From contig NZ_VTTH01000001.1 of NCBI RefSeq assembly GCF_008831265.1, forward strand, positions 124,001 through 188,000: a DNA stretch of 64,000 nucleotides, given 5' to 3'. Position 1 is the stretch's first letter; every line of letters begins with the position of its first letter. Of the stretch, positions 1 to 64,000 are shown in pieces. The DNA comes from Lacisediminimonas profundi (GTDB lineage: Bacteria; Pseudomonadota; Gammaproteobacteria; Burkholderiales; Burkholderiaceae_D). Made by a program: the position numbers and the translations under genes. The notes under the pieces were generated by a model that saw only the letters and a program-made list of their open reading frames with translations, did not search any database and was not told the DNA's origin.

Positions 1-3000
1 GAGCCGTCCAGCACCGCGCACCTGACCACGCTGCGCCGCTCCTTCCACACGCTCAAGGGCAGTGGCCGCATGGTCGGCCTGAGCGCATTCGGCGATGCGG
101 CGTGGAGCATCGAGCAAGTATTGAACCTGCGGCTGGCGGATGCGGCACCCGCCACTGCCCCCTTGACAGGCTTGCTGCATGCCGCCACGACGGTACTCGG
201 GCGTTGGGTTTCCGACCTGCGCACCAGTGGCACATCGGGCTGCACGCCGGATGCGCTGGTGGCGGCTGCACAGCGCGTGAAAGACGGCGCCGATTTCCAC
301 ATGGACGCCGAAGTACAGATACTTGATGCTGCTGCAGTCGACGCGCCGCCGATTGCCGCCGACCTGCCCGGGCTTGCGTCCGGGGGGCATGCCTTCACGC
401 TCACCGTCGATGAAGAGATCGTCGCCTCCATGCCATCCGCCGATAGCCTGGATGAGTGGGCGGAGCAAGACGATCGGGTGGCGGTCGCCGAAGATGGCAT
501 TTCCTTGACCTTCGACATCGGACTGGACAGTCCTGATGCCAGCGGTGAGCGCGCGCTCCCGGTCATTGGCGAGGGCGATGGCGAACTTGCCACCGATTTC
601 CCGGAGCTCGATGTCGATGCCGACTTGCCGGTCGAGACCGCGCAGACCGGGTTCGATGCGTCGTTCGAACTGTCCGTCGACGAGCCATTGTCCGTAACTC
701 CGGGCAATGCGAATTTTGGCGCGAATTCTGGTGATGAGCTGCCGGTGTCCGCGCACGGTCAGTCCAGCGATGACGTCGCTGGGGACGAGGCTGACGAGGC
801 TGGCGAGGACCTGCTTCCGGCGTTCGAGGCCAGCCAGGTAATTGAAGCGGACTTCGAACCTGTCGCGCCCTTCGCGGCAGCACCGGTTGCGCAGGAAAAC
901 ATTGCGCGTGTCATCGACCTGGCAGCGGCGCGGCCTGTCGAGCGCCGCATTGACGACAACATCAAGCGCATTGGCACGCTGGAAATCAGCCTGCCGCTGT
1001 ACAACATCTATCTGGCCGAGACAGACGATCTGGTGCGGCTGCTGTCGCATGATTTCGCCGAATGGCGGCACGAGCCCGAGCGGCCGGTCCATACGACTTC
1101 GGTGCATGCGGCGCACTCGCTGGCGGGCAGTTCCGCCACGGTCGGTTTCATGGCCGTGCACGAAATTGCACACGCGCTGGAAATGATCCTGCAATCCCTG
1201 GCGCGCCGTCCGGTCCAGTTGCTGGGATCGGATTTCATGCTGATGCAGCAGTCGGTCGAGCGGATCCGGAGCATGCTGTCCACTTTCGCGCTGGGCGACC
1301 TGCCCGCTGACGAGCCGTCGCTGGTACAGGCGCTGGAAGGCCGGCTGGCGGACATCGGGCTGCGGCCTGGAATTGGCGATGAAGCTGCCGACGCGACCGA
1401 TGCTGATGCGACCGATGTTGCAGGCACGGCCGATCCGGCAGCGACGGCAGATGCGCCCGGGCCGGCAGGCGTGGCCCCCGCACCCGCCTTGCCCGCGCAT
1501 GCGGAACCCGAACCATCGAAGCCGGCCACCGGCGGCTTGCCGGCAGAGTTGCTGCAAAACGACGAACTCGACCCGGACCTGCTACCGATCTTCCTGGAGG
1601 AAGGTCGCGACATGTTGCCGCAGATTGGCCGTGAACTGCGAGCGTGGCAAGCCTCCCTGGCGGATACCGGCCATCCTGCGGCGCTGCTGCGACTGCTGCA
1701 TACGATCAAGGGAAGTGCGCGCATGGCCGGGGCAATGACCTTCGGCCAGCACATGCATGAAATGGAAAGCCGCATCGAGCATATCTGCGGCCTGGGCGCG
1801 CCGACGCGCGATGCGATCGACGATTTGCTTAACCGGCTCGACCTGGCACTGTTCATGTTCGATCGCCTGCAGAATCCGCAGGCCGCAGCATCGGACGTCG
1901 TCACCGGCACGCCGTCGGCGGAGTCCGGTGCAGCGCTGGCTGCGAACCAGCTCGCTGTTTCACAGGGGTCCGGCACGAGCGCGGTCGCCGCATCGCAGGC
2001 ACTGGGCGTGCGCGCCGGCGCAGCCGCCGCAGCGGCAATGTCACCGGTGCCCCTGGTTCGTGTTCGCGCCGACGTGCTCGACCGCTTGGTCAACCAGGCG
2101 GGTGAAGTGTCGATTGCCCGTTCCCGGGCGGAAACCGAAGTGGGCGGCTTGCGCCAGTCGCTGGTGGACCTGACCGAGAACGTGTCGCGCTTGCGCACGC
2201 AATTGCGCGAGATCGAGATCCAGGCCGAATCGCAGATGATGTCGCAGATGGCGTCGTCGACCGAGCGCGAATTCGATCCGCTTGAGTTCGATCGTTTCAC
2301 CCGGCTGCAGGAACTGACCCGGATGATGGCGGAAAGCGTTAACGACGTGGGCTCGCTGCAGGGCACGCTGTCGCGTACGCTGGACAACACCGACGCCGCG
2401 CTGATCAGCCAGGCGCGCTTGACGCGCGAACTGCAGCAGGACCTGATGCGGGTGCGCATGGTGCAATTCTCCAGCATCTCGGAGCGCCTGTACCGCGTCA
2501 CGCGCCAGGTTGCGAAGGAAGTCGACAAGCGCGTCAACCTGGACCTGCGCGGCGGCACGGTGGAGGTCGACCGCGGGGTGCTGGAAAAAATGGCCGGTCC
2601 GTTCGAGCACCTGCTGCGCAATGCCATCGTGCACGGCATCGAATCGCGCGCCGACCGGGCTGCTGCCGGAAAGAACGAGATCGGCGAAATCCACATCGAA
2701 GTACGGCAGGAAGGCAACGAGGTCGTGATCCAGTTCGCCGATGACGGCAGTGGACTCGACCTGGAGCGCATCCGCAGCAAGGCGCAGTCGGTCGGGCTGC
2801 TGGATGCCGACGCGCAACCGGCCGAGGCCGAATTGCGCGACCTGATTTTCCATCCGGGCTTCACCACGGCTTCCGAAGTGACGGCCCTGGCCGGGCGCGG
2901 CGTCGGCATGGACGTGGTGCGTTCAGAGGCGGCATCGCTGGGTGGCAGGATTGAAATCCAGAGCGATGCGGGGCAGGGTGCGCGCTTCCTGATCCGGCTG

Positions 3001-3921
3001 CCGCTGACCCTCGCCGTCACGCAGGTGGTGTTGCTGGCGGCTGGCGGCAAGACATTCGCCGTGCCCTCGGTACTGGTCGAGCAGGTGCAGCAGCTCAAGT
3101 CCGGTCCACTGGCCGCCGCCTACAACGAAGGCGGGGTGATGTGGCAGAACCGTCGCGTGCCCCTGCATTACCTGTCTTCACTGCTGGGCGATACTGGCAG
3201 CGTGCCGGTATCGCAGCAGTATTGCCCGGTGGTCATCCTGCACAGTGGCAATGAACGGGTGGCGATCCACGTCGATGAAGTGATAGGCAACCGCGAGGTT
3301 GTGGTCAAGAACATCGGTCCGCAATTGTCGCGCCTGGTCGGCATAGCCGGCGCGACCGTGCTCGGTACCGGCGATATCGTGCTGATCCTGAATCCGGTGC
3401 CGCTGGCCCAGCGCGCCGCTTCCACTCTGCTGCGCGCGCCGCGGATCACGGCTTCCGACGCACCGGACGACATGGGTGCGGTGGCCGAGATTGGCGCGCC
3501 GGCCGAGCTTGGCAGCGAGCCGGTGCAGGGTTTGCGGTCCCAGTCGATCGTGATGGTGGTCGACGATTCACTGACCGTGCGCCGCGTCACGCAACGCCTG
3601 CTCACCCGCGAGGGTTATCAGGTGGTGTTGGCCAAGGATGGCATTGACGCGCTCGAACAGTTGCAGTCGATCACGCCCGACGTCATGCTGCTGGACATCG
3701 AAATGCCGCGGATGGATGGTTTCGACCTAGCCCGCAACGTTCGCAGCGATGAACGCACGCGAGCGATACCGATCATCATGATCACCTCGCGCACTGCGGC
3801 CAAGCACCGCAATTACGCGATGGAGTTGGGGGTCAACGAATACCTGGGCAAGCCGTATCAGGAGAGCGAGTTGCTGGGCCTGGTCAAGGGCTTCGTGGGG
3901 CGCGAAGTGGTGGCGGGATAG
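1..3921 (+). CDS. chpA: Hybrid chemotaxis histidine kinase of the type IV pilus system (ChpA/PilL type), 5'-truncated
   Basis: The reading frame is open from base 1, so the N-terminus lies outside the window; 1306 residues are present. Visible domains in order: a cut Hpt domain (HTLKGSGRM, phospho-acceptor His at residue 16), a second Hpt-like domain (AAHSLAGSS, His 372), a third Hpt (LLHTIKGSARMAG, His 567), a CheA dimerisation and HATPase domain (HLLRNAIVHGIE at 870-881, then DDGSGL and GRGVGMD), a CheW-like domain, and a C-terminal receiver (VDDS at 1187, Asp 1232 in LLDIEMP, Lys 1284). Several Hpt domains with a fused receiver are typical of ChpA/PilL, which relays surface or chemical signals to PilG/PilH to control twitching. 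Long Ala/Asp/Thr-rich linkers separate the domains. The rest of the pil-chp cluster is probably upstream. Confidence 0.9.
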   Translation, partial: EPSSTAHLTTLRRSFHTLKGSGRMVGLSAFGDAAWSIEQVLNLRLADAAPATAPLTGLLHAATTVLGRWVSDLRTSGTSGCTPDALVAAAQRVKDGADFHMDAEVQILDAAAVDAPPIAADLPGLASGGHAFTLTVDEEIVASMPSADSLDEWAEQDDRVAVAEDGISLTFDIGLDSPDASGERALPVIGEGDGELATDFPELDVDADLPVETAQTGFDASFELSVDEPLSVTPGNANFGANSGDELPVSAHGQSSDDVAGDEADEAGEDLLPAFEASQVIEADFEPVAPFAAAPVAQENIARVIDLAAARPVERRIDDNIKRIGTLEISLPLYNIYLAETDDLVRLLSHDFAEWRHEPERPVHTTSVHAAHSLAGSSATVGFMAVHEIAHALEMILQSLARRPVQLLGSDFMLMQQSVERIRSMLSTFALGDLPADEPSLVQALEGRLADIGLRPGIGDEAADATDADATDVAGTADPAATADAPGPAGVAPAPALPAHAEPEPSKPATGGLPAELLQNDELDPDLLPIFLEEGRDMLPQIGRELRAWQASLADTGHPAALLRLLHTIKGSARMAGAMTFGQHMHEMESRIEHICGLGAPTRDAIDDLLNRLDLALFMFDRLQNPQAAASDVVTGTPSAESGAALAANQLAVSQGSGTSAVAASQALGVRAGAAAAAAMSPVPLVRVRADVLDRLVNQAGEVSIARSRAETEVGGLRQSLVDLTENVSRLRTQLREIEIQAESQMMSQMASSTEREFDPLEFDRFTRLQELTRMMAESVNDVGSLQGTLSRTLDNTDAALISQARLTRELQQDLMRVRMVQFSSISERLYRVTRQVAKEVDKRVNLDLRGGTVEVDRGVLEKMAGPFEHLLRNAIVHGIESRADRAAAGKNEIGEIHIEVRQEGNEVVIQFADDGSGLDLERIRSKAQSVGLLDADAQPAEAELRDLIFHPGFTTASEVTALAGRGVGMDVVRSEAASLGGRIEIQSDAGQGARFLIRLPLTLAVTQVVLLAAGGKTFAVPSVLVEQVQQLKSGPLAAAYNEGGVMWQNRRVPLHYLSSLLGDTGSVPVSQQYCPVVILHSGNERVAIHVDEVIGNREVVVKNIGPQLSRLVGIAGATVLGTGDIVLILNPVPLAQRAASTLLRAPRITASDAPDDMGAVAEIGAPAELGSEPVQGLRSQSIVMVVDDSLTVRRVTQRLLTREGYQVVLAKDGIDALEQLQSITPDVMLLDIEMPRMDGFDLARNVRSDERTRAIPIIMITSRTAAKHRNYAMELGVNEYLGKPYQESELLGLVKGFVGREVVAG

Positions 3922-3930
3922 TTCTTGGGG

Positions 3931-3999
3931 CGGCGCACGCCAAGAACGCTCCCTCCCCTTGAAAGGGAGGGAGCCATAAAGTCGATCGGCCGTCGACGC
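3931..3999 (+). repeat. Dispersed intergenic hairpin element, copy 1
   Basis: This spacer between the convergent chpA and photolyase genes matches two other places in the window (41122-41189, and 56944-57011 reversed). Shared blocks are GCGCACGCC, a palindromic core (gctccctccc, short loop, gggagggagc), then GTCGATCGG and a GACGC end. The core can form a 10-bp stem. It looks like a REP- or MITE-like element or a transcription barrier; no coding potential is seen. Confidence 0.75.
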
Positions 4000-4017
4000 C
4001 TGACTATTTTCGAAGTG

Positions 4018-5526
4018 TCAAACTGGCGATTCGGGTGATGCCTTCTTCACCACCGAAAACCGCTCCAGCGTTCTCTTGCGCGCTTCATCATGTGCAACAA
4101 CAGGCCGCGGATAATTCACTCCCAGCCGCACTCCCGCATCGGCCAGCGACTCCGCCGGCGCCAGCCACGGCGCATGAATCTGCTTCGCCGAGAGCCGTCC
4201 CAGCACCGGCAAATATCGCCGTATGAATTTCCCTTCGGTATCGAACCGTTCCGACTGCGTCACCGGGTTGAATATGCGAAACCATGGCTGCGCGTCGCAG
4301 CCCGTCGATGCTGCCCACTGCCAGCCGCCATTGTTGGCAGCCAGGTCGTAGTCGTTCAAGCGCTCCGCGAAATAGTGCTCCCCGCGCCGCCAGTCTATGC
4401 CAAGGTCCTTGACCAGGAAACTGGCGGTCACCATCCGCAGCCGGTTGTGCATGTATCCGGTCTGGTTCAGTTGCAGCATGGCGGCGTCGACCAATGGATA
4501 GCCAGTCCGGCCCTCGCACCAGGCGGAAAAATCCTCATCTGCCTGGGTGCCGGCTTCCCATTCGACGCGGTCGAATTCGGGACGGAACGAGTGATCCACC
4601 ACATGCGGAAAATTGTGCAGGATCATGAAGTAGAAGTCGCGCCAGACCAGTTCCGACAGCCAGACGCGGGCGCCGTCCCCGCCTTCGCCTGATCGCATTG
4701 CGTCGAGCGCCATACGTACCAGGCCACGGATCGAAACCGTGCCGAAGCGCAGGTGCACCGAGAGATAGGATGGTCCCTTGATCGATGGATAGTCGCGGGT
4801 GGTGTCATAACGTGCCAGGCGCGGAAGGAAATCTTCGATCAGCTTCGAGCCGCCTGACATGCCGGTCGGAATGCCGAGCTGGCGCAGGTTGGTGCGCTCG
4901 AAGCCAAGGTCTTCAAGCGAGATCTGCGCGTCACCGGGGGGCGGCGCGGCCAAGGCCGATTGCGGGACATCGTGCATCCACGCACCCAGTGCGGGAATCT
5001 CGGCAGCCGGCACTGCCGCGTCGGGCAACAGTTTTTTAAGCCAGGCATTCTTGTAGGGCGTGAAGACGGCGTACGGGCGGCCGGATTGCGACAACAGCTC
5101 GTCTTTCTCGAAAATCACCTGGTCCTTGAAGCTGAGCATCTGGCGTCCCTGTGCGCGCAGTGCCTGCTCCACCGCCGCGTCACGGGCGACCGCCGCCGGC
5201 TCGTAGTCGCTGTTGACCAGCACGGCATCTACCCGTAAATCTTTGGCAAGTCGCGGGATCTCGTCCCTCGCCACGCTGTGCCGGACCAGCAAACCGCCGC
5301 CGCATGCCCGTAGCTCGGCGGCGAGTTCCTGCACGCTATCGAAAATGAATTCCACCCGCCGGTCGGCCCGCAATCCTCTTTCCAGCAAGGGGGCGAGGAT
5401 TTCACGGTCGAACACGAAAACACAGTACACGGCACGGCTGTTCTGCAGGGCGAAATGCAGGGCGGCATGGTCGAAATTGCGCAAGTCACGCCGGAACCAC
5501 ACCAGGCTAGTATCGAATCGGGGCAT
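4018..5526 (-). CDS. phrB: Deoxyribodipyrimidine photolyase
   Basis: This flavoprotein uses blue light to split cyclobutane pyrimidine dimers in DNA. The 502 residues match the usual bacterial class I length. The N-terminal antenna-binding alpha/beta domain begins with LVWFRRDLRNFDH (8-20). The C-terminal FAD/DNA-binding domain carries RTGYPLVDAAM (340-350), MHNRLRMVTASFL (359-371), WRRGEHYFAE, and NNGGWQWAASTGCDAQPWF (398-416), the family signature that includes conserved FAD- and lesion-contacting residues. It stands alone on the minus strand, convergent with chpA, and its 5' leader holds a short tandem repeat. A cryptochrome role is possible but the residues favour a repair photolyase. Confidence 0.93.
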   Translation of the reverse strand: MPRFDTSLVWFRRDLRNFDHAALHFALQNSRAVYCVFVFDREILAPLLERGLRADRRVEFIFDSVQELAAELRACGGGLLVRHSVARDEIPRLAKDLRVDAVLVNSDYEPAAVARDAAVEQALRAQGRQMLSFKDQVIFEKDELLSQSGRPYAVFTPYKNAWLKKLLPDAAVPAAEIPALGAWMHDVPQSALAAPPPGDAQISLEDLGFERTNLRQLGIPTGMSGGSKLIEDFLPRLARYDTTRDYPSIKGPSYLSVHLRFGTVSIRGLVRMALDAMRSGEGGDGARVWLSELVWRDFYFMILHNFPHVVDHSFRPEFDRVEWEAGTQADEDFSAWCEGRTGYPLVDAAMLQLNQTGYMHNRLRMVTASFLVKDLGIDWRRGEHYFAERLNDYDLAANNGGWQWAASTGCDAQPWFRIFNPVTQSERFDTEGKFIRRYLPVLGRLSAKQIHAPWLAPAESLADAGVRLGVNYPRPVVAHDEARKRTLERFSVVKKASPESPV

Positions 5527-5569
5527 TGTAGGAATCAGGAGATATCAGGACAGATCGGCAGAAATCGGG

Positions 5570-5609
5570 AGGAATCGTAAGGAATAGCAAGGAATCGCAA
5601 GGAATCGGC
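5570..5609. repeat. 10-bp tandem repeat, four copies
   Basis: Four near-identical decamers (aggaatcgta, aggaatagca, aggaatcgca, aggaatcggc) lie 44 bases upstream of the photolyase start, in the spacer shared with the divergent yqgE. Looser GGAATC-like words precede them. A change in copy number would alter the photolyase leader length. Confidence 0.75.
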
Positions 5610-5699
5610 ATAGAAGGCCGGATGCAGGGCGGATTGGCGCACATCATACAGCCAGCCCGGCGCTGATGATCTGACAAGCAAAGCTGATAAAATCTGGCC

Positions 5700-6335
5700 A
5701 TGCCCTCGCCGAAGACCAGCAACACCGAACCCGCATCCGGCGCCCGCGCCGGGCAGGAACCATCCGACGGACTGCAACTTGCAGACCATTTCCTGATCGC
5801 CATGCCGTCCATGCTCGATCCCATGTTTGGCGGCACTGTCGTCTACATGTGCGAGCATAATGCCGAAGGCGCACTCGGCGTGATCATCAACAAGCCCACC
5901 GACATGACCATGAGTGTCCTGTTCGAGCGGCTTGAACTGACTCTCGAAATACAGGCGAACCGGGTGGGCGTTGGCGAGCGGCCGGTGCTGTTTGGCGGTC
6001 CGGTCCAGGTCGAGCGCGGTTTCGTGCTGCATGCGCCCTTCGGCACGTATTCGTCGACCCTGGCCGTGACCGAACAGGTCGTCCTGACAACGTCGAAGGA
6101 CGTGCTGGAAGCGGTTGCCGCGGGAGCCGGCCCGGAGCGGCTGGTCGTCGCGCTCGGTTGCGCTGGCTGGAGCGCCGGCCAGCTGGAAGAAGAAATCTTG
6201 CGCAACGGCTGGCTCACTGTCCGCGCCGATCCCGCGATCATCTTCGACCTGCCGATTGAAGAACGCTTCGTCGCGGCGCTGAAATTGCTCGGCATTGACC
6301 CGTACATGCTCAGCGCTCAGGCTGGGCACGCCTGA
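5700..6335 (+). CDS. yqgE: YqgE/AlgH family protein (DUF179)
   Basis: A 211-residue protein of the YqgE/AlgH family, whose biochemical role is not settled. The family core is visible: LADHFLIAMPSMLDPMFGG, then VVYMCEHNAEGALGVIINKPTD, a FGGPVQVERGFVLH block, and LGCAGWSAGQLEEEI. The N-terminal 20 residues are Pro/Ser/Ala-rich and poorly conserved-looking. It opens a co-directional run yqgE-ruvX-pyrR-pyrB-pyrX, the order seen in many beta- and gammaproteobacteria. Its 3' end may overlap the ruvX frame. Confidence 0.9.
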   Translation: MPSPKTSNTEPASGARAGQEPSDGLQLADHFLIAMPSMLDPMFGGTVVYMCEHNAEGALGVIINKPTDMTMSVLFERLELTLEIQANRVGVGERPVLFGGPVQVERGFVLHAPFGTYSSTLAVTEQVVLTTSKDVLEAVAAGAGPERLVVALGCAGWSAGQLEEEILRNGWLTVRADPAIIFDLPIEERFVAALKLLGIDPYMLSAQAGHA

Positions 6336-6363
6336 GCGCCGGGCCCATGCTGAACTGTTCGCA

Positions 6364-6753
6364 TTGAAAACCTGTCTTGCCTTCGATTTCGGCCTGAAGC
6401 GCATCGGCGTGGCGGTTGGCAACACCGGGACGCGCGTGGCGCAGCCGCTGGCCGTCATTGACGAAGCGACAAATGAAGGAAAATTCAGCGCGATCGCAGG
6501 GCTGGTCCAGGACTGGCAGCCGGCGCTCTGCGTGGTGGGCTTGCCGCGTCATCCCGATGGCGCTGAGCACGAGATGACGATAAGATGCCGACGCTTCGCG
6601 AATCAATTGCATGGCCGGTTCGGCGTCGAAACCGTTCTGGTGGACGAGCGATTTTCCTCCGCAGTGCTGCCGCAGCGGCGGGGCGAGCGGATCGATGCGC
6701 AGGCCGCCGCAGTGATCCTGCAACAATACTTTGACGAAAATGCCCAATCTTGA
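6364..6753 (+). CDS. ruvX: Putative pre-16S rRNA nuclease / Holliday junction resolvase-like protein YqgF (RuvX)
   Basis: An RNase H-fold nuclease family protein; the role proposed for the family is trimming of the 16S rRNA 5' end. Seen: LAFDFGLKRIGVAVGN with the first catalytic Asp, a VVGLPRHPDG block, and VDERFSS with a second acidic site, ending [10 protein letters not shown]. The frame is open from an ATG at 6295, which would overlap yqgE by 41 bases and add about 23 residues unlike the family. The TTG at 6364 places MKTCLAFDFG at the expected N-terminus, so I prefer it. The 3' end overlaps pyrR. Confidence 0.88.
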   Translation: MKTCLAFDFGLKRIGVAVGNTGTRVAQPLAVIDEATNEGKFSAIAGLVQDWQPALCVVGLPRHPDGAEHEMTIRCRRFANQLHGRFGVETVLVDERFSSAVLPQRRGERIDAQAAAVILQQYFDENAQS

Positions 6754-7246
6754 TCTTGATGCCGAAGCCCTGTACCAGACCCTGGCGGGGCAGGTGCGGC
6801 AGGCGCTGTCCGCTGTCCAGAACCCGGCCATTGTCGGTATCTATTCCGGCGGCGCCTGGCTGGCCGAGCGGCTGGCGGCAGAACTGCAACTGACGGCCCG
6901 CCTGGGCTTCATCGACGTTTCTTTCTATCGCGACGATTTCGCCGAGAAGGGCCTGCATGCGCAGGTCAAGCCGAGCCAGATCGGCTTCGAGGTCGACGGC
7001 GCCAGCATCCTGCTGGTGGACGATGTGCTGTACACCGGCCGTACTACCCGTGCCGCGATCAATGAGCTGTTCGACTATGGCCGGCCCGAACGCATCATGC
7101 TGGCGGCGCTGGTTGACCGTGGCGGCCGCGAGTTGCCGATTGCGGCCGATTTCGTTTCCGCCACGGTGCAGCTGCCGCCCGGGCAATCCCTGGTCCTGCA
7201 GCGCGCAGATGATGGACGACTATCTTTCACCGTAGACCATGCATAA
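6740..7246 (+). CDS. pyrR: PyrR, pyr regulator / uracil phosphoribosyltransferase
   Basis: A phosphoribosyltransferase-fold protein of 168 residues from the ATG at 6740; an in-frame ATG at 6731 would add three residues. The PRPP loop [17 protein letters not shown] is intact. [12 protein letters not shown] near the N-terminus and [11 protein letters not shown] further on also fit PyrR. PyrR proteins bind uridine nucleotides and, in Gram-positive bacteria, attenuate pyr mRNA. In proteobacteria the gene sits with pyrB and pyrC' and its regulatory mode is less clear. It overlaps ruvX by 14 bases and pyrB by 8 bases, indicating one transcript. I did not find an obvious PyrR anti-antiterminator ahead of pyrB. 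Confidence 0.88.
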
Positions 7247-8198
7247 TCCGCAACTTAACAAGAACGGCGAGCTGCAGCACCTGCTCACCATCGAGGGGCT
7301 GCCCAGGGCAGTCGTCACCCAGATACTGGACACCGCATCGTCCTTCGTCAGCATCGGCGATCGCGAAGTCAAGAAAGTCCCGCTATTGCGCGGCAAGAGC
7401 GTGTTCAACCTGTTCTTCGAGAACTCCACGCGCACCCGCACCACTTTCGAAATCGCATCGAAACGCTTGTCGGCCGACGTCATCAACCTGAACATTTCGG
7501 CTTCCAGCGCTTCCAAGGGCGAGTCGCTTCTCGACACCATCGACAACCTGTCGGCCATGCATGCGGACATGTTTGTGGTGCGCCATGCGCAGTCCGGTGC
7601 GCCTTACCTGATTGCGCGGCACCTGTCGGAAACCAAGCAGTCCCATGTGCATGTGGTGAACGCTGGCGATGGCCGCCATGCCCACCCGACCCAGGGTCTG
7701 CTGGACATGTACACGATCCGGCACTACAAGAAAGACTTCAGCCAGTTGCGGGTGGCCATCGTTGGCGACATCCTGCACAGCCGGGTGGCGCGTTCCGACA
7801 TCCATGCGCTGACCACGCTGGGCGTGCCCGAGGTGCGGGCGATCGGGCCCCGCACGCTGCTGCCGGGCGGGCTGGAGCAGATGGGCGTGCGCGTATTCAC
7901 CAGCATGAACGAGGGCCTGAAGGACGTCGACGTCATCATCATGCTGCGCCTGCAAAATGAACGGATGAGCGGTGCGCTGCTGCCGTCGGCGCAGGAATTC
8001 TTCAAGAGCTACGGCCTGACGCCGGAGCGGCTGGCGCTGGCAAAGCCGGATGCGATCGTCATGCATCCGGGGCCGATGAACCGCGGCGTGGAGATCGATT
8101 CCGCGGTAGCCGACGGCGCGCAAGCCGTGATCCTTCCGCAGGTGACCTTCGGCATCGCGGTGCGCATGGCGGTAATGAGCATACTGGCAGGGAATTAA
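7239..8198 (+). CDS. pyrB: Aspartate carbamoyltransferase catalytic subunit
   Basis: It joins carbamoyl phosphate and aspartate to give carbamoyl aspartate, the committed step of pyrimidine synthesis. The protein has 319 residues. The carbamoyl-phosphate site [13 protein letters not shown] is complete, followed by [39 protein letters not shown] and [12 protein letters not shown], all family signatures. Translation is coupled to pyrR by overlap, and pyrX follows after 3 bases. In pseudomonads and relatives this kind of PyrB forms a dodecamer with an inactive dihydroorotase homologue, which fits the next gene. Confidence 0.95.
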
Positions 8199-8201
8199 GC
8201 G

Positions 8202-9500
8202 ATGAAGCTTGAAATTATCAACGGCCGCCTGATCGACCCGGCAAACGGAATCGATGCCGAATCGGCCTTGTACATAGCAGACGGCAAGGTGGCCGGCGTC
8301 GGCCGCGCACCGGATGGCTTTCGCGCCGACACCACCATCGACGCCCGTGGCCTGGTGGTCGCGCCCGGACTGGTCGATCTTTCCGTACGCCTGCGTGAAC
8401 CCGGCTACGAATACAAGGCGACGCTGGAATCCGAACTGCGGGCGGCGGTGCAGGGCGGCGTGACCACCCTGGTATGTCCGCCGGACACCGATCCGGTGCT
8501 GGACGAGCCCGGCCTGGTCGAGATGCTGACCCACCGCGCCCGCCTGCTGAACCAGGCGCACGTCTATCCCCTGGGCGCACTCACGATGGGCCTCAAGGGC
8601 GAGGCATTGACCGAGATGGCGGAACTGACCGAGGCCGGCTGCATCGGCTTCTCCCAGGGCGACCAGGTCATTACCGACACCACGGTAACGCTGCGCGCGC
8701 TGCAATATGCCAATACCTTCGGCTACACCGTCTGGTTGCGCCCGCAGGATCCGCACCTGGGGCGCAACGGCGTTGCCCACAGTGGCGCGGTTGCTTCGCG
8801 CCTGGGCCTGGCTGGCGTGCCGGTGATGTCGGAAACGATTGCGCTGCACACGATATTCGAGCTGGTGCGTTCGACCAGCGCACGGGTGCACCTGTGCCGC
8901 ATCTCGTCGGCGGCGGGGATAGCACTGATCCGTGCGGCAAAGAAAGAAGGCCTGCCGGTCACTTGCGATGTCGGCGCCCACCACGTGCATCTGACCGACA
9001 TGGACATCGGCTTCTTCGATTCGAATGCACGGCTGCTGCCGCCGCTGCGCTCGCAACGCGACCGCGATGCGATCCGGGCCGGGCTGGCCGACGGCACCAT
9101 TGATGCAATCTGTTCCGACCATACTCCGGTGGACGATGATGAGAAGCTGATGCCCTTTGGCGAAGCATCCCCGGGCGCGACTGGTCTCGAACTGCTGCTG
9201 TCGCTGGCGCTGCGCTGGGCGGACGATAATCCGGCGCAGGGTTCGCGCACTGCGCTGGCGCAGGCAATCGCCAAGATCACGTCGGAGCCGGCGCGGGTGC
9301 TGGGCCTGGCGTCCGGCCAGCTGGCCCCCGGAAGCGATGCCGACATCTGCATCTTCGACCCGGCTGCGCGCTGGAAAGTGGTGCCGGCAGCGCTGGCCAG
9401 CCAGGGCAAGCACACGCCTTTCCTCGGGTATGAACTGCCCGGCCAGGTCTGGCAGACCCTGCTCGGCGGGAAGATTGTTTTCGACCGTTTTCCGCGTTGA
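8202..9500 (+). CDS. pyrX: Dihydroorotase-like protein, probably non-catalytic (PyrX/PyrC')
   Basis: A 432-residue amidohydrolase-fold protein related to type I dihydroorotase. Active enzymes have a D-x-H-x-H metal motif after the first strand. Here residues 59-63 read DLSVR, so both histidines are missing (Ser 61, Arg 63). Later ligand regions are better kept: GAHHVHLTD and ICSDHTPVDDDEK. Known pseudo-dihydroorotases are needed for assembly or stability of the PyrB partner rather than catalysis, and the 3-base spacing after pyrB supports that role. A real pyrC should exist elsewhere in the genome. Confidence 0.9.
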   Translation: MKLEIINGRLIDPANGIDAESALYIADGKVAGVGRAPDGFRADTTIDARGLVVAPGLVDLSVRLREPGYEYKATLESELRAAVQGGVTTLVCPPDTDPVLDEPGLVEMLTHRARLLNQAHVYPLGALTMGLKGEALTEMAELTEAGCIGFSQGDQVITDTTVTLRALQYANTFGYTVWLRPQDPHLGRNGVAHSGAVASRLGLAGVPVMSETIALHTIFELVRSTSARVHLCRISSAAGIALIRAAKKEGLPVTCDVGAHHVHLTDMDIGFFDSNARLLPPLRSQRDRDAIRAGLADGTIDAICSDHTPVDDDEKLMPFGEASPGATGLELLLSLALRWADDNPAQGSRTALAQAIAKITSEPARVLGLASGQLAPGSDADICIFDPAARWKVVPAALASQGKHTPFLGYELPGQVWQTLLGGKIVFDRFPR

Positions 9501-9516
9501 CCGGCGCTGAACCGCG

Positions 9517-10269
9517 ATGACGGCATGGTACCTGCTGCGCCTGATCCTGCACCTGATGGCAGGGCTGGCCACCTGTGCCGTCATATTTCCGATTGTCGCT
9601 GCGCCCCGGCGCGAGCAGCTGATCCGGCGCTGGTCGCAGAAGCTGCTGCGTATTTGCGGCGTGAAGGTGCGCACCCGGGTGCCGGCCGGCATTGACGACG
9701 CCGGGCCGGCGCTGATCGTCTCGAATCACGTCTCGTGGCTGGATATCTTCGTGATCAACGCCCGCCAGCCCTGCCGATTCGTGGCAAAGGCCGACATCCG
9801 TGACTGGCCGCTGGTTGGCTGGCTATGCGAGAAGGCGGGAACCGTATTCATCGCCCGTGGACGCCAGCGCGACGTCCGCCGCATCTTCCAGGGGCTGGTG
9901 GAAAGCGTGCGCGCCGGCGAGCGGGTAGCGTTTTTCCCTGAAGGCACCACCGCTGCCCAAGGCACGGTGCTGCCCTTCCATGCCAATCTGTTCGAGGCGG
10001 CGATCGATGCCGGCGTCCCGGTCCACCCCTACGCCGTGCGCTACCTGGATGCGGCCGATCGCCTGCATCCCGCCGCCGAGTTCATTGGCGACATGACATT
10101 CGCCCAGAGCGTGATGGAGATCCTGCGCAGGCGCAACCTGATTGCTGAAGTGATCCTGTTGCCGCCGATTTCCACGGAAAACGCGCATCGCCGCGATCTC
10201 GCCAGCGCTTCGCGGGCTTGCATCGCCGAAGCCCTGGGCGCGCGGATGGCCGATCAGCCGGGTATCTGA
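9517..10269 (+). CDS. plsC: 1-acyl-sn-glycerol-3-phosphate acyltransferase
   Basis: It acylates lysophosphatidic acid to phosphatidic acid at the inner membrane. The 250-residue protein starts with a hydrophobic segment (residues 3-28). Acyltransferase motif I is NHVSWLD (His 71, Asp 76). The block FIARGR follows, FFPEGTT is motif III, and [10 protein letters not shown] fits motif IV. It follows pyrX by 16 bases and may be co-transcribed with it. Its 3' end overlaps the convergent apaH by 16 bases. Specificity within the PlsC family (for example ornithine-lipid acyltransferase OlsA) cannot be read from sequence alone. Confidence 0.88.
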
Positions 10270-11102
10270 TACTGCGCGCAGTCCACCTGGAACAGGGCGC
10301 GATCGGATAGCCTGACCGCGCTGAGCTTGCCGCCCCACACGCAGCCGGTATCCAGCGCCATCAGGTCCGGCCGCATCACCAGGCCTAGCGTCGACCAGTG
10401 TCCGCAGACGATGGGCGTGCCGGCAGTCTTGCGGCCGGGCACGTCGAACCACGGCATGAAGCCCGCGGGCGCGGCGCCTGTGCCTTCCTTGGACTTGAAC
10501 TCCATGCGTCCATCGGCATCGCAGAAGCGCATCCGGGTCAGGGCATTGACGATGCAGCGCAGCCGGTCGTGTCCGCGCAGCTTGTCATCCCACTGGTCCG
10601 GCGAATTCCCGTACATGTTGGACATGAACGTGATCCAGTCAGGTCCGCGCAGCACCTCGCCGACTTCCTGCGCCAGTTCCAGCGTCTGCTGCGCGGTCCA
10701 CTGCGGCAATACGCCGGCATGTACGATCAGGTGCCCGTCACGCATCAGCGCCAGCGGCTGGCGACGCAGCCAGTCCAGCAATTCGTCGCGGTCGGGTGCC
10801 GCCAGTATGTCGTCCAGCGTGTCGAGTGCATTCGGCTTGCGGATATTGTGGGCCGCCGCCAGCAGATGCAGGTCGTGATTGCCGAGCACCACGGCGCCGC
10901 GCTCGCCGAGCGATTTCATGTGCCGCAAGGTGGCCAGTGACTGCGGCCCGCGGTTGACCAGGTCGCCGACGAAAATGAAAAATGGATCGTCCTGGCCTTC
11001 GTTCTGGTGTTCGGTCTTGTGTTGCTGGTGTATGCGCTCGACCAGCATCGCGAGCGCATGCTGGCAGCCTTGTACATCGCCAATGGCGTAGGTGGAACTC
11101 AT
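10254..11102 (-). CDS. apaH: Bis(5'-nucleosyl)-tetraphosphatase, symmetrical
   Basis: It hydrolyses diadenosine tetraphosphate to two ADP and can remove NpnN caps from RNA. The 282-residue length and the metallophosphatase signatures fit: YAIGDVQGC (5-13), [23 protein letters not shown], and a histidine in [11 protein letters not shown]. Other family blocks are [21 protein letters not shown] and [10 protein letters not shown]. It is a single gene, convergent with plsC and divergent from the phosphomannomutase gene. It does not sit in the ksgA-apaG-apaH arrangement of enterics. Confidence 0.94.
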
Positions 11103-11277
11103 GTCGGGTCTTGATCCGGAACAGATGAAGGAAACGATGAAAGTGGCGACTCGCGCATGCCATGGCCGGCAGTGCAGATGTTTGCACTAAAATGACGGCT
11201 GCTGACGCACCGCATGTTTCGAACGTACGGGCATCGATGATACCCGCTGGCAGCCTGACCCTGAAAAAGAAGCTCAC

Positions 11278-12654
<1,377 letters not shown>

Positions 12655-12670
12655 CCCCCGCCGCACGTTC

Positions 12671-13678
12671 GTGAAAATACTGATCGTACGCGTCTCCTCG
12701 CTTGGCGATGTGGTGCACAACATGCCGATGGTGGCCGACCTGCTGCGCCGTTTTCCCGACGCGCAGATCGACTGGGTGGTCGAGGAGGGCTATGTCGACC
12801 TGGTGCGCATGCTCCCCGGCGTGCGCCGCATCATTCCGTTCGGCCTGCGGCGCTGGCGCAAGAGCCTGTTGCGGCCATCGACCAGGGCCGAAATCCGCAC
12901 CTTCCTGGCGACCCTGCGTGAAGAGACCTACGACATCGCCTTCGATACCCAGGGATTGCTGAAAACCGGCATCGTGATGGGTCTGGCACGGATCAGGCCC
13001 GGCGGCCAGCGGGTTGGCCTGGCCAATGCCACCGAGGGTTCGGGTTACGAGAGCGCCTCGCGCATGTTCCACACCCGCAGCATTCCGGTGCCGCGCCGCT
13101 GCCACGCTGTCGAGCGCGGCCGGCTGGTGGCTGCCGCCGCCCTCGGCTACACGCTCGACTTGCCGCCCGACTTCGGCCTCGGCACGCCCGCAGCCGGCGC
13201 CGGACAGCGCTTGCCGTGGATGCCTGCCGGTGACTACGCCGTGTTCTTCCACGGCACCGCGCGCGCCGCCAAGAAATGGCCGATTGCTTCCTGGATTGCA
13301 CTTGCCCGGCAACTGGCCGGGCGCGGCTTGCCGGTTTTGCTGCCATGGGGCAGCGCCGACGAACAGCAGGCGGCGCAGGCAATTGCGGCCGGCAGCGCCA
13401 ACTGCACCGTGCTGCCGCGCCTGCCGATGATGGAAGCGGTCGCGCTCGCGCGCGAAGCCGCGCTGGCGGTTGGCGTCGACACCGGATTGACCCACGTGGC
13501 TGCCGCATTCGAACGCCCGACGGTTGAGATCTATTGCGACTCCCCGCGCTGGAAGACCGAAGGCAACTGGTCGGCGAACATCATCAACCTTGGTGACGAG
13601 GGCGAGATGCCGGGAGTCGACGCCGTGGCGCAAGCGGCGCTCGGCCTGCTGCAAGGCCGGGCAGGGCGCGCCGGATGA
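12671..13678 (+). CDS. waaC: Lipopolysaccharide heptosyltransferase I
   Basis: A GT9 glycosyltransferase that adds the first L,D-heptose to Kdo2-lipid A at the inner face of the cytoplasmic membrane. I start it at the GTG at 12671, giving MKILIVRVSSLGDVVHNMP, the canonical N-terminus; the upstream ATG at 12635 lies inside algC. Donor-site features are FFHGTARAAKKWP and GVDTGLTHVAAAF near the C-terminus, with the SPRWKTEGNW stretch that follows. The protein has 335 residues. Its stop codon overlaps the waaA start (ATGA), indicating translational coupling. Confidence 0.92.
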   Translation: MKILIVRVSSLGDVVHNMPMVADLLRRFPDAQIDWVVEEGYVDLVRMLPGVRRIIPFGLRRWRKSLLRPSTRAEIRTFLATLREETYDIAFDTQGLLKTGIVMGLARIRPGGQRVGLANATEGSGYESASRMFHTRSIPVPRRCHAVERGRLVAAAALGYTLDLPPDFGLGTPAAGAGQRLPWMPAGDYAVFFHGTARAAKKWPIASWIALARQLAGRGLPVLLPWGSADEQQAAQAIAAGSANCTVLPRLPMMEAVALAREAALAVGVDTGLTHVAAAFERPTVEIYCDSPRWKTEGNWSANIINLGDEGEMPGVDAVAQAALGLLQGRAGRAG

Positions 13679-14994
13679 TTGCACGGACGCTGTACTCCCT
13701 TGCCTGGCACCTGGCATTGCCCGCCGTGCTGCTGCGGCTGTGGTGGCGCGGAAGGCGCGAACCTGGCTACCGGCAGCATGTGGGCGAACGCTTCGGCTGG
13801 TATGGAGGCAGGGACAATGCGCAGGACGCGCCCCCGGCTTCGGGCCGGACCATCTGGATCCACGCTGTGTCGGTCGGCGAGACGCGCGCGGCGCAGCCAC
13901 TGGTCGAGGCCGTCCTGCAAGCATGGCCGGACTGCCGGGTGCTGCTGACGCACATGACGCCGACCGGGCGCGCCACCGGCGCCGCCCTGTTTGCCGGCCA
14001 GGCCGGCCGCGTGCAGCAAAGCTACCTGCCCTACGACATTGGCTGGATCGCCGCGCGCTTCCTGCGGCGATTCCGGCCCGGCATCTGTGTACTGATGGAA
14101 ACCGAAGTCTGGCCCAACCTGTTGCATCAATGCGTGCGGCATGGGGTGCCGGTGGCGCTGGTCAATGCCCGCCTGTCCGCGCGTTCACTGGAACGGGCGC
14201 AAAGGCTGGAATCCTTGATGGGACCCGCCGCACGGGAAATTTCACTGGTGGCGGCGCAGACCGATGCCGATGCCCGCCGAATCGCCGAGCTCGGTGTTAC
14301 GCAGGTAAGCGTGGTCGGCAGCGTCAAGTTCGATGTGGTGGTGCCGGAAGCGATGATGCAGCGGGCCGGTGAATTGCGCGCCGCCATGCAGGCGCAACGG
14401 GTGCTGTTGTGCGCCAGTACCCGCGAGGGGGAAGAGGCGTTGATACTCGACGCCTGGGCTGCGGCAGTGCCGGAGAATGTGCGGCTGGTGATCGTCCCGC
14501 GCCATCCGCAGCGTTTCGACGACGTCGCCAGGCTGGTCGAGCAGCGTGGCTTGCGCGTGTTCCGTCGCTCCGGCGCGGGCCGGGAATCCATGCGCGGCGC
14601 CGCCGGCGAGACGGTCTTTCTCGGCGATTCGATGGGAGAAATGTTCGCCTACTACGGCGCTTGCGACGTCGCCTTCGTCGGCGGCAGCCTGTTGCCGCTG
14701 GGCGGCCAGAACCTGATCGAACCCTGTGCCGTCGGCAAGCCGGTGCTGGTCGGGCCGCATACCTTCAATTTCGCCACCATTACCGAAGAGGCAATCACGG
14801 CCGGGGCAGCGATTCGCTGCGACGATGCCGGCCAGATGCTGGCGCAAGCCGTGCGGCTGCTGTCAGACCCGGAAGCGCAAACAGCAATGGGACAGCGGGC
14901 GCTGGATTTTGCCCGCCATCACCGGGGAGCAACGCAGCGCACGCTGGCGCTGCTGCGGCCGCTGGTCGAGGCGGCGCCGGACGCGCGCGCCTGA
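13675..14994 (+). CDS. waaA: 3-deoxy-D-manno-octulosonic acid (Kdo) transferase
   Basis: It transfers Kdo from CMP-Kdo to lipid IVA. The 439-residue protein opens with a membrane-anchoring hydrophobic stretch (residues 1-22), then WIHAVSVGETRAA with the catalytic-region Glu. METEVWPNLLHQC, LVNARLSARSLERAQRL, VGSVKFD and the C-terminal GGSLLPLGGQNLIEPCAVGKPVLVGPH are all GT30 signatures. It overlaps waaC by 4 bases. About 95 bases separate it from the rpsU promoter region. Confidence 0.93.
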   Translation: MIARTLYSLAWHLALPAVLLRLWWRGRREPGYRQHVGERFGWYGGRDNAQDAPPASGRTIWIHAVSVGETRAAQPLVEAVLQAWPDCRVLLTHMTPTGRATGAALFAGQAGRVQQSYLPYDIGWIAARFLRRFRPGICVLMETEVWPNLLHQCVRHGVPVALVNARLSARSLERAQRLESLMGPAAREISLVAAQTDADARRIAELGVTQVSVVGSVKFDVVVPEAMMQRAGELRAAMQAQRVLLCASTREGEEALILDAWAAAVPENVRLVIVPRHPQRFDDVARLVEQRGLRVFRRSGAGRESMRGAAGETVFLGDSMGEMFAYYGACDVAFVGGSLLPLGGQNLIEPCAVGKPVLVGPHTFNFATITEEAITAGAAIRCDDAGQMLAQAVRLLSDPEAQTAMGQRALDFARHHRGATQRTLALLRPLVEAAPDARA

Positions 14995-15089
14995 GGGGCA
15001 GGGCGAGTGCTGCCGGAAGGCAGCGGAAAGCCATGTTTGGCCGGCAATTGATCCGGGCATTTTTCGGGCTTCCATTTGCCAACCGGCCC

Positions 15090-15098
15090 TGATATACT
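15090..15098 (+). promoter_or_regulatory. Extended -10 promoter for rpsU
   Basis: The sequence TGATATACT is a perfect extended -10 (TG-n-TATACT), 34 bases before the rpsU start codon. A TTGCCA lies too close (11 bases) to be its -35; the extended -10 can work without one. It probably starts the rpsU-yqeY-dnaG-rpoD transcript. Confidence 0.55.
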
Positions 15099-15131
15099 TG
15101 CGGTCTTTCCACCCGAATTCCCGGTTTGTAC

Positions 15132-15344
15132 ATGACCACCATCCGTCTAAAAGAAAACGAGCCGTTTGAAGTTGCAATGCGTCGCTTCAAGCGCACGATC
15201 GAAAAAACCGGTCTGCTGACCGAGTTGCGTGCGCGTGAGTTTTACGAGAAGCCGACTGCAGAACGCAAGCGCAAGCTCGCGGCTGCCGTGAAGCGCCACT
15301 ACAAGCGCATCCGTAGCCAGCAATTGCCGAAAAAGCTGTACTGA
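15132..15344 (+). CDS. rpsU: 30S ribosomal protein S21
   Basis: A 70-residue basic protein, the normal length for bS21, which takes part in initiation on the small subunit. The sequence [21 protein letters not shown] and the C-terminal [15 protein letters not shown] are characteristic. An in-frame TTG at 15126 would add only two residues, so the ATG at 15132 is chosen. It heads the rpsU-yqeY-dnaG-rpoD macromolecular-synthesis cluster, and a hairpin follows at 15382-15415. Confidence 0.96.
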
Positions 15345-15381
15345 TCTATATCCGCACGCGTTGCGGACAAGTTCACAACGC

Positions 15382-15415
15382 AAACCCGCTCCGGAAACGG
15401 TCCGAAGCGGGTTTT
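15382..15415 (+). terminator. Probable intrinsic terminator or attenuator after rpsU
   Basis: The arms AAACCCGCT and AGCGGGTTTT flank a 15-base loop and end in a short T run followed by GGCGTTT. Partial termination here would let rpsU be made in excess over dnaG and rpoD, as known for the enteric operon. The stem is moderate. Confidence 0.6.
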
Positions 15416-15578
15416 GGCGTTTATTGTGCTGGCGTTTGTAGTGTCTTTCACAAGTTCGTGAATGCCGGCGGCGCTCCTTGTGGCGTCGTCCGGGCGTGCA
15501 GTTTTCCGCAGTCCATCACCAGCCAATTGTCACCATTGTCACAATAGCCGGTCATCAGCCCGGCTTCGGAGAGCAATC

Positions 15579-16028
15579 ATGAGCCTGAAAGAACGAATCA
15601 CCGACGACATGAAAGCCGCGATGCGCGCCCGTGACAGCGAGCGCCTGGGTACGGTGCGCCTGCTGACCGCTGCCATCAAGCAGAAAGAGGTCGACGAGCG
15701 GATCGAACTGGATGACGCCCAGGTGTTGGCAGTGATCGAGAAAATGATCAAGCAGCGCAAGGACTCGATCACGCAGTTCGAAGCGGGCGGACGCCAGGAC
15801 CTGGCCGACAAGGAGCGTGCGGAACTGACGGTGCTGGCAGCATACATGCCGGCTGCCCTGTCCGATGCGGAAGTGCAATCGGCAGTGACTGCAGCGGTGG
15901 CTGCGACCGGCGCCACCGGTCCGCAGGACATGGGACGCGTGATGGCGGTAGTCAAGCAGCAACTCGCCGGACGTGCGGACATGACCGCGGTGTCGGCGAT
16001 GGTCAAGGCGGCGCTGGCCAAGCCCTAG
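15579..16028 (+). CDS. yqeY: YqeY / GatB-domain family protein
   Basis: A 149-residue protein of the YqeY family, related to the tail domain of GatB; its exact function is unknown, though a tRNA-related role is often suggested. I start it at the ATG at 15579 (MSLKERITDDMKAAMRARD) rather than an upstream ATG at 15462, because the family begins here. Family blocks include RLLTAAIKQKEVDER, QRKDSITQFEAGGRQDLADKE and LAAYMPAALSDAE. It lies between rpsU and dnaG, its usual place in betaproteobacteria, and dnaG starts 13 bases downstream. Confidence 0.93.
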   Translation: MSLKERITDDMKAAMRARDSERLGTVRLLTAAIKQKEVDERIELDDAQVLAVIEKMIKQRKDSITQFEAGGRQDLADKERAELTVLAAYMPAALSDAEVQSAVTAAVAATGATGPQDMGRVMAVVKQQLAGRADMTAVSAMVKAALAKP

Positions 16029-16041
16029 GCCGCCGCCCGCC

Positions 16042-17841
16042 GTGATCCCACCCACCTTCATACAGGACCTGCTCAACCGGGTCGACATCGTCGACGTGGT
16101 TGGCCGTTACGTCCAGTTGAAGAAGGGTGGCGCCAATTTCATGGGCCTGTGCCCATTCCATAACGAGAAATCCCCCAGCTTCACCGTCAGTCCGACCAAG
16201 CAGTTCTACCATTGCTTCGGGTGCGGCGCGCATGGGACGGCAATCGGTTTCCTGATTGAATATTCAGGCCTCGGTTTTGTCGATGCGGTCAAGCAACTGG
16301 CCGATGGCGTCGGCATGGTGGTTCCTGACCAGAACGACAGGATTCCACCGGCAGTCCGTGCCGAGGCCCAGGCGAAAACCATGGCCCTGTCCGAGGCGCT
16401 GACCCGCGCCTGCGACTATTACCGTCACCAGTTGCGCGGCGCGCCGGCGGCGATCGAGTACCTGAAGCGCCGCGGGCTGAGTGGAGAAATCGCCGCACGG
16501 TTCGGCATTGGCTTCGCGCCCGATCGCTGGGACGGATTGCATGACGTGTTTCCGTCCTACGACGACGAGGCGCTGGTCGAGGCCGGCCTGGTGATCCTGC
16601 GCGAGCCGGAAGGGGGCATGCCGGCGAAGCGCTACGACCGCTTCCGTAACCGGATAATGTTTCCGATCCGGAATGGAAAGGGGCAGGTAATCGGTTTCGG
16701 CGGCCGCGTGATGGACGGCGGCGAACCAAAATACTTGAATTCGCCCGAGACGCCCCTATTTCAGAAAGGCAGCGAACTGTACGGCTTGTTCGAGGCGCGC
16801 CAGGCAATCCGCGATGCCGGTTATGTGCTGGTGACCGAAGGCTACATGGACGTCGTGGCTTTGGCCCAGCTTGGTTTTCCGCAGGCGGTTGCGACTCTTG
16901 GCACGGCTTGCACGGCGACTCACGTACAGAAGCTGGTGCGCCAGACCGATCATGTGATTTTCAGTTTCGACGGCGATTCGGCTGGCCGCCGGGCAGCAAG
17001 ACGGGCGCTGGAGGCGAGTCTTCCCCATGCGGCCGACAACAGGGCCATCGGTTTCCTGTTTCTGCCGGCGGAGCATGACCCGGACAGCTACGTCAGGGAG
17101 TTCGGCGCGGACGTGTTTGCCGAGCAGGTCAGGAATGCGATGCCACTGTCGCAGTTCCTCCTCAATGAGGCCGGCACGGGTTGCGACATGAATACGGCAG
17201 AAGGACGGGCGCGGATGCAGCATGAGGCCAAGCCCATGCTGCAGGCGATGCCATCGTCGGCGCTGCGGATGCAGATCATTCGCAGCCTGGCGAAGCTGAC
17301 CCTGTCGACGCCAGAAGAAATTGAAGCCTTGTGCGGGATGTCCAAGCGGCCGGCGCGCTATGCATCGGCGCCGCCGGGACGGGTGGCGCGTACCCCGCCA
17401 ATGGAGCTGGAGCGCCTGATCATGCGGCTGCTGGTGGCCCATCCATCGCTGGTGTCAGTGCTGGACGAGGATGCATTGCAAACAGTGGGACGCTTTTCCC
17501 CGGATGGTGGCGCCATGCTATCCGAACTGGTCGGGCAGTGCCGGGCGGTCGGGGAAGGGGCTGGTTTCGCTGCGCTGACCGAGCAGTTGCGCCTGACAGG
17601 CAGCGATTTTGACAGTGTGATTGCGGAAGTTGCCGGCGACACCGAAACCGATCCCGAGGTGGCGCGCCAGGAATTGCGCGGCGCCTTGCGGCAAAGCAGC
17701 TTGCGTTTGCTCAAAAGCGAGCTCGAGCAACTGGTGGCGGGCGGATTGCGCAGTGAAACAGATCGGGAGCATTACCGTGAATTGATGAGAAAACAAGATG
17801 CGCTGCGTCGGCAATCCGATGCCGAGGCGGCGGCGCGCTAG
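16042..17841 (+). CDS. dnaG: DNA primase
   Basis: It makes RNA primers at the replication fork. The start is a GTG at 16042, giving MIPPTFIQDLLNRVDIVDVVG, which matches the DnaG N-terminus. The zinc-ribbon ligands are Cys 37, His 40, Cys 58 and Cys 61 (LCPFHNEKSPSF, HCFGCGAHG). The RNA polymerase basic-domain signature YLNSPETPLFQKG and the TOPRIM motifs VTEGYMDVVAL and FDGDSAGRRA are intact. The C-terminal DnaB-interacting region follows. Length is 599 residues, normal for the family. Confidence 0.96.
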   Translation: MIPPTFIQDLLNRVDIVDVVGRYVQLKKGGANFMGLCPFHNEKSPSFTVSPTKQFYHCFGCGAHGTAIGFLIEYSGLGFVDAVKQLADGVGMVVPDQNDRIPPAVRAEAQAKTMALSEALTRACDYYRHQLRGAPAAIEYLKRRGLSGEIAARFGIGFAPDRWDGLHDVFPSYDDEALVEAGLVILREPEGGMPAKRYDRFRNRIMFPIRNGKGQVIGFGGRVMDGGEPKYLNSPETPLFQKGSELYGLFEARQAIRDAGYVLVTEGYMDVVALAQLGFPQAVATLGTACTATHVQKLVRQTDHVIFSFDGDSAGRRAARRALEASLPHAADNRAIGFLFLPAEHDPDSYVREFGADVFAEQVRNAMPLSQFLLNEAGTGCDMNTAEGRARMQHEAKPMLQAMPSSALRMQIIRSLAKLTLSTPEEIEALCGMSKRPARYASAPPGRVARTPPMELERLIMRLLVAHPSLVSVLDEDALQTVGRFSPDGGAMLSELVGQCRAVGEGAGFAALTEQLRLTGSDFDSVIAEVAGDTETDPEVARQELRGALRQSSLRLLKSELEQLVAGGLRSETDREHYRELMRKQDALRRQSDAEAAAR

Positions 17842-17873
17842 ATCCTGTTCTCGACCGGAAATAGCAGCGGCTG

Positions 17874-17882
17874 TGCTATAAT
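17874..17882 (+). promoter_or_regulatory. Extended -10 promoter upstream of rpoD
   Basis: TGCTATAAT is a consensus extended -10, about 195 bases before the rpoD start. It would give rpoD an internal promoter separate from dnaG and a leader of close to 190 bases. I see no good -35. The rest of the 17842-18076 spacer contains no gene and no clear terminator. Confidence 0.55.
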
Positions 17883-18076
17883 TAAAGGCTTTTCAATCAA
17901 AGTCTTACGGCGAGTCCACGAGGTGGCAACGAAGGTGCGGCAAGCACCTTGGCCAGGTTCGATGAGCGGACTGCAGTACCGGCGATCTGCGGCAAACAGC
18001 GGCAAACATTGCCGCGCGGTACAGTAAGATTTGATCGGCAGTAGATGGGCAGTATTTTCATTCGGCAGTTAATCTC

Positions 18077-20653
<2,577 letters not shown>

Positions 20654-20656
20654 TCA

Positions 20657-20686
20657 TTGCCACTGCCTTCAGGCAAGTTATATACT
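20657..20686 (+). promoter_or_regulatory. Promoter for the tRNA gene
   Basis: TTGCCA (20657-20662) and TATACT (20681-20686) are 18 bases apart, close to sigma-70 consensus, and end 64 bases before the mature tRNA. It begins just after the rpoD stop codon, so the tRNA probably has its own promoter. Confidence 0.55.
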
Positions 20687-20750
20687 CACCAACCGCCGCT
20701 TCCGTAACAGGAAGCGGCCACAGCATAGCCTGGTGGCTGCTGAAAGAATT

Positions 20751-20829
<79 letters not shown>

Positions 20830-20841
20830 GATTCAGGAAGT

Positions 20842-20883
20842 AAACGACAAGAGGGTCAGCGAAAGCTGACCCTCTTGTCGTTT
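20842..20883. terminator. Strong 19-bp hairpin between the tRNA and the ATPase gene
   Basis: A perfect 19-bp inverted repeat (arms 20842-20860 and 20865-20883) closes a GAAA tetraloop. It begins with AAA and ends with TTT, so it can act in both directions between the tRNA (+) and the P-type ATPase (-), which converge here. Confidence 0.8.
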
Positions 20884-20906
20884 CAGGTGCGAAGATTTCC
20901 GGCGAC

Positions 20907-23432
20907 CTAGGTGGCGGGCGCAGTATTGCTGCGAAACGCCAGCTTGGTGAGCGCCAGCCACAGGATGCTGCTCATGCCGAAACCCAGCGTGGCAACGAAT
21001 TCAGCAGCAGACAATGGCGAGAAATGAAATGCCTGGCTGATGCTGGGCAGGTACAAGACAAGCAGCAACATGACGATGGCGGCGCCCGCCACGATCAGCG
21101 GGATCCGATTGGATGACGTGAACACGCTTGCGATACCGCGGGTATCGGAGATGTTGGCAAAGATGAGCCCCAGGTTGGCGACCACCAATACTGAAAATGC
21201 AACGGCGCGCGCTTTCCCTTCCGGCAAGGAATCGATGGCCCAGACATAGGCAATCGCCACCAGGATCAGTGCGATCGATCCCTGCACAGCAGACCGGGCA
21301 AAGGTGGTCCGGTCAAGCAGCGGCGCATCGGATTTCCGCGGTGGACGACGCATGGCGTTCGCCTCTGACGCCTCGTTCTCGAAAGCCAGCGAGCAAGCGG
21401 GATCGATAATCAGTTCCAGGAAAGCGATATGCATCGGATACAGCAGGATCGGCAAGCCCATGAATGTCGGCAGCAAGGCAATGCCAGCTATGGGGACATG
21501 CACCGATAGCACGTAGGACATGGCGTTTTTCATGTTCGTGAAAATTCGCCTGCCGAGACGAATGGCGCGCACGATGGACGCGAAATTGTCGTCCAGCAGG
21601 ACCAGCGACGCCGCTTCGCGCGCCACATCCGTACCACGCCCGCCCATGGCGATGCCGACGTGGGCAGCTTTCAATGCCGGCGCATCGTTGACGCCGTCAC
21701 CGGTCATGGCGACGACCTCGCCGGCTGCCTTCAATGCCTGCACGATCCTCAGCTTTTGCTCCGGGGTGATGCGGGCGCAGACGTCGCAATCCTGCAGGCG
21801 CGATCGCAACTGGAGATCGTCCAGGGCATCCATCTGGTCGCCGCTCAGCACGTTGGCATGCGCCAGGCCAATTTGTTTTGCGATGCTGGCCGCCGTGCCC
21901 GGGTAGTCGCCGGTAATCATGATGACGCGGATACCTGCTTGCTTGCATTCCAGTACCGCAGCGGGGATTTCCGCACGTACCGGGTCTGCAAGTGCTACCA
22001 GTCCCAGGTACTCGAATGCAAAGTGATCCTGTGACGCCGGAAGCTCCATTCCGGAAAATTCCGCGCGAGCCACGGCAAGCACGCGCAAGCCCTGCCGTGC
22101 CAGGTCATTGATGTCCGCGTGCATTGCTTGCAGGGCCGCTTCATCAAGCCGGCACAATGCGGCGATGGCTTCGGGTGCGCCTTTTGCAGCGACGATCGAT
22201 TGACCCTCGGATTCGCCTTGCCAGACCTGGGACATGGCGCGCAGTTGGGCCGACAATGGATACTCCCTCGCCGGTGCGCCGCGCGATCCGATTCCGGTCT
22301 CGAATCTGTCCGCAAGCTGGTGGAACGCACGTTCCATCGGATCGAAAGGCTGCGGCTTGCTGGCCAGTGAAGCGAATTCGGCAAGTTGCAGGAAGCCAGA
22401 GCTAAGCGCACTGTCGCTACCGAGTTCGATGTGCGCGCCCGCAGCGCGCATCTGGACCACCGTCATGCGGTTTTCCGTGATTGTCCCGGTCTTGTCCGAA
22501 CAAAGCACTGTGATCGAGCCCAGGGTTTCGATCGCCGACAAGCGCCGGGTAAGAACCTGCGCCCGCGACAATCGCCACGCACCGATGGCGGGAAACACGG
22601 CCAGGATTACCGGGAATTCTTCCGGCAGCAAGGCCATCGACAGCGCAATTCCGGCAAGCACGGCCTGTAGCCAGTCGTCGTGAAGCCAGCCGTAGGCAAG
22701 GGTCAGCGCTATGCTGACCGCCAATCCGGCGATGGCGAGAATCCGGACTATTTTTCCCGTCTGGCGTTGCAGCGGAGATTGTTCCTTGGACAGGCTTTGC
22801 AGCGCCTTGCCGATCTTGCCCATTTCCGTGCGTGGCCCGGTCGAGGTCACCAGCGCCACGCCATCGCCCTGCACTACCAGCGTTCCTGACCAGACATAAG
22901 GGAGATCCTCGCCACCGGGCGCCGAAGGCGCGTCCGACTCGCTGCCGGCGCGCTTGCCGACCGGCCACGCTTCGCCAGTGAGAAGTGATTCGTCGATCTG
23001 GAGGTTGTTGGCCGACAGCAGCACGCCGTCGGCCGGCACCCGGTCGCCTTCCGAAAGCATCAGCAGGTCACCGCGCACCACTTCAATTCCCGGAATCCGG
23101 ATCCGCTCGCCATTGCGTTTTACCAGCGCGCGGGGACTGCTCAGGTCGCGCAATGCATCCAGTGCACGGGCGGTCTTGCCCTCCTGGAACAGCGTGATGC
23201 CGATGGTGATGCAGACCATGAACAGCAGCAACAAGCCCTCATGCAGGTCGCCGAGCACAAGGTAGAGTGCCGCGGCACCAACCAGCAACAGGAACATCGG
23301 CTCTCGGATCGCCTCCCACAGCACGTCCAGCCATTGGTGGCTGTCGGAGGGCAGGGCGTTGGGACCATCTTCAGCCAGGCGGCGCGCCGCTTCTTCAGTG
23401 GAAAGGCCTGTTGGTTCTGGTGTATCAGGCAT
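20907..23432 (-). CDS. Cation-transporting P-type ATPase (type II-like)
   Basis: An 841-residue ATP-driven membrane cation pump. Domains: an N-terminal cation-ATPase domain (GLSTEEAARRLAEDGPNALP), an actuator loop (DESLLTGEAWPVGK), the phosphorylation site CSDKTGTITENRMTV (Asp 313), the hinge TGDGVNDAPALKAAHVGIAMG, and about eight to ten membrane segments. The M4 motif is PEEFP rather than the PEGLP of SERCA-like calcium pumps, so the ion is uncertain. The frame is open to an ATG at 23513; the ATG at 23432 gives the typical N-terminus. The gene sits between an intact tRNA and a decayed tRNA copy, which suggests insertion at this locus. Confidence 0.87.
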   Translation of the reverse strand: MPDTPEPTGLSTEEAARRLAEDGPNALPSDSHQWLDVLWEAIREPMFLLLVGAAALYLVLGDLHEGLLLLFMVCITIGITLFQEGKTARALDALRDLSSPRALVKRNGERIRIPGIEVVRGDLLMLSEGDRVPADGVLLSANNLQIDESLLTGEAWPVGKRAGSESDAPSAPGGEDLPYVWSGTLVVQGDGVALVTSTGPRTEMGKIGKALQSLSKEQSPLQRQTGKIVRILAIAGLAVSIALTLAYGWLHDDWLQAVLAGIALSMALLPEEFPVILAVFPAIGAWRLSRAQVLTRRLSAIETLGSITVLCSDKTGTITENRMTVVQMRAAGAHIELGSDSALSSGFLQLAEFASLASKPQPFDPMERAFHQLADRFETGIGSRGAPAREYPLSAQLRAMSQVWQGESEGQSIVAAKGAPEAIAALCRLDEAALQAMHADINDLARQGLRVLAVARAEFSGMELPASQDHFAFEYLGLVALADPVRAEIPAAVLECKQAGIRVIMITGDYPGTAASIAKQIGLAHANVLSGDQMDALDDLQLRSRLQDCDVCARITPEQKLRIVQALKAAGEVVAMTGDGVNDAPALKAAHVGIAMGGRGTDVAREAASLVLLDDNFASIVRAIRLGRRIFTNMKNAMSYVLSVHVPIAGIALLPTFMGLPILLYPMHIAFLELIIDPACSLAFENEASEANAMRRPPRKSDAPLLDRTTFARSAVQGSIALILVAIAYVWAIDSLPEGKARAVAFSVLVVANLGLIFANISDTRGIASVFTSSNRIPLIVAGAAIVMLLLVLYLPSISQAFHFSPLSAAEFVATLGFGMSSILWLALTKLAFRSNTAPAT

Positions 23433-23729
23433 GGCGGTCCGGATGCATGAAAAGGTAGGGATCCTGCGAGAGGTTGATCTTGCCGGCGGCAGCCTGGTGC
23501 CGCATTGATTCACTCATGCTTCAAAATCCTGACTTGTTGATCTGGCCGGGGAGCCGCTGCGCTCTCCGGACGCCTATTGTGACGCGGTAATCCATGCACC
23601 GGTAATTTTGCGCCACTGCTCCCTGCATCAAGTATGTTGGCGCTGTAGCCGCATAACGGCTCATGCTACAATAGCCCCTTGATTCATAAGGGAAAGTGAA
23701 GGAAAGGGCAGGGTTCTGGCGCTAACGCG

Positions 23730-23786
23730 ATGCGATAGCGAGGTACTCACAATCCGTGCGGTGTTCGACTCACGGCAGGCCCACCA
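23730..23786 (+). pseudogene. Decayed tRNA 3' fragment, partial copy of the CAU tRNA
   Basis: Bases 23761-23786 match the last 26 bases of the intact tRNA (20804-20829), including the CCA end, with two mismatches in the acceptor strand. Upstream, ACTCA-C-AATCCGT echoes the anticodon loop and stem with a changed anticodon base. The T stem has a G-G clash and no 5' half can be folded. The remnant ends 6 bases before the helicase start codon. Confidence 0.75.
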
Positions 23787-23792
23787 TATACC

Positions 23793-25319
23793 ATGTCTGA
23801 TACCCAGTCTGACGCTGTACAAGAGACAGCAGAAATCCGTTTCGAAGACTTCGGGCTGTCCGCCGATATCCTCCGCGCCCTCTCCGACCAGGGCTATGTC
23901 CATCCGACTCCGATCCAGGCCCAGGCGATCCCGATCGTCCTGCAGGGGCGCGACGTCATGGGCGCTGCCCAGACCGGCACTGGCAAGACGGCCAGCTTTT
24001 CTCTGCCTATCATCCAGACACTGCTGCCGCAGGCGAGCACCAGTGCCTCGCCGGCCCGCCACCCGGTCCGTGCGCTGATACTGACGCCGACCCGCGAGTT
24101 GGCCGACCAGGTTGCTGAAAACGTGAAGGCCTATTCGCGCCACACGCCGCTGCGTTCGGCGGTCGTGTTCGGCGGCATCGACATGGCGCCGCAAACGGCC
24201 GCGCTGCGCGCCGGCGTCGAGATCCTGATCGCCACGCCCGGACGCCTGCTCGACCATGTGCAGCAAAAAACACTGAACCTGTCGCAGACCCAGATCCTGG
24301 TGCTGGATGAAGCCGATCGCATGCTCGACATGGGCTTCCTGCCCGACCTGCAGCGCATCATCAACCTGCTGCCGAAGAAGCGCCAGAGCTTGATGTTTTC
24401 GGCCACATTCTCGCCGGAGATCAAGAAGCTCGCATCGACCTTCCTGAACAACCCGCTGATGATCGAGGTCGCCCGCAGCAATGCCACCGCGGACCGCGTC
24501 ACGCAGACCGTGTACAAGGTCGGCGAAGACGACAAGCGCGATGCCGTCGCGCACATCATCAAGGGCCGCGCGCTGAAGCAGATCCTGGTGTTCTCCAACA
24601 CCAAGATCGGCGCATCGCGGCTGGCACGCCAGCTGGAACAGGAAGGCGTCAAGGCTTCTGCAATCCATGGCGACAAATCGCAGTCGGAGCGAATGGCGGC
24701 GCTGGACGCGTTCAAGAACGGCACGGTCGACGTGCTGGTTGCCACCGACGTGGCCGCGCGCGGACTGGATATTGCCGAACTGCCCTGCGTGATCAATTAC
24801 GACTTGCCGTACAACGCTGAAGACTATGTGCACCGCATTGGCCGCACCGGCCGTGCGGGCGCGTCGGGCGATGCGATCTCGCTGTGTACCGACAAGGATG
24901 TGCGCCTGCTGGCCGACATCGAGAAGATGATCCGCCAGAAGTTCGAGATCGAGGAATTGCCGGGCTTTGCCGGCGTCCGACACGGCGCGCACGCGCGGCG
25001 GCCGGAAGCAGGCGGTCGTGGCGACAGCTCGCGCAGCGAGAGCTCCCGTGGCGACAGGCCTCGCGGCGACAGATCCCGCAGCGAGAGCTCGCGTGGCGGC
25101 GACAGTTCCCGCAGCATCGCCGATGCTGGTGCAAGTGCCTATCCGTCAGCACCCCGCCGTGGCTCCCGTCCCGAAAAAGTGGATCCGTGGTTCCTGAAGC
25201 CGTACGAGCCGACGGCGACGCCTGCACCGCAAGCCGAACCGCGCAGCGAATCCACTGGGGCATCCGGCAAGCAGCAGCCCAAGAAGGCAGCACTGCTGGG
25301 CGGACTCACCCGGCGCTGA
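23793..25319 (+). CDS. rhlE: DEAD-box ATP-dependent RNA helicase (RhlE-like)
   Basis: A 508-residue RNA helicase. Motifs: Q motif FEDFGLSADILRAL and PTPIQAQAIP, Walker A AQTGTGKT (59-66), PTRELADQ, DEADRMLDMGF, SAT, VFSNTKIGASRLARQL, TDVAARGLDI and HRIGRTGRAG. The last 120 residues are a low-complexity tail rich in Ser, Arg, Gly and Asp with SRSESSRGD-type repeats, likely an RNA-binding disordered region. It may act in ribosome assembly or mRNA turnover in the cold; the exact substrate cannot be told. The tRNA remnant is immediately upstream. Confidence 0.9.
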   Translation: MSDTQSDAVQETAEIRFEDFGLSADILRALSDQGYVHPTPIQAQAIPIVLQGRDVMGAAQTGTGKTASFSLPIIQTLLPQASTSASPARHPVRALILTPTRELADQVAENVKAYSRHTPLRSAVVFGGIDMAPQTAALRAGVEILIATPGRLLDHVQQKTLNLSQTQILVLDEADRMLDMGFLPDLQRIINLLPKKRQSLMFSATFSPEIKKLASTFLNNPLMIEVARSNATADRVTQTVYKVGEDDKRDAVAHIIKGRALKQILVFSNTKIGASRLARQLEQEGVKASAIHGDKSQSERMAALDAFKNGTVDVLVATDVAARGLDIAELPCVINYDLPYNAEDYVHRIGRTGRAGASGDAISLCTDKDVRLLADIEKMIRQKFEIEELPGFAGVRHGAHARRPEAGGRGDSSRSESSRGDRPRGDRSRSESSRGGDSSRSIADAGASAYPSAPRRGSRPEKVDPWFLKPYEPTATPAPQAEPRSESTGASGKQQPKKAALLGGLTRR

Positions 25320-25331
25320 TTGTCATGGCGC

Positions 25332-26228
25332 TCAGGCCTTGGTCGCCTGCTCGCGCTCCCGTAGTCGCTGCTCCCATCCGGTGGCAGCGACAGCCCAGAA
25401 CCTGGCGGCGGTCGCCGCCTCCTCCGTAGCCGCTAATCCGAGAAACGCCGCAGCGCGTTTCAGCGGCTGCAGTGGATCGCCCAGGTCCAGCGCCATCGCG
25501 CCCGTCTGCTTGGACAGCTTCTCCCCCTGTGCGTTGGTCACCGTGGGTACATGGAGGTAGGTTGGCGTGGGCAATCCCAGCAAGCGCTGCAGCCAGATCT
25601 GGCGCGGCGTTGAATCCAGCAGGTCAGCGCCGCGAACCACGTCGGTCACACCCTGCGCCGCATCGTCCACCACCACCGCCAGCTGGTAAGCCCAGTAGCC
25701 GTCCGCCCGGCGCAGCACGAAATCACCGACTTGCGCAGCGAGGTCCTGTGACACGTCGCCGAACCAGCGATCGTGGAACTGTATCCGCGACGCCGGATCG
25801 CCGGCGGCCGGAACCCGCACCCGCAGGGCGCGTGACGCGCGGCCGGCCGGCAGGCCGGCGCGGCAGGTTCCGGGATAGACCGGCGCACCATCGCTGGCAA
25901 TGCCAGTGTGCGAGTCGGCAATCTCCCGGCGCGTACAGGCGCAGGGAAACACGTGCTGCCCTAGCTGATCGCAGGCTTGCTGGTAAAGCGCTTTGCGCTG
26001 GCTTTGCCATACCACTTCGCCATCCCATTGCATGCCCAGCACGCGCAGCGTGCGCATGATGTCCTCGGCGGAACCGGGGACGGTGCGCGCTTCGTCGACA
26101 TCTTCGATGCGCAGCAGCCACTGGCCGCCGTGTACGCGGGCATCGAGGAAGGAGGCCAGCGCCGCTACCAGCGAACCGGCATGCAGCGCGCCGCTGGGCG
26201 AGGGGGCGAAGCGGCCGACATAACTCAT
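25332..26228 (-). CDS. gluQ: Glutamyl-Q tRNA(Asp) synthetase
   Basis: A truncated glutamyl-tRNA synthetase paralogue that attaches glutamate to queuosine at position 34 of tRNA-Asp. At 298 residues it lacks the anticodon-binding domain. The HIGH-like site is in [16 protein letters not shown] (5-20), the KMSKS-like loop is EKLSKQ, and the zinc-site cysteines are in [10 protein letters not shown] and [22 protein letters not shown] is also typical. It is convergent with the helicase gene and 85 bases downstream of trhO. Confidence 0.93.
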
Positions 26229-26313
26229 CCTCGGGATACCTTCGGCAGGGGCCGCTGCGCTGCCAGCGCTCAGCCGCGCGGGCAGCGCAAGGGGAGGGGG
26301 AAAGCGGGGGTGA

Positions 26314-27162
26314 TCAGGCTTCCACCAGCACGCAATGCGGGCATGACTTGCCCGGAATGTACGAAGGGGAAAGTTGCTCGCGCGGCATCACCACCGAGCG
26401 GCACGCAAAGCACTGGGTCGCTTCGGTGGCCTCGAGCTGTGGATTGAGCGCGGTCCGGTGGTCGAAGACGAAACAGTCGCCGGTGTAATGGGCGCCGCCC
26501 ACTTCCTCGAAATACTTGAGGATGCCGCCTTCGAGCTGGTACACGCTCTCGTAGCCGATGTTGTGCATGTGGATGGCCGCCTTCTCGCAGCGGATGCCGC
26601 CGGTGCAGAAGGTCACCACGGTCTTGTCCGCCAGCTCGTTGCGATGGGCTTCGATCACTGCCGGGAACTCACTGAATTTCTCGATGCGGTAGTCGATCGT
26701 GTCATCAAATGTGCCGACGTCGACTTCGAAGGCGTTGCGGGTATCGACCATCACGACCGGCTTGCCGTCGTCGTCATGCCCCTGGTCGAGCCAGCGTTTC
26801 AGGGTGGTAGCCGTGACTACCGGCGCCCGCCCCAGTTCCGGCTTGATCAGCGGATTCTTCATGGTAATGATCTCGCGCTTCAACTTCACCAGCATGCGGT
26901 TGAAAGGCTGCTCGTCGGAGTAGCTTTCCTTCACTTCGAGGTCGGCAAAGCGCGGATCGTCGCGCAGCCAGGCGAGGAAGCGATCGACCGATGCGCGGCT
27001 GCCGGCGACGAACAGGTTGATGCCTTCGGGTGACAGCAGGATGGTGCCCTTCAGCGCCAGTTCGGCGCAGATTGCCTGGAACGCTGCACGGCGTTCGGCA
27101 GTGTCGTCGAAGGTGATGAATTTATAAGCGGCGATGTTGACGATGGGATGTGTGGCGGGCAT
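26314..27162 (-). CDS. trhO: tRNA uridine(34) hydroxylase, rhodanese family
   Basis: A UPF0176/YceA-type protein; homologues hydroxylate uridine 34 of tRNA on the way to cmo5U and mo5U. The 282 residues comprise an N-terminal acylphosphatase-like part ([18 protein letters not shown]), a rhodanese domain with [15 protein letters not shown] and the active-site loop [12 protein letters not shown] (Cys 186), and a C-terminal Cys-rich stretch CFACRS...CPHC that could bind a metal. Next to gluQ, another wobble-base modification enzyme, which is a sensible functional pairing. Confidence 0.92.
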
Positions 27163-27315
27163 GCTGTGGAATTCCGGTAAGTCTTTGATTCCTCGGAATT
27201 ATACTGGACGGGAGGGCCGGCGGCCAGCCGGCGGTGACGGCCACGGCTGGGACCGGGGCCTCGCCAGCGGCCGTGAATGAGAGCGCGTCAGGGGCGTGTT
27301 TCAGCGGGGCGTGTT

Positions 27316-29352
27316 TCAGGGCGTGCGCAGGTGATCCACCAGCGCTTCGATTTTTGCCGATGGCGGCCGGGTCAGCAGGCTGCCGATGACGATGGCGGCG
27401 AAGCCGGCCGGGACGCCGAACACGGCCGCCGAGTTGGCAGCGATGCCATACCATTGATTCAGGGTCGAACCACCGAGAGCGGGGCTGGTGCACAGCATGT
27501 AGGCGACGCAGGCGGAAAAGCCGGTGATGATGCCGGCCACGGCGCCGAACGCATTGGCACGTTTCCAGAACACGCCCAGCACCAGCGCCGGGAACAGCGT
27601 CGAGGCCGCCAGCGAGAACGCAGCGCCGACCACGGACAGGATGTCGCCCGGCTTCAGTGAAGCAGCATAGGCCGCCACCAGGGCCACCACCAGCAACAGC
27701 AACTTGGAGACCGTGACCCGCTTCTGGGTCGAGGCGGTGGGGTCGATGGTCTTGTAGTAGGTGTCATGCGAAAGGGCGTTCGAGATCGTCAGCAGCAGGC
27801 CGTCCGCCGTCGACAGCGCCGCCGCCAATCCACCCGCAGCCACCAGGCCCGAAACGACATATGGCAGCCCGGCGATCTCCGGCGTGGCCAGCACCAGCAT
27901 GTCGGCATCCATGGAAATCTCGGCGAACTGCACCAGGCCGTCGCCATTGATGTCGACGATGCTGACCAGCGGATTGATCTTGTCGATGTTGGCCCAATAG
28001 CTGACCCAGGTGGGAAGCCGAGTGAAGTCGGTTCCTACCAGCGAAGTCAGGATGTCGTATTTGACCAGTACCGCCAAAGCCGGCACCGCGGTATAGACCA
28101 GCATGATGAAAAACAGCGACCAGAACACCGAACGGCGTGCTTCCGCCACGCTTGGCGTGGTGTAGTAGCGCACCAGGATGTGCGGCAGCGCGGCCGTACC
28201 CATCATCAGGCTGAGCACCAGGGCCAGGAAGTTGTTGCGTTTTTCGTCAGAGGTTTCGCGGTTCGGTCCGGGGAAGGGTTCGGCCTGTTTTATCGGTGGC
28301 GCTGCCCGCGCCAGTGCCAGCTTGCGTTGTTCGTTCCACACACGGCGCGCCTCGTCCGGGTCTTTCGGGTATGAGGCCGCCTCCCGCGCGGCCGCTTTGA
28401 TTTCAAGCAGCGAAGCGTTGCCCGATTTCAGTTCCTGCACCCGTTGTTGCGCTACCAGCCGGCCTTCCTCCCATGAGGCTGGCAGGCGCACCAGCATCTC
28501 GTCGTAGGTTTCCGCTTTACGCTGGAACACCGCGCGCACTTGCAGTTCGCCGGGTTCGACGGCCAGCGCCTTCTCTTTTTCGCTCAGCTTGGCGAGCGTG
28601 GCGCCATATGCCACTTGCGGCAGCGGCACGCTGGTGTGCTTGGCAGCCAGCCAGGTCACCGGAATCAGGTAGGCAAACACGATGATGATGTACTGCGCAA
28701 TCTGGGTCCACGTGATGGCGCGCATGCCGCCCAGGAAGGAGCACACCAGTATGCTCGCCAGTCCGAGGAAGATGCCCACCGAAAAATCGATGCCGGTGAA
28801 GCGCGACGTGATCAGGCCCACGCCATAGATCTGGGCCACCACATAGGTGAACGAGATGGCAATGGTTGCCAGTGCGCCGATGATGCGCACGAAGTCGCCG
28901 CCGGCCTGGCCGGCAAAGCGGGCGGCCAGGAAATCGGGCACCGTGTACTGCCCGAACTTGCGCAGATAAGGCGCAATCAGCAGCGCCACCAGGCAATACC
29001 CGCCGGTCCATCCCATGATGTAGGCCAGCCCGTCGAAGCCCTGCAGGTAAAGTCCGCCGGCCAGGCTGATGAAGGTGGCTGCCGACATCCAGTCGGCGGC
29101 AGTCGCCATGCCGTTGAACACTGCCGGCACCCGGCGTCCGGCCACGTAGTACTCGGTCACATCGGAGGTGCGGCTCAGGAAGCCGATTCCGGCGTACAGC
29201 ACGATGGTCGAGAAAATGAACAGGTAGCCTATCCATACCCGGGGAAAGCCTTCCCGCTCCAGTATCGCCAGCGCCGCCAGCAGCAGCACGAAACCGATCG
29301 TGTACCAGATGTAGTAGCGCGCAAGCCGGCTTGAAAAACTATTTGTCGCCAT
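27316..29352 (-). CDS. Sodium:solute symporter, VC_2705-type large subunit
   Basis: A 678-residue SSS-family transporter with about 13 predicted membrane helices. I start it at the ATG at 29352 (MATNSFSSRLARYYIWYT). Family blocks include VTEYYVAGRRVPAVFNGMATAADWMSAATF and GWTGGYCLVALLIAPYLRKFGQ. A soluble insertion of roughly 120 residues (about 245-365, rich in Glu/Arg/Lys) splits the membrane domain, as in the VC_2705 subgroup. The substrate is unknown; acetate- or other monocarboxylate-type cargo is plausible from distant ActP similarity. It overlaps the DUF4212 gene by 14 bases and belongs to an operon led by a two-component system. Confidence 0.88.
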   Translation of the reverse strand: MATNSFSSRLARYYIWYTIGFVLLLAALAILEREGFPRVWIGYLFIFSTIVLYAGIGFLSRTSDVTEYYVAGRRVPAVFNGMATAADWMSAATFISLAGGLYLQGFDGLAYIMGWTGGYCLVALLIAPYLRKFGQYTVPDFLAARFAGQAGGDFVRIIGALATIAISFTYVVAQIYGVGLITSRFTGIDFSVGIFLGLASILVCSFLGGMRAITWTQIAQYIIIVFAYLIPVTWLAAKHTSVPLPQVAYGATLAKLSEKEKALAVEPGELQVRAVFQRKAETYDEMLVRLPASWEEGRLVAQQRVQELKSGNASLLEIKAAAREAASYPKDPDEARRVWNEQRKLALARAAPPIKQAEPFPGPNRETSDEKRNNFLALVLSLMMGTAALPHILVRYYTTPSVAEARRSVFWSLFFIMLVYTAVPALAVLVKYDILTSLVGTDFTRLPTWVSYWANIDKINPLVSIVDINGDGLVQFAEISMDADMLVLATPEIAGLPYVVSGLVAAGGLAAALSTADGLLLTISNALSHDTYYKTIDPTASTQKRVTVSKLLLLVVALVAAYAASLKPGDILSVVGAAFSLAASTLFPALVLGVFWKRANAFGAVAGIITGFSACVAYMLCTSPALGGSTLNQWYGIAANSAAVFGVPAGFAAIVIGSLLTRPPSAKIEALVDHLRTP

Positions 29353-29611
29353 CGCTCGCCCGCACCTGGTATTTCGCGTCAAGCCGGCCCATCCACCATG
29401 CATAGGCGCCGATGATCGCCACATAGACCAGTACCGATCCCTGGGCTGCCATGTAGAAGGAGACCGGCCAGCCGAGCAGCGTCAGGCCGGTCAGCTCGCG
29501 GGCGTACCAGATTGACAGGAAGGTGACGGCGAACCAGATGGCAAGCAACAGCAGCGTGACTTGCCGTGTCCGCAGCCAGTGCCGTTGCCGGTGTTCGGGC
29601 GGAATGCGCAT
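29339..29611 (-). CDS. DUF4212 small membrane protein, putative symporter small subunit
   Basis: A 90-residue protein with two membrane helices (about 17-38 and 49-72) and the signature RQVTLLLLAIWFAVTFLSIWYARELTG, followed by GWPVSFYMAAQGSVLVYV. The DUF4212 family is nearly always encoded just before a VC_2705-type symporter, as here. Its start codon abuts the stop of the sensor kinase, and its end overlaps the symporter start, so the four genes are probably translated in series. Confidence 0.9.
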   Translation of the reverse strand: MRIPPEHRQRHWLRTRQVTLLLLAIWFAVTFLSIWYARELTGLTLLGWPVSFYMAAQGSVLVYVAIIGAYAWWMGRLDAKYQVRASDGDK

Positions 29612-31189
29612 TCAGTCGTTCTCCTTTGCATCGGCGGGAGGATGCAGCTTCAGCGTCAGGCGGAACAGGCTGCCGGGGCATTTCGGATCATGGCTGCGCG
29701 GATTGTTGTAGACGTCGATCTCCGCCTCGTGCTGCTGCGCAATCTCGCGCACGATCGCCAGGCCAAGCCCGCTGCCCTCGGTCTGGCTGCCCAGTATCCG
29801 GTAGAAGCGTTCGAAGATGTGCGAGCGCTCGGCGGGCGGTATGCCAGGGCCGGTGTCTTCCACTTCAAGGAAGGCACGCCCGGCGTCCTCGTCGACCCGC
29901 ACCCTGATCGTGACGCTGCCGCCGGCTGGGGTGTAGCGCAGCGCATTGTCGACCAGGTTGTTCAGCAACTCGCGCAGCATGGTCGCATTGCCGTCGATCA
30001 TGACCTCCCGGCCCGGCTGTTCGAAGCCAAGGTCGATCCGGCGTGCCAGTGCGGTCTGCACCCACTCCTGCACCACATTGCGTGCCATTGCAGTCAGTTC
30101 CACGGCCGTGAACGGCGTCGCCTGCGGTGTCTGGTTCTCGGCGCGTGCCAGCGCCAGCAGCTGGTTCACCAGGCGGGTCGCGGTCTCCGAACTTTTTGAT
30201 AGCTGCTCCAGTGAGCGATGTATCTCGTCCGGACTGGTCTGTCGCAGGGCCAGCTCAGATTGCATGCGCATGCCGGCCAGGGGGGTTTTCATCTGATGCG
30301 CCGCATCGGCAATGAAGCGCTTCTGCAACTGTATGCTTTGCGACAGCCGGTCCAGCAATTCATTAAGCGAACCCACCAGCGGTGCGATTTCCTCCGGCAC
30401 ATGGCCCGATTCGATCGGACTCAGGTCGTCGGCACGCCGTGCCCGTATACGCTGCTGCAGTTCGGTCAGGGGCGATAGCCCGCGCGACAGCGCGAACCAC
30501 ACCAGCGCGAGCGCAATCGGCAGGATCAGGAACTCCGGCAGGATCACGCCCTTGATGATCTGGTTGGCCAGTTGCACCCTTTTGTCGAGCGTCTCCCCGA
30601 CCTGGACCAGCACCATTCGGCGCCCTTCCGCACGCGTGACGCCGGAAGGGGCGTGGGATGGGGTGTGATTCAGGTCGAGGTAGGTATAGGCGATGCGGAC
30701 TTCGGCATTGCGCATCACGTCCGTACGCAGTTGCACCGCCCACGGCTGCCGGTTTTCCTCGTCGGGTGGCGGCGGCATGTCGCGATCACCGTCGATGTGG
30801 TCGCCGGCAGGGCCGACGATCTGGAAGAACACGTTGTCGACATCGTCCGCGCGCAGTATGTCCTTGGTCGACGTCGGCAGCGGTGCCACCACGCGACCGT
30901 CGGACTCCTTGACCTGCTGCGCCAGCACGGTGACGCGGTCGTCCAGGGCCCGGTCGAATGGATGATTTGCAATCGACTTCGCAACCAGGAATGTGACCGC
31001 AATGCTGACCGGCCACAGGAGCAGCAGCGGAACCAGCATCCAGTCGAGGATCTCGCCGAACAGCGAGCGCTGCATCGGCTCCGGATGCTCGGTCTCGTCG
31101 GCAGGATCGGGAAAGGCAGCGCTGGCCGGTGGCTCGACAACTGCCGGCGCAGCCTGTCCCTGCACGGCCGGACGCGCGCCAGGAAGCAT
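29612..31189 (-). CDS. Sensor histidine kinase (TctE/QseC-like)
   Basis: A 525-residue membrane kinase from the ATG at 31189 (MLPGARPAVQG), which follows the regulator gene by 4 bases. After a Pro/Ala-rich cytoplasmic leader come a first membrane helix, a periplasmic 2CSK-type sensor region (RVTVLAQQVKESDGRV, then a tyrosine-rich part), and a second helix. Next are a HAMP-like segment, the H box ADAAHQMKTPLAGMR, N box LLNNLVDNALRYTP, and G boxes VEDTGPGIPP and GSGLGLAIV. It presumably phosphorylates the neighbouring OmpR-type regulator and may sense the symporter substrate or its uptake. Confidence 0.9.
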   Translation of the reverse strand: MLPGARPAVQGQAAPAVVEPPASAAFPDPADETEHPEPMQRSLFGEILDWMLVPLLLLWPVSIAVTFLVAKSIANHPFDRALDDRVTVLAQQVKESDGRVVAPLPTSTKDILRADDVDNVFFQIVGPAGDHIDGDRDMPPPPDEENRQPWAVQLRTDVMRNAEVRIAYTYLDLNHTPSHAPSGVTRAEGRRMVLVQVGETLDKRVQLANQIIKGVILPEFLILPIALALVWFALSRGLSPLTELQQRIRARRADDLSPIESGHVPEEIAPLVGSLNELLDRLSQSIQLQKRFIADAAHQMKTPLAGMRMQSELALRQTSPDEIHRSLEQLSKSSETATRLVNQLLALARAENQTPQATPFTAVELTAMARNVVQEWVQTALARRIDLGFEQPGREVMIDGNATMLRELLNNLVDNALRYTPAGGSVTIRVRVDEDAGRAFLEVEDTGPGIPPAERSHIFERFYRILGSQTEGSGLGLAIVREIAQQHEAEIDVYNNPRSHDPKCPGSLFRLTLKLHPPADAKEND

Positions 31190-31193
31190 GCTT

Positions 31194-31907
31194 TCAGGCC
31201 GCCGTGGCGGGCGGCGTGGCGGAAGGCGGGGCTGGCGGCTCCGTGTACTTTTCCATGCAGTAGCCAAGTCCGCGCACGGTGGCGATGCGCACGCCGCCGG
31301 TTTCGATCTTCTTGCGCAAACGGTGGACGTAAACCTCGATGGCGTTGTTGCTTACCTCTTCGCCCCACTCGCACAGGTGGTCGACCAGCTGCTCCTTGGA
31401 GACCAGGCGGCCGGTCCGTTGCAGCAGTACTTCCAGCAGTCCCAGTTCGCGCGCCGAAAGTTCGAGCATCTGGTCATTGATATAGGCGATGCGGCCGACC
31501 TGGTCGAACGACAGCGGCCCATGGCGGATCACCGTCGGTCCGCCGCCGGCGCCGCGACGGGTCAGGGCGCGCACCCGCGCTTCCAGTTCGGACAGGGCAA
31601 AAGGCTTGGCCATGTAATCGTCGGCCCCGAGATCCAGCCCCTTTACCCGCTGTTCGACCGAATCGTTGGCGGTCAGGATCAGCACCGGCAGCCGGGAATT
31701 GCGGGCGCGCAGCCGGCGCAGCACCTCCAGGCCGGACATCTTGGGCAGGCCCACGTCCAGTATCAGCAGGTCGAAGTCTTGTGCCGAAAGGGCCAGGTCG
31801 GCATCCTGGCCATTCTTGACGCAGTCGGTTGCGTAGCCGGACTGCCGCAGGGAGCGTGTCAGCCCGTCGGCCAGCACGCTGTCATCCTCGGCAAGCAAAA
31901 TACGCAT
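31194..31907 (-). CDS. OmpR-family response regulator
   Basis: A 237-residue regulator with a receiver domain (acidic pocket EDDS at 7-10, phospho-acceptor Asp 51 in LILDVGLPKMSG, Lys in YMAKPF) and a winged-helix DNA-binding domain (LSARELGLLEVLLQRTGRLVS, then NAIEVYVHRLRKKIE). It leads a minus-strand operon with its kinase, a DUF4212 protein and a Na+/solute symporter. Known homologues include QseB and TctD; its likely target is the transporter genes in the same unit. Confidence 0.92.
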   Translation of the reverse strand: MRILLAEDDSVLADGLTRSLRQSGYATDCVKNGQDADLALSAQDFDLLILDVGLPKMSGLEVLRRLRARNSRLPVLILTANDSVEQRVKGLDLGADDYMAKPFALSELEARVRALTRRGAGGGPTVIRHGPLSFDQVGRIAYINDQMLELSARELGLLEVLLQRTGRLVSKEQLVDHLCEWGEEVSNNAIEVYVHRLRKKIETGGVRIATVRGLGYCMEKYTEPPAPPSATPPATAA

Positions 31908-32075
31908 AGTGGAATGGGGAGAGGTTTCGGTGTGAAGGCTAGTCTATTGCGTTTCCAGCAGTGCAGCAAGGCGCAGCGCCAGCGCATGTTCCGGGCCGCG
32001 TTGGCAGCCCGTTTGTTCGGTAGTCGGCGCGAGTGATGCGCACGCCCTGCACGGCAATCAGCGGCACAAATTAGC

Positions 32076-32104
32076 TTGCATTAATCACTGTTTGTTTATA
32101 CAGT
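32076..32104 (+). promoter_or_regulatory. recA promoter with LexA (SOS) box
   Basis: The box CTGTTTGTTTATACAG (32088-32103) fits the gamma/betaproteobacterial LexA consensus CTGT-N8-ACAG exactly and is flanked by A and T symmetrically. A TTGCAT (32076-32081) and a TACAGT (32099-32104), 17 bases apart, form a promoter that LexA would cover. The remainder of the 324-base spacer 31908-32231 shows nothing else I can name. Confidence 0.8.
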
Positions 32105-32231
32105 ACAGCCTGATTGGACGGCAGGCCTGCGAAACATGCCCGGTATGTCATGCCGGTATATATTTTCGGATTTGTTTCATCCTGCCATTCACCGGCAAAC
32201 CACAGAAAAACCGCATCGGAAAAGAGAGCCC

Positions 32232-33326
32232 ATGGACGACAGAAAACCCCTCAATGCGTCGGAAAAGAGCAAGGCACTTGCTGCAGCCCTGTCCCAGATC
32301 GAGAAGCAATTCGGCAAGGGCTCGGTCATGCGCATGGCAGACGGCGCGGCTGTCGAAGAAGTGCAGGTGGTCTCGACCGGCTCGCTCGGACTGGACATTG
32401 CACTGGGTGTCGGCGGACTGCCGCGCGGCCGCGTGGTCGAGATCTACGGTCCGGAATCGTCAGGCAAGACGACGCTGACCCTGCAAACCATCGCGGAGAT
32501 GCAGAAACTGGGCGGCACCTGCGCCTTCATCGATGCCGAGCACGCATTGGACACCGGTTACGCGCAAAAGCTTGGCATCAACCTGTCCGACCTGCTGATT
32601 TCGCAGCCGGACACCGGTGAACAGGCACTTGAAATCACGGACGCGCTGGTACGTTCCGGTGGTGTCGACCTGATCGTCATCGACTCGGTGGCGGCACTGA
32701 CGCCGCGCGCCGAAATCGAGGGTGACATGGGCGACTCGCTGCCAGGCTTGCAGGCACGGCTGATGTCGCAGGCGCTGCGCAAGCTGACCGGTTCCATCAA
32801 CCGGACCAACACGCTGGTGATTTTCATCAACCAGATCCGGATGAAGATTGGCGTCATGTTCGGCAACCCGGAGACCACGACGGGTGGCAATGCGCTGAAG
32901 TTTTATGCGTCGGTGCGTCTCGACATCCGCCGGACCGGCTCCATCAAGTCAGGCGACGAGGTGATCGGCAGCGAAACCAAGGTCAAGGTCGTCAAGAACA
33001 AGATCGCGCCGCCGTTCAGGGAGGCCCACTTCGACATACTGTACGGAGAAGGCACCTCCCGCGAAGGCGAGATCCTGGACCTGGGTTCGGACGCCAAGGT
33101 GGTTGAGAAATCCGGTGCCTGGTACAGCTACAACGGCGAGCGGATTGGCCAAGGCAAGGACAATGCCCGCAACTACCTGAAAGAGCATCCGGCGCTCGCA
33201 TTCGAGATCGAGAACAAGGTGCGTGGCGCGCTGGGCGTGCCGCTGTTGCCGCCCTTGCCCGGCACCGAAGCAAGCCCGAAGAAGGTTCCTGCGCGCGAGG
33301 CCAAGGAAGCACGGCCAGCGGAATAA
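32232..33326 (+). CDS. recA: Recombinase RecA
   Basis: Strand-exchange recombinase and LexA co-protease. The chosen ATG at 32232 gives [35 protein letters not shown], the normal start; the frame continues upstream to 32136 but without similarity. Walker A is GPESSGKT (73-80), Walker B is in [12 protein letters not shown], and the L2 region has [35 protein letters not shown]. Length is 364 residues. It has a LexA box and is followed by recX after 98 bases with a hairpin in between. Confidence 0.98.
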
Positions 33327-33342
33327 GCGGTGTTCCTGTCAA

Positions 33343-33377
33343 ACCGGTTTGCCACCCGCATCTGGTGGCGAACCGGT
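33343..33377 (+). terminator. Hairpin between recA and recX (attenuator-like)
   Basis: Arms 33343-33356 and 33364-33377 pair over 14 positions (one G-T) with a 7-base loop. There is no T run, so simple intrinsic termination is not assured. In E. coli a hairpin in the same place limits recX expression by partial termination. Confidence 0.55.
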
Positions 33378-33381
33378 GGGG

Positions 33382-33419
33382 AAATCGTGATGGCGGTGGC
33401 AAATCGTGATGGAGGTGGC
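33382..33419. repeat. 19-bp direct repeat, two copies, in the recX leader
   Basis: Two adjacent 19-mers beginning AAATCGTGATGG differ at one base. The second copy has GGAGG where the first has GGCGG. That GGAGG is the Shine-Dalgarno of recX, 9 bases before its GTG. Confidence 0.8.
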
Positions 33420-33424
33420 AGACG

Positions 33425-33877
33425 GTGCCGGCGATCAAGCTTAGCCTGAAGGGACGCGCGCTGCGCTACCTCTCCGCGCGGGAGCATAGCCGTGCCGAAC
33501 TGGCGCGCAAGCTGGCCCGCTACGCCACCGAAGAGGATGACGTCGAACAGCTGCTCGACCAGCTGGAGGCCTTGAAATTCCTGTCCGAATCCCGGTTCTC
33601 CGAATCGCTGGTTCACCGCCGGTCTGCCCGCTATGGCAACAATCGCATATTTTCCGAACTGCAAAGCCACGGCCTCGGGGGCGAGGCGCTCGACCATCTG
33701 AGGGACGGACTGGCGCAGGACGAGGCGGCAAGGGCGACCGAGGTGCTGCGCAAGAAATACACCGGGCCGCCCGTTGACGCGGCGGATCGCGCCAAGCGGA
33801 TGCGTTTCCTGATGCAGCGGGGATTCACGACCGCTGCAATCCGGGCAGCGATGCGCGGCTTTTCTTCGGATTCGTGA
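33425..33877 (+). CDS. recX: Regulatory protein RecX
   Basis: A 150-residue alpha-helical protein that binds RecA filaments and modulates recombinase and co-protease activity. It starts at a GTG (33425) with a good GGAGG upstream. Family features are [19 protein letters not shown] near the N-terminus, [23 protein letters not shown], and a C-terminal [16 protein letters not shown] helix. Position after recA is the standard arrangement. Confidence 0.93.
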
Positions 33878-34301
33878 TTTTCCTCCGGAACACAAGACGG
33901 TAGCCGCACCCGCACCCGCACCCGCACCCGCACCCGCACCCGCACCCGCACCCGTCTTTTCCTTATCTCGCCAAGTCGTTTCCATGCCTGGAAGCAATGA
34001 GGCGGCACCGGCGTGCATCTGTGCATCGGTCCGGAAGTTCGTCATTCGACCAAAAGTTCGGTCATCGATGTCGTGGCATTCTTGAGGTTGAGACTGGTGC
34101 ATGACGCCAACGGTCTGTCTCTGGAGACATGGCATTCCCGCAGTTTTTCAGCATTCCCGCAATGCACGCTGTGCTACACTCCAAGGCTTTCCGGCGAGCT
34201 TGTCGGAGTCGCAATGCTCCGTGCAGGAAACGTTGTACCGCTCCTGCCGCTTCGCCTTATTCATCGCGGTTTCACTACCGCTGTCGCTGCACTCTCGTTA
34301 T
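33878..34301. other. 424-base spacer between recX and the DUF2889 gene
   Basis: The spacer holds the CCGCAC hexamer array (33904-33954) and an 11-base direct repeat GCATTCCCGCA (34132-34142 and 34151-34161). A TACACT that may be a -10 lies at 34175-34180. Reading frames here look like chance: their translations are compositionally unlike proteins and the DUF2889 family starts only at 34302. No RNA gene was recognised. Confidence 0.5.
33904..33954. repeat. CCGCAC hexamer array, 8.5 copies
   Basis: Eight perfect CCGCAC units plus CCG, starting 27 bases after recX. On the minus strand this reads eight GGG runs separated by three bases, a strong G-quadruplex pattern. Such an array should be prone to slippage. 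Confidence 0.95.
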
Positions 34302-34928
34302 ATGCCTTTGTCGCCATCTGCCGTAAAGCGCGTGCTCAAGCACACGCGATCCATCCAGGTCCAGGCCTATGCCCGGGAAGATGGCCTATGGGACATCGAA
34401 GCCAACGTTACCGATATCAAGACTCGTGCTGCCCACCTGCTTCCCGGCATCCGGCCTGCGGGCGAGCCCATTCATGACTTGTGGTTGCGCCTGACCGTCG
34501 ACCTTGAACTCAATATTGTCGCTGCCGAGTCCGTTTCGGACAGTTTTCCCTATCCCGGCGGCTGCGACACCGTCGGTCCGCAATACCAGCAACTGGTAGG
34601 ACTGAACCTTGGGAAAGGCTTTCGTGCCGGACTCAAGCAACGCCTGGCCGGAATCCAGGGCTGCACCCACCTGACCGAACTGGCACAGGTGCTGCCGACG
34701 GCCACCATCCAGGCATTTGCCGGCGACGTCATCGATACGGTGGACGGAAGGCAGGCAGATGGCCGGATCGAGATGCCGTTTCAATTGAACCGCTGCCGTG
34801 CCTTGCGTACTGATGGCCCGGTAGTTGCAAAGTTTTATCCCCGCTGGGCGGTCGCCAACGCTGACAACAAGCGTGACGACGAGTCTCCAATCCCTCTTCA
34901 ATCAGCGTCTATAAGGAAGCTCGCATGA
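34302..34928 (+). CDS. DUF2889 domain protein
   Basis: A 208-residue protein of the DUF2889 family, function unknown. The start at the ATG at 34302 gives [28 protein letters not shown]; the frame is open further upstream but without protein-like content. Visible blocks are [35 protein letters not shown], and a conserved [22 protein letters not shown]. The end overlaps sucC in an ATGA arrangement, so translation is coupled to succinyl-CoA ligase. Whether it affects that enzyme is not known. Confidence 0.8.
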
Positions 34929-36091
34929 AAATCCATGAGTACCAGGGTAAAGAAATCCTCCGCAAGTACGGGGTGGCTGTTCCGCGCGGAATTCCGTGCA
35001 ATACCGTCGAGGGCGCCGTCAAGGCGGCCGAGGAACTGGGCGGCAAGGTATGGGTAGTCAAGGCGCAGATCCATGCAGGCGGACGCGGCAAGGGCGGCGG
35101 CGTGAAAGTCGCAAAATCGCTCGACCAGGTGCGCGAATATGCCAATGCCATCCTCGGCATGCAACTTATCACGCACCAGACCGGCCCCGAAGGCCAGAAA
35201 GTTCGCCGTTTGCTGATTGAAGAAGGCGCGGACATCAAGAAGGAACTGTATGTCAGCATGGTCACCGACCGGCTGAGCCAGCGCGTCGTGCTGATGGCAT
35301 CCAGCGAAGGCGGCATGGACATCGAGGAAGTCGCCGAGTCGCACCCCGAACTGATCCACAAAGTCGCAATCGATCCGGCTACCGGCCTGACCGACGCCGA
35401 TGCAGATTCTATCGCCGCCAAGATCGGTGTTCCTGCCGAATCGATCCCGCAAGCGCGCGCTCAGTTGCAGGGCCTGTACAAGGCATACTGGGAAACCGAC
35501 TCCTCGCTGGCTGAAATCAATCCCCTGATCCTGACCGGCGACGGCAAGGTCGTGGCGCTGGACGCCAAGTTCAACTTCGACTCGAACGCGCTGTTCCGTC
35601 ATCCGGAGATCGTTGCCTACCGCGACCTGGACGAGGAAGATCCGGCTGAAATCGAAGCCTCGAAATTCGATCTCGCCTACATTTCGCTCGACGGCAATAT
35701 CGGTTGCCTGGTGAATGGCGCCGGCCTGGCGATGGCCACCATGGACACCATCAAGCTGTTCGGCGGCGAGCCGGCAAACTTCCTCGACGTCGGCGGTGGC
35801 GCCACGGCCGAGAAAGTCACCGAAGCATTCAAGATCATGCTGAAAAACCCTGATCTGAAAGCCATCCTTGTGAACATCTTCGGCGGCATCATGCGCTGCG
35901 ACGTGATTGCAGAAGGCGTGATCACCGCTTCGAAAGCGGTGTCCCTGGCGGTGCCGCTGGTGGTGCGCATGAAGGGCACCAATGAAGAACTCGGCAAGAA
36001 GATGCTGGCCGATTCCGGCCTGCCAATCATCGCCGCTGACACGATGGAAGAAGCTGCGCAGAAGGTTGTCGCTGCTGCCCAAGGTAAATAA
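34925..36091 (+). CDS. sucC: Succinyl-CoA ligase [ADP-forming], beta subunit
   Basis: The nucleotide-binding subunit of the TCA-cycle enzyme that makes ATP or GTP from succinyl-CoA. The 388-residue length is standard. An ATP-grasp fold is visible: [61 protein letters not shown], and [17 protein letters not shown], ending in [16 protein letters not shown]. It overlaps the DUF2889 gene by 4 bases, and sucD follows after 15 bases. Confidence 0.97.
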
Positions 36092-36106
36092 TCGCAAGGA
36101 ACAAAC

Positions 36107-36988
36107 ATGTCGATCCTGATTAACAAAGACACAAAAGTCATCACCCAAGGCATCACTGGCAAGACCGGACAGTTCCACACCCGCATGTCGCGCGAATACG
36201 CGAACGGCCGGAACTGCTACGTGGCAGGTGTCCATCCCAAGAAAGCTGGCGAAGATTTCGAAGGCATTCCCATCTTTGCATCGGTGAAGGATGCCAAGGC
36301 CGAGACCGGCGCCACGGTTTCCGTGATTTACGTGCCGCCGGCCGGCGCTGCGGCTGCGATCCTGGAAGCGGTCGAAGCGGAGCTGGATCTGGTGGTTTGC
36401 ATCACCGAAGGTATTCCCGTACGCGACATGCTGGAAGTGAAGGACCGCATGGCCAAGACCAACAGCAAGACGCTGTTGCTGGGACCGAACTGCCCGGGCC
36501 TGATCACGCCAGACGAACTGAAGATCGGCATCATGCCGGGACACATCCATCGCAAGGGCCGCATCGGCGTGGTATCCCGTTCCGGCACGTTGACCTATGA
36601 AGCCGTTGCGCAAGTGACCGCGCTCGGCCTGGGCCAATCGTCTGCAGTCGGCATCGGCGGCGACCCGATCAACGGTCTCAAGCACATCGACGTGATGCGC
36701 ATGTTCAACGATGATCCCGACACCGACGCCGTGATCATGATCGGCGAGATCGGCGGACCGGACGAAGCCAACGCATCCTACTGGATCCGCGACAACATGA
36801 AGAAGCCGGTGGTCGGCTTCATCGCCGGCGTGACCGCGCCGGCCGGCAAGCGCATGGGCCATGCCGGTGCGCTGATTTCCGGCGGCGCCGATACTGCGGA
36901 CGCCAAGCTGGAAATCATGGAAGCATGCGGCATCACGGTGACGCGCAATCCTTCCGAGATGGCCCGCCTGCTGAAGGCGATGCTGTAA
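36107..36988 (+). CDS. sucD: Succinyl-CoA ligase [ADP-forming], alpha subunit
   Basis: The CoA-binding and phospho-histidine subunit. The 293 residues include the N-terminal CoA fold ([15 protein letters not shown]), [12 protein letters not shown], the GPNCPGLI loop, and the active-site His 252 in [11 protein letters not shown]. The gene pair sucCD is complete. A UUCG hairpin at 37104-37127 closes the unit. Confidence 0.97.
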
Positions 36989-37103
36989 GAATGGCCTGGA
37001 TGGGCTGCCCGGAACGCTGGCTGCACATGGCGGATCCCGGATGGCCCCGTCAGGATGGATCGTCAGCCGTCCGGCGCTCATCGGCACCGGTTCGGGATTG
37101 ACC

Positions 37104-37134
37104 TGCGGGGAGCTTCGGCTCCCCGCATTCCTTT
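37104..37134 (+). terminator. Intrinsic terminator after sucCD
   Basis: A perfect 10-bp GC-rich stem (TGCGGGGAGC, loop TTCG, GCTCCCCGCA) followed by TTCCTTT. The UUCG loop makes it very stable. It ends 20 bases before the PP2C start codon. Confidence 0.8.
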
Positions 37135-37154
37135 GGATCCGTTTAGACTGTCGC

Positions 37155-37994
37155 ATGCGCCGACCCTACCTCCTGCCAGTGCAATTCGCCAGTGCCACCG
37201 ATGTCGGCCGGGTGCGCACGCATAACGAAGACGCGCTCACGGTCAGTGCGGAGCTTGGACTGGCGATCGTCGCCGATGGCATGGGCGGCTACAACGCCGG
37301 TGAGGTCGCGAGCGGCATTGCCACTTCCGTGTTGGCGGAGGCGCTGGAGCAGCGATTCCGTGGTGAACCCTCGTTGCTGGCCTTGCCGGCGCAGAGGATG
37401 CAGCAGTTGCTCGCAGACGAAATCCAGCACGCCAACGCCTCCATCTATGCCGCAGCCTGCCAGGAAACCGGCTACAAGGGCATGGGCACGACCCTGGTGC
37501 TGGCCTTGCTGCGGCAACGCGAACTGGTGATTGCCCACATCGGGGATTCGCGCGCGTACTGCTTTCGCGAACAAAAGTTGCGGGCACTGTCCCGCGATCA
37601 CTCACTGTTGCAGCAGCAGCTCGACGCCGGGCTGATCACCGCCGAGCAAGCTCGCGCAGCCAAGCAGAAAAACCTGCTGACCAGGGGCATGGGCGTCGAC
37701 AGCACGGTCGAGGTCGAGGTGCACACGCACCCGCTCGCGCCGGGCGACATCATCTTGCTGTGCACGGACGGATTGACGGACGAATTGTCCGACCGCTCGA
37801 TCGAGGATCTGCTGATCCACGGCGCAGGCGACCTGGAGCAGACCTGTCGCGACCTGGTTGCCAGTGCCAATGCCCGCGGCGGCGCCGACAATATCTCGGT
37901 GGTACTGGTGCGTCGGCCAGACCCGCCCGGGGGCGATGGGCTGGGGCGCCGCCTGCTGCGCGGCCTGAGCGAATTCCTGTTCCTGTCACGCTGA
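37155..37994 (+). CDS. PP2C-family serine/threonine phosphatase (Stp1-like)
   Basis: A soluble metal-dependent phosphatase of 279 residues from the ATG at 37155. All PP2C metal motifs are present: DVGRVRTHNEDAL, VADGMGGYNAGE, GTTLVLALLRQRELVIAHIGDSRAY, CTDGLTDELSD and GGADNISVVLV. The frame runs upstream to 37041 across the sucCD terminator, without similarity. No Hanks-type kinase gene is adjacent. The next gene is pilA, transcribed from its own promoter, so a link to pilus control is only a guess. Confidence 0.9.
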   Translation: MRRPYLLPVQFASATDVGRVRTHNEDALTVSAELGLAIVADGMGGYNAGEVASGIATSVLAEALEQRFRGEPSLLALPAQRMQQLLADEIQHANASIYAAACQETGYKGMGTTLVLALLRQRELVIAHIGDSRAYCFREQKLRALSRDHSLLQQQLDAGLITAEQARAAKQKNLLTRGMGVDSTVEVEVHTHPLAPGDIILLCTDGLTDELSDRSIEDLLIHGAGDLEQTCRDLVASANARGGADNISVVLVRRPDPPGGDGLGRRLLRGLSEFLFLSR

Positions 37995-38010
37995 AGTGAC
38001 CAGGATTGGC

Positions 38011-38049
38011 GATCAACTGACCAGGAGTGACAAAATTTGTCAGTTGATC
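38011..38049. promoter_or_regulatory. Nested palindromes upstream of pilA
   Basis: An 11-bp perfect inverted repeat (38011-38021 with 38039-38049) overlaps a second perfect palindrome TGACAAA-A-TTTGTCA (38028-38042). The two cannot form at once in RNA. TGTC words (38038, 38061, and reversed at 38029) resemble the short repeats reported for PilR binding in Pseudomonas. It could be the activator site for the sigma-54 promoter 50-80 bases downstream. Confidence 0.5.
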
Positions 38050-38094
38050 TGCGAAAAAATTGTCCATCGGTTAATAAATGGCCTGTTTTTGCAC

Positions 38095-38110
38095 TGGCAC
38101 GTCAATTGCT
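38095..38110 (+). promoter_or_regulatory. Sigma-54 promoter of pilA
   Basis: TGGCAC-N5-TTGCT matches the RpoN -24/-12 consensus (TGGCAC-N5-TTGCW) at every position. It lies 53 bases before the pilA start codon. PilR-dependent sigma-54 control of pilA is established in several proteobacteria. Confidence 0.9.
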
Positions 38111-38162
38111 CCAAAGGAACACAGACAGAAGCTTCTGTCCTCATTCAACTAGGGAGATTCAG

Positions 38163-38621
38163 ATGAAATCCGCAAAAATGATCAAGCGCGTGCAACGTGG
38201 CTTTACGCTGATTGAATTGATGATCGTGGTCGCGATCATCGGTATCCTGGCAGCGGTCGCCATTCCGGCCTACCAGGACTACGTGACCAAGGCCAAAGTC
38301 GCCAAGGTTGCTTCCGCTGTAAGCGCAGTGCAAACCGCGATCGCCCAGTTCTCGCAAGAGAATGGCGGCACGCTGGCTAGCCTGGCTAGCGCTGACAACT
38401 GGACCTCGCTGGGCCTGTCGGGCGCACCGACGACCACCACCGAAGTCACCGGCATCAGCGTCAGCGCTGCTGGCGTCATCACGGCCAGCATCGCTCCTGC
38501 GATCACCGGTACCGCATGTAACATCGTCTACAGCCCGACGGTTGGCGGTACGGCAATCAAGTGGGCCGTCAGCACCACCTGCGCCGCGCCTGTTCCGGCA
38601 ATCGTCGCGAAGTGGAACTGA
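38163..38621 (+). CDS. pilA: Type IV major pilin PilA
   Basis: The pilus subunit, 152 residues, with a class III leader. Cleavage by PilD falls between Gly 13 and Phe 14 ([23 protein letters not shown]), and Glu at mature position 5 is present. The hydrophobic N-terminal helix is followed by a Ser/Thr/Ala-rich globular part ([15 protein letters not shown]) and a C-terminal disulfide loop (Cys 119 to Cys 140). The tail after the loop is [13 protein letters not shown] short in-frame 9-bp duplication encodes LASLAS near residue 72. It has a sigma-54 promoter and its own terminator. Confidence 0.95.
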
Positions 38622-38640
38622 TAGTAGCCTGAGCCTCGCA

Positions 38641-38666
38641 AAAGCCCCTCTCCGGAGGGGCTTTTT
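38641..38666 (+). terminator. Intrinsic terminator between pilA and the GT-C/TPR gene
   Basis: Arms AGCCCCTC and GAGGGGCT around TCCG, followed by four more T residues. It ends only 8 bases before the next start codon, and its 3' arm contains the only GGAGG near that start. Confidence 0.85.
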
Positions 38667-38674
38667 CATCTCTG

Positions 38675-40351
38675 ATGCACACTCGCCTGATTACATGGCT
38701 CAAGCAACGCCAGCGCGGCTATGTCCTGCTGCTGATCGGCGCAGTGCTCGCGCTGTACCTGCCTTTTCTCTCCAATCCGTTTTTTTTTGACGACCTCACC
38801 TTTTTCAGTTCCGCGCCGGTTCCGTCCGCCGGACTGGACTTCCTGCTGAGACCACGCGGAATTCCCTACGACAGCATGCTGTGGACCATGCAATGGTTCG
38901 GCAGCACGCTACCTCATGCTTATCGGCTAGTCGACGCTGTGCTTCACGCGGCCACCGCGGTCGCCCTGTTCGTGCTGCTGCGCAGCCTGCTGCAGCACAG
39001 TTGCGGGCAATCTGCGCAATCAAGCGCGCTCGACTTCGCCGCTGCTGCAGCGGCGCTTGTTTTCGCCCTGCATCCAGTCGCTAGCTATGTCGCCGGATAC
39101 ATCGTGCAACGCAGTATCGCGATGGCGACCTTGTTTTCGCTGCTGTGCCTGTGGGCCTGGCTGAATGCCGCGGCCACAGGGAAGAATCGGTGGATTGTGC
39201 TGGCTGTACTGACTTATTTCCTTGCCTGCTTTTCGAAGGAGCATGCCGTCGGACTGCCCTTGCTGATCGCCGCCATCACCGTGCTGATGCGCCGGCAGTT
39301 GCGGCTTTCGCCGCCGGCATTGTTGCTGGCTGCGCTGGCAATGGGCGGAGTAGCGCTACTGATCGTTCTGCGCATGCGCGGCGTCGTCGGTACCGCCTAC
39401 GAGCCGATGGCGGCGCATGTCTTCGCACAGAGCGGCCTGCTGGAAGGCAAGCCCGCGCACGCCCTGAGCATCGCCACCCAGGCCGGCCTGTACTTCAAAT
39501 ACCTGTTGCTTTGGCTGCTCCCCGTGCCGGGATGGATGTCGGTCGACATGCGGCCGGAATTCCTGACCAGCCTGGTGCAATGGAAAGCTTGGGGCGGGCC
39601 GCTTGCCTTCCTGCTCTACGGTGCACTGGCAGCAAGGCTGCTGTTTGCCCGCGGGCTGCTTGCGCTTGCGGGATTCGGCCTGCTTTATCCATGGCTGATG
39701 TTCCTGGTCGAGTTTTCCAGCGTGCGGGTGCAGGAGCCTCTCGTGCTCTATCGCAGCTATCTGTGGATGCCCGGCCTGATGCTGGTGTTGGCTGTGCTGC
39801 TTCTCTGGCTCCAGCAACTTCCGGCAGTGCGCGAGCGAATCCTGGCATTGCCCTTTGCCCGGCTGGGTTTGCTGCTTCTGGTCGTGGCCTTGCTGACGCC
39901 GGCCACACTCGACCGGCTCACTGTGGCATCCGACACCTGGCGCTTGTGGGATGACGCCGCGGGCCTGCTGGAAAACGATGCGGTGGCCGGCGCCGACCGC
40001 ATCCTCTACAACCGCGGCAATGCCGCACTGGCCGCCGGCCGTCCGGCGCAAGCGGTGGCCGATCTGCAGCGGGTTGCCCGTATCAGTCCGCAGCTGTACC
40101 AGGTGCATCAGGCGCTCGGCCTGGCGCATTTCGCCAATGCCAACCCAGTCGGGGCAGAGGGTGCTTTCCGGCACGCGCTGTTGCTAAAACCGGGCAATCC
40201 CGTGCTGTTGTATGCGCACGCGGTTACGCTCAAGCGCCTCGGCCGGGCAGCAGAGGCGCGCGAGGAGATGACGGCATCATGCGCCGCGCAACACATGCCG
40301 GCCTGCCTGGTCGTGGCGCGCCTGAAGGTGGAAGCTGGCGGACCTGATTGA
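38675..40351 (+). CDS. Multi-spanning TPR protein, TMTC/GT-C glycosyltransferase-like
   Basis: A 558-residue membrane protein with about ten hydrophobic segments and a C-terminal TPR domain (about 430-555). The first periplasmic loop has NPFFFDD (Asp 39-40), where GT-C enzymes keep acidic catalytic residues. HPVASYVAGYIVQRS (133-147) and CFSKEHAVGLPLL (185-197) resemble bacterial TPR relatives of the TMTC O-mannosyltransferases. Such proteins are mostly uncharacterised. It lies 53 bases after pilA, across a terminator, so pilin or surface-protein glycosylation is an attractive but unproven role. An O-antigen-ligase type enzyme or a purely structural TPR protein are alternatives. Confidence 0.65.
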   Translation: MHTRLITWLKQRQRGYVLLLIGAVLALYLPFLSNPFFFDDLTFFSSAPVPSAGLDFLLRPRGIPYDSMLWTMQWFGSTLPHAYRLVDAVLHAATAVALFVLLRSLLQHSCGQSAQSSALDFAAAAAALVFALHPVASYVAGYIVQRSIAMATLFSLLCLWAWLNAAATGKNRWIVLAVLTYFLACFSKEHAVGLPLLIAAITVLMRRQLRLSPPALLLAALAMGGVALLIVLRMRGVVGTAYEPMAAHVFAQSGLLEGKPAHALSIATQAGLYFKYLLLWLLPVPGWMSVDMRPEFLTSLVQWKAWGGPLAFLLYGALAARLLFARGLLALAGFGLLYPWLMFLVEFSSVRVQEPLVLYRSYLWMPGLMLVLAVLLLWLQQLPAVRERILALPFARLGLLLLVVALLTPATLDRLTVASDTWRLWDDAAGLLENDAVAGADRILYNRGNAALAAGRPAQAVADLQRVARISPQLYQVHQALGLAHFANANPVGAEGAFRHALLLKPGNPVLLYAHAVTLKRLGRAAEAREEMTASCAAQHMPACLVVARLKVEAGGPD

Positions 40352-40397
40352 TCCCGTCTGCGTCAGGCCTGGATGCTGTTGATGGTGGTATAAAGAC

Positions 40398-40444
40398 CAA
40401 ACAACAAGATCAAACAACAAGATCAAACAACAAGATCAAACAAC
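40398..40444. repeat. 13-bp tandem repeat, 3.6 copies
   Basis: Three perfect copies of CAAACAACAAGAT plus eight bases of a fourth, in the leader of the DUF1080 lipoprotein gene and 18 bases from its start codon. The tract is A/C-only except GAT, unlike its GC-rich surroundings. Confidence 0.95.
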
Positions 40445-40462
40445 AACAAACAGGAGGACGAC

Positions 40463-41062
40463 ATGGCACGTATTTTCTCTTTTGCGGCAATTTCAGTAAC
40501 CCTTGCAGCCGCACTGGCCGGGTGCGCTGGCATGGGCAGCACGGCCCCCTGGGCCACCCTGGTCGACGGCCCCCGCGGGCTGGAAAACTGGAACCGTATC
40601 GGCGACGCCAACTGGCGTGGCGCTGACGACGCAATCGTGGCCGACCGCAAGGCCGACAAGACGCCGAGCTACCTGGTATCGAAGAACAGTTACAAGGACT
40701 TCGAGATCCACGCCGAATTCTGGGCCAGCCAGGATGCCAACAGCGGCATCTTCATGCGTTGCGCCGATCCGAAGCAGATCACCGACAAGAGCTGCTATGA
40801 AGTGAACATCTTCGACCAGCGCCCCGGGCAGGAGTATTCAACCGGCGCCATCGTCAATTTCGCCCCGGTTTCGCCGGTGCCCAAGGCCGGCGGCAAATGG
40901 AATACCTTTGACATTGTTGTTCGTGGCAATCGATTGACGGTCAAGCTCAATGGCGTGCAGACGGTCGACCTGCAGGACAGCAAGCTGGCGCAGGGACCAT
41001 TTGCCTTGCAGTACGGAGCCGGCGTGATCAAGTTCCGCAAGGTGCAGATCAGGCCGCTGTAA
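40463..41062 (+). CDS. DUF1080 (3-keto-disaccharide hydrolase-like) lipoprotein
   Basis: A 199-residue secreted lipoprotein: signal peptide MARIFSFAAISVTLAAALAG and lipobox LAGC with Cys 21. The mature part is a DUF1080 jelly-roll domain of the concanavalin-like type (YKDFEIHAEFW, NSGIFMRC, YEVNIFDQRP, WNTFDIVVRGNRLTVKLNG). Some DUF1080 members hydrolyse 3-keto-glucosides; activity here is unknown. A good GGAGG precedes the ATG. Just upstream is a 13-bp tandem repeat. Confidence 0.85.
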   Translation: MARIFSFAAISVTLAAALAGCAGMGSTAPWATLVDGPRGLENWNRIGDANWRGADDAIVADRKADKTPSYLVSKNSYKDFEIHAEFWASQDANSGIFMRCADPKQITDKSCYEVNIFDQRPGQEYSTGAIVNFAPVSPVPKAGGKWNTFDIVVRGNRLTVKLNGVQTVDLQDSKLAQGPFALQYGAGVIKFRKVQIRPL

Positions 41063-41121
41063 ATCGCGGAGGCAGTGTTGGGGATGATCGTCACCCACAG
41101 CATGATTGACGCAGCGTAGAC

Positions 41122-41189
41122 CGGCGCACGCCATGAAGGCTCCCTCCCTTGAAAGGGAGGGACCCATGGAGTCGATCGGCTGTTGACGC
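41122..41189 (+). repeat. Dispersed intergenic hairpin element, copy 2
   Basis: Same order of blocks as copy 1 (GCGCACGCC, ctccctccc-ttgaaa-gggaggga, GTCGATCGG, GACGC), with about a dozen differences. It lies between the convergent DUF1080 and moaC genes. The central stem is kept. Confidence 0.75.
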
Positions 41190-41245
41190 TCTTGCTACGG
41201 CGGAAAAAAGCATTCACGACGTCAGCCCTTTCTGCTTCAGCTTTG

Positions 41246-41743
41246 CTACGCAGTCCAGTGCCCCGACTTCCCGCCCATCTTCTCCAGTAGCCTGACGTCG
41301 CCCATCACCATTCCCCGGTCCACCGCCTTGCACATGTCATAGATGGTCAGCAGCCCCACCTGCACTGCCGTCAGCGCTTCCATTTCCACACCAGTCTTGC
41401 CGGCGGTTTCGGCGCGCACCGTGCAGCGGATGCTGGATGCAGCCTGGTCCACCTCGAAATCGGCGCTGACGTGGGTCAGCGCGAGAGGATGGCAAAGCGG
41501 TATCAGGTCGCTGGTCCGTTTGGAGGCCATGATCGCCGCAATGCGCGCAATGCCCAGTACATCCCCTTTCTTTGCCGTGCCGGACTGGATGATGGCCAGT
41601 GTTTCCGGCTGCATCGTGATGGTTCCGGTGGCGATGGCAACGCGGTGGGTGTCGGCCTTGCTGCCTACATCCACCATGTGCGCCTGGCCGGCGTCGTCGA
41701 AATGCGTTAGTCCTTGCGTGGCGGTGCTGTCTTTCCTGGTCAC
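41246..41743 (-). CDS. moaC: Cyclic pyranopterin monophosphate synthase MoaC
   Basis: It converts the 3',8-cyclo-GTP derivative made by MoaA into cyclic pyranopterin monophosphate in molybdenum cofactor synthesis. The 165 residues show [38 protein letters not shown] with the conserved Cys-His, [19 protein letters not shown] and [14 protein letters not shown]. No other moa genes are adjacent. It diverges from the BepA-like gene; the shared spacer carries an 11-bp tandem repeat. Confidence 0.96.
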
Positions 41744-41779
41744 AAAAATCCTCGGTGGGGATGGTGTTCTTATATTTGA

Positions 41780-41812
41780 TTGATGCTGGCTTGATGTTGG
41801 CTTGATGCTGGT
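41780..41812. repeat. 11-bp tandem repeat, three copies
   Basis: Units TTGATGCTGGC, TTGATGTTGGC and TTGATGCTGGT, 36 bases before the moaC start and 83 bases before the divergent protease gene. More CTGAT-type words continue to 41829. Confidence 0.8.
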
Positions 41813-41895
41813 CTGCTACTGATCTGATACTTGCCGTTACGAATAGCGGCCTGGCGCCGGATGCCGATCGCCAGCCGCGCGGGTATCATAGCATC

Positions 41896-43431
41896 GTGAA
41901 ATTCCTTCGTTTCCTGCGACCAGTCCCCAGTCCGGTTCGGCCACGCCGCGGGTGCCGCGTTGCCGCGAGGGCGGTGGCGATGCTGCTCACGGCGACGCTG
42001 GTTGCCGCGCCCCTGCCTGCGCAGAACTTGCCGAGCCTGGGCGACACTGAACGCGGCGATTTGTCGCCGCTGATGGAGCGGCGCCTCGGCGAACGCATCA
42101 TGACGGACCTGCGGCGTGACCGTGATTACCTTGATGACCAGCCGCTGCGGGAATACCTGAACTCCCTCGGCGCATCGCTGCTTGCGGCGCGGCCGGACGC
42201 GCGCGGCGAGGCGGGGTATGACTTCCAGTTTTTCGCGGTGCGCGATCCGATGCTCAATGCATTCGCGTTGCCGGGCGGATTCATCGGCGTGCATACCGGC
42301 TTGATGCTGGCTTCGCAAAACGAGTCCGAGCTGGCGTCGGTGCTGTCACACGAGATCGGCCACGTGGCCCAGCGCCATATCGCCCGCATGATCGGTAGCC
42401 AGCGCCAGGATTCGCTGATCCCCTTGGCGGCGATGTTGCTGGCGGCACTGACTGCGCGTAGCAGTCCCGATTTCGCCAGCGCCGCGATGGCCGGCGGCCA
42501 GGGCCTGGCGATCCAGCGTCAACTGAATTTCAGCCGTGAAGCCGAGCGCGAGGCTGACCGGGTCGGCTTGCAGATCATGCGCGAGGGCGGGTTCGACACC
42601 TCGGGCATGGTGGCGTTTTTTGCCCGCCTGCAATCGTCGGCGCGGGCTTATACCGATACCGCCCCCGCCTATTTGCGCACTCATCCCTTGACCACCGAGC
42701 GGATTGCCGACATCCAGGCCCGGATCAGCAGCGATCGCTATCGGCAGCATGCCGACAGCGGCGATTTCCAGCTGATGCGGGCACGGTCGCGGGTGTTGCA
42801 GGATCCGTCCACCCAGGGCCTGCGCGATGCGGCGTCCCATTTCCAGACCTTGCTGCAGCAGCGCAACCGCTCGCAGATGCTGGCCGCGCGTTACGGACTG
42901 GCAATGGTCGCCTTGCGCCAAGGCGACGCGGTGCGGGCACAGGCGCTGCTCGACGAGGCGCGCGCGCAGGATCGCAATGTCGTCAGCCCGGCCTTGGCCA
43001 GCCTGGGCATAGAAATCGCCAGCGCCGCCCGGCGCGCGGACGATGCGCTGAAGCTGGCTGACGAAGCACGCCGCCGTTTTCCGCTGTCGCGTGGCATCGC
43101 CTCGCAATACGGCGAAGCACTGTTGCTGGCCGGCAGGCAGGATGAGGCGGTGCGCTATTTGCGCGACCAGATCCAGTTGTATCGCCAGGAGCCGGGCCTG
43201 CAGGACAAGCTGGCCCGTGCCTACTCGGCGCAGGGCAAGCTGGCCTTGCAGCACATGGCGCTGGCCGAGTCCTATGCATTGAAGGGCAGTATCCCGGCCG
43301 CTCTCGACCAGCTGGGCATGGCGCGCCGCGCGCCGGACGCGTCGTTTTATGACCAGTCGGTGATCGACGCCCGCGAGCGTGAGTTGCGCGCGCAGCGCCT
43401 GGAGCAGTTGAAGGACAAGGAACTGCGCTGA
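41896..43431 (+). CDS. bepA: M48-family metalloprotease with TPRs, BepA-like
   Basis: A 511-residue periplasmic zinc protease and chaperone resembling BepA (YfgC), which helps assemble LptD and removes stalled outer-membrane proteins. An N-terminal signal (residues 20-43) precedes the M48 domain with SHEIGHVAQRH (HEXXH at 152-156) and the third-ligand region SREAEREADRVGL. The C-terminal half is a TPR array (KLADEARRRFPLSRGIASQYGEALLLAGR). The Arg/Pro-rich N-terminus is unusual; a later start is possible. Confidence 0.88.
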   Translation: MKFLRFLRPVPSPVRPRRGCRVAARAVAMLLTATLVAAPLPAQNLPSLGDTERGDLSPLMERRLGERIMTDLRRDRDYLDDQPLREYLNSLGASLLAARPDARGEAGYDFQFFAVRDPMLNAFALPGGFIGVHTGLMLASQNESELASVLSHEIGHVAQRHIARMIGSQRQDSLIPLAAMLLAALTARSSPDFASAAMAGGQGLAIQRQLNFSREAEREADRVGLQIMREGGFDTSGMVAFFARLQSSARAYTDTAPAYLRTHPLTTERIADIQARISSDRYRQHADSGDFQLMRARSRVLQDPSTQGLRDAASHFQTLLQQRNRSQMLAARYGLAMVALRQGDAVRAQALLDEARAQDRNVVSPALASLGIEIASAARRADDALKLADEARRRFPLSRGIASQYGEALLLAGRQDEAVRYLRDQIQLYRQEPGLQDKLARAYSAQGKLALQHMALAESYALKGSIPAALDQLGMARRAPDASFYDQSVIDARERELRAQRLEQLKDKELR

Positions 43432-43480
43432 GGGATTCAGGGGGCTTGAGGGGGACGGATCTGCTTGAAGCGCGATCTGG

Positions 43481-44077
43481 TCAGGCCGCTTGCCGCGGAT
43501 GTGAAACAAAACCAAAACGCCCCGCCAGTTCCGCGCGCGTCACACGTTGCACCGGCAGCGCACGCCCCTTCCAGTCGAACGTCAGCGGCCGCCGATCCTC
43601 CCCGTCCAGCCACGCCACCAGCGTTTCTTCGTCCAGCACCGCATCTTCCAGCCGCAAGCGCGCCAGTCCCTGGTCGAGGTCGCGGTCGTCCAGCACGGCA
43701 CAGCGCTTGCCGATGCCAAATGCCAGGTCGCCTTCCGCGGACAGCATCACGCTTTCCGGTTGCGCGAGCGGTTCTCCGGTGTGCAGCACCAGACCCAGCG
43801 CGGGATCGGTGTGGCAGACGAAGGGACAAATTTCCAGGTCGACGTAGACCCGCTGCGGGCCATTCTGGAAATACCAGCGGCCCTGCTCATCGGGCAGGTA
43901 GTTGCGATTGATGAAGCCGATCAGGGTGGTGTTGCGGATGCGGTCGCCGGGAAGCCCCAGTGCCTGGGCGCGGTCGTCGCGCATGCGCCAGTGGCCGCGC
44001 GCATCGAGTGCGAGCCAGCCGAAACAATGTGGCACGTCCGGCCATTTGGCCATGGCCTGCCTGACGATCTCATCCAT
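43481..44077 (-). CDS. Conserved hypothetical protein
   Basis: A 198-residue soluble protein I do not recognise with certainty. It has no signal or membrane segment. It begins MDEIVRQAMAKWPDVPHCFGWLALDARG and continues with WRMRDDRAQALGLPGDRI, NRNYLPDEQGRWYFQNGPQRVYVDLE and FVCHTDPALGLVLHTGEPL. The composition and codon use are protein-like and intact, so it is a real gene. It sits between a BepA-like protease (convergent) and the YheT hydrolase (same strand, 60 bases away). No function is proposed. Confidence 0.75.
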   Translation of the reverse strand: MDEIVRQAMAKWPDVPHCFGWLALDARGHWRMRDDRAQALGLPGDRIRNTTLIGFINRNYLPDEQGRWYFQNGPQRVYVDLEICPFVCHTDPALGLVLHTGEPLAQPESVMLSAEGDLAFGIGKRCAVLDDRDLDQGLARLRLEDAVLDEETLVAWLDGEDRRPLTFDWKGRALPVQRVTRAELAGRFGFVSHPRQAA

Positions 44078-44137
44078 GCAAGTGCGGTGTGCGTGCGTTG
44101 TCCATGCAAGGAGTGTAGCGCATGGGTGGCCCGGGTT

Positions 44138-45124
44138 TCAGGGCGCGGCGTCCTGCAGGAAGCGCACCAGCCGCTGCGGCAGCCAGTCGATCGAGCCGGG
44201 CAGCCTGCCGTGGGCAAAACCGACATGCCCGCCATGCTCCGGATACTCCAGCTTCACCTCCGGCGCCGCTGACGCCGGCAGGTAGCGGGCTGGCAGGAAG
44301 GGATCGTTCTGCGCGTTCAGGACCAGCGTGGGCAGCGTGATGTCGCCCAGCACGTGGCGGGCGCTGGCACGGTTCCAGTAATCGTCGGTATTGCGATAGC
44401 CGTGCAGCGGCGCGGTCACGACGTTATCGAATTCGTACAGGTTGCGCGCCCCCAGCATTGCCTCGCGGTCGAACAGGCCGGGGTGCTGGGCCAGCTTGTG
44501 CAGGCATTTCGGCTTGAGCGTTTGCAGGAACATCCGGGTGTAGATCAGGTTCGGACCGCGCGACAGGGCGGCACCGCCGGCCGCGAGGTCGAGCGGGGCC
44601 GACACGGCGCAGGCCGCGTCGACAATCTCGGCCTGGTGCTGCGATTCGCCCAGCCAGCGCAGCAGGGCGTTGCCGCCGAGGGAAACCCCGGCCGCATACA
44701 GGCGGGAGTAGCTGGATTGAAGGCCGGATTGAAGGCCGGATTCGCTGCGCTCGGCAGCAAAGCGGCGCAGGATCCAGTCAATCTCGGCCGAGTCGCCGGA
44801 ATGATAGAAGCGGGGTGCCAGGTTCGGCTCGCCCGAGCAGCCACGAAAATGCGGCACTGCGCCTGACCAGCCCATCCGGGCGACCAGCGACATCAGCGAG
44901 CTGGCGTAATGACTGCCGGACGAGCCCTCCAGCCCGTGGAACAGCACCAGCAGGGGTTTGCCTGCCTGTCCGTCAATGCGGTCCACATCGATGAAGTCGC
45001 CGTCAGGCGCCGACCAGCGCTCACGGCGATAGGCGACCTCGGGGCGGCGTATGCACGTGGCGGGATAAATGGTCTGGAGGTGGCCGCCGGGCAGCCAGCG
45101 CGGCGGTCTGTAGTCGTGAGTCAA
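44138..45124 (-). CDS. yheT: YheT-family alpha/beta hydrolase
   Basis: A 328-residue hydrolase of the YheT/ABHD1-3 group, substrate unknown. Family features: YRPPRWLPGGHLQTIYP at the N-terminus, LLVLFHGLEGSSGSHYA, HFRGCSGEPN, nucleophile elbow AAGVSLGGNAL (Ser), and the C-terminal HGGHVGFAHG with the catalytic His. An in-frame 12-bp tandem duplication (44714-44742) encodes the ESGLQSGLQSS loop. A degenerate hexamer array lies just upstream of its start. It may form an operon with the small zinc-finger gene on the same strand. Confidence 0.9.
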   Translation of the reverse strand: MTHDYRPPRWLPGGHLQTIYPATCIRRPEVAYRRERWSAPDGDFIDVDRIDGQAGKPLLVLFHGLEGSSGSHYASSLMSLVARMGWSGAVPHFRGCSGEPNLAPRFYHSGDSAEIDWILRRFAAERSESGLQSGLQSSYSRLYAAGVSLGGNALLRWLGESQHQAEIVDAACAVSAPLDLAAGGAALSRGPNLIYTRMFLQTLKPKCLHKLAQHPGLFDREAMLGARNLYEFDNVVTAPLHGYRNTDDYWNRASARHVLGDITLPTLVLNAQNDPFLPARYLPASAAPEVKLEYPEHGGHVGFAHGRLPGSIDWLPQRLVRFLQDAAP

Positions 45125-45134
45125 AAGTGGAAAG

Positions 45135-45194
45135 CCGGAGCCAGAGCGGGAGCGGAAGTCGGAGCAGAAGCGGGAACAGAAGCGGGAACCGAAG
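45135..45194. repeat. Degenerate hexamer array, about ten units, upstream of yheT
   Basis: Ten successive hexamers of the form (C/T)(C/A/G)(G/A)(G/A)AG or CGGGAA begin 11 bases before the yheT start. The last part contains two perfect 12-mers (CAGAAGCGGGAA). Confidence 0.6.
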
Positions 45195-45246
45195 CCGGCG
45201 TCGCGAACCAGGGGACGGCAGGCCCGTCAGGGCCCGCCAGTCCGGT

Positions 45247-45447
45247 TCAGTGGCCGTGTACCTTGGTGCCCGGCGCCAACCGGTACACCGTGCTGCAGTA
45301 CGGGCATTTCGCCTCGTGCTCCGGCGTCAGGTCGAGATAGACCCGTGGATGGCTCGACCACACCGGCATTGCCTTGTTCGGGCAGAACGCCGGCAAGTCC
45401 TTTGCGCCCAGTTCGACCACGTTGTCGTGCAGTGATGGTTGATCCAT
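45247..45447 (-). CDS. Small CHCC-type zinc-finger protein
   Basis: A 66-residue protein with a zinc-finger signature: FCPNKAMPVWSSHPRVYLDL followed by CPYCSTVYRL. The likely ligands are Cys 22, His 33, Cys 48 and Cys 51. It resembles the NDUFS6-type zinc-finger domain proteins commonly encoded next to ilvE in betaproteobacteria. Its function in bacteria is not defined. ilvE ends 15 bases upstream on the same strand, so co-transcription is likely. Confidence 0.85.
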   Translation of the reverse strand: MDQPSLHDNVVELGAKDLPAFCPNKAMPVWSSHPRVYLDLTPEHEAKCPYCSTVYRLAPGTKVHGH

Positions 45448-45462
45448 TGCGTGCTCCGATGC

Positions 45463-46383
45463 TCAGACCATGGTGAGCCAGTGACGGTATTGCGGCGCGC
45501 GGCCAGCAACGACGTCGAAGAACAGGCTCTGCAGTTTTTCCGTGATAGGGCCACGCGAGCCTTCGCCGATCGCACGGTTGTCCACTTCGCGGATAGGCGT
45601 GATTTCGGCTGCGGTGCCGGTGAAGAAGGCTTCGTCGGCGCAATACAGTTCGTCGCGGGTGATGCGCTTCTCGATCACCTCGATGCCCATGTCGCGCGCC
45701 ATTGTCATCACCGAATCGCGGGTGATGCCATCCAGGCAGGAAGCCAGGTCCGGCGTATAGAGCTTGCCGTTCTTGACGATGAAGATGTTCTCGCCCGATC
45801 CCTCGGACACATAGCCGTCGGTATCCAGCAATATTGCTTCATCGTAGCCGTCGGTGGTCGCTTCCTGGTTGGCCAGGATCGAGTTGATGTAGTAGCCGGA
45901 GGCTTTTGCGCGCACCAGCGATACATTGACGTGATGGCGCGAGAACGATGAAATCTTGACCCGGATGCCCTTGGTGATACCGTCCTCGCCGAGGTAGGCG
46001 CCCCATGGCCATGCGGCGACGGCGACGTGGATGGTGTTGCCCTTGGCGGCCACGCCCAGTTTTTCCGAGCCGACCCAGATCAGCGGCCGCAGGTAGCCGG
46101 ATTCGAGATTGTTGGAGCGCACCACTTCGCGTTGCGCAGCCATCAGGGTTTCCATGTCATAGGCAACGGGCAGCTGGAAGATCTTGGCCGAATTCAGCAG
46201 GCGGCGGGTATGTTCCTTCAGCCTGAAAATCGCGGTTCCTTCTGCCGTCTTGTAGGCGCGCACGCCCTCGAATACCGCCATCCCGTAATGCAGGCTGTGG
46301 GTGAGGACATGGACTTTCGCGTCGCGCCACTCGAGCAGTTCACCGTCCTTCCAGATTTTGCCGTCGCGGTCAGCCATTGACAT
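45463..46383 (-). CDS. ilvE: Branched-chain amino acid aminotransferase
   Basis: A PLP fold-type IV enzyme that transaminates valine, leucine and isoleucine. From the ATG at 46383 (MSMADRDGKIWKDGELLEWRD) it has 306 residues; a frame open to 46437 has no further similarity. Signatures: HYGMAVFEGVRAYKT, VRAKASGYYINSILANQEA with the PLP-binding Lys, DEAILLDTDGYVSEGSGENIF, and DEAFFTGTAAEITPIREVD. The divergent azlCD genes encode a branched-chain amino acid exporter, a fitting pairing. Confidence 0.95.
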   Translation of the reverse strand: MSMADRDGKIWKDGELLEWRDAKVHVLTHSLHYGMAVFEGVRAYKTAEGTAIFRLKEHTRRLLNSAKIFQLPVAYDMETLMAAQREVVRSNNLESGYLRPLIWVGSEKLGVAAKGNTIHVAVAAWPWGAYLGEDGITKGIRVKISSFSRHHVNVSLVRAKASGYYINSILANQEATTDGYDEAILLDTDGYVSEGSGENIFIVKNGKLYTPDLASCLDGITRDSVMTMARDMGIEVIEKRITRDELYCADEAFFTGTAAEITPIREVDNRAIGEGSRGPITEKLQSLFFDVVAGRAPQYRHWLTMV

Positions 46384-46644
46384 GGTTCGTTTCTCCAGGA
46401 AATTTTTCGCAAGCGGTAATTTTAACGGATTCGACACGCACTGGCCGCTACCGATCGCGCTTTTCTCCGTTTGACCCGCGGATCAAGGGCGGATCGCGGG
46501 CGGATGGAGGGGGATGGAGGCCAAGGCCGGGGTTCTGCTTGCCCTGCAGCTTCCTTTGCTGCTTGCGTTACAATGGACAGCTCAATTTTCTCCTGCGCTG
46601 GCAAGTTGACAAGACCCGGCCGGCGCAAGTCCCCCGCAGTTCCG

Positions 46645-47436
46645 ATGACCAAGCAATCCGAAGCGCATGCCGCCGGCACCGAGTCCGCGGCAGACATTGA
46701 GCGTCGCGCATATCTAGAAGGCCGCAAGGTCGGCGCTGGCAATCTTCCCGGCATCTTTGCCTGGGGGATCGTCACGGCCATGGCAATGGTCAAGACCGGC
46801 CTGACGGCCTGGCAGGCGCTGGGCATGACCTTCATTGTCTTTGCCGGGTCGGCGCAACTGGCGGCGCTGCCGCTGATCGCCAGCGCGGCGCCGATATGGA
46901 TGGTATTCGTCACGGCGATGGTGGTGAACCTGCGCTTCGTCATTTTCGCGGCCGGAACTGGCCCGCATTTCGCCCATCTTCCCTGGTACCGTCGCCTGCT
47001 TTACGGCTATATCAATGGCGATTCCACGATGGCGCAGTTCACCCAGCGCTTTCCCTACCATACGGTAAACGACACGGCCGGCAAGGTCGGGTTTTACACC
47101 GGACTGAGCTACCAGAACTGGATTGCGTGGCAGTCGGGCGCGGTGATCGGGATCATGCTGGCCGGTCAGATACCGGCGTCCTGGAGCATCGGTTTTGCCG
47201 GCACGCTGGCCCTGATGGGGCTGCTGATCCCGCTGGTGACCAACCTGCCAGGCGTGGCCGCTGTCGCTGTCGCCAGTGTGATTGCCGTCGTCCTGCACGC
47301 ACTCCCTTATCGCCTCGGGCTGCTGGTTGGCGTGGTCGGCGGCGTCGCGATCGCCATGGCGATCGAGTCATGGCAGCGCCGGCTCGCGATCAAGCGCATG
47401 AAGCAGGAAATGAAGCAGGACATGAGGAAGAAATGA
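46645..47436 (+). CDS. azlC: AzlC-type branched-chain amino acid exporter, large subunit
   Basis: A 263-residue integral membrane protein with about seven helices; AzlC/BrnF with AzlD/BrnE exports branched-chain amino acids or azaleucine. The ATG at 46645 (MTKQSEAHAAG) is favoured over the far-upstream ATG at 46471. Family blocks: LPGIFAWGIVTAMAMVKTG, VFAGSAQLAALPLI, VVNLRFVIFAAGTGPHF and LIPLVTNLPG. A charged Met/Lys-rich tail (KRMKQEMKQDMRKK) ends the protein. azlD follows after 4 bases. Confidence 0.88.
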   Translation: MTKQSEAHAAGTESAADIERRAYLEGRKVGAGNLPGIFAWGIVTAMAMVKTGLTAWQALGMTFIVFAGSAQLAALPLIASAAPIWMVFVTAMVVNLRFVIFAAGTGPHFAHLPWYRRLLYGYINGDSTMAQFTQRFPYHTVNDTAGKVGFYTGLSYQNWIAWQSGAVIGIMLAGQIPASWSIGFAGTLALMGLLIPLVTNLPGVAAVAVASVIAVVLHALPYRLGLLVGVVGGVAIAMAIESWQRRLAIKRMKQEMKQDMRKK

Positions 47437-47440
47437 GCAA

Positions 47441-47761
47441 ATGAGCAACACCGAAGTCTGGATCACGATCCTCGCGCTGGGCGTCGCTACCGTGCTCACG
47501 CGTGCCTCCTTCTTCCTGCTGAGCGGAGTCCGCTTGCCGGCCCGCCTGCTGCATGGCCTGCGTTATGCGCCGGCCGCGGCGCTGGCCGCCATCATCGTGC
47601 CCGACTTGCTGGTGTCGGGCGGGCAGGTCACCCTGTCGCTGGCCAACCCGAAACTGCTGGCAGGGGTATCGGCTGCGGTGTTTTTCCTGGTCACCCGTCA
47701 CCTGCTCGGAACCATCCTGTTCGGCATGCTGGCATTCACCCTGCTGCGCCTGTTTCTGTAG
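47441..47761 (+). CDS. azlD: AzlD-type transporter small subunit
   Basis: A 106-residue membrane protein with about four helices (VWITILALGVATVLTRASFFLL; RYAPAAALAAIIVPDLL; LLAGVSAAVFFLVTRHL; TILFGMLAFTLLRLF). AzlD pairs with AzlC to form the exporter, and the 4-base spacing supports that. Confidence 0.9.
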   Translation: MSNTEVWITILALGVATVLTRASFFLLSGVRLPARLLHGLRYAPAAALAAIIVPDLLVSGGQVTLSLANPKLLAGVSAAVFFLVTRHLLGTILFGMLAFTLLRLFL

Positions 47762-47848
47762 CCGCCAGCGGCGGTTGACAAAACGGTTTTGGCAGTCGGG
47801 GGCTGGGGTAGAATACCGGCTTTTCCGTACATATATCCCGTGGCCCAC

Positions 47849-49039
47849 ATGCAATTCAAGCGCTTCAGCGATCTGGCCGAACAAGGCCAACTGCGCGGCA
47901 AACGCGTATTCATCCGTGCCGACCTCAACGTCCCGCAGGACGATGCCGGCAATATCACCGAAGATACGCGCATCCGCGCTTCGGTCCCGGCGATCGCGCA
48001 GGCGCTTGAAGCCGGCGCCGCGGTTATGGTCACGTCCCATCTCGGGCGGCCGACTGAAGGCGAACTGAAGCCGGAAGACTCGCTGGCGCCGATTGCGCAG
48101 CGCCTGTCCGAACTGCTTGGCCGTCCGGTGCCGCTGCGGCAGGACTGGGTCGATGGCGTCGACGTTGCTCCAGGCGACGTGGTGCTGCTGGAGAATTGCC
48201 GGACCAACAAGGGCGAGAAAAAGAACAGCGACGAGCTGGCGCAGAAAATGGCGCGCCTGTGCGACGTCTACGTCAATGACGCGTTTGGCACTGCCCATCG
48301 TGCCGAAGCGACCACGCATGGCATCGCAAAATACGCGCCGGTCGCTTGCGCCGGTCCGCTGCTGGCAGCCGAACTGGATGCGCTGGGCCGTGCCCTGCAC
48401 CAGCCCGGACGTCCGCTGGTCGCGATCGTCGGTGGCTCCAAGGTGTCGTCCAAGCTGACCATCCTGCGCACGCTGGCCGACAAGGTCGACAACCTGATCG
48501 TTGGCGGCGGCATTGCCAATACCTTCATGCTCGCGGCTGGCCTGCAGATCGGCAAATCGCTGGCCGAACCCGACCTGGTGGGCGAAGCCCGCACGATCAT
48601 CGAACTGATGAAGAAACGTGGCGCCTCGGTGCCGATTCCGGTCGACGTCGTCTGCGCCAAGGAGTTTTCGGCCACGGCAAAGGCGACGGTCAAGGCGGTC
48701 GCCGACGTCGAAGCGGACGACATGATCCTCGATATCGGGCCGCAGACGGCAGCCATGCTGGCACAGCAACTGGAAACGGCCGGCACCATAGTCTGGAATG
48801 GCCCGGTCGGCGTGTTCGAATTCGACCAGTTCGGCCAAGGCACCCGGGTGCTGTCCGAGGCCATCGCCGCGTCGCCTGGATTTTCCATCGCAGGCGGTGG
48901 CGATACCCTCGCCGCCATTGCGAAGTACCACATTGCCGACAAGGTCGGCTACATTTCCACCGGTGGCGGTGCCTTTCTGGAGTTCCTGGAGGGGAAGACG
49001 CTGCCGGCAGTCGACATTCTGGAGCAACGCGCAGCCTGA
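47849..49039 (+). CDS. pgk: Phosphoglycerate kinase
   Basis: The glycolytic kinase, 396 residues from the ATG at 47849 ([29 protein letters not shown]). Motifs: [54 protein letters not shown], and the nucleotide site [17 protein letters not shown] with GGGDTLAA. It is the first gene in a co-directional run pgk-pyk-fba. The region to pyk is a 13-bp minisatellite. Confidence 0.96.
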
Positions 49040-49050
49040 TCGCAAGAAAG

Positions 49051-49115
49051 GGAGGCAGTACAGGGCGGCAGTACAGGGCGGCAGGACATGGCGGCAGCAC
49101 CGGGTGGCAGGACAA
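49051..49115. repeat. 13-bp tandem repeat, five copies, between pgk and pyk
   Basis: Five contiguous 13-mers of the form GG(A/C/T)GGCAG(T/G/C)AC(A/C)N fill most of the 96-base spacer between pgk and pyk. No gene or terminator fits here. Confidence 0.9.
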
Positions 49116-49135
49116 GCTAAAAAACAGGGACTGGC

Positions 49136-50569
49136 ATGCAAAGAGCGACCAAAATCGTGGTGACCATTGGCCCCGCATCAAGCGACGAAGAGACGCTGAT
49201 GCGGATGATCGGTGCGGGCGCGGACGTGGTGCGCCTGAATTTTTCGCACGGCAAGGCGCAGGACCATATCGACCGTGCCACGCTGGTCCGTAAAGTGGCG
49301 GCCGCCTGTGGACGGGAAATCGCGATCATGGCCGACCTGCAGGGCCCGAAAATCCGGGTCGGCAAGTTCGAGCAGGGCAAGGTGCAGCTGGAGAAGGGCG
49401 CGAAATTCATCCTTGATGCCGAATGCGAACTGGGCACGCAGGACATCGTCGGCCTTGACTACAAGGAGTTGCCGCGCGACCTCAAGGTCGGCGACGTGCT
49501 GCTGCTCAATGATGGCCTGATCGTGCTGGTGGTGGAGCGGGTGCAGGGCAGCCAGATCCACACCGTCGTGCGGGTCGGCGGCGAGCTGTCCAACAACAAG
49601 GGCATCAACCGCCAGGGCGGCGGCCTGACCGCAGCGGCGCTGACGGCCAAGGACATGGAAGACATCAAGACGGCGATGAGCTTCAAGGCCGATTATGTCG
49701 CGGTCTCGTTTCCCAAGAGCGGCACCGACATGGTGATGGCGCGCCAGCTGGCCAACATCGCCGGCGAGCCCTTCGGCCATCGGCCGCTGATGATCGCCAA
49801 GATCGAGCGCGCCGAAGCCATACCGGCGCTGCAGGACATACTCGATCATTCCGACGGCATCATGGTGGCCCGCGGCGACCTTGCGGTCGAAGTCGGCAAC
49901 GCTGCCGTTCCGGCGCTGCAAAAACGCATGATCCGGATGGCGCGCCATTCCAACAAACTCACCATCACTGCCACGCAGATGATGGAATCGATGATCGTCA
50001 ATGCGGTGCCGACCCGCGCCGAAGTCTCGGACGTGGCAAATGCGGTGCTGGATGGCAGCGACGCCGTGATGACCTCGGCCGAGACCGCTTCCGGCCGCTA
50101 CCCGGTCGAGACGGTCGAGGCGATGGCAGCAATCTGCCTGGAAGCCGAGAAATCGGAAAATTTCCAGCTCGATGCCGATTTCCTGAACGTCACCTTCAGC
50201 CGCATCGACCAGTCCATTGCGTACGGTGCACTGTTTACCGCCTGCCACCTGCGGGTCAGGGCCATCATTGCGCTGACCGAATCCGGTTCCACGGCGCTAT
50301 GGATGAGCCGGCACGACATCGACGTCCCGATCTACGCCCTGACGCCCAACCTGGCGACCGCGCGCAAGGCTGCCCTTTACCGCAACGTGACGGCGATGGA
50401 ACTGTCGCAAGCCGCGCCCAGCGAGGAAGTGCTGAAAGCGGCGCAGGACTTGCTGTTGGCCAAGGGGCTGGTCGCCAGAGGTGACATGATAGTCGTCACC
50501 TGGGGCGAGCCCATGGGGCAGAGCGGCGGCACCAATGCGCTGAAGATCATGAAAGTCGGCGACCACTGA
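49136..50569 (+). CDS. pyk: Pyruvate kinase
   Basis: It transfers phosphate from phosphoenolpyruvate to ADP. The 477 residues include KIVVTIGPASSDEETLMRMI, VVRLNFSHGKAQDH, ADLQGPKIRVG, the catalytic-lysine segment LMIAKIERAEAIPAL, and DGIMVARGDLAVE. The K+/effector helix ATQMMESMI and the SAETASGRYPVE loop follow, with an allosteric C-terminal domain. It ends in GGTNALKIMKVG, typical of proteobacterial PykA-type enzymes. Confidence 0.96.
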   Translation: MQRATKIVVTIGPASSDEETLMRMIGAGADVVRLNFSHGKAQDHIDRATLVRKVAAACGREIAIMADLQGPKIRVGKFEQGKVQLEKGAKFILDAECELGTQDIVGLDYKELPRDLKVGDVLLLNDGLIVLVVERVQGSQIHTVVRVGGELSNNKGINRQGGGLTAAALTAKDMEDIKTAMSFKADYVAVSFPKSGTDMVMARQLANIAGEPFGHRPLMIAKIERAEAIPALQDILDHSDGIMVARGDLAVEVGNAAVPALQKRMIRMARHSNKLTITATQMMESMIVNAVPTRAEVSDVANAVLDGSDAVMTSAETASGRYPVETVEAMAAICLEAEKSENFQLDADFLNVTFSRIDQSIAYGALFTACHLRVRAIIALTESGSTALWMSRHDIDVPIYALTPNLATARKAALYRNVTAMELSQAAPSEEVLKAAQDLLLAKGLVARGDMIVVTWGEPMGQSGGTNALKIMKVGDH

Positions 50570-50596
50570 ATTCATTTTTATATCCGGAGAAATAAC

Positions 50597-51661
50597 ATGC
50601 CTCTCGTATCAATGCGCCAATTGCTGGACCACGCCGCCGAGAACGGCTATGGCTTGCCAGCGTTCAATGTCAACAACCTTGAACAGGTGACGGCGATCAT
50701 GCAGGCGGCCGACGAAGTCAACGCCCCGGTCATCATGCAGGCCTCGGCCGGCGCCCGCAAATATGCCGGCGAAGCCTTCCTGCGCCACCTGATCTCGGCG
50801 GCGGTGGAAGCCTATCCGCACATTCCGGTCGTGATGCACCAGGACCACGGCCAGTCGCCGGCGGTCTGCATGGCGGCGATCAAGTCCGGCTTCTCGTCGG
50901 TCATGATGGACGGCTCGTTGATGGAAGATGGCAAGTCGGTCGCCAGCTACGAATACAACATCGAAGTGTCGCGCAAGGTGGTCGAGTTCTCGCATTCGAT
51001 CGGCGTCACCGTGGAAGCAGAACTCGGCGTGCTGGGTTCGCTCGAAACCATGATGGGCGACAAGGAAGACGGCCACGGCGCCGATGGCAAGATGACGCGC
51101 GAGCAGTTGCTGACCGACGTTGCACAGGCCGCCGATTTCGTCCGCCAGACCCAGTGCGACGCGCTGGCGATTGCGATCGGGACTTCACATGGTGCCTACA
51201 AGTTTTCGCGCAAGCCGACTGGTGACATCCTCGCCATCGACCGCATCAGGGAAATCCACGCCCGCATTCCCAACACCCATCTGGTGATGCACGGTTCTTC
51301 GTCGGTGCCGCAGGAATTGCTGGCCGAGATCCGCGAATTCGGCGGCGACATGAAGGAAACCTATGGCGTGCCGGTCGAAGAGATCCAGGAAGGCATCAAG
51401 CATGGCGTGCGCAAGATCAACATCGACACCGACATCCGGCTGGCGATGACGGGCGCGATCCGCCGTTACCTGATGGAGAATCCGTCCAAGTTCGATCCGC
51501 GCGATTACCTGAAGCCGGCGCGCGAAGCAGCCAAGCTGGTCTGCAAGGCACGCTACCTGTCGTTCGGCTGCGAGGGCCAGGCCGGCCGCATCAAGCCAAT
51601 GTCGCTGGAACAGATGGCCGAGCGTTACAAGAAGGGCGAACTGGCGCAGATCGTCCAGTAA
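50597..51661 (+). CDS. fba: Class II fructose-bisphosphate aldolase
   Basis: A zinc-dependent aldolase of 354 residues, of the class IIB/CbbA type found in betaproteobacteria. Features: [30 protein letters not shown] with catalytic and zinc-binding residues, [47 protein letters not shown] and [14 protein letters not shown], then [20 protein letters not shown]. It works in glycolysis and gluconeogenesis and may also serve a Calvin cycle if one exists. It completes the glycolytic trio. Confidence 0.95.
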
Positions 51662-51688
51662 GCGCTGGTCCTGCCTGCAGCATCCATC

Positions 51689-51723
51689 GCCCGCCGTCCT
51701 CGCAAGAGCCGGCGGGCAAAAAC
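51689..51723 (+). terminator. Probable terminator after fba
   Basis: Arms GCCCGCCG (51689-51696) and CGGCGGGC (51710-51717) with a 13-base loop, followed by AAAAACTTTT rather than a clean T run. It separates the glycolytic genes from purC. Confidence 0.55.
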
Positions 51724-51754
51724 TTTTGACTATGCACACAATCCGGACCATCCC

Positions 51755-52651
51755 ATGAGCAGCCTCTACCAGTCCACCATTACCTCCCTTCCGCTGCTGG
51801 GCCGCGGCAAGGTGCGCGACAACTATGCGGTCGGCGACGACAAGCTGTTGATCGTCACCACCGACCGCTTGTCCGCTTTTGACGTCGTGATGAACGAGCC
51901 GATTCCGGGCAAGGGCCGGGTCCTGAACCAGATGTCGAACTTCTGGTTTGACAAGCTCGCTGGCATCGTGCCGAACCACCTGACCGGCATCGAGCCGGAA
52001 ACCGTGGTCGCGCCAGGTGAAGTGGAACAGGTGCGCGGCCGCGCCGTGGTGGCCAAGCGACTGACGCCGATCATGGTGGAAGCCGTGGTGCGCGGCTACA
52101 TCATCGGATCCGGGTGGAAGGACTACCAGCAGACCGGTTCGGTGTGCGGCATTGCGCTGCCGGCCGGCCTGCGCCAGGCCGACAAGCTGTCCGAGCCGCT
52201 GTTCACGCCGGCGGCCAAGGCCGAACTCGGCGAGCATGACGAAAACATCAGTTTCGCCGACATGACCCAGCGCATCGGCGCCGACCTGGCCAACAAGATC
52301 CGCGACATCAGCATTGCGCTCTACCAGGCTGCGGCCGACTACGCGGCCACGCGCGGCATCATCATTGCCGACACCAAATTCGAATTCGGCCTGGACCAGG
52401 ACGGCACGCTGCACCTGATGGACGAAGTGTTGACCGCCGATTCGTCGCGCTTCTGGCCAGCCGATTCCTACCAGCCGGGAATTTCGCCACCGTCGTTCGA
52501 CAAGCAATTCGTGCGCGACTACCTCGAAACCGTGACCTCGTGGAACAAGTCGGCGCCGGCGCCGACGCTGCCGCCCGAAGTGATCGCAAAGACCGGTGAA
52601 AAATACCGCGAGGCGCTGGAGCGCCTGACCGGACAGAAACTGAAGGATTGA
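51755..52651 (+). CDS. purC: SAICAR synthase
   Basis: It joins CAIR and aspartate in purine synthesis. The 298-residue protein has [77 protein letters not shown], and [15 protein letters not shown]. It is of the longer yeast-like type common in betaproteobacteria. purE follows after one base. Confidence 0.96.
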
Positions 52652-52652
52652 T

Positions 52653-53174
52653 ATGAGCAACGGATCCAAGGGAGCACAAGGTGCAGGCGCAGGCATGGTC
52701 GTCGGCGTGGTGATGGGCTCCTCGTCGGACTGGGATGTGATGCAGCACGCCGTGGCGATCCTGAAGGAATTCGGCATTGCGCATGAGGCCCGCGTGGTGT
52801 CGGCGCACCGGATGCCGGACGACATGTTTTCCTATGCCGAGGCCGCGCGCGGACGCGGCCTGCGCGCGATCATCGCCGGCGCCGGCGGTGCAGCGCACTT
52901 GCCCGGCATGCTGGCCGCCAAGACCATCGTGCCGGTGCTTGGCGTGCCGGTCCCGTCCAAATACCTGCGGGGAGAAGACTCGCTGTTGTCGATCGTGCAG
53001 ATGCCGCGCGGGATTCCCGTTTCGACATTTGCGATCGGTGAAGCGGGTGCCGCCAACGCCGCGCTGGCTGCGGTCGCCATGCTTGCCACCACCGACGACG
53101 CACTGGCGGAGAAGCTGGAGGCGTTCCGGCGCAAGCAAAGCGACGTCGCGCGCGCCATGGCACTACCAGAATGA
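52653..53174 (+). CDS. purE: N5-CAIR mutase
   Basis: It rearranges N5-CAIR to CAIR. The 173 residues contain [59 protein letters not shown] and [19 protein letters not shown]. It overlaps purK by 4 bases, and the two enzymes act in sequence. Confidence 0.97.
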
Positions 53175-54376
53175 GCAGCAAGCACGCCACTTTCCTGCCA
53201 TCTGCAACGCCGCCCGCATGGCTGGGCGTGATGGGAGGCGGCCAGCTCGGCCGCATGTTCGCGCACGCTGCGCAGGCAATGGGCTACAAGGTCGCCGTGC
53301 TGGAACCGGCGCGTGACTGCCCGGCGGGCCAGGCTGCCGATCACCTGCTGTGCGCCGGTTACGACGACCCGGCCGCGCTCGACGAACTGGCCGCCCAATG
53401 CGTGGCCGTCACGACTGAATTCGAGAACGTTCCGGCCCAGAGCCTGGCCCACCTGGCGCAGCGCATCGTGGTCGCGCCGGCGGCCGAGTGCGTGTCGATC
53501 GCCCAGGACCGCATCGCCGAAAAACGATTCTTCACCCAATGCGCCGGCCAGTCCGGCGTGCTGCCCGCCCCTTATCGTGAAATCCTGTCGGTGGAGGACA
53601 TCGCAGGCATACCCGACGATTTGCTGCCCGGCATCCTGAAGACCGTGCGCATGGGGTATGACGGCAAGGGGCAGGTCCGCGTCACCACCCGCCAGCAGGC
53701 GCGCGACGCCTTCGAGAACCTGAAGGGCGTGCCCTGCGTGCTCGAGAAAATGCTGCCGCTGGCCTATGAAGTTTCGGTCCTGACCGCGCGCGGCGCCGAT
53801 GGCCAGGCGGTGGTCTACCCGATTGCCGAGAACGTGCATCGCGACGGCATCCTGTTCACCACCACCGTACCCGGCCCGAACGTGACTGCGGAATGCGCGA
53901 GCAGGGCGCAGGCGGCAGCGCTGTCCATCATCGGACAGCTCGGTTACGTCGGCGTGCTGTGCATAGAATTTTTCGTGTTGCAGGATGGTTCGCTGGTGGT
54001 CAACGAGATGGCCCCGCGGCCGCACAACAGTGGTCATTACACGATCGACGCCTGCGTCACCAGCCAGTTCGCACAGCAGGTGCGGGCGATGGCGGGACTG
54101 CCGCTGGGCGAGACGCGCCAGCATTCGCCGGCGGTGATGCTCAATATCCTTGGCGACATCTGGTTCAATGGCGACGACGATCCGCTCGAGCCCTGCTGGG
54201 ACAAAGTGCTGGCACTGCCCGGCGCCAACCTGCATCTTTACGGCAAGGACGATCCGCGCCGCGGACGCAAGATGGGCCATGTCACCTTCGTTGCGCCGAC
54301 GCTGGAAGAGGCGCAGCAGCACTTCCGCGACGCCTGCGTGATGCTCGGCATCGCGGCCGGACGGTTTCGCGGCTGA
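53171..54376 (+). CDS. purK: N5-carboxyaminoimidazole ribonucleotide synthase
   Basis: An ATP-grasp enzyme that carboxylates AIR to N5-CAIR, feeding PurE. The 401 residues show [36 protein letters not shown], a DRIAEKRFF block, [28 protein letters not shown] and [19 protein letters not shown]. The start ATG overlaps the purE stop (ATGA). sua5 starts 4 bases after its stop. Confidence 0.96.
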
Positions 54377-54380
54377 TACG

Positions 54381-55430
54381 GTGAGCGCCGACACCAGGAA
54401 TCCGCCTCTCGACCTGCCGGCGATAAAGGCTGCGGCCCGCCTGCTGGAACAGGGTCGGCTGGTCGCGTTCCCGACCGAAACCGTGTACGGACTCGGCGCC
54501 GACGCCGAGAATCCGGCAGCGGTTGCCCGTATCTTCGAGGCCAAGGGTCGGCCTTCCGATCATCCGCTGATCGTGCATCTTTCTCCGCAAGCCGACCTGG
54601 CGCGCTGGGCGGCGGACATTCCCGACGAGGCGAGGCGGTTGATCGAGGTTTTCTGGCCGGGTCCGCTGACCCTGATCCTGAAGCGCGCGGCCGGGATTCC
54701 AGATACGGTCTCCGGCGGCCAGGACACGATCGGCCTGCGCTGTCCTTCACATCCGGTGGCGCTGGCGCTGCTGCATGAATTCAGGCAAGGGCAGGGCGGC
54801 ATTGCCGGGCCATCGGCCAATCGCTTCGGCCATGTCAGCCCGACCACTGCGCAGCATGTGCGCGAGGAGTTCGGCGAATCGCATCCCTTGATTGGCTGCA
54901 TCCTGGAAGGCGGGCAAAGCGAGGTCGGTATCGAATCGACCATCATCGACCTGTCGCGCTTGTCCTCGCACGGGCCGGTGTTGCTGCGGCCAGGGCGGCT
55001 GTCGGCACAGGAGATCGGTGATGTGCTCGGTTGCGCAGTCGCTTTGCCGGACCTTGCTGCACCGCGCGCGTCGGGCACGCTGGATGCGCATTACGCGCCC
55101 GCCACGGCACTGGCGCTGGTGCCGGGAGAACAGCTTGCACAGGTCTTGCAGGAACTGACTGCGAAGGGGCGCCGGCTAGCCCTGATGCATCATTCTGCGC
55201 TGCCGGCCAATGCAGTTTCCGGGACAATACTCGCGACGATACGAATGCAGGCCGAGCCTGCCCCCTATGCCCATGATTTGTACGCCAGGCTGCGTGCCCT
55301 GGATCATGCAGGTGCGGAACTGATCGTGGTGGAAGCGCCGCCGACCGGTTCCGGCTGGGAAGCCGTCAACGACCGGCTGCGGCGCTCGGCCTTTGACTCG
55401 GTGGGTGTACTGTCTCGCTTGTTGGCCTAG
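54381..55430 (+). CDS. sua5: L-threonylcarbamoyladenylate synthase (Sua5 type)
   Basis: It makes threonylcarbamoyl-AMP for t6A37 modification of ANN-decoding tRNAs. The start is a GTG at 54381 (MSADTRNPP). The 349 residues comprise a YrdC domain (AAARLLEQGRLVAFPTETVYGLG, FEAKGRPSDHPLIVH, GPSANRFGHVSPTTAQHV, SEVGIESTIID) and a C-terminal Sua5 domain after the RASGTLDAHYAPAT linker. Its place at the end of the purC-purE-purK run is common in Burkholderiales. Confidence 0.94.
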   Translation: MSADTRNPPLDLPAIKAAARLLEQGRLVAFPTETVYGLGADAENPAAVARIFEAKGRPSDHPLIVHLSPQADLARWAADIPDEARRLIEVFWPGPLTLILKRAAGIPDTVSGGQDTIGLRCPSHPVALALLHEFRQGQGGIAGPSANRFGHVSPTTAQHVREEFGESHPLIGCILEGGQSEVGIESTIIDLSRLSSHGPVLLRPGRLSAQEIGDVLGCAVALPDLAAPRASGTLDAHYAPATALALVPGEQLAQVLQELTAKGRRLALMHHSALPANAVSGTILATIRMQAEPAPYAHDLYARLRALDHAGAELIVVEAPPTGSGWEAVNDRLRRSAFDSVGVLSRLLA

Positions 55431-55435
55431 CGACT

Positions 55436-55684
55436 TCATCCCCACTTCAATTTCATCACCACGATCGCCAGCGCCAGCACCAGGGTCACCACGTTCGCAA
55501 TGATCATCGGCCAGGACGAGGTCATTACCCCGTAGGCCAGCCACAAGGCCACGCCGATGCTGAACACCACGTACATGCCGAGCGACACATCGTTGACGCG
55601 GCGCGTGCGCCAGGCTTGCAGGACCTGCGGCACCAGGGCGGCGGTGGTCATGATCCCGGCAAGCGTGCCGATCAGGTCTTGCAT
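55436..55684 (-). CDS. SemiSWEET-type PQ-loop transporter
   Basis: An 82-residue protein with three membrane helices and a PQ motif in the first (TAALVPQVLQAWRTRRVNDVSLGMYVVF). SemiSWEETs form dimers that move sugars down their gradient. VNDVSLGMY is the conserved PQ-loop partner sequence. It is only 5 bases from the end of the convergent sua5 and 6 bases after the flavin reductase, which may share its transcript. The substrate cannot be predicted. Confidence 0.87.
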   Translation of the reverse strand: MQDLIGTLAGIMTTAALVPQVLQAWRTRRVNDVSLGMYVVFSIGVALWLAYGVMTSSWPMIIANVVTLVLALAIVVMKLKWG

Positions 55685-55690
55685 GTCGAC

Positions 55691-56206
55691 TCAGGCCGTG
55701 CTGACGAAGCGGCCGCCGTGGAATACCAGCGCAGGCTTCGGATCGACGGCGCAGCTCTCGACTTCGCCGACGAAGATGACGTGGTCGCCTTCCGGGTAAC
55801 GGCTGCGGTTGTGGCACTCGAACCAGGCGGCGACGCCTTTCAGGACCGGCAGGCCGGTGCGCGACAATTCGAAGTCGACGCCGTCGAAACGGTTGTCGAA
55901 CCGCCGCGCGAATCGGTCCGCCAGTCCGGCTTGATCGCCGGCCAGCACATTGATCACGTAGTGCGAATTGTCGGTGAACACCGGCAAGCTGTTTGACCGG
56001 GTGGCAAGGCTCCACAACACCAGAGGCGGATCCAGCGACACTGAATTGAAGGAGCTGGCGGTCAGTCCCATGAAGCTGCCATCGTCCAGACGGGTAGTGA
56101 TGATGGTCACGCCGGTCGCAAACTGCGACAGCGCAAGTCGAAAATGGCGGGTATCAAAATCAGGTGCATGGGCCGGCGGGAATGGGGAGGACATCGTGGT
56201 ACACAT
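55691..56206 (-). CDS. Flavin reductase-like FMN-binding protein
   Basis: A split-barrel flavin-binding domain, about 171 residues from the ATG at 56206 (MCTTMSSPFPP); the ATG at 56194 is equally possible and one at 56293 is unlikely. Family features: FRLALSQFATGVTIITTRL, GLTASSFNSVSLDPPLVLWSL, HYVINVLAGDQAGLADRFA, and GDHVIFVGEVESC. Such proteins reduce FMN or FAD with NAD(P)H for two-component monooxygenases. No monooxygenase gene is beside it. Confidence 0.88.
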   Translation of the reverse strand: MCTTMSSPFPPAHAPDFDTRHFRLALSQFATGVTIITTRLDDGSFMGLTASSFNSVSLDPPLVLWSLATRSNSLPVFTDNSHYVINVLAGDQAGLADRFARRFDNRFDGVDFELSRTGLPVLKGVAAWFECHNRSRYPEGDHVIFVGEVESCAVDPKPALVFHGGRFVSTA

Positions 56207-56298
56207 CAGGAGGAGGGCTCCATTATGCCGAAAAACGCATTTTCTTTTGCGCCGGCTGGCATCGTGAGTAGAATCTGGCGTGCTCCAGCTCATATGCC

Positions 56299-56922
56299 AT
56301 GAACCTTTTTGAAACCTTGCGCGCCCACGGCCGCGAAATTCCCGACCGCGTCGCCACTTCGTCGCCGCGTCATCGCCTCACCACCTTCCGCAAGTTGTGG
56401 TCGCGCATCGAGCGCAGTAGCGCCCGGATGCAGGGGGAATGGCTGGTCGAACCGGGCGATGTCGTGATCTATGCAGGACATGCCCACCCGGATGCGCTGG
56501 TGCTGTGGCTGGCGCTGGCGCGACTGGGGGCGGTGTTGGTGCCGCTGGAAAGCGCCGCGATGATCGGGCAGGCCGGCAACATTGCGGAGCAGCATGACGC
56601 CAGGCTCCTGCTGCATGATGACGACATGCCGGCGCTGCAGTCCGGCGATTTCTGCGCCTGCCTCCCCTTGTCGACCTTGTTTGCCAGCCGCTGCGATCAC
56701 GAGGCCCGCGACTGCCGGGAATCGACTGCGGACATCAGCCTGCTGCAACTGGATCCGGAAGCCCCGCACGCCCGGCAAGCCGCATTCAGCATCGATTCCC
56801 TGCTCGATCACGCCGGCGCCCCGGCCGCCTGGCCGACAGCGCAAGCCCTGTTCGATCCGCAGCGCTTGCGCCAGCAGATACTGCCGGCGCTGGCACAGGG
56901 CATTCCGCTGGCGATGGAGTAG
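56299..56922 (+). CDS. Stand-alone N-terminal domain of an AMP-forming acyl-CoA synthetase (ANL) protein
   Basis: A 207-residue protein resembling the first third of ANL-superfamily ligases: MNLFETLRAHGREIPDRVATSSPRHRLTTF, RIERSSARMQ, GDVVIYAGHAHPDALVLWLALARLGAVLVPLESA. The ATP-binding P-loop (normally YTSGTTGxPK) and the C-terminal lid are absent, so it cannot be a complete ligase. The frame is clean and ends QGIPLAME, so it looks maintained rather than freshly broken. It diverges from the flavin reductase gene. Function unknown; possibly a regulator or a shortened paralogue. Confidence 0.6.
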   Translation: MNLFETLRAHGREIPDRVATSSPRHRLTTFRKLWSRIERSSARMQGEWLVEPGDVVIYAGHAHPDALVLWLALARLGAVLVPLESAAMIGQAGNIAEQHDARLLLHDDDMPALQSGDFCACLPLSTLFASRCDHEARDCRESTADISLLQLDPEAPHARQAAFSIDSLLDHAGAPAAWPTAQALFDPQRLRQQILPALAQGIPLAME

Positions 56923-56943
56923 GCAGATCCGCATCCTGCAAGA

Positions 56944-57011
56944 GCGTCGATGCCCGATCGACCTTGTAGCTCCTTCCCCTTGAAAGGGCGGGAGCGTTCT
57001 TGGCGTGCCCC
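56944..57011 (-). repeat. Dispersed intergenic hairpin element, copy 3 (reverse orientation)
   Basis: The reverse complement reads GGCACGCCAAGAACGCTCCC, a CTTTCAAGGGG core, GTCGATCGGGCATCGACGC, matching copies 1 and 2 in the same block order. It follows the stand-alone ANL-domain gene by 21 bases. Confidence 0.75.
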
Positions 57012-57322
57012 GATCTGCGCTATGAATGCCGAATATGGGTAATGCTCAGGCCAGGGGCGCGGGTATCCATGGGAATCTCTGCCGTTCTTTGCGTTTCTCT
57101 GAACAGAGCTGTCGCCGATTTGAAGCTTCGAAGACCATTAAGAGTCAACGGTGCGCCGGGCATCGGTATAAGACACTTCATGGGGTTGGCTGATTAGGTA
57201 AGCGGCACACAGCCGAGGGATCATCTCTCGCGAGCGTCGCATTGGATTAGCCCAGACATCCGCGTCTGGTTGGCTATCGAAGCGGACGTTGGCCAAGTGG
57301 GTTTTGACCTATTTTTCTTTGG

Positions 57323-57366
57323 TTCCTTTCTTTTTTCAAAAGAAAGGAATACACCCGCCGGGGTGT
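57323..57366. repeat. Tandem hairpins in the 56.9-57.6 kb spacer
   Basis: The first hairpin is a perfect 12-bp TTCCTTTCTTTT/AAAAGAAAGGAA stem with a 3-base loop. The second is a 6-bp ACACCC/GGGTGT stem one base later. The first could act as a terminator on the minus strand. It may be part of a wider repeat family. Confidence 0.6.
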
Positions 57367-57597
57367 CTCCCGGCTTCACACCGACAACCATCAAACCCAG
57401 CCACACGAACCGCAAGCCAAAGAGCCGAAAAACCACAAAACCGCTCACCCACGGTTATGGGTAATGATCAGCCTTGATAGGGAGGGCGCTACCGTAGTCA
57501 TTTGGCCACAGGCAACGAACCCGCGCAGCGATTCGGTTACAGTACCGGTAAGCGGAATTCACATTCCAATCGACACTGACATTGACGGAGAATCTTG

Positions 57598-58129
<532 letters not shown>

Positions 58130-58137
<8 letters not shown>

Positions 58138-59272
58138 AGGCGATCCGATGAATCGTCCGGTGGACGCACCTGCAGTCGCCGGCCATTCACTCGACGAAAT
58201 CGACACGCCCGCATTGCTGCTTGATCTGGATGCAATGCAGTCCAACCTGGACCAGGTACACCGCCGGATCCGTGCCGCCGGCCTGGCCGTCCGTCCGCAC
58301 GTGAAGGCGCACAAGTGCCCGCCGCTGGCGCGTCTGCAGCTGGCAGCCGGGGCGGTCGGTATATGCTGCCAGAAAGCAAGCGAGGCGCAGGTGTTCGCCC
58401 AAGCCGGCTTCACCGACATCCTGGTCACCAATCAACTGGTCGGCATGCGCAAGCTGGAGCGGGTCGCTGCGATGGCAGCGTCCGGCGTGCGCGTGGGCAT
58501 CTGCGTCGACCATCCCTTGCAGGTCGTGCAGGCGGCGACGGCTGCCCGGACGGGCGGCTGCAGCATCGACGTACTGATTGAAGTCGATATCGGGCACGGG
58601 CGCTGCGGCGTGCCGGACGCCGGCAGTGCCCTTGCATTGGCAAGATTGATACGGGAAGCCGGTTCGGCACTGCGTTTCGCCGGACTCCACGCGTTTCGCG
58701 GCTCGGCCCAGCATATGCGCCTGCCACAGGAACGCAGGGACGCGGTCCAGGCCGCGGTCGTCCGGCTGCGCGAGGTGATTGCGGTGTTGTCCGCCGATGG
58801 CTTCAGCTGCGGCACGGTCACCGGTGGCGGTACCGGCACCTATCCACATGAATCGGATTCCGGGCTGTACACCGAAGTGCAGCCCGGATCCTACGTGCTG
58901 ATGGACCTCGACTATGCCGGCAACCAGGGCGATGCCGGCGAGCCGCCGCTGCGGCATGCACTGACGGTGCTGTGCACCGTGATCAGCGTCACGCCGGGCC
59001 ATGCCGTCCTGGATGGCGGACTGAAGGCATTTGCGGTCGACCAGGGATTGCCGCGCATGACACGGCCGGGCTGGAGCGTCAAGAGCCTGTCCGACGAGCA
59101 TGCCGTGGTGGTGCCGGGTCCGGATGCCGTGCCGCTTGCAGTTGGTGACAAGGTTCAGTTGATCCCCGGGCATTGCGATCCAACCGTCAACCTGCACGAC
59201 TGGATGGTCGCCTGCCGTGCCGGCCGGGTAGAGCAAATCTGGCCGGTCGCCGCGCGCGGTGCGCTGTTCTAG
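58130..59272 (+). CDS. DSD1-family PLP enzyme, D-threonine aldolase-like
   Basis: A fold-type III PLP enzyme of 380 residues. The alanine-racemase-like barrel carries RPHVKAHKCP, with the probable Schiff-base lysine at residue 59, and GTVTGGGTGTYPHE for phosphate binding. The C-terminal metal site reads PGHCDPTVNLHDW (His 348, Asp 350), an H-x-D pair as in metal-dependent D-threonine aldolases rather than the H-x-C of eukaryotic D-serine dehydratases. Glycine plus aldehyde formation from D-threonine is therefore more likely than D-serine dehydration. An internal ATG at 58148 is an alternative start. Confidence 0.82.
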
Positions 59273-59402
59273 GGGCTCGCTGCCAGCGGTGAATAGCAGA
59301 CTGATGATGCTGGCGGTGTAAGAACTTGTAAAACGGGCTGCATCTGCAACGGCATGGTTTATATTGAAATTGTCTTACGCGACACTCCAGAGTTGGACTT
59401 TG

Positions 59403-59434
59403 CCCGCGGCTGCAATCGCAGCCGCGGGTTTTTT
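59403..59434 (+). terminator. Intrinsic terminator
   Basis: A perfect 11-bp stem (CCCGCGGCTGC, loop AATC, GCAGCCGCGGG) followed by six T residues. It ends the msrA-aldolase unit and lies 93 bases before the ThDP enzyme gene. Confidence 0.92.
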
Positions 59435-59526
59435 GTGTGCGCGCGCCATACCGCCACACCGCGATACCGCGATACCGTTAAGCGCGAAGCGGTGCTAGCA
59501 TCTGCAAAACAAATGCAGGAGACAAC

Positions 59527-61269
59527 ATGCAGCACGAGGAACCCGGCAGCGCCGCACGGCGACTGCTGACGCTGTGCGCCGAACTCGGCGCCCGCTATTT
59601 GTTCACCAATCTCGGCAGCGACCACCCCGCCTTCATCGAAGCATTTGCCGCGCTGCAGGAAGAGGGCGCGGCAAAGTCAAAGTCAACGCCAACGCCAATG
59701 CCGCAGATCATCGTCTGCCCGCATGAAATGACAGCACTGTCGGCGGCGCACGGCTTCGCCATGATCACGCGCCAGCCGCAAGTGGTGCTGGTGCATGTCG
59801 ATGTCGGCACCCAGAACCTTGGCTGCTCGATCCACAATGCAGCCCGCGGCCGGGTACCGGCTGTCATCGTCGCCGGGCTCTCGCCCGTCACGGTCAGCGG
59901 GGAGCGCACCGGCTCGCGCAACGAATTCATCCACTACACGCAGGACACGCCGCGCCAGCACGAGATCGTGGCGCAGTACATGAAATGGTCGTATGAAGTG
60001 CGGGCCGCGGAAATGGTGGATGGCATCGTGATGCGGGCGGTGCAGCTGGCCAGCAGCGCGCCGCAGGGCCCGGTCTACCTGACCGGCGCGCGCGAGGTCT
60101 GGGAAGCGCCATCGCTGCTGGGCAGCGAGCAGCGCGAGCAGCGCCGCTACTGGCCGGTAGTGTCCGGCCCGGGACTGCCGGCGCAGGATATCGCGCTGCT
60201 GTGCGATGCGCTGGCCACGGCGCAACGACCGATCGTGATCACCAGTTACCTCGGGCGCCAGGCCGGGGCGGTGCAAGCGCTGGCGCAACTGTCGGAACGT
60301 TTCGCTTTCGGCGTGTGCGAAGTCAGCCCGCAGTACATGAACTTCCCCGGCACCCATGCGCATCACCTGAGCCACAGCCGCAATGCGCTGGTTGACCAAG
60401 CGGACCTGATCCTGATGATCGACGTCGACGTGCCCTGGATCATGTCGAGCGTGCAGCCATCGCCGACGGCGCGGTTGTTCCATATCGATGAGGACGCGCT
60501 CAAGCAAGGCCTGGGTTTCTGGCATTTTCCGTGCGAGCGCAGCTGGCAGGGCGACAGCGCCCGGGTGCTGGAGCAATTGCTGGAAGCCAGCAGCGGCCGC
60601 AGCATCGAAGGCGCAGCGCAACGGCGCAGTTGGTTGGCGCAGGCCCGCAGCGGCCTGCAGCACGCCGCCACGCCGCCGGCAGCCGGAGCCATCACGCCGC
60701 GCGAGCTGACCGAAGCGGTAGCCGAACTGATCAATGAGCGCAGTGTCGTCATATTCGAGGAGCCATCCTCGACCGAACTGATTCCTGCCGTGCTGAAGCT
60801 GGAGCGCCCCGGCACCTACTTTGCCAGCGGCGGCAGCGGGCTGGGCTGGGGCATCAATGCGGCGATCGGCGCGCGCCTGGCCAGGCCCGACGCCGAAGTG
60901 ATCGCGCTGGTGGGGGACGGCTGCTATGTGTTCGGCGTGCCCGGCAGCGCCTACTGGGTCGCCGGCACCTACGATGCACCCTTCCTGACCATCATCTACA
61001 ACAATGGCGGATGGCATTCCCCTAAGCTTTCCACCAGTTGGGTCCACCCGCAGGGCAGGGCCAGCAGCAGCGATTCCTTCTGGGTCACGACAGGCGCCGG
61101 CGCCAGGCTGGCCGACCTGGCTGCAGCGACTGGCGGCGCCGAGGCCTACCGCGTCGAAGATCGGGAGCAACTGAGGGAGACGCTGCGCCAGGCGCTGCAA
61201 TGCGTGCGCGACGGCAGGAGCGCGGTGGTGGACGTGAGCATCACGAAGATATCCGCACAGGTACTGTAA
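59527..61269 (+). CDS. Thiamine diphosphate-dependent enzyme, acetolactate synthase/2-keto acid decarboxylase-like
   Basis: A 580-residue three-domain ThDP enzyme. The cofactor-activating glutamate is Glu 67 (CPHEMTALSAAHGFA), and the ThDP/Mg site is VGDG (463-465) followed by YNNGGWHS. The middle domain has the Rossmann-like RPIVITSYLGRQAGAVQAL. It probably decarboxylates a 2-keto acid or joins aldehydes; the exact substrate is not recognisable. An in-frame hexamer array (59673-59702) encodes KSKSTPTPMP near residue 50. The XylC-like aldehyde dehydrogenase downstream would suit an aldehyde product, as in benzoylformate decarboxylase pathways. Confidence 0.8.
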   Translation: MQHEEPGSAARRLLTLCAELGARYLFTNLGSDHPAFIEAFAALQEEGAAKSKSTPTPMPQIIVCPHEMTALSAAHGFAMITRQPQVVLVHVDVGTQNLGCSIHNAARGRVPAVIVAGLSPVTVSGERTGSRNEFIHYTQDTPRQHEIVAQYMKWSYEVRAAEMVDGIVMRAVQLASSAPQGPVYLTGAREVWEAPSLLGSEQREQRRYWPVVSGPGLPAQDIALLCDALATAQRPIVITSYLGRQAGAVQALAQLSERFAFGVCEVSPQYMNFPGTHAHHLSHSRNALVDQADLILMIDVDVPWIMSSVQPSPTARLFHIDEDALKQGLGFWHFPCERSWQGDSARVLEQLLEASSGRSIEGAAQRRSWLAQARSGLQHAATPPAAGAITPRELTEAVAELINERSVVIFEEPSSTELIPAVLKLERPGTYFASGGSGLGWGINAAIGARLARPDAEVIALVGDGCYVFGVPGSAYWVAGTYDAPFLTIIYNNGGWHSPKLSTSWVHPQGRASSSDSFWVTTGAGARLADLAAATGGAEAYRVEDREQLRETLRQALQCVRDGRSAVVDVSITKISAQVL

Positions 61270-61274
61270 CAAGC

Positions 61275-61383
61275 CAAGGATAGGCGCAGGCAAGGATAGG
61301 CGCAGGCAAGGATAGGCGCAGGCAAGGATAGGCGCAGGCAAGACAAGCGCAGGCAAGACAAGCGCCGGCAAAGCAAGCGCAGG
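61275..61383. repeat. 16-bp minisatellite: four perfect copies and three 15-bp variants
   Basis: Four identical CAAGGATAGGCGCAGG units (61275-61338) are followed by 15-bp variants (61339-61383) and a fading A/C-rich tail. The array begins 5 bases after the ThDP enzyme gene stop and ends 41 bases before the aldehyde dehydrogenase start. There are no spacers, so it is not a CRISPR array. Confidence 0.95.
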
Positions 61384-61424
61384 CAAACAAAGACACACGC
61401 AGACAAATCACGACGGAGGATTGC

Positions 61425-62894
61425 ATGGGTAGCACGAACGATGTACTGAGCGAGGCACTTTGGAAAGGCAAGCTGTTCCTGAGCGGCTGGACCGCCGGCG
61501 AGCAGGGCAGCTTCGACGTGATGGACAAGGCAAGCGGGGCGACGCTGGCCACGCTTGGCCGCGCCGGCCCGGCTGACGTGGCGCGTGCCGCCGCCCGCGC
61601 CCGCGAGGCACAGGCGCAATGGCAGGCGACCCCCTATGAAGAACGCGCCGCCGTGTTCCGCCGCGCCGCCCAGCTGTTCGAACAGAACATCGAATTGTTT
61701 GCGCCATGGATCATGCGCGAGACTGGCGCCATCCGGCCCAAGGCGGATGTCGAACTGAAAATGGCGATCGGCATCCTGAATGCCTCCGCAGCGATGGTGA
61801 CCGAACCGCAGGGCCTGGTATTGCCCAGCAATAACGGACGCATGAGCTTTGCGCGCCGCTTGCCGCACGGCGTGGTCGGCGTGATTTCGCCCTTCAATTT
61901 TCCGCTGATCCTGTCGATCCGCGCTGTCTCGCCGGCGCTGGCGACAGGCAATGCGGTCGTGCTGAAGCCGGACATGCAGACCGCCGTTTCCGGTGGCGTG
62001 CTGATCGCGCGGGTGCTGGAAGAAGCGGGGCTGCCATCCGGCCTGCTGCAACTGCTGCCCGGCGGCGTGGATGTCGGCGAGGCGATTTGTTCCGATCCGA
62101 ATATCGCGATGGTGGCCTTTACCGGATCGACTGCTGCCGGCCGCCGCGTCGGCGAACTGTGCGGGCGTCACCTGAAGCGCGTCTCGCTGGAGTTGGGCGG
62201 CAAGAATTCGATGGTCATCCTCGACGACGCCGACCTCGACCTGGCGGCATCGAATGCGGCATTCGGCGCCTGGCTGCACCAGGGGCAGATCTGCATGGCC
62301 ACCGGCCGCATCCTGGTGCATGAAAAAATTGCCGGGGCGCTTGCCGACCGGCTGGCCGACAAGGCCAGCCATCTTCCGGTTGGTGATCCGATGAGCGGAC
62401 AGGTTGCATTCGGACCCGTCATCAACAGCCGCCAGATCGAGCACATGCACGCCATCGTGCAGGACTCGGTGGCTGCGGGCGCCACCTTGCGCGCAGGCGG
62501 CAGCTACGACAAGCTGTTCTACAAGCCGACCGTCCTGACCGGCGTCAAGCCCGGCATGCGTGCCTTCGACGAAGAGATATTCGGGCCGGTCGCCAGCATC
62601 ACCACGTTTGCGTCGGATGACGAAGCGGTGGCACTGGCCAACCAGACCGAATACGGCCTGTCGGCAGCAGTGTTGTCGCGCTCGGTCGGGCGTGCCATGG
62701 CGGTTGGCAACCGGCTCAATACCGGCCTGTTGCATATCAACGACCAGACCGTGCACGACGAGCCGCACATCCCGTTTGGCGGGCGCGGCGCGTCCGGCAA
62801 TGGCACCCGTGTCGGCGGCCCCGCGAACTGGGATGAATTCACCCAATGGCAGTGGGTGACCATCAAGGACACGCCGCCGCAATATCCGTTCTGA
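61425..62894 (+). CDS. NAD(P)-dependent aldehyde dehydrogenase, benzaldehyde dehydrogenase (XylC)-like
   Basis: A 489-residue aldehyde dehydrogenase. The catalytic cysteine is Cys 290 (QGQICMATGR), the general base Glu 256 (LELGGKNS), and the cofactor loop FTGSTAAGRRVGE. The C-terminus (FGGRGASGNGTRVGG, TQWQWVTIKDTPPQYPF) closely follows the benzaldehyde/XylC subgroup. A GGAGG precedes the ATG. With the ThDP enzyme upstream and TRAP permeases downstream, it probably oxidises an aromatic or related aldehyde from an imported acid. A 31-bp piece of its 3' end is repeated 193 bases further on. Confidence 0.87.
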   Translation: MGSTNDVLSEALWKGKLFLSGWTAGEQGSFDVMDKASGATLATLGRAGPADVARAAARAREAQAQWQATPYEERAAVFRRAAQLFEQNIELFAPWIMRETGAIRPKADVELKMAIGILNASAAMVTEPQGLVLPSNNGRMSFARRLPHGVVGVISPFNFPLILSIRAVSPALATGNAVVLKPDMQTAVSGGVLIARVLEEAGLPSGLLQLLPGGVDVGEAICSDPNIAMVAFTGSTAAGRRVGELCGRHLKRVSLELGGKNSMVILDDADLDLAASNAAFGAWLHQGQICMATGRILVHEKIAGALADRLADKASHLPVGDPMSGQVAFGPVINSRQIEHMHAIVQDSVAAGATLRAGGSYDKLFYKPTVLTGVKPGMRAFDEEIFGPVASITTFASDDEAVALANQTEYGLSAAVLSRSVGRAMAVGNRLNTGLLHINDQTVHDEPHIPFGGRGASGNGTRVGGPANWDEFTQWQWVTIKDTPPQYPF

Positions 62895-63036
62895 ATATAT
62901 ATTGCAAAGCGGCTGCGGCAGGTGTTCCTGCTGCAGTGCCGGCGCGCTATGATGCGCAATTCGTGGAGTTCGCGCAGTTCGCAATTCGTCTATCCGGCGC
63001 CAGACCGGGAAACCGACAAGAGAAAAAGGAGGAGAT

Positions 63037-63067
63037 CAATGGCAGTGGGCGACCATCAAGGACTCGC
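63037..63067 (+). repeat. Duplicate of the aldehyde dehydrogenase 3' end
   Basis: Bases 63037-63067 match 62844-62874 with two differences, and in the same frame still encode QWQWATIKDS-R followed by a stop. It is a remnant of a second gene copy or a segmental duplication. The rest of 62895-63090 shows no other similarity to the gene by eye. Confidence 0.75.
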
Positions 63068-63090
63068 GATAGTGCACCGGGGAAGATGCG

Positions 63091-63642
63091 ATGCATGAGC
63101 CCAGTGTAACTGTAACGCCGCAACAGGAACAGCTTCCCGATCGCGGACCGGCTGGCAATCTGCTGTTCAGGCTGGCCCAGGGCTTCGCTCTCGCCGGCGG
63201 GCTGCTGTTCATTTTCCTGGTGCTGATGTCCCTGGTGTCGATAGTCGGACGCAAGCTGATGGCAGCCCCCGTCCCTGGCGATATCGAGATGCTGCAAATG
63301 GGGACTGCCGTTGCCTCTGCCGCCTTGCTGCCCTATTGCGAAATGATTGCCGGTCATCTGCGCGTCGATTTCTTTACCGCCAATGCCAGTCTCCGCAGCC
63401 GCCGCATCATGGATGCCGTGTCCCATCTGCTGCTGGCGCTGGTCGCGGCGCTGATCGCATGGCGTACCGGTGTCGCCGCCAATTCGCTGCGCCTGGTTGG
63501 AGAAACGTCGATGATGCTGTCCTGGCCGGTGTGGCCGGCATGGGCTGCCATGGTTCCCAGCTTCGTGCTGTTTGCCGCCGCCGGCTTGTATAACGCGGGC
63601 CAGGAATTCCGGCTGGCGCGATCCGAAGGAGCGGCGGCATGA
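63091..63642 (+). CDS. dctQ: TRAP transporter small permease (DctQ)
   Basis: A 183-residue membrane protein with four helices, the small permease of a tripartite ATP-independent periplasmic transporter. Family features: LAGGLLFIFLVLMSLVSIVGRKLMA, VPGDIEMLQMGTAVASAALLPYCEMIAGHLRVDFF. It overlaps the large-permease gene by 4 bases (ATGA). TRAP systems import organic acids with sodium; the cognate binding protein (DctP) is not in the window. Confidence 0.9.
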   Translation: MHEPSVTVTPQQEQLPDRGPAGNLLFRLAQGFALAGGLLFIFLVLMSLVSIVGRKLMAAPVPGDIEMLQMGTAVASAALLPYCEMIAGHLRVDFFTANASLRSRRIMDAVSHLLLALVAALIAWRTGVAANSLRLVGETSMMLSWPVWPAWAAMVPSFVLFAAAGLYNAGQEFRLARSEGAAA

Positions 63643-64000
63643 GCGGCATGGCTATCGGCATGATCATGTTCAGCATCCTGATGGCGCTGCTGGTGGTGCG
63701 CGTGCACATTGGCGTTGCCATGTTCATGGTCGGCGCAGGCGGATTCGTCGTGATGAATGGCGGCGAGTGGATGCCGCTGCTGAATTCGCTGAAGAACCTG
63801 GCCTATTCGCGATTTTCAAATTACGACCTGGCCGTGATTCCGCTGTTCATGCTGATGGGCCAGTTCGCGACCCACGGCGGACTGTCGCGCGCCCTGTTCA
63901 ACTGCATCAACAACTTTGTCGGTCATTTCCGCGGCGGTGTCGCCATGGCGGCAGTCGGCGCCTGTGCCGGTTTCGGCGCCATCTGCGGTTCCTCGCTGGC
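63639..64000 (+). CDS. dctM: TRAP transporter large permease (DctM), 3'-truncated
   Basis: The frame starts at the ATG at 63639 (MSGMAIGMIMFSILMALLVVRVHIGVAMFMVG) and runs off the window with 120 residues visible. The DctM signatures YDLAVIPLFMLMGQFATHGGLSRALFN and AAVGACAGFGAICGSS are clear. It forms the transport channel with DctQ. It overlaps dctQ by 4 bases. Confidence 0.92.
   Translation, partial: MSGMAIGMIMFSILMALLVVRVHIGVAMFMVGAGGFVVMNGGEWMPLLNSLKNLAYSRFSNYDLAVIPLFMLMGQFATHGGLSRALFNCINNFVGHFRGGVAMAAVGACAGFGAICGSSL

Follow-up and report, generated by a model that had tools for sequence, protein, structure and literature searches.

A TMTC-like GT-C membrane protein encoded behind pilA in Lacisediminimonas profundi, a proposed pilin glycosyltransferase

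What does a TPR-bearing membrane protein do when its gene directly follows a type IV pilin gene? In the window, by which we mean the whole 64-kb stretch of L. profundi DNA that was analyzed, the gene order is sucC, sucD, a PP2C phosphatase, pilA, an ORF of 558 aa, a 3-keto-disaccharide hydrolase-like lipoprotein, moaC, and bepA (suc, moaC, and bepA were named from their sequences). An original prediction, made from the DNA letters, had put forward pilA and the 558-aa ORF as a candidate pilin glycosylation pair, and the pair is now supported in silico by a GT-C fold prediction and by recurrent linkage to pilA. We propose that the 558-aa protein is probably a TMTC-like O-glycosyltransferase that depends on a lipid-linked sugar and acts on the neighboring pilin, a reading drawn from its fold, its residues, the slot occupied by its gene, and the linkage to pilA together. 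The features of the locus are collected in Table 1.

Table 1. Positions of the features discussed (in the window unless a locus is named).
Feature	Position	Strand	Basis
sucD and PP2C-type phosphatase, left-hand border of the slot	36107..37994	+	ORFs, families; same order in relatives
Sigma-54 (-24/-12) promoter-like site TGGCAC-N5-TTGC, before pilA	38095..38109	+	Exact match
pilA, type IV pilin, class III signal	38163..38621	+	ORF, 152 aa; family matches and model
Terminator-like hairpin between pilA and the enzyme gene, proposed attenuator	38640..38665	+	Folding energy
TMTC-like GT-C membrane protein, proposed pilin glycosyltransferase, 558 aa	38675..40351	+	Fold, residues, families
Codons of Asp39-Asp40, acidic pair, first loop	38789..38794	+	Sequence; position computed from ORF start 38675
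Codons of Lys188-Glu189-His190, loop TM5-TM6	39236..39244	+	Sequence; model helices
moaC, right-hand border of the variable slot after pilA	41246..41743	-	ORF; same border in relatives
GT41 TPR genes	L140 3172-5655; L231 10816-13026; L235 9001-11211; L236 3788-6181		Pfam PF13844

Several claims of the original prediction could be read directly from the letters, and each was borne out: the gap of exactly 53 bases between pilA and the ORF; FFFDD (residues 36-40), HPVASY (133-138), QRS (145-147), and FSKEH (186-190); the C-terminal TPRs; and a pilin without a C-terminal Ser, which ends in ...IVAKWN and matches the N_methyl (E 7.5e-11) and Pilin (E 4.9e-5) families. The 558-aa protein is laid out as a GT-C part (residues 1-430) and a C-terminal TPR domain (about 436-555), with TPR matches at about 441-535. 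In an alignment of 52 members, the window protein included, P134, Y138, Y142, K188, and R360 were kept in all 52; D39, D40, R146, E189, and D291 were each kept in 51, and H190 in 47. H133 was not in the columns kept at 85% or more of this alignment.

An AlphaFold2 model of the protein, built from nine sequences, had a mean pLDDT of 74.9 and a pTM of 0.76, with low confidence at residues 43-79, 235-242, and 285-288, which are parts of the proposed active site. Its best structural match was Pmt1-Pmt2 (6p25; Z 19.3 over 310 residues, model residues 6-420), and further matches included Pmt4 (9e61; Z 18.8) and yeast OST (8agb; Z 17.3). PMT and OST chains filled ranks 1-15 (Z 16.1-19.3, within model residues 1-447), ahead of the rows matching the TPR part alone; the OST catalytic chains matched the membrane part at Z of about 16-17, and TPR proteins matched residues 436-555. 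Foldseek alone gave weak E-values, the best being 3.6e-4 for an OST chain. The modeled structure, with PMT and OST as its best matches, supports the GT-C fold that the original prediction had expected.

One reading of the model helices gives 11 membrane spans, in which residues 235-302 form a long loop from TM7 to TM8. TMTC proteins are described with 11 helices and with DUF1736 as the TM7-TM8 loop (PMC7801869). By our reading of the model helices, D39-D40 would lie in EL1, P134, Y138, Y142, and R146 in EL2, K188-E189-H190 in EL3, D291 in EL4, and R351/Q353/E354/Y359/R360 in EL5, and these are the loops given for TMTC motifs M1, M3, M4, M5, and M7 (PMC7801869). Acidic residues in the first extracytoplasmic loop are one mark of a GT-C enzyme, and D39 and D40 are predicted to sit there. 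If the protein has 11 spans and its N-terminus is cytoplasmic, its TPRs would be periplasmic.

Family searches gave a narrower picture. Pfam and NCBIfam returned nothing for the 558-aa protein beyond TPRs or TPR-containing families; there was no match to TMTC_DUF1736 (PF08409), PMT (PF02366), or PMT_2 (PF13231) at E up to 1, and none to Wzy_C or TfpM. Nine members scanned with Pfam all had C-terminal TPRs, as TMTC proteins do, and the families shown for them (25 of 27) included no GT-C model and none of PF08409, PF02366, or PF13231. A search of the genome with PF08409 was empty, as were its controls. Relatives of solved structure were also sought by sequence search and set aside; the matches listed (60 of 329 in one listing) cover the TPR part alone. 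The profile searches suggested at the outset, for GT-C, DUF1736/TMTC, and PglL/Wzy_C domains, yielded TPRs alone in Pfam, and the description "TMTC-like" holds for the fold, the topology, and several motifs but not for the Pfam TMTC domain.

The animal O-mannosyltransferases TMTC1-4 likewise combine an 11-helix GT-C part with C-terminal TPRs and carry DD, the EL2 Arg, KE, and the EL4 Asp in matching loops (PMC7801869). When motifs M1-M7 were compared by eye, DD, the EL2 Arg, KE, the EL4 Asp, and the E..Y block were present in the 558-aa protein, whereas SHKSYRP, DW, and PxxP were not seen as such. Unlike TMTC1-4, the 558-aa protein is bacterial and pilin-linked, has no TMTC_DUF1736 match, lacks the Trp of DW after Asp291, and has KEH in place of KE(T/Q)xxT. 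Full-length TMTC homologues have already been noted in prokaryotes (PMC7801869).

The gene is carried by 3 of 3 Lacisediminimonas genomes searched, the window's included, and is split over two contigs in one of them; the closest named relative found was a Lacisediminimonas MAG locus (L022) with 67% identity. Counting the window's own genome each time, matches at E 1e-10 were found in 16 of 195 genomes of the family, 51 of 399 of the order, and 10 of 369 of the class; these counts may be low because 3 to 7 candidates were scored per genome. An alignment search across the phylum found the gene in at least 4 of 349 genomes, namely that of the window and three others from its order, a lower bound with at most 4 candidates scored per genome. 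No match was found in phage records. Loci were built for the best matches, and of the remaining matches four were examined (L084-L087). A tree of 64 proteins, made by a quick method and with several open forks, placed the window protein in a 46-member clade; L002, L003, L016, L017, L020, L029, and L049 had been left out beforehand as duplicate or incomplete.

A pilin gene lay on the same strand 42-838 bases upstream in 33 of the 46 clade members, and at 235 bases or less in 30. The gap of 838 bases belongs to L035, and in L041 (wider stretch L231) pilin and enzyme are separated by a 101-aa ORF. In L037 a transposase-like gene stands between the enzyme and a pilin-like ORF about 2 kb upstream, and in L014 the pilin is downstream on the opposite strand. 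No pilin gene was found nearby in 11 of the 46; in three of these (L008, L028, L051) the upstream sequence is shorter than 0.8 kb. On the 64-row tree, pilA adjacency needed 5 changes when those three were not counted and L037 and L014 were taken as linked.

Wider context was surveyed in the window together with 25 loci, of which 20 were new to the analysis, with genes named by a reading of protein starts. Most members from the window's family have the order sucCD-PP2C(-FHA)-pilA-X-moaC-bepA, X being the gene behind pilA; the exceptions are L022, in which other genes follow, and the genome of L014 with its inverted pilin. Gallionella-type members have another gene order, with an ATPase-like and a GAF-type gene upstream, and L237 has the order pilR-like, pilA, X, and pilB-, pilC-, and pilD-like genes. 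Linkage is thus found in at least three different gene neighborhoods, and the pilA linkage that the original prediction had singled out for checking is seen again in different families and gene orders. In L224 there are two tandem pilin-enzyme pairs, whose pilins have different nearest neighbors among the linked pilins. Pilin and enzyme similarity were correlated (Mantel r 0.52, 0 of 5000 permutations as high, n = 32), a relationship confounded by shared ancestry.

Some members stand away from pilA. By gene names read from sequence, L077 and L078, within the clade, are beside secA-like genes, and L075 and L076, outside it, are between rsmA-like and helicase-like genes; the clade members L070 and L072 are near a gene that starts like a pilus/type II secretion assembly ATPase. 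The distant relatives L079, L085, and L086 adjoin a glycosyltransferase-like gene (with starts such as ILHVGKFFPP) in a two-gene arrangement.

The pair also shares a regulatory layout with its relatives. The original prediction had given pilA a sigma-54 promoter, and the site before it is the sole exact match to TGGCAC-N5-TTGC in the window; with one mismatch allowed, there were 7 matches in the window compared to 8.5 expected, which is no excess, and a sigma-70 scan of the window found nothing. The hairpin between the two genes was absent from the original prediction. It has an 11-bp stem, a T tail, and a folding energy of -21.2 kcal/mol (z -3.0), and it is this energy that distinguishes it, not the loose terminator scan, which found 3 terminators in the window compared to 2.7 expected and was not above chance. 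Among the 33 pilA-enzyme pairs (a set that includes L017 and not L084), a sigma-54-type site lay within 200 bases before pilA in 29 (mean 0.47 and largest 3 in shuffles), and a hairpin with a T tail lay between the genes in 26 (mean 0.55, largest 3), each compared to 60 rounds of shuffling. An accessory gene after the pilin gene with a terminator-like hairpin between them is the layout of a pilin-accessory cassette, and the pair has it.

PilP was found in the genome, making type IVa pilus machinery likely. The same genome encodes a second PilA-like pilin (L137, G000:C4:297035-297433; 48% identity), beside which no modifier gene was recognised. In one relative, six pilA-like matches lie in a row (G067:C10 182218-186461).

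We then asked what follows pilA in relatives whose best pilA match lacks the enzyme. The survey took 79 stretches around best pilA matches, chosen from 116 genomes, and was not a random sample since matches already known to have the enzyme were left out; 30 stretches were not syntenic, 4 were too short, and 45 were informative. A modifier or accessory class occupied the slot in 22 of these 45: 7 Wzy_C, 7 PGLL, 1 PGLL+Wzy_C, 2 TFPZ, 3 TFPZ with PGLL, 1 TFPZ with a TPR-GT41 gene (L140), and 1 distant TPR GT-C (L133), with L129 assigned to PGLL by hand. Of the other 23, 6 had moaC within 600 bases of pilA and 17 had something else or nothing recognised, so a modifier at the slot is common, not general. 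Ten slot representatives were scanned with Pfam and NCBIfam. Wzy_C was found in 8, two of these also having PglL_A and Wzy_C_2; TfpM matches were far below NCBI's cut-off in 6; TfpX/TfpZ was above cut-off in L120; and L133 had TPRs alone. The remaining slot classes were assigned by profiles built from these ten. Alternative accessory genes behind pilA are a pattern described for P. aeruginosa (PMC11841053).

In three non-syntenic stretches (L147, L148, L151) a distant GT-C follows a pilin, and these three and L133 keep the GT-C label under a profile of the membrane part. That profile rejected the label for the L140 gene of Table 1 and for extra matches in L230, L231, L235, and L236, which arose because the full-length profile also catches TPR proteins; the rejected matches were also scanned with Pfam, except that of L230 and one of three in L231. 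TPR proteins of the GT41 (O-GlcNAc-transferase) type lie within a few kb of a pilin gene in four genomes, those of L231, L235, and L236 being near a pilin/GT-C pair, and are possibly a soluble counterpart in pilus modification. One relative has an Acyl_transf_3 membrane acyltransferase between pilA and moaC (L166 2150-3223, minus strand), a hint of pilin or glycan O-acylation. In the window itself, the gene between the enzyme and moaC (40463-41062) has a 3-keto-disaccharide hydrolase domain (E 6.1e-37) and a lipoprotein-like start, and is preceded by a short repeat of the AAACAACAAGATC kind at about 40396-40450.

The occupants of the slot bear on three rival explanations. PglL is present in the same slot of relatives, PglL enzymes have broad substrates and act on many proteins (PMC12645811), and the 558-aa protein might similarly be a general O-glycosyltransferase for which pilin is the main substrate among others. 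We consider this unlikely, because TfpO, TfpM, and PglS are often closely linked to the pilin gene, which has not been seen widely for PglL (PMC12645811), and because enzyme and pilin similarity go together here, subject to the shared ancestry noted above. PglL also differs in its PglL_A/Wzy_C/Wzy_C_2 domains. A less probable explanation still is a non-catalytic accessory or assembly factor like TfpX/Y/Z, a GT-C shell without activity; TfpX/Z-type genes occupy the same slot in relatives and TfpY promotes pilus assembly in Pseudomonas (PMC11841053), but the catalytic-type residues D39, D40, K188, E189, D291, and R360 are nearly invariant in the 52 sequences, making a decayed enzyme unlikely. 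It is equally improbable that the protein glycosylates some other acceptor (lipid A, an envelope glycan, or other secreted proteins) and that positional inertia keeps its gene beside pilA, for although L070, L072, L077, L078, and, outside the clade, L075 and L076 are away from pilA, the linkage spans several chromosomal contexts and tandem pairs, the promoter and hairpin pattern recurs, and three of the genomes with a TMTC-like gene away from a pilin (G002, G016, G025) have a PglL-type gene after their best pilA match, with nothing recognised there in a fourth (G019).

A glycosyltransferase for the neighboring pilin is the reading that we prefer, and the pilins suggest where it may act. The last residue is Ser or Thr in all 7 Wzy_C-linked pilins (with a Cys near it in L134) compared to 5 of 32 GT-C-linked ones, and in each of these 5 a Cys immediately precedes it; 4 of 9 PGLL-linked pilins share such an ending, so the tail is not unique to Wzy_C partners, and the contrast was noticed in the data rather than predicted beforehand. 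TfpO and TfpM use C-terminal sites on the pilin (PMC12645811). From the tail contrast we infer that an internal site on PilA is likelier than a C-terminal one. In the PilA model (mean pLDDT 71.8), Thr90-93 lie in a loop between helix 1 and strand 1, modeled at low confidence (pLDDT 53-71 for this block). Two candidate signatures were discarded: the Ser/Thr excess of GT-C-linked pilins (S+T 0.273, n = 32) over pilins without a nearby modifier (0.248, n = 69) was too small, and stretches of the '..TxTxEV' kind are shared by pilins next to Wzy_C enzymes. The linked pilins showed no acceptor motif in common.

No donor-making gene was recognised beside the pair. Elsewhere in the genome are a row of PMT_2-type GT-C, GT2, and GtrA genes (L211), an arn-like operon with ArnT-like and ArnC-like genes, both below NCBI's cut-offs (L212), and three Wzy_C genes; the genes of L211 or L212 could be the source of a polyprenyl-phosphate sugar, and neither adjoins the pair. 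The ArnT/PMT family has the GT-C fold and takes polyprenyl-phosphate sugars as donors. Such donors are described in PMC7801869. The 558-aa protein differs in having no PF02366 or PF13231 match and in standing apart from the ArnT-like gene of its own genome.

Pilin modification cassettes are already known, and the one with TfpW is among the nearest in description. To our knowledge, TfpW is without TPRs, the TPR domain being a feature of the 558-aa protein; TfpW adds D-arabinofuranose. In the Pseudomonas aeruginosa group IV cassette, TfpW is a pilin glycosyltransferase with a terminator after pilA (PMC11841053), and its placement in the GT-C family comes from a title in the reference list of that article. 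The "TfpW-like" label of the original prediction thus stands for position and fold class, the likeness being one of description. TfpO and TfpM are also partnered with a pilin, and in relatives the slot can hold TfpM-like Wzy_C genes; in contrast to the 558-aa protein, they are not GT-C enzymes but Wzy_C O-oligosaccharyltransferases that use the C-terminal Ser or Ser/Thr of the pilin (PMC12645811). In the titles and abstract beginnings of the open-licence literature searched, no paper came to light that describes a GT-C enzyme with TPRs as linked to pilA or as part of such a cassette.

Taken as a mechanism, pilA would be transcribed from the sigma-54 promoter, and the hairpin behind it may let through a fraction of transcripts and thereby keep the enzyme low relative to the pilin. 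The enzyme, a putative inner-membrane GT-C protein, would move a sugar from an undecaprenyl-phosphate-linked donor, presumably a monosaccharide, to a Ser or Thr of the neighboring PilA. Its active site would face the periplasm and comprise Asp39/Asp40, Arg84, His91, Arg146, Lys188-Glu189-His190, Asp291, and the 351-364 block, and the TPR domain, which 11 membrane helices would place in the periplasm, may hold the pilin. The pair would then act as a pilin-accessory cassette like pilA-tfpO, -tfpW, and -tfpM. We also lean toward the broader view of a TMTC-like GT-C class that takes pilin by a periplasmic TPR arm and alternates with TfpM-, PglL-, and TfpX-type genes at the pilA slot.

If true, animal TMTC O-glycosylation would have a counterpart in bacteria with one known substrate, and the pair would serve as a two-gene bacterial model for TMTC-like enzymes in which that single substrate is abundant; it would also be a possible tool for attaching sugars to proteins. 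Pilin glycosylation in Pseudomonas protects against pilus-specific phages (PMC11841053), and with one more enzyme class at the pilA slot, this one TPR-bearing, pilin modification would reach many environmental Betaproteobacteria.
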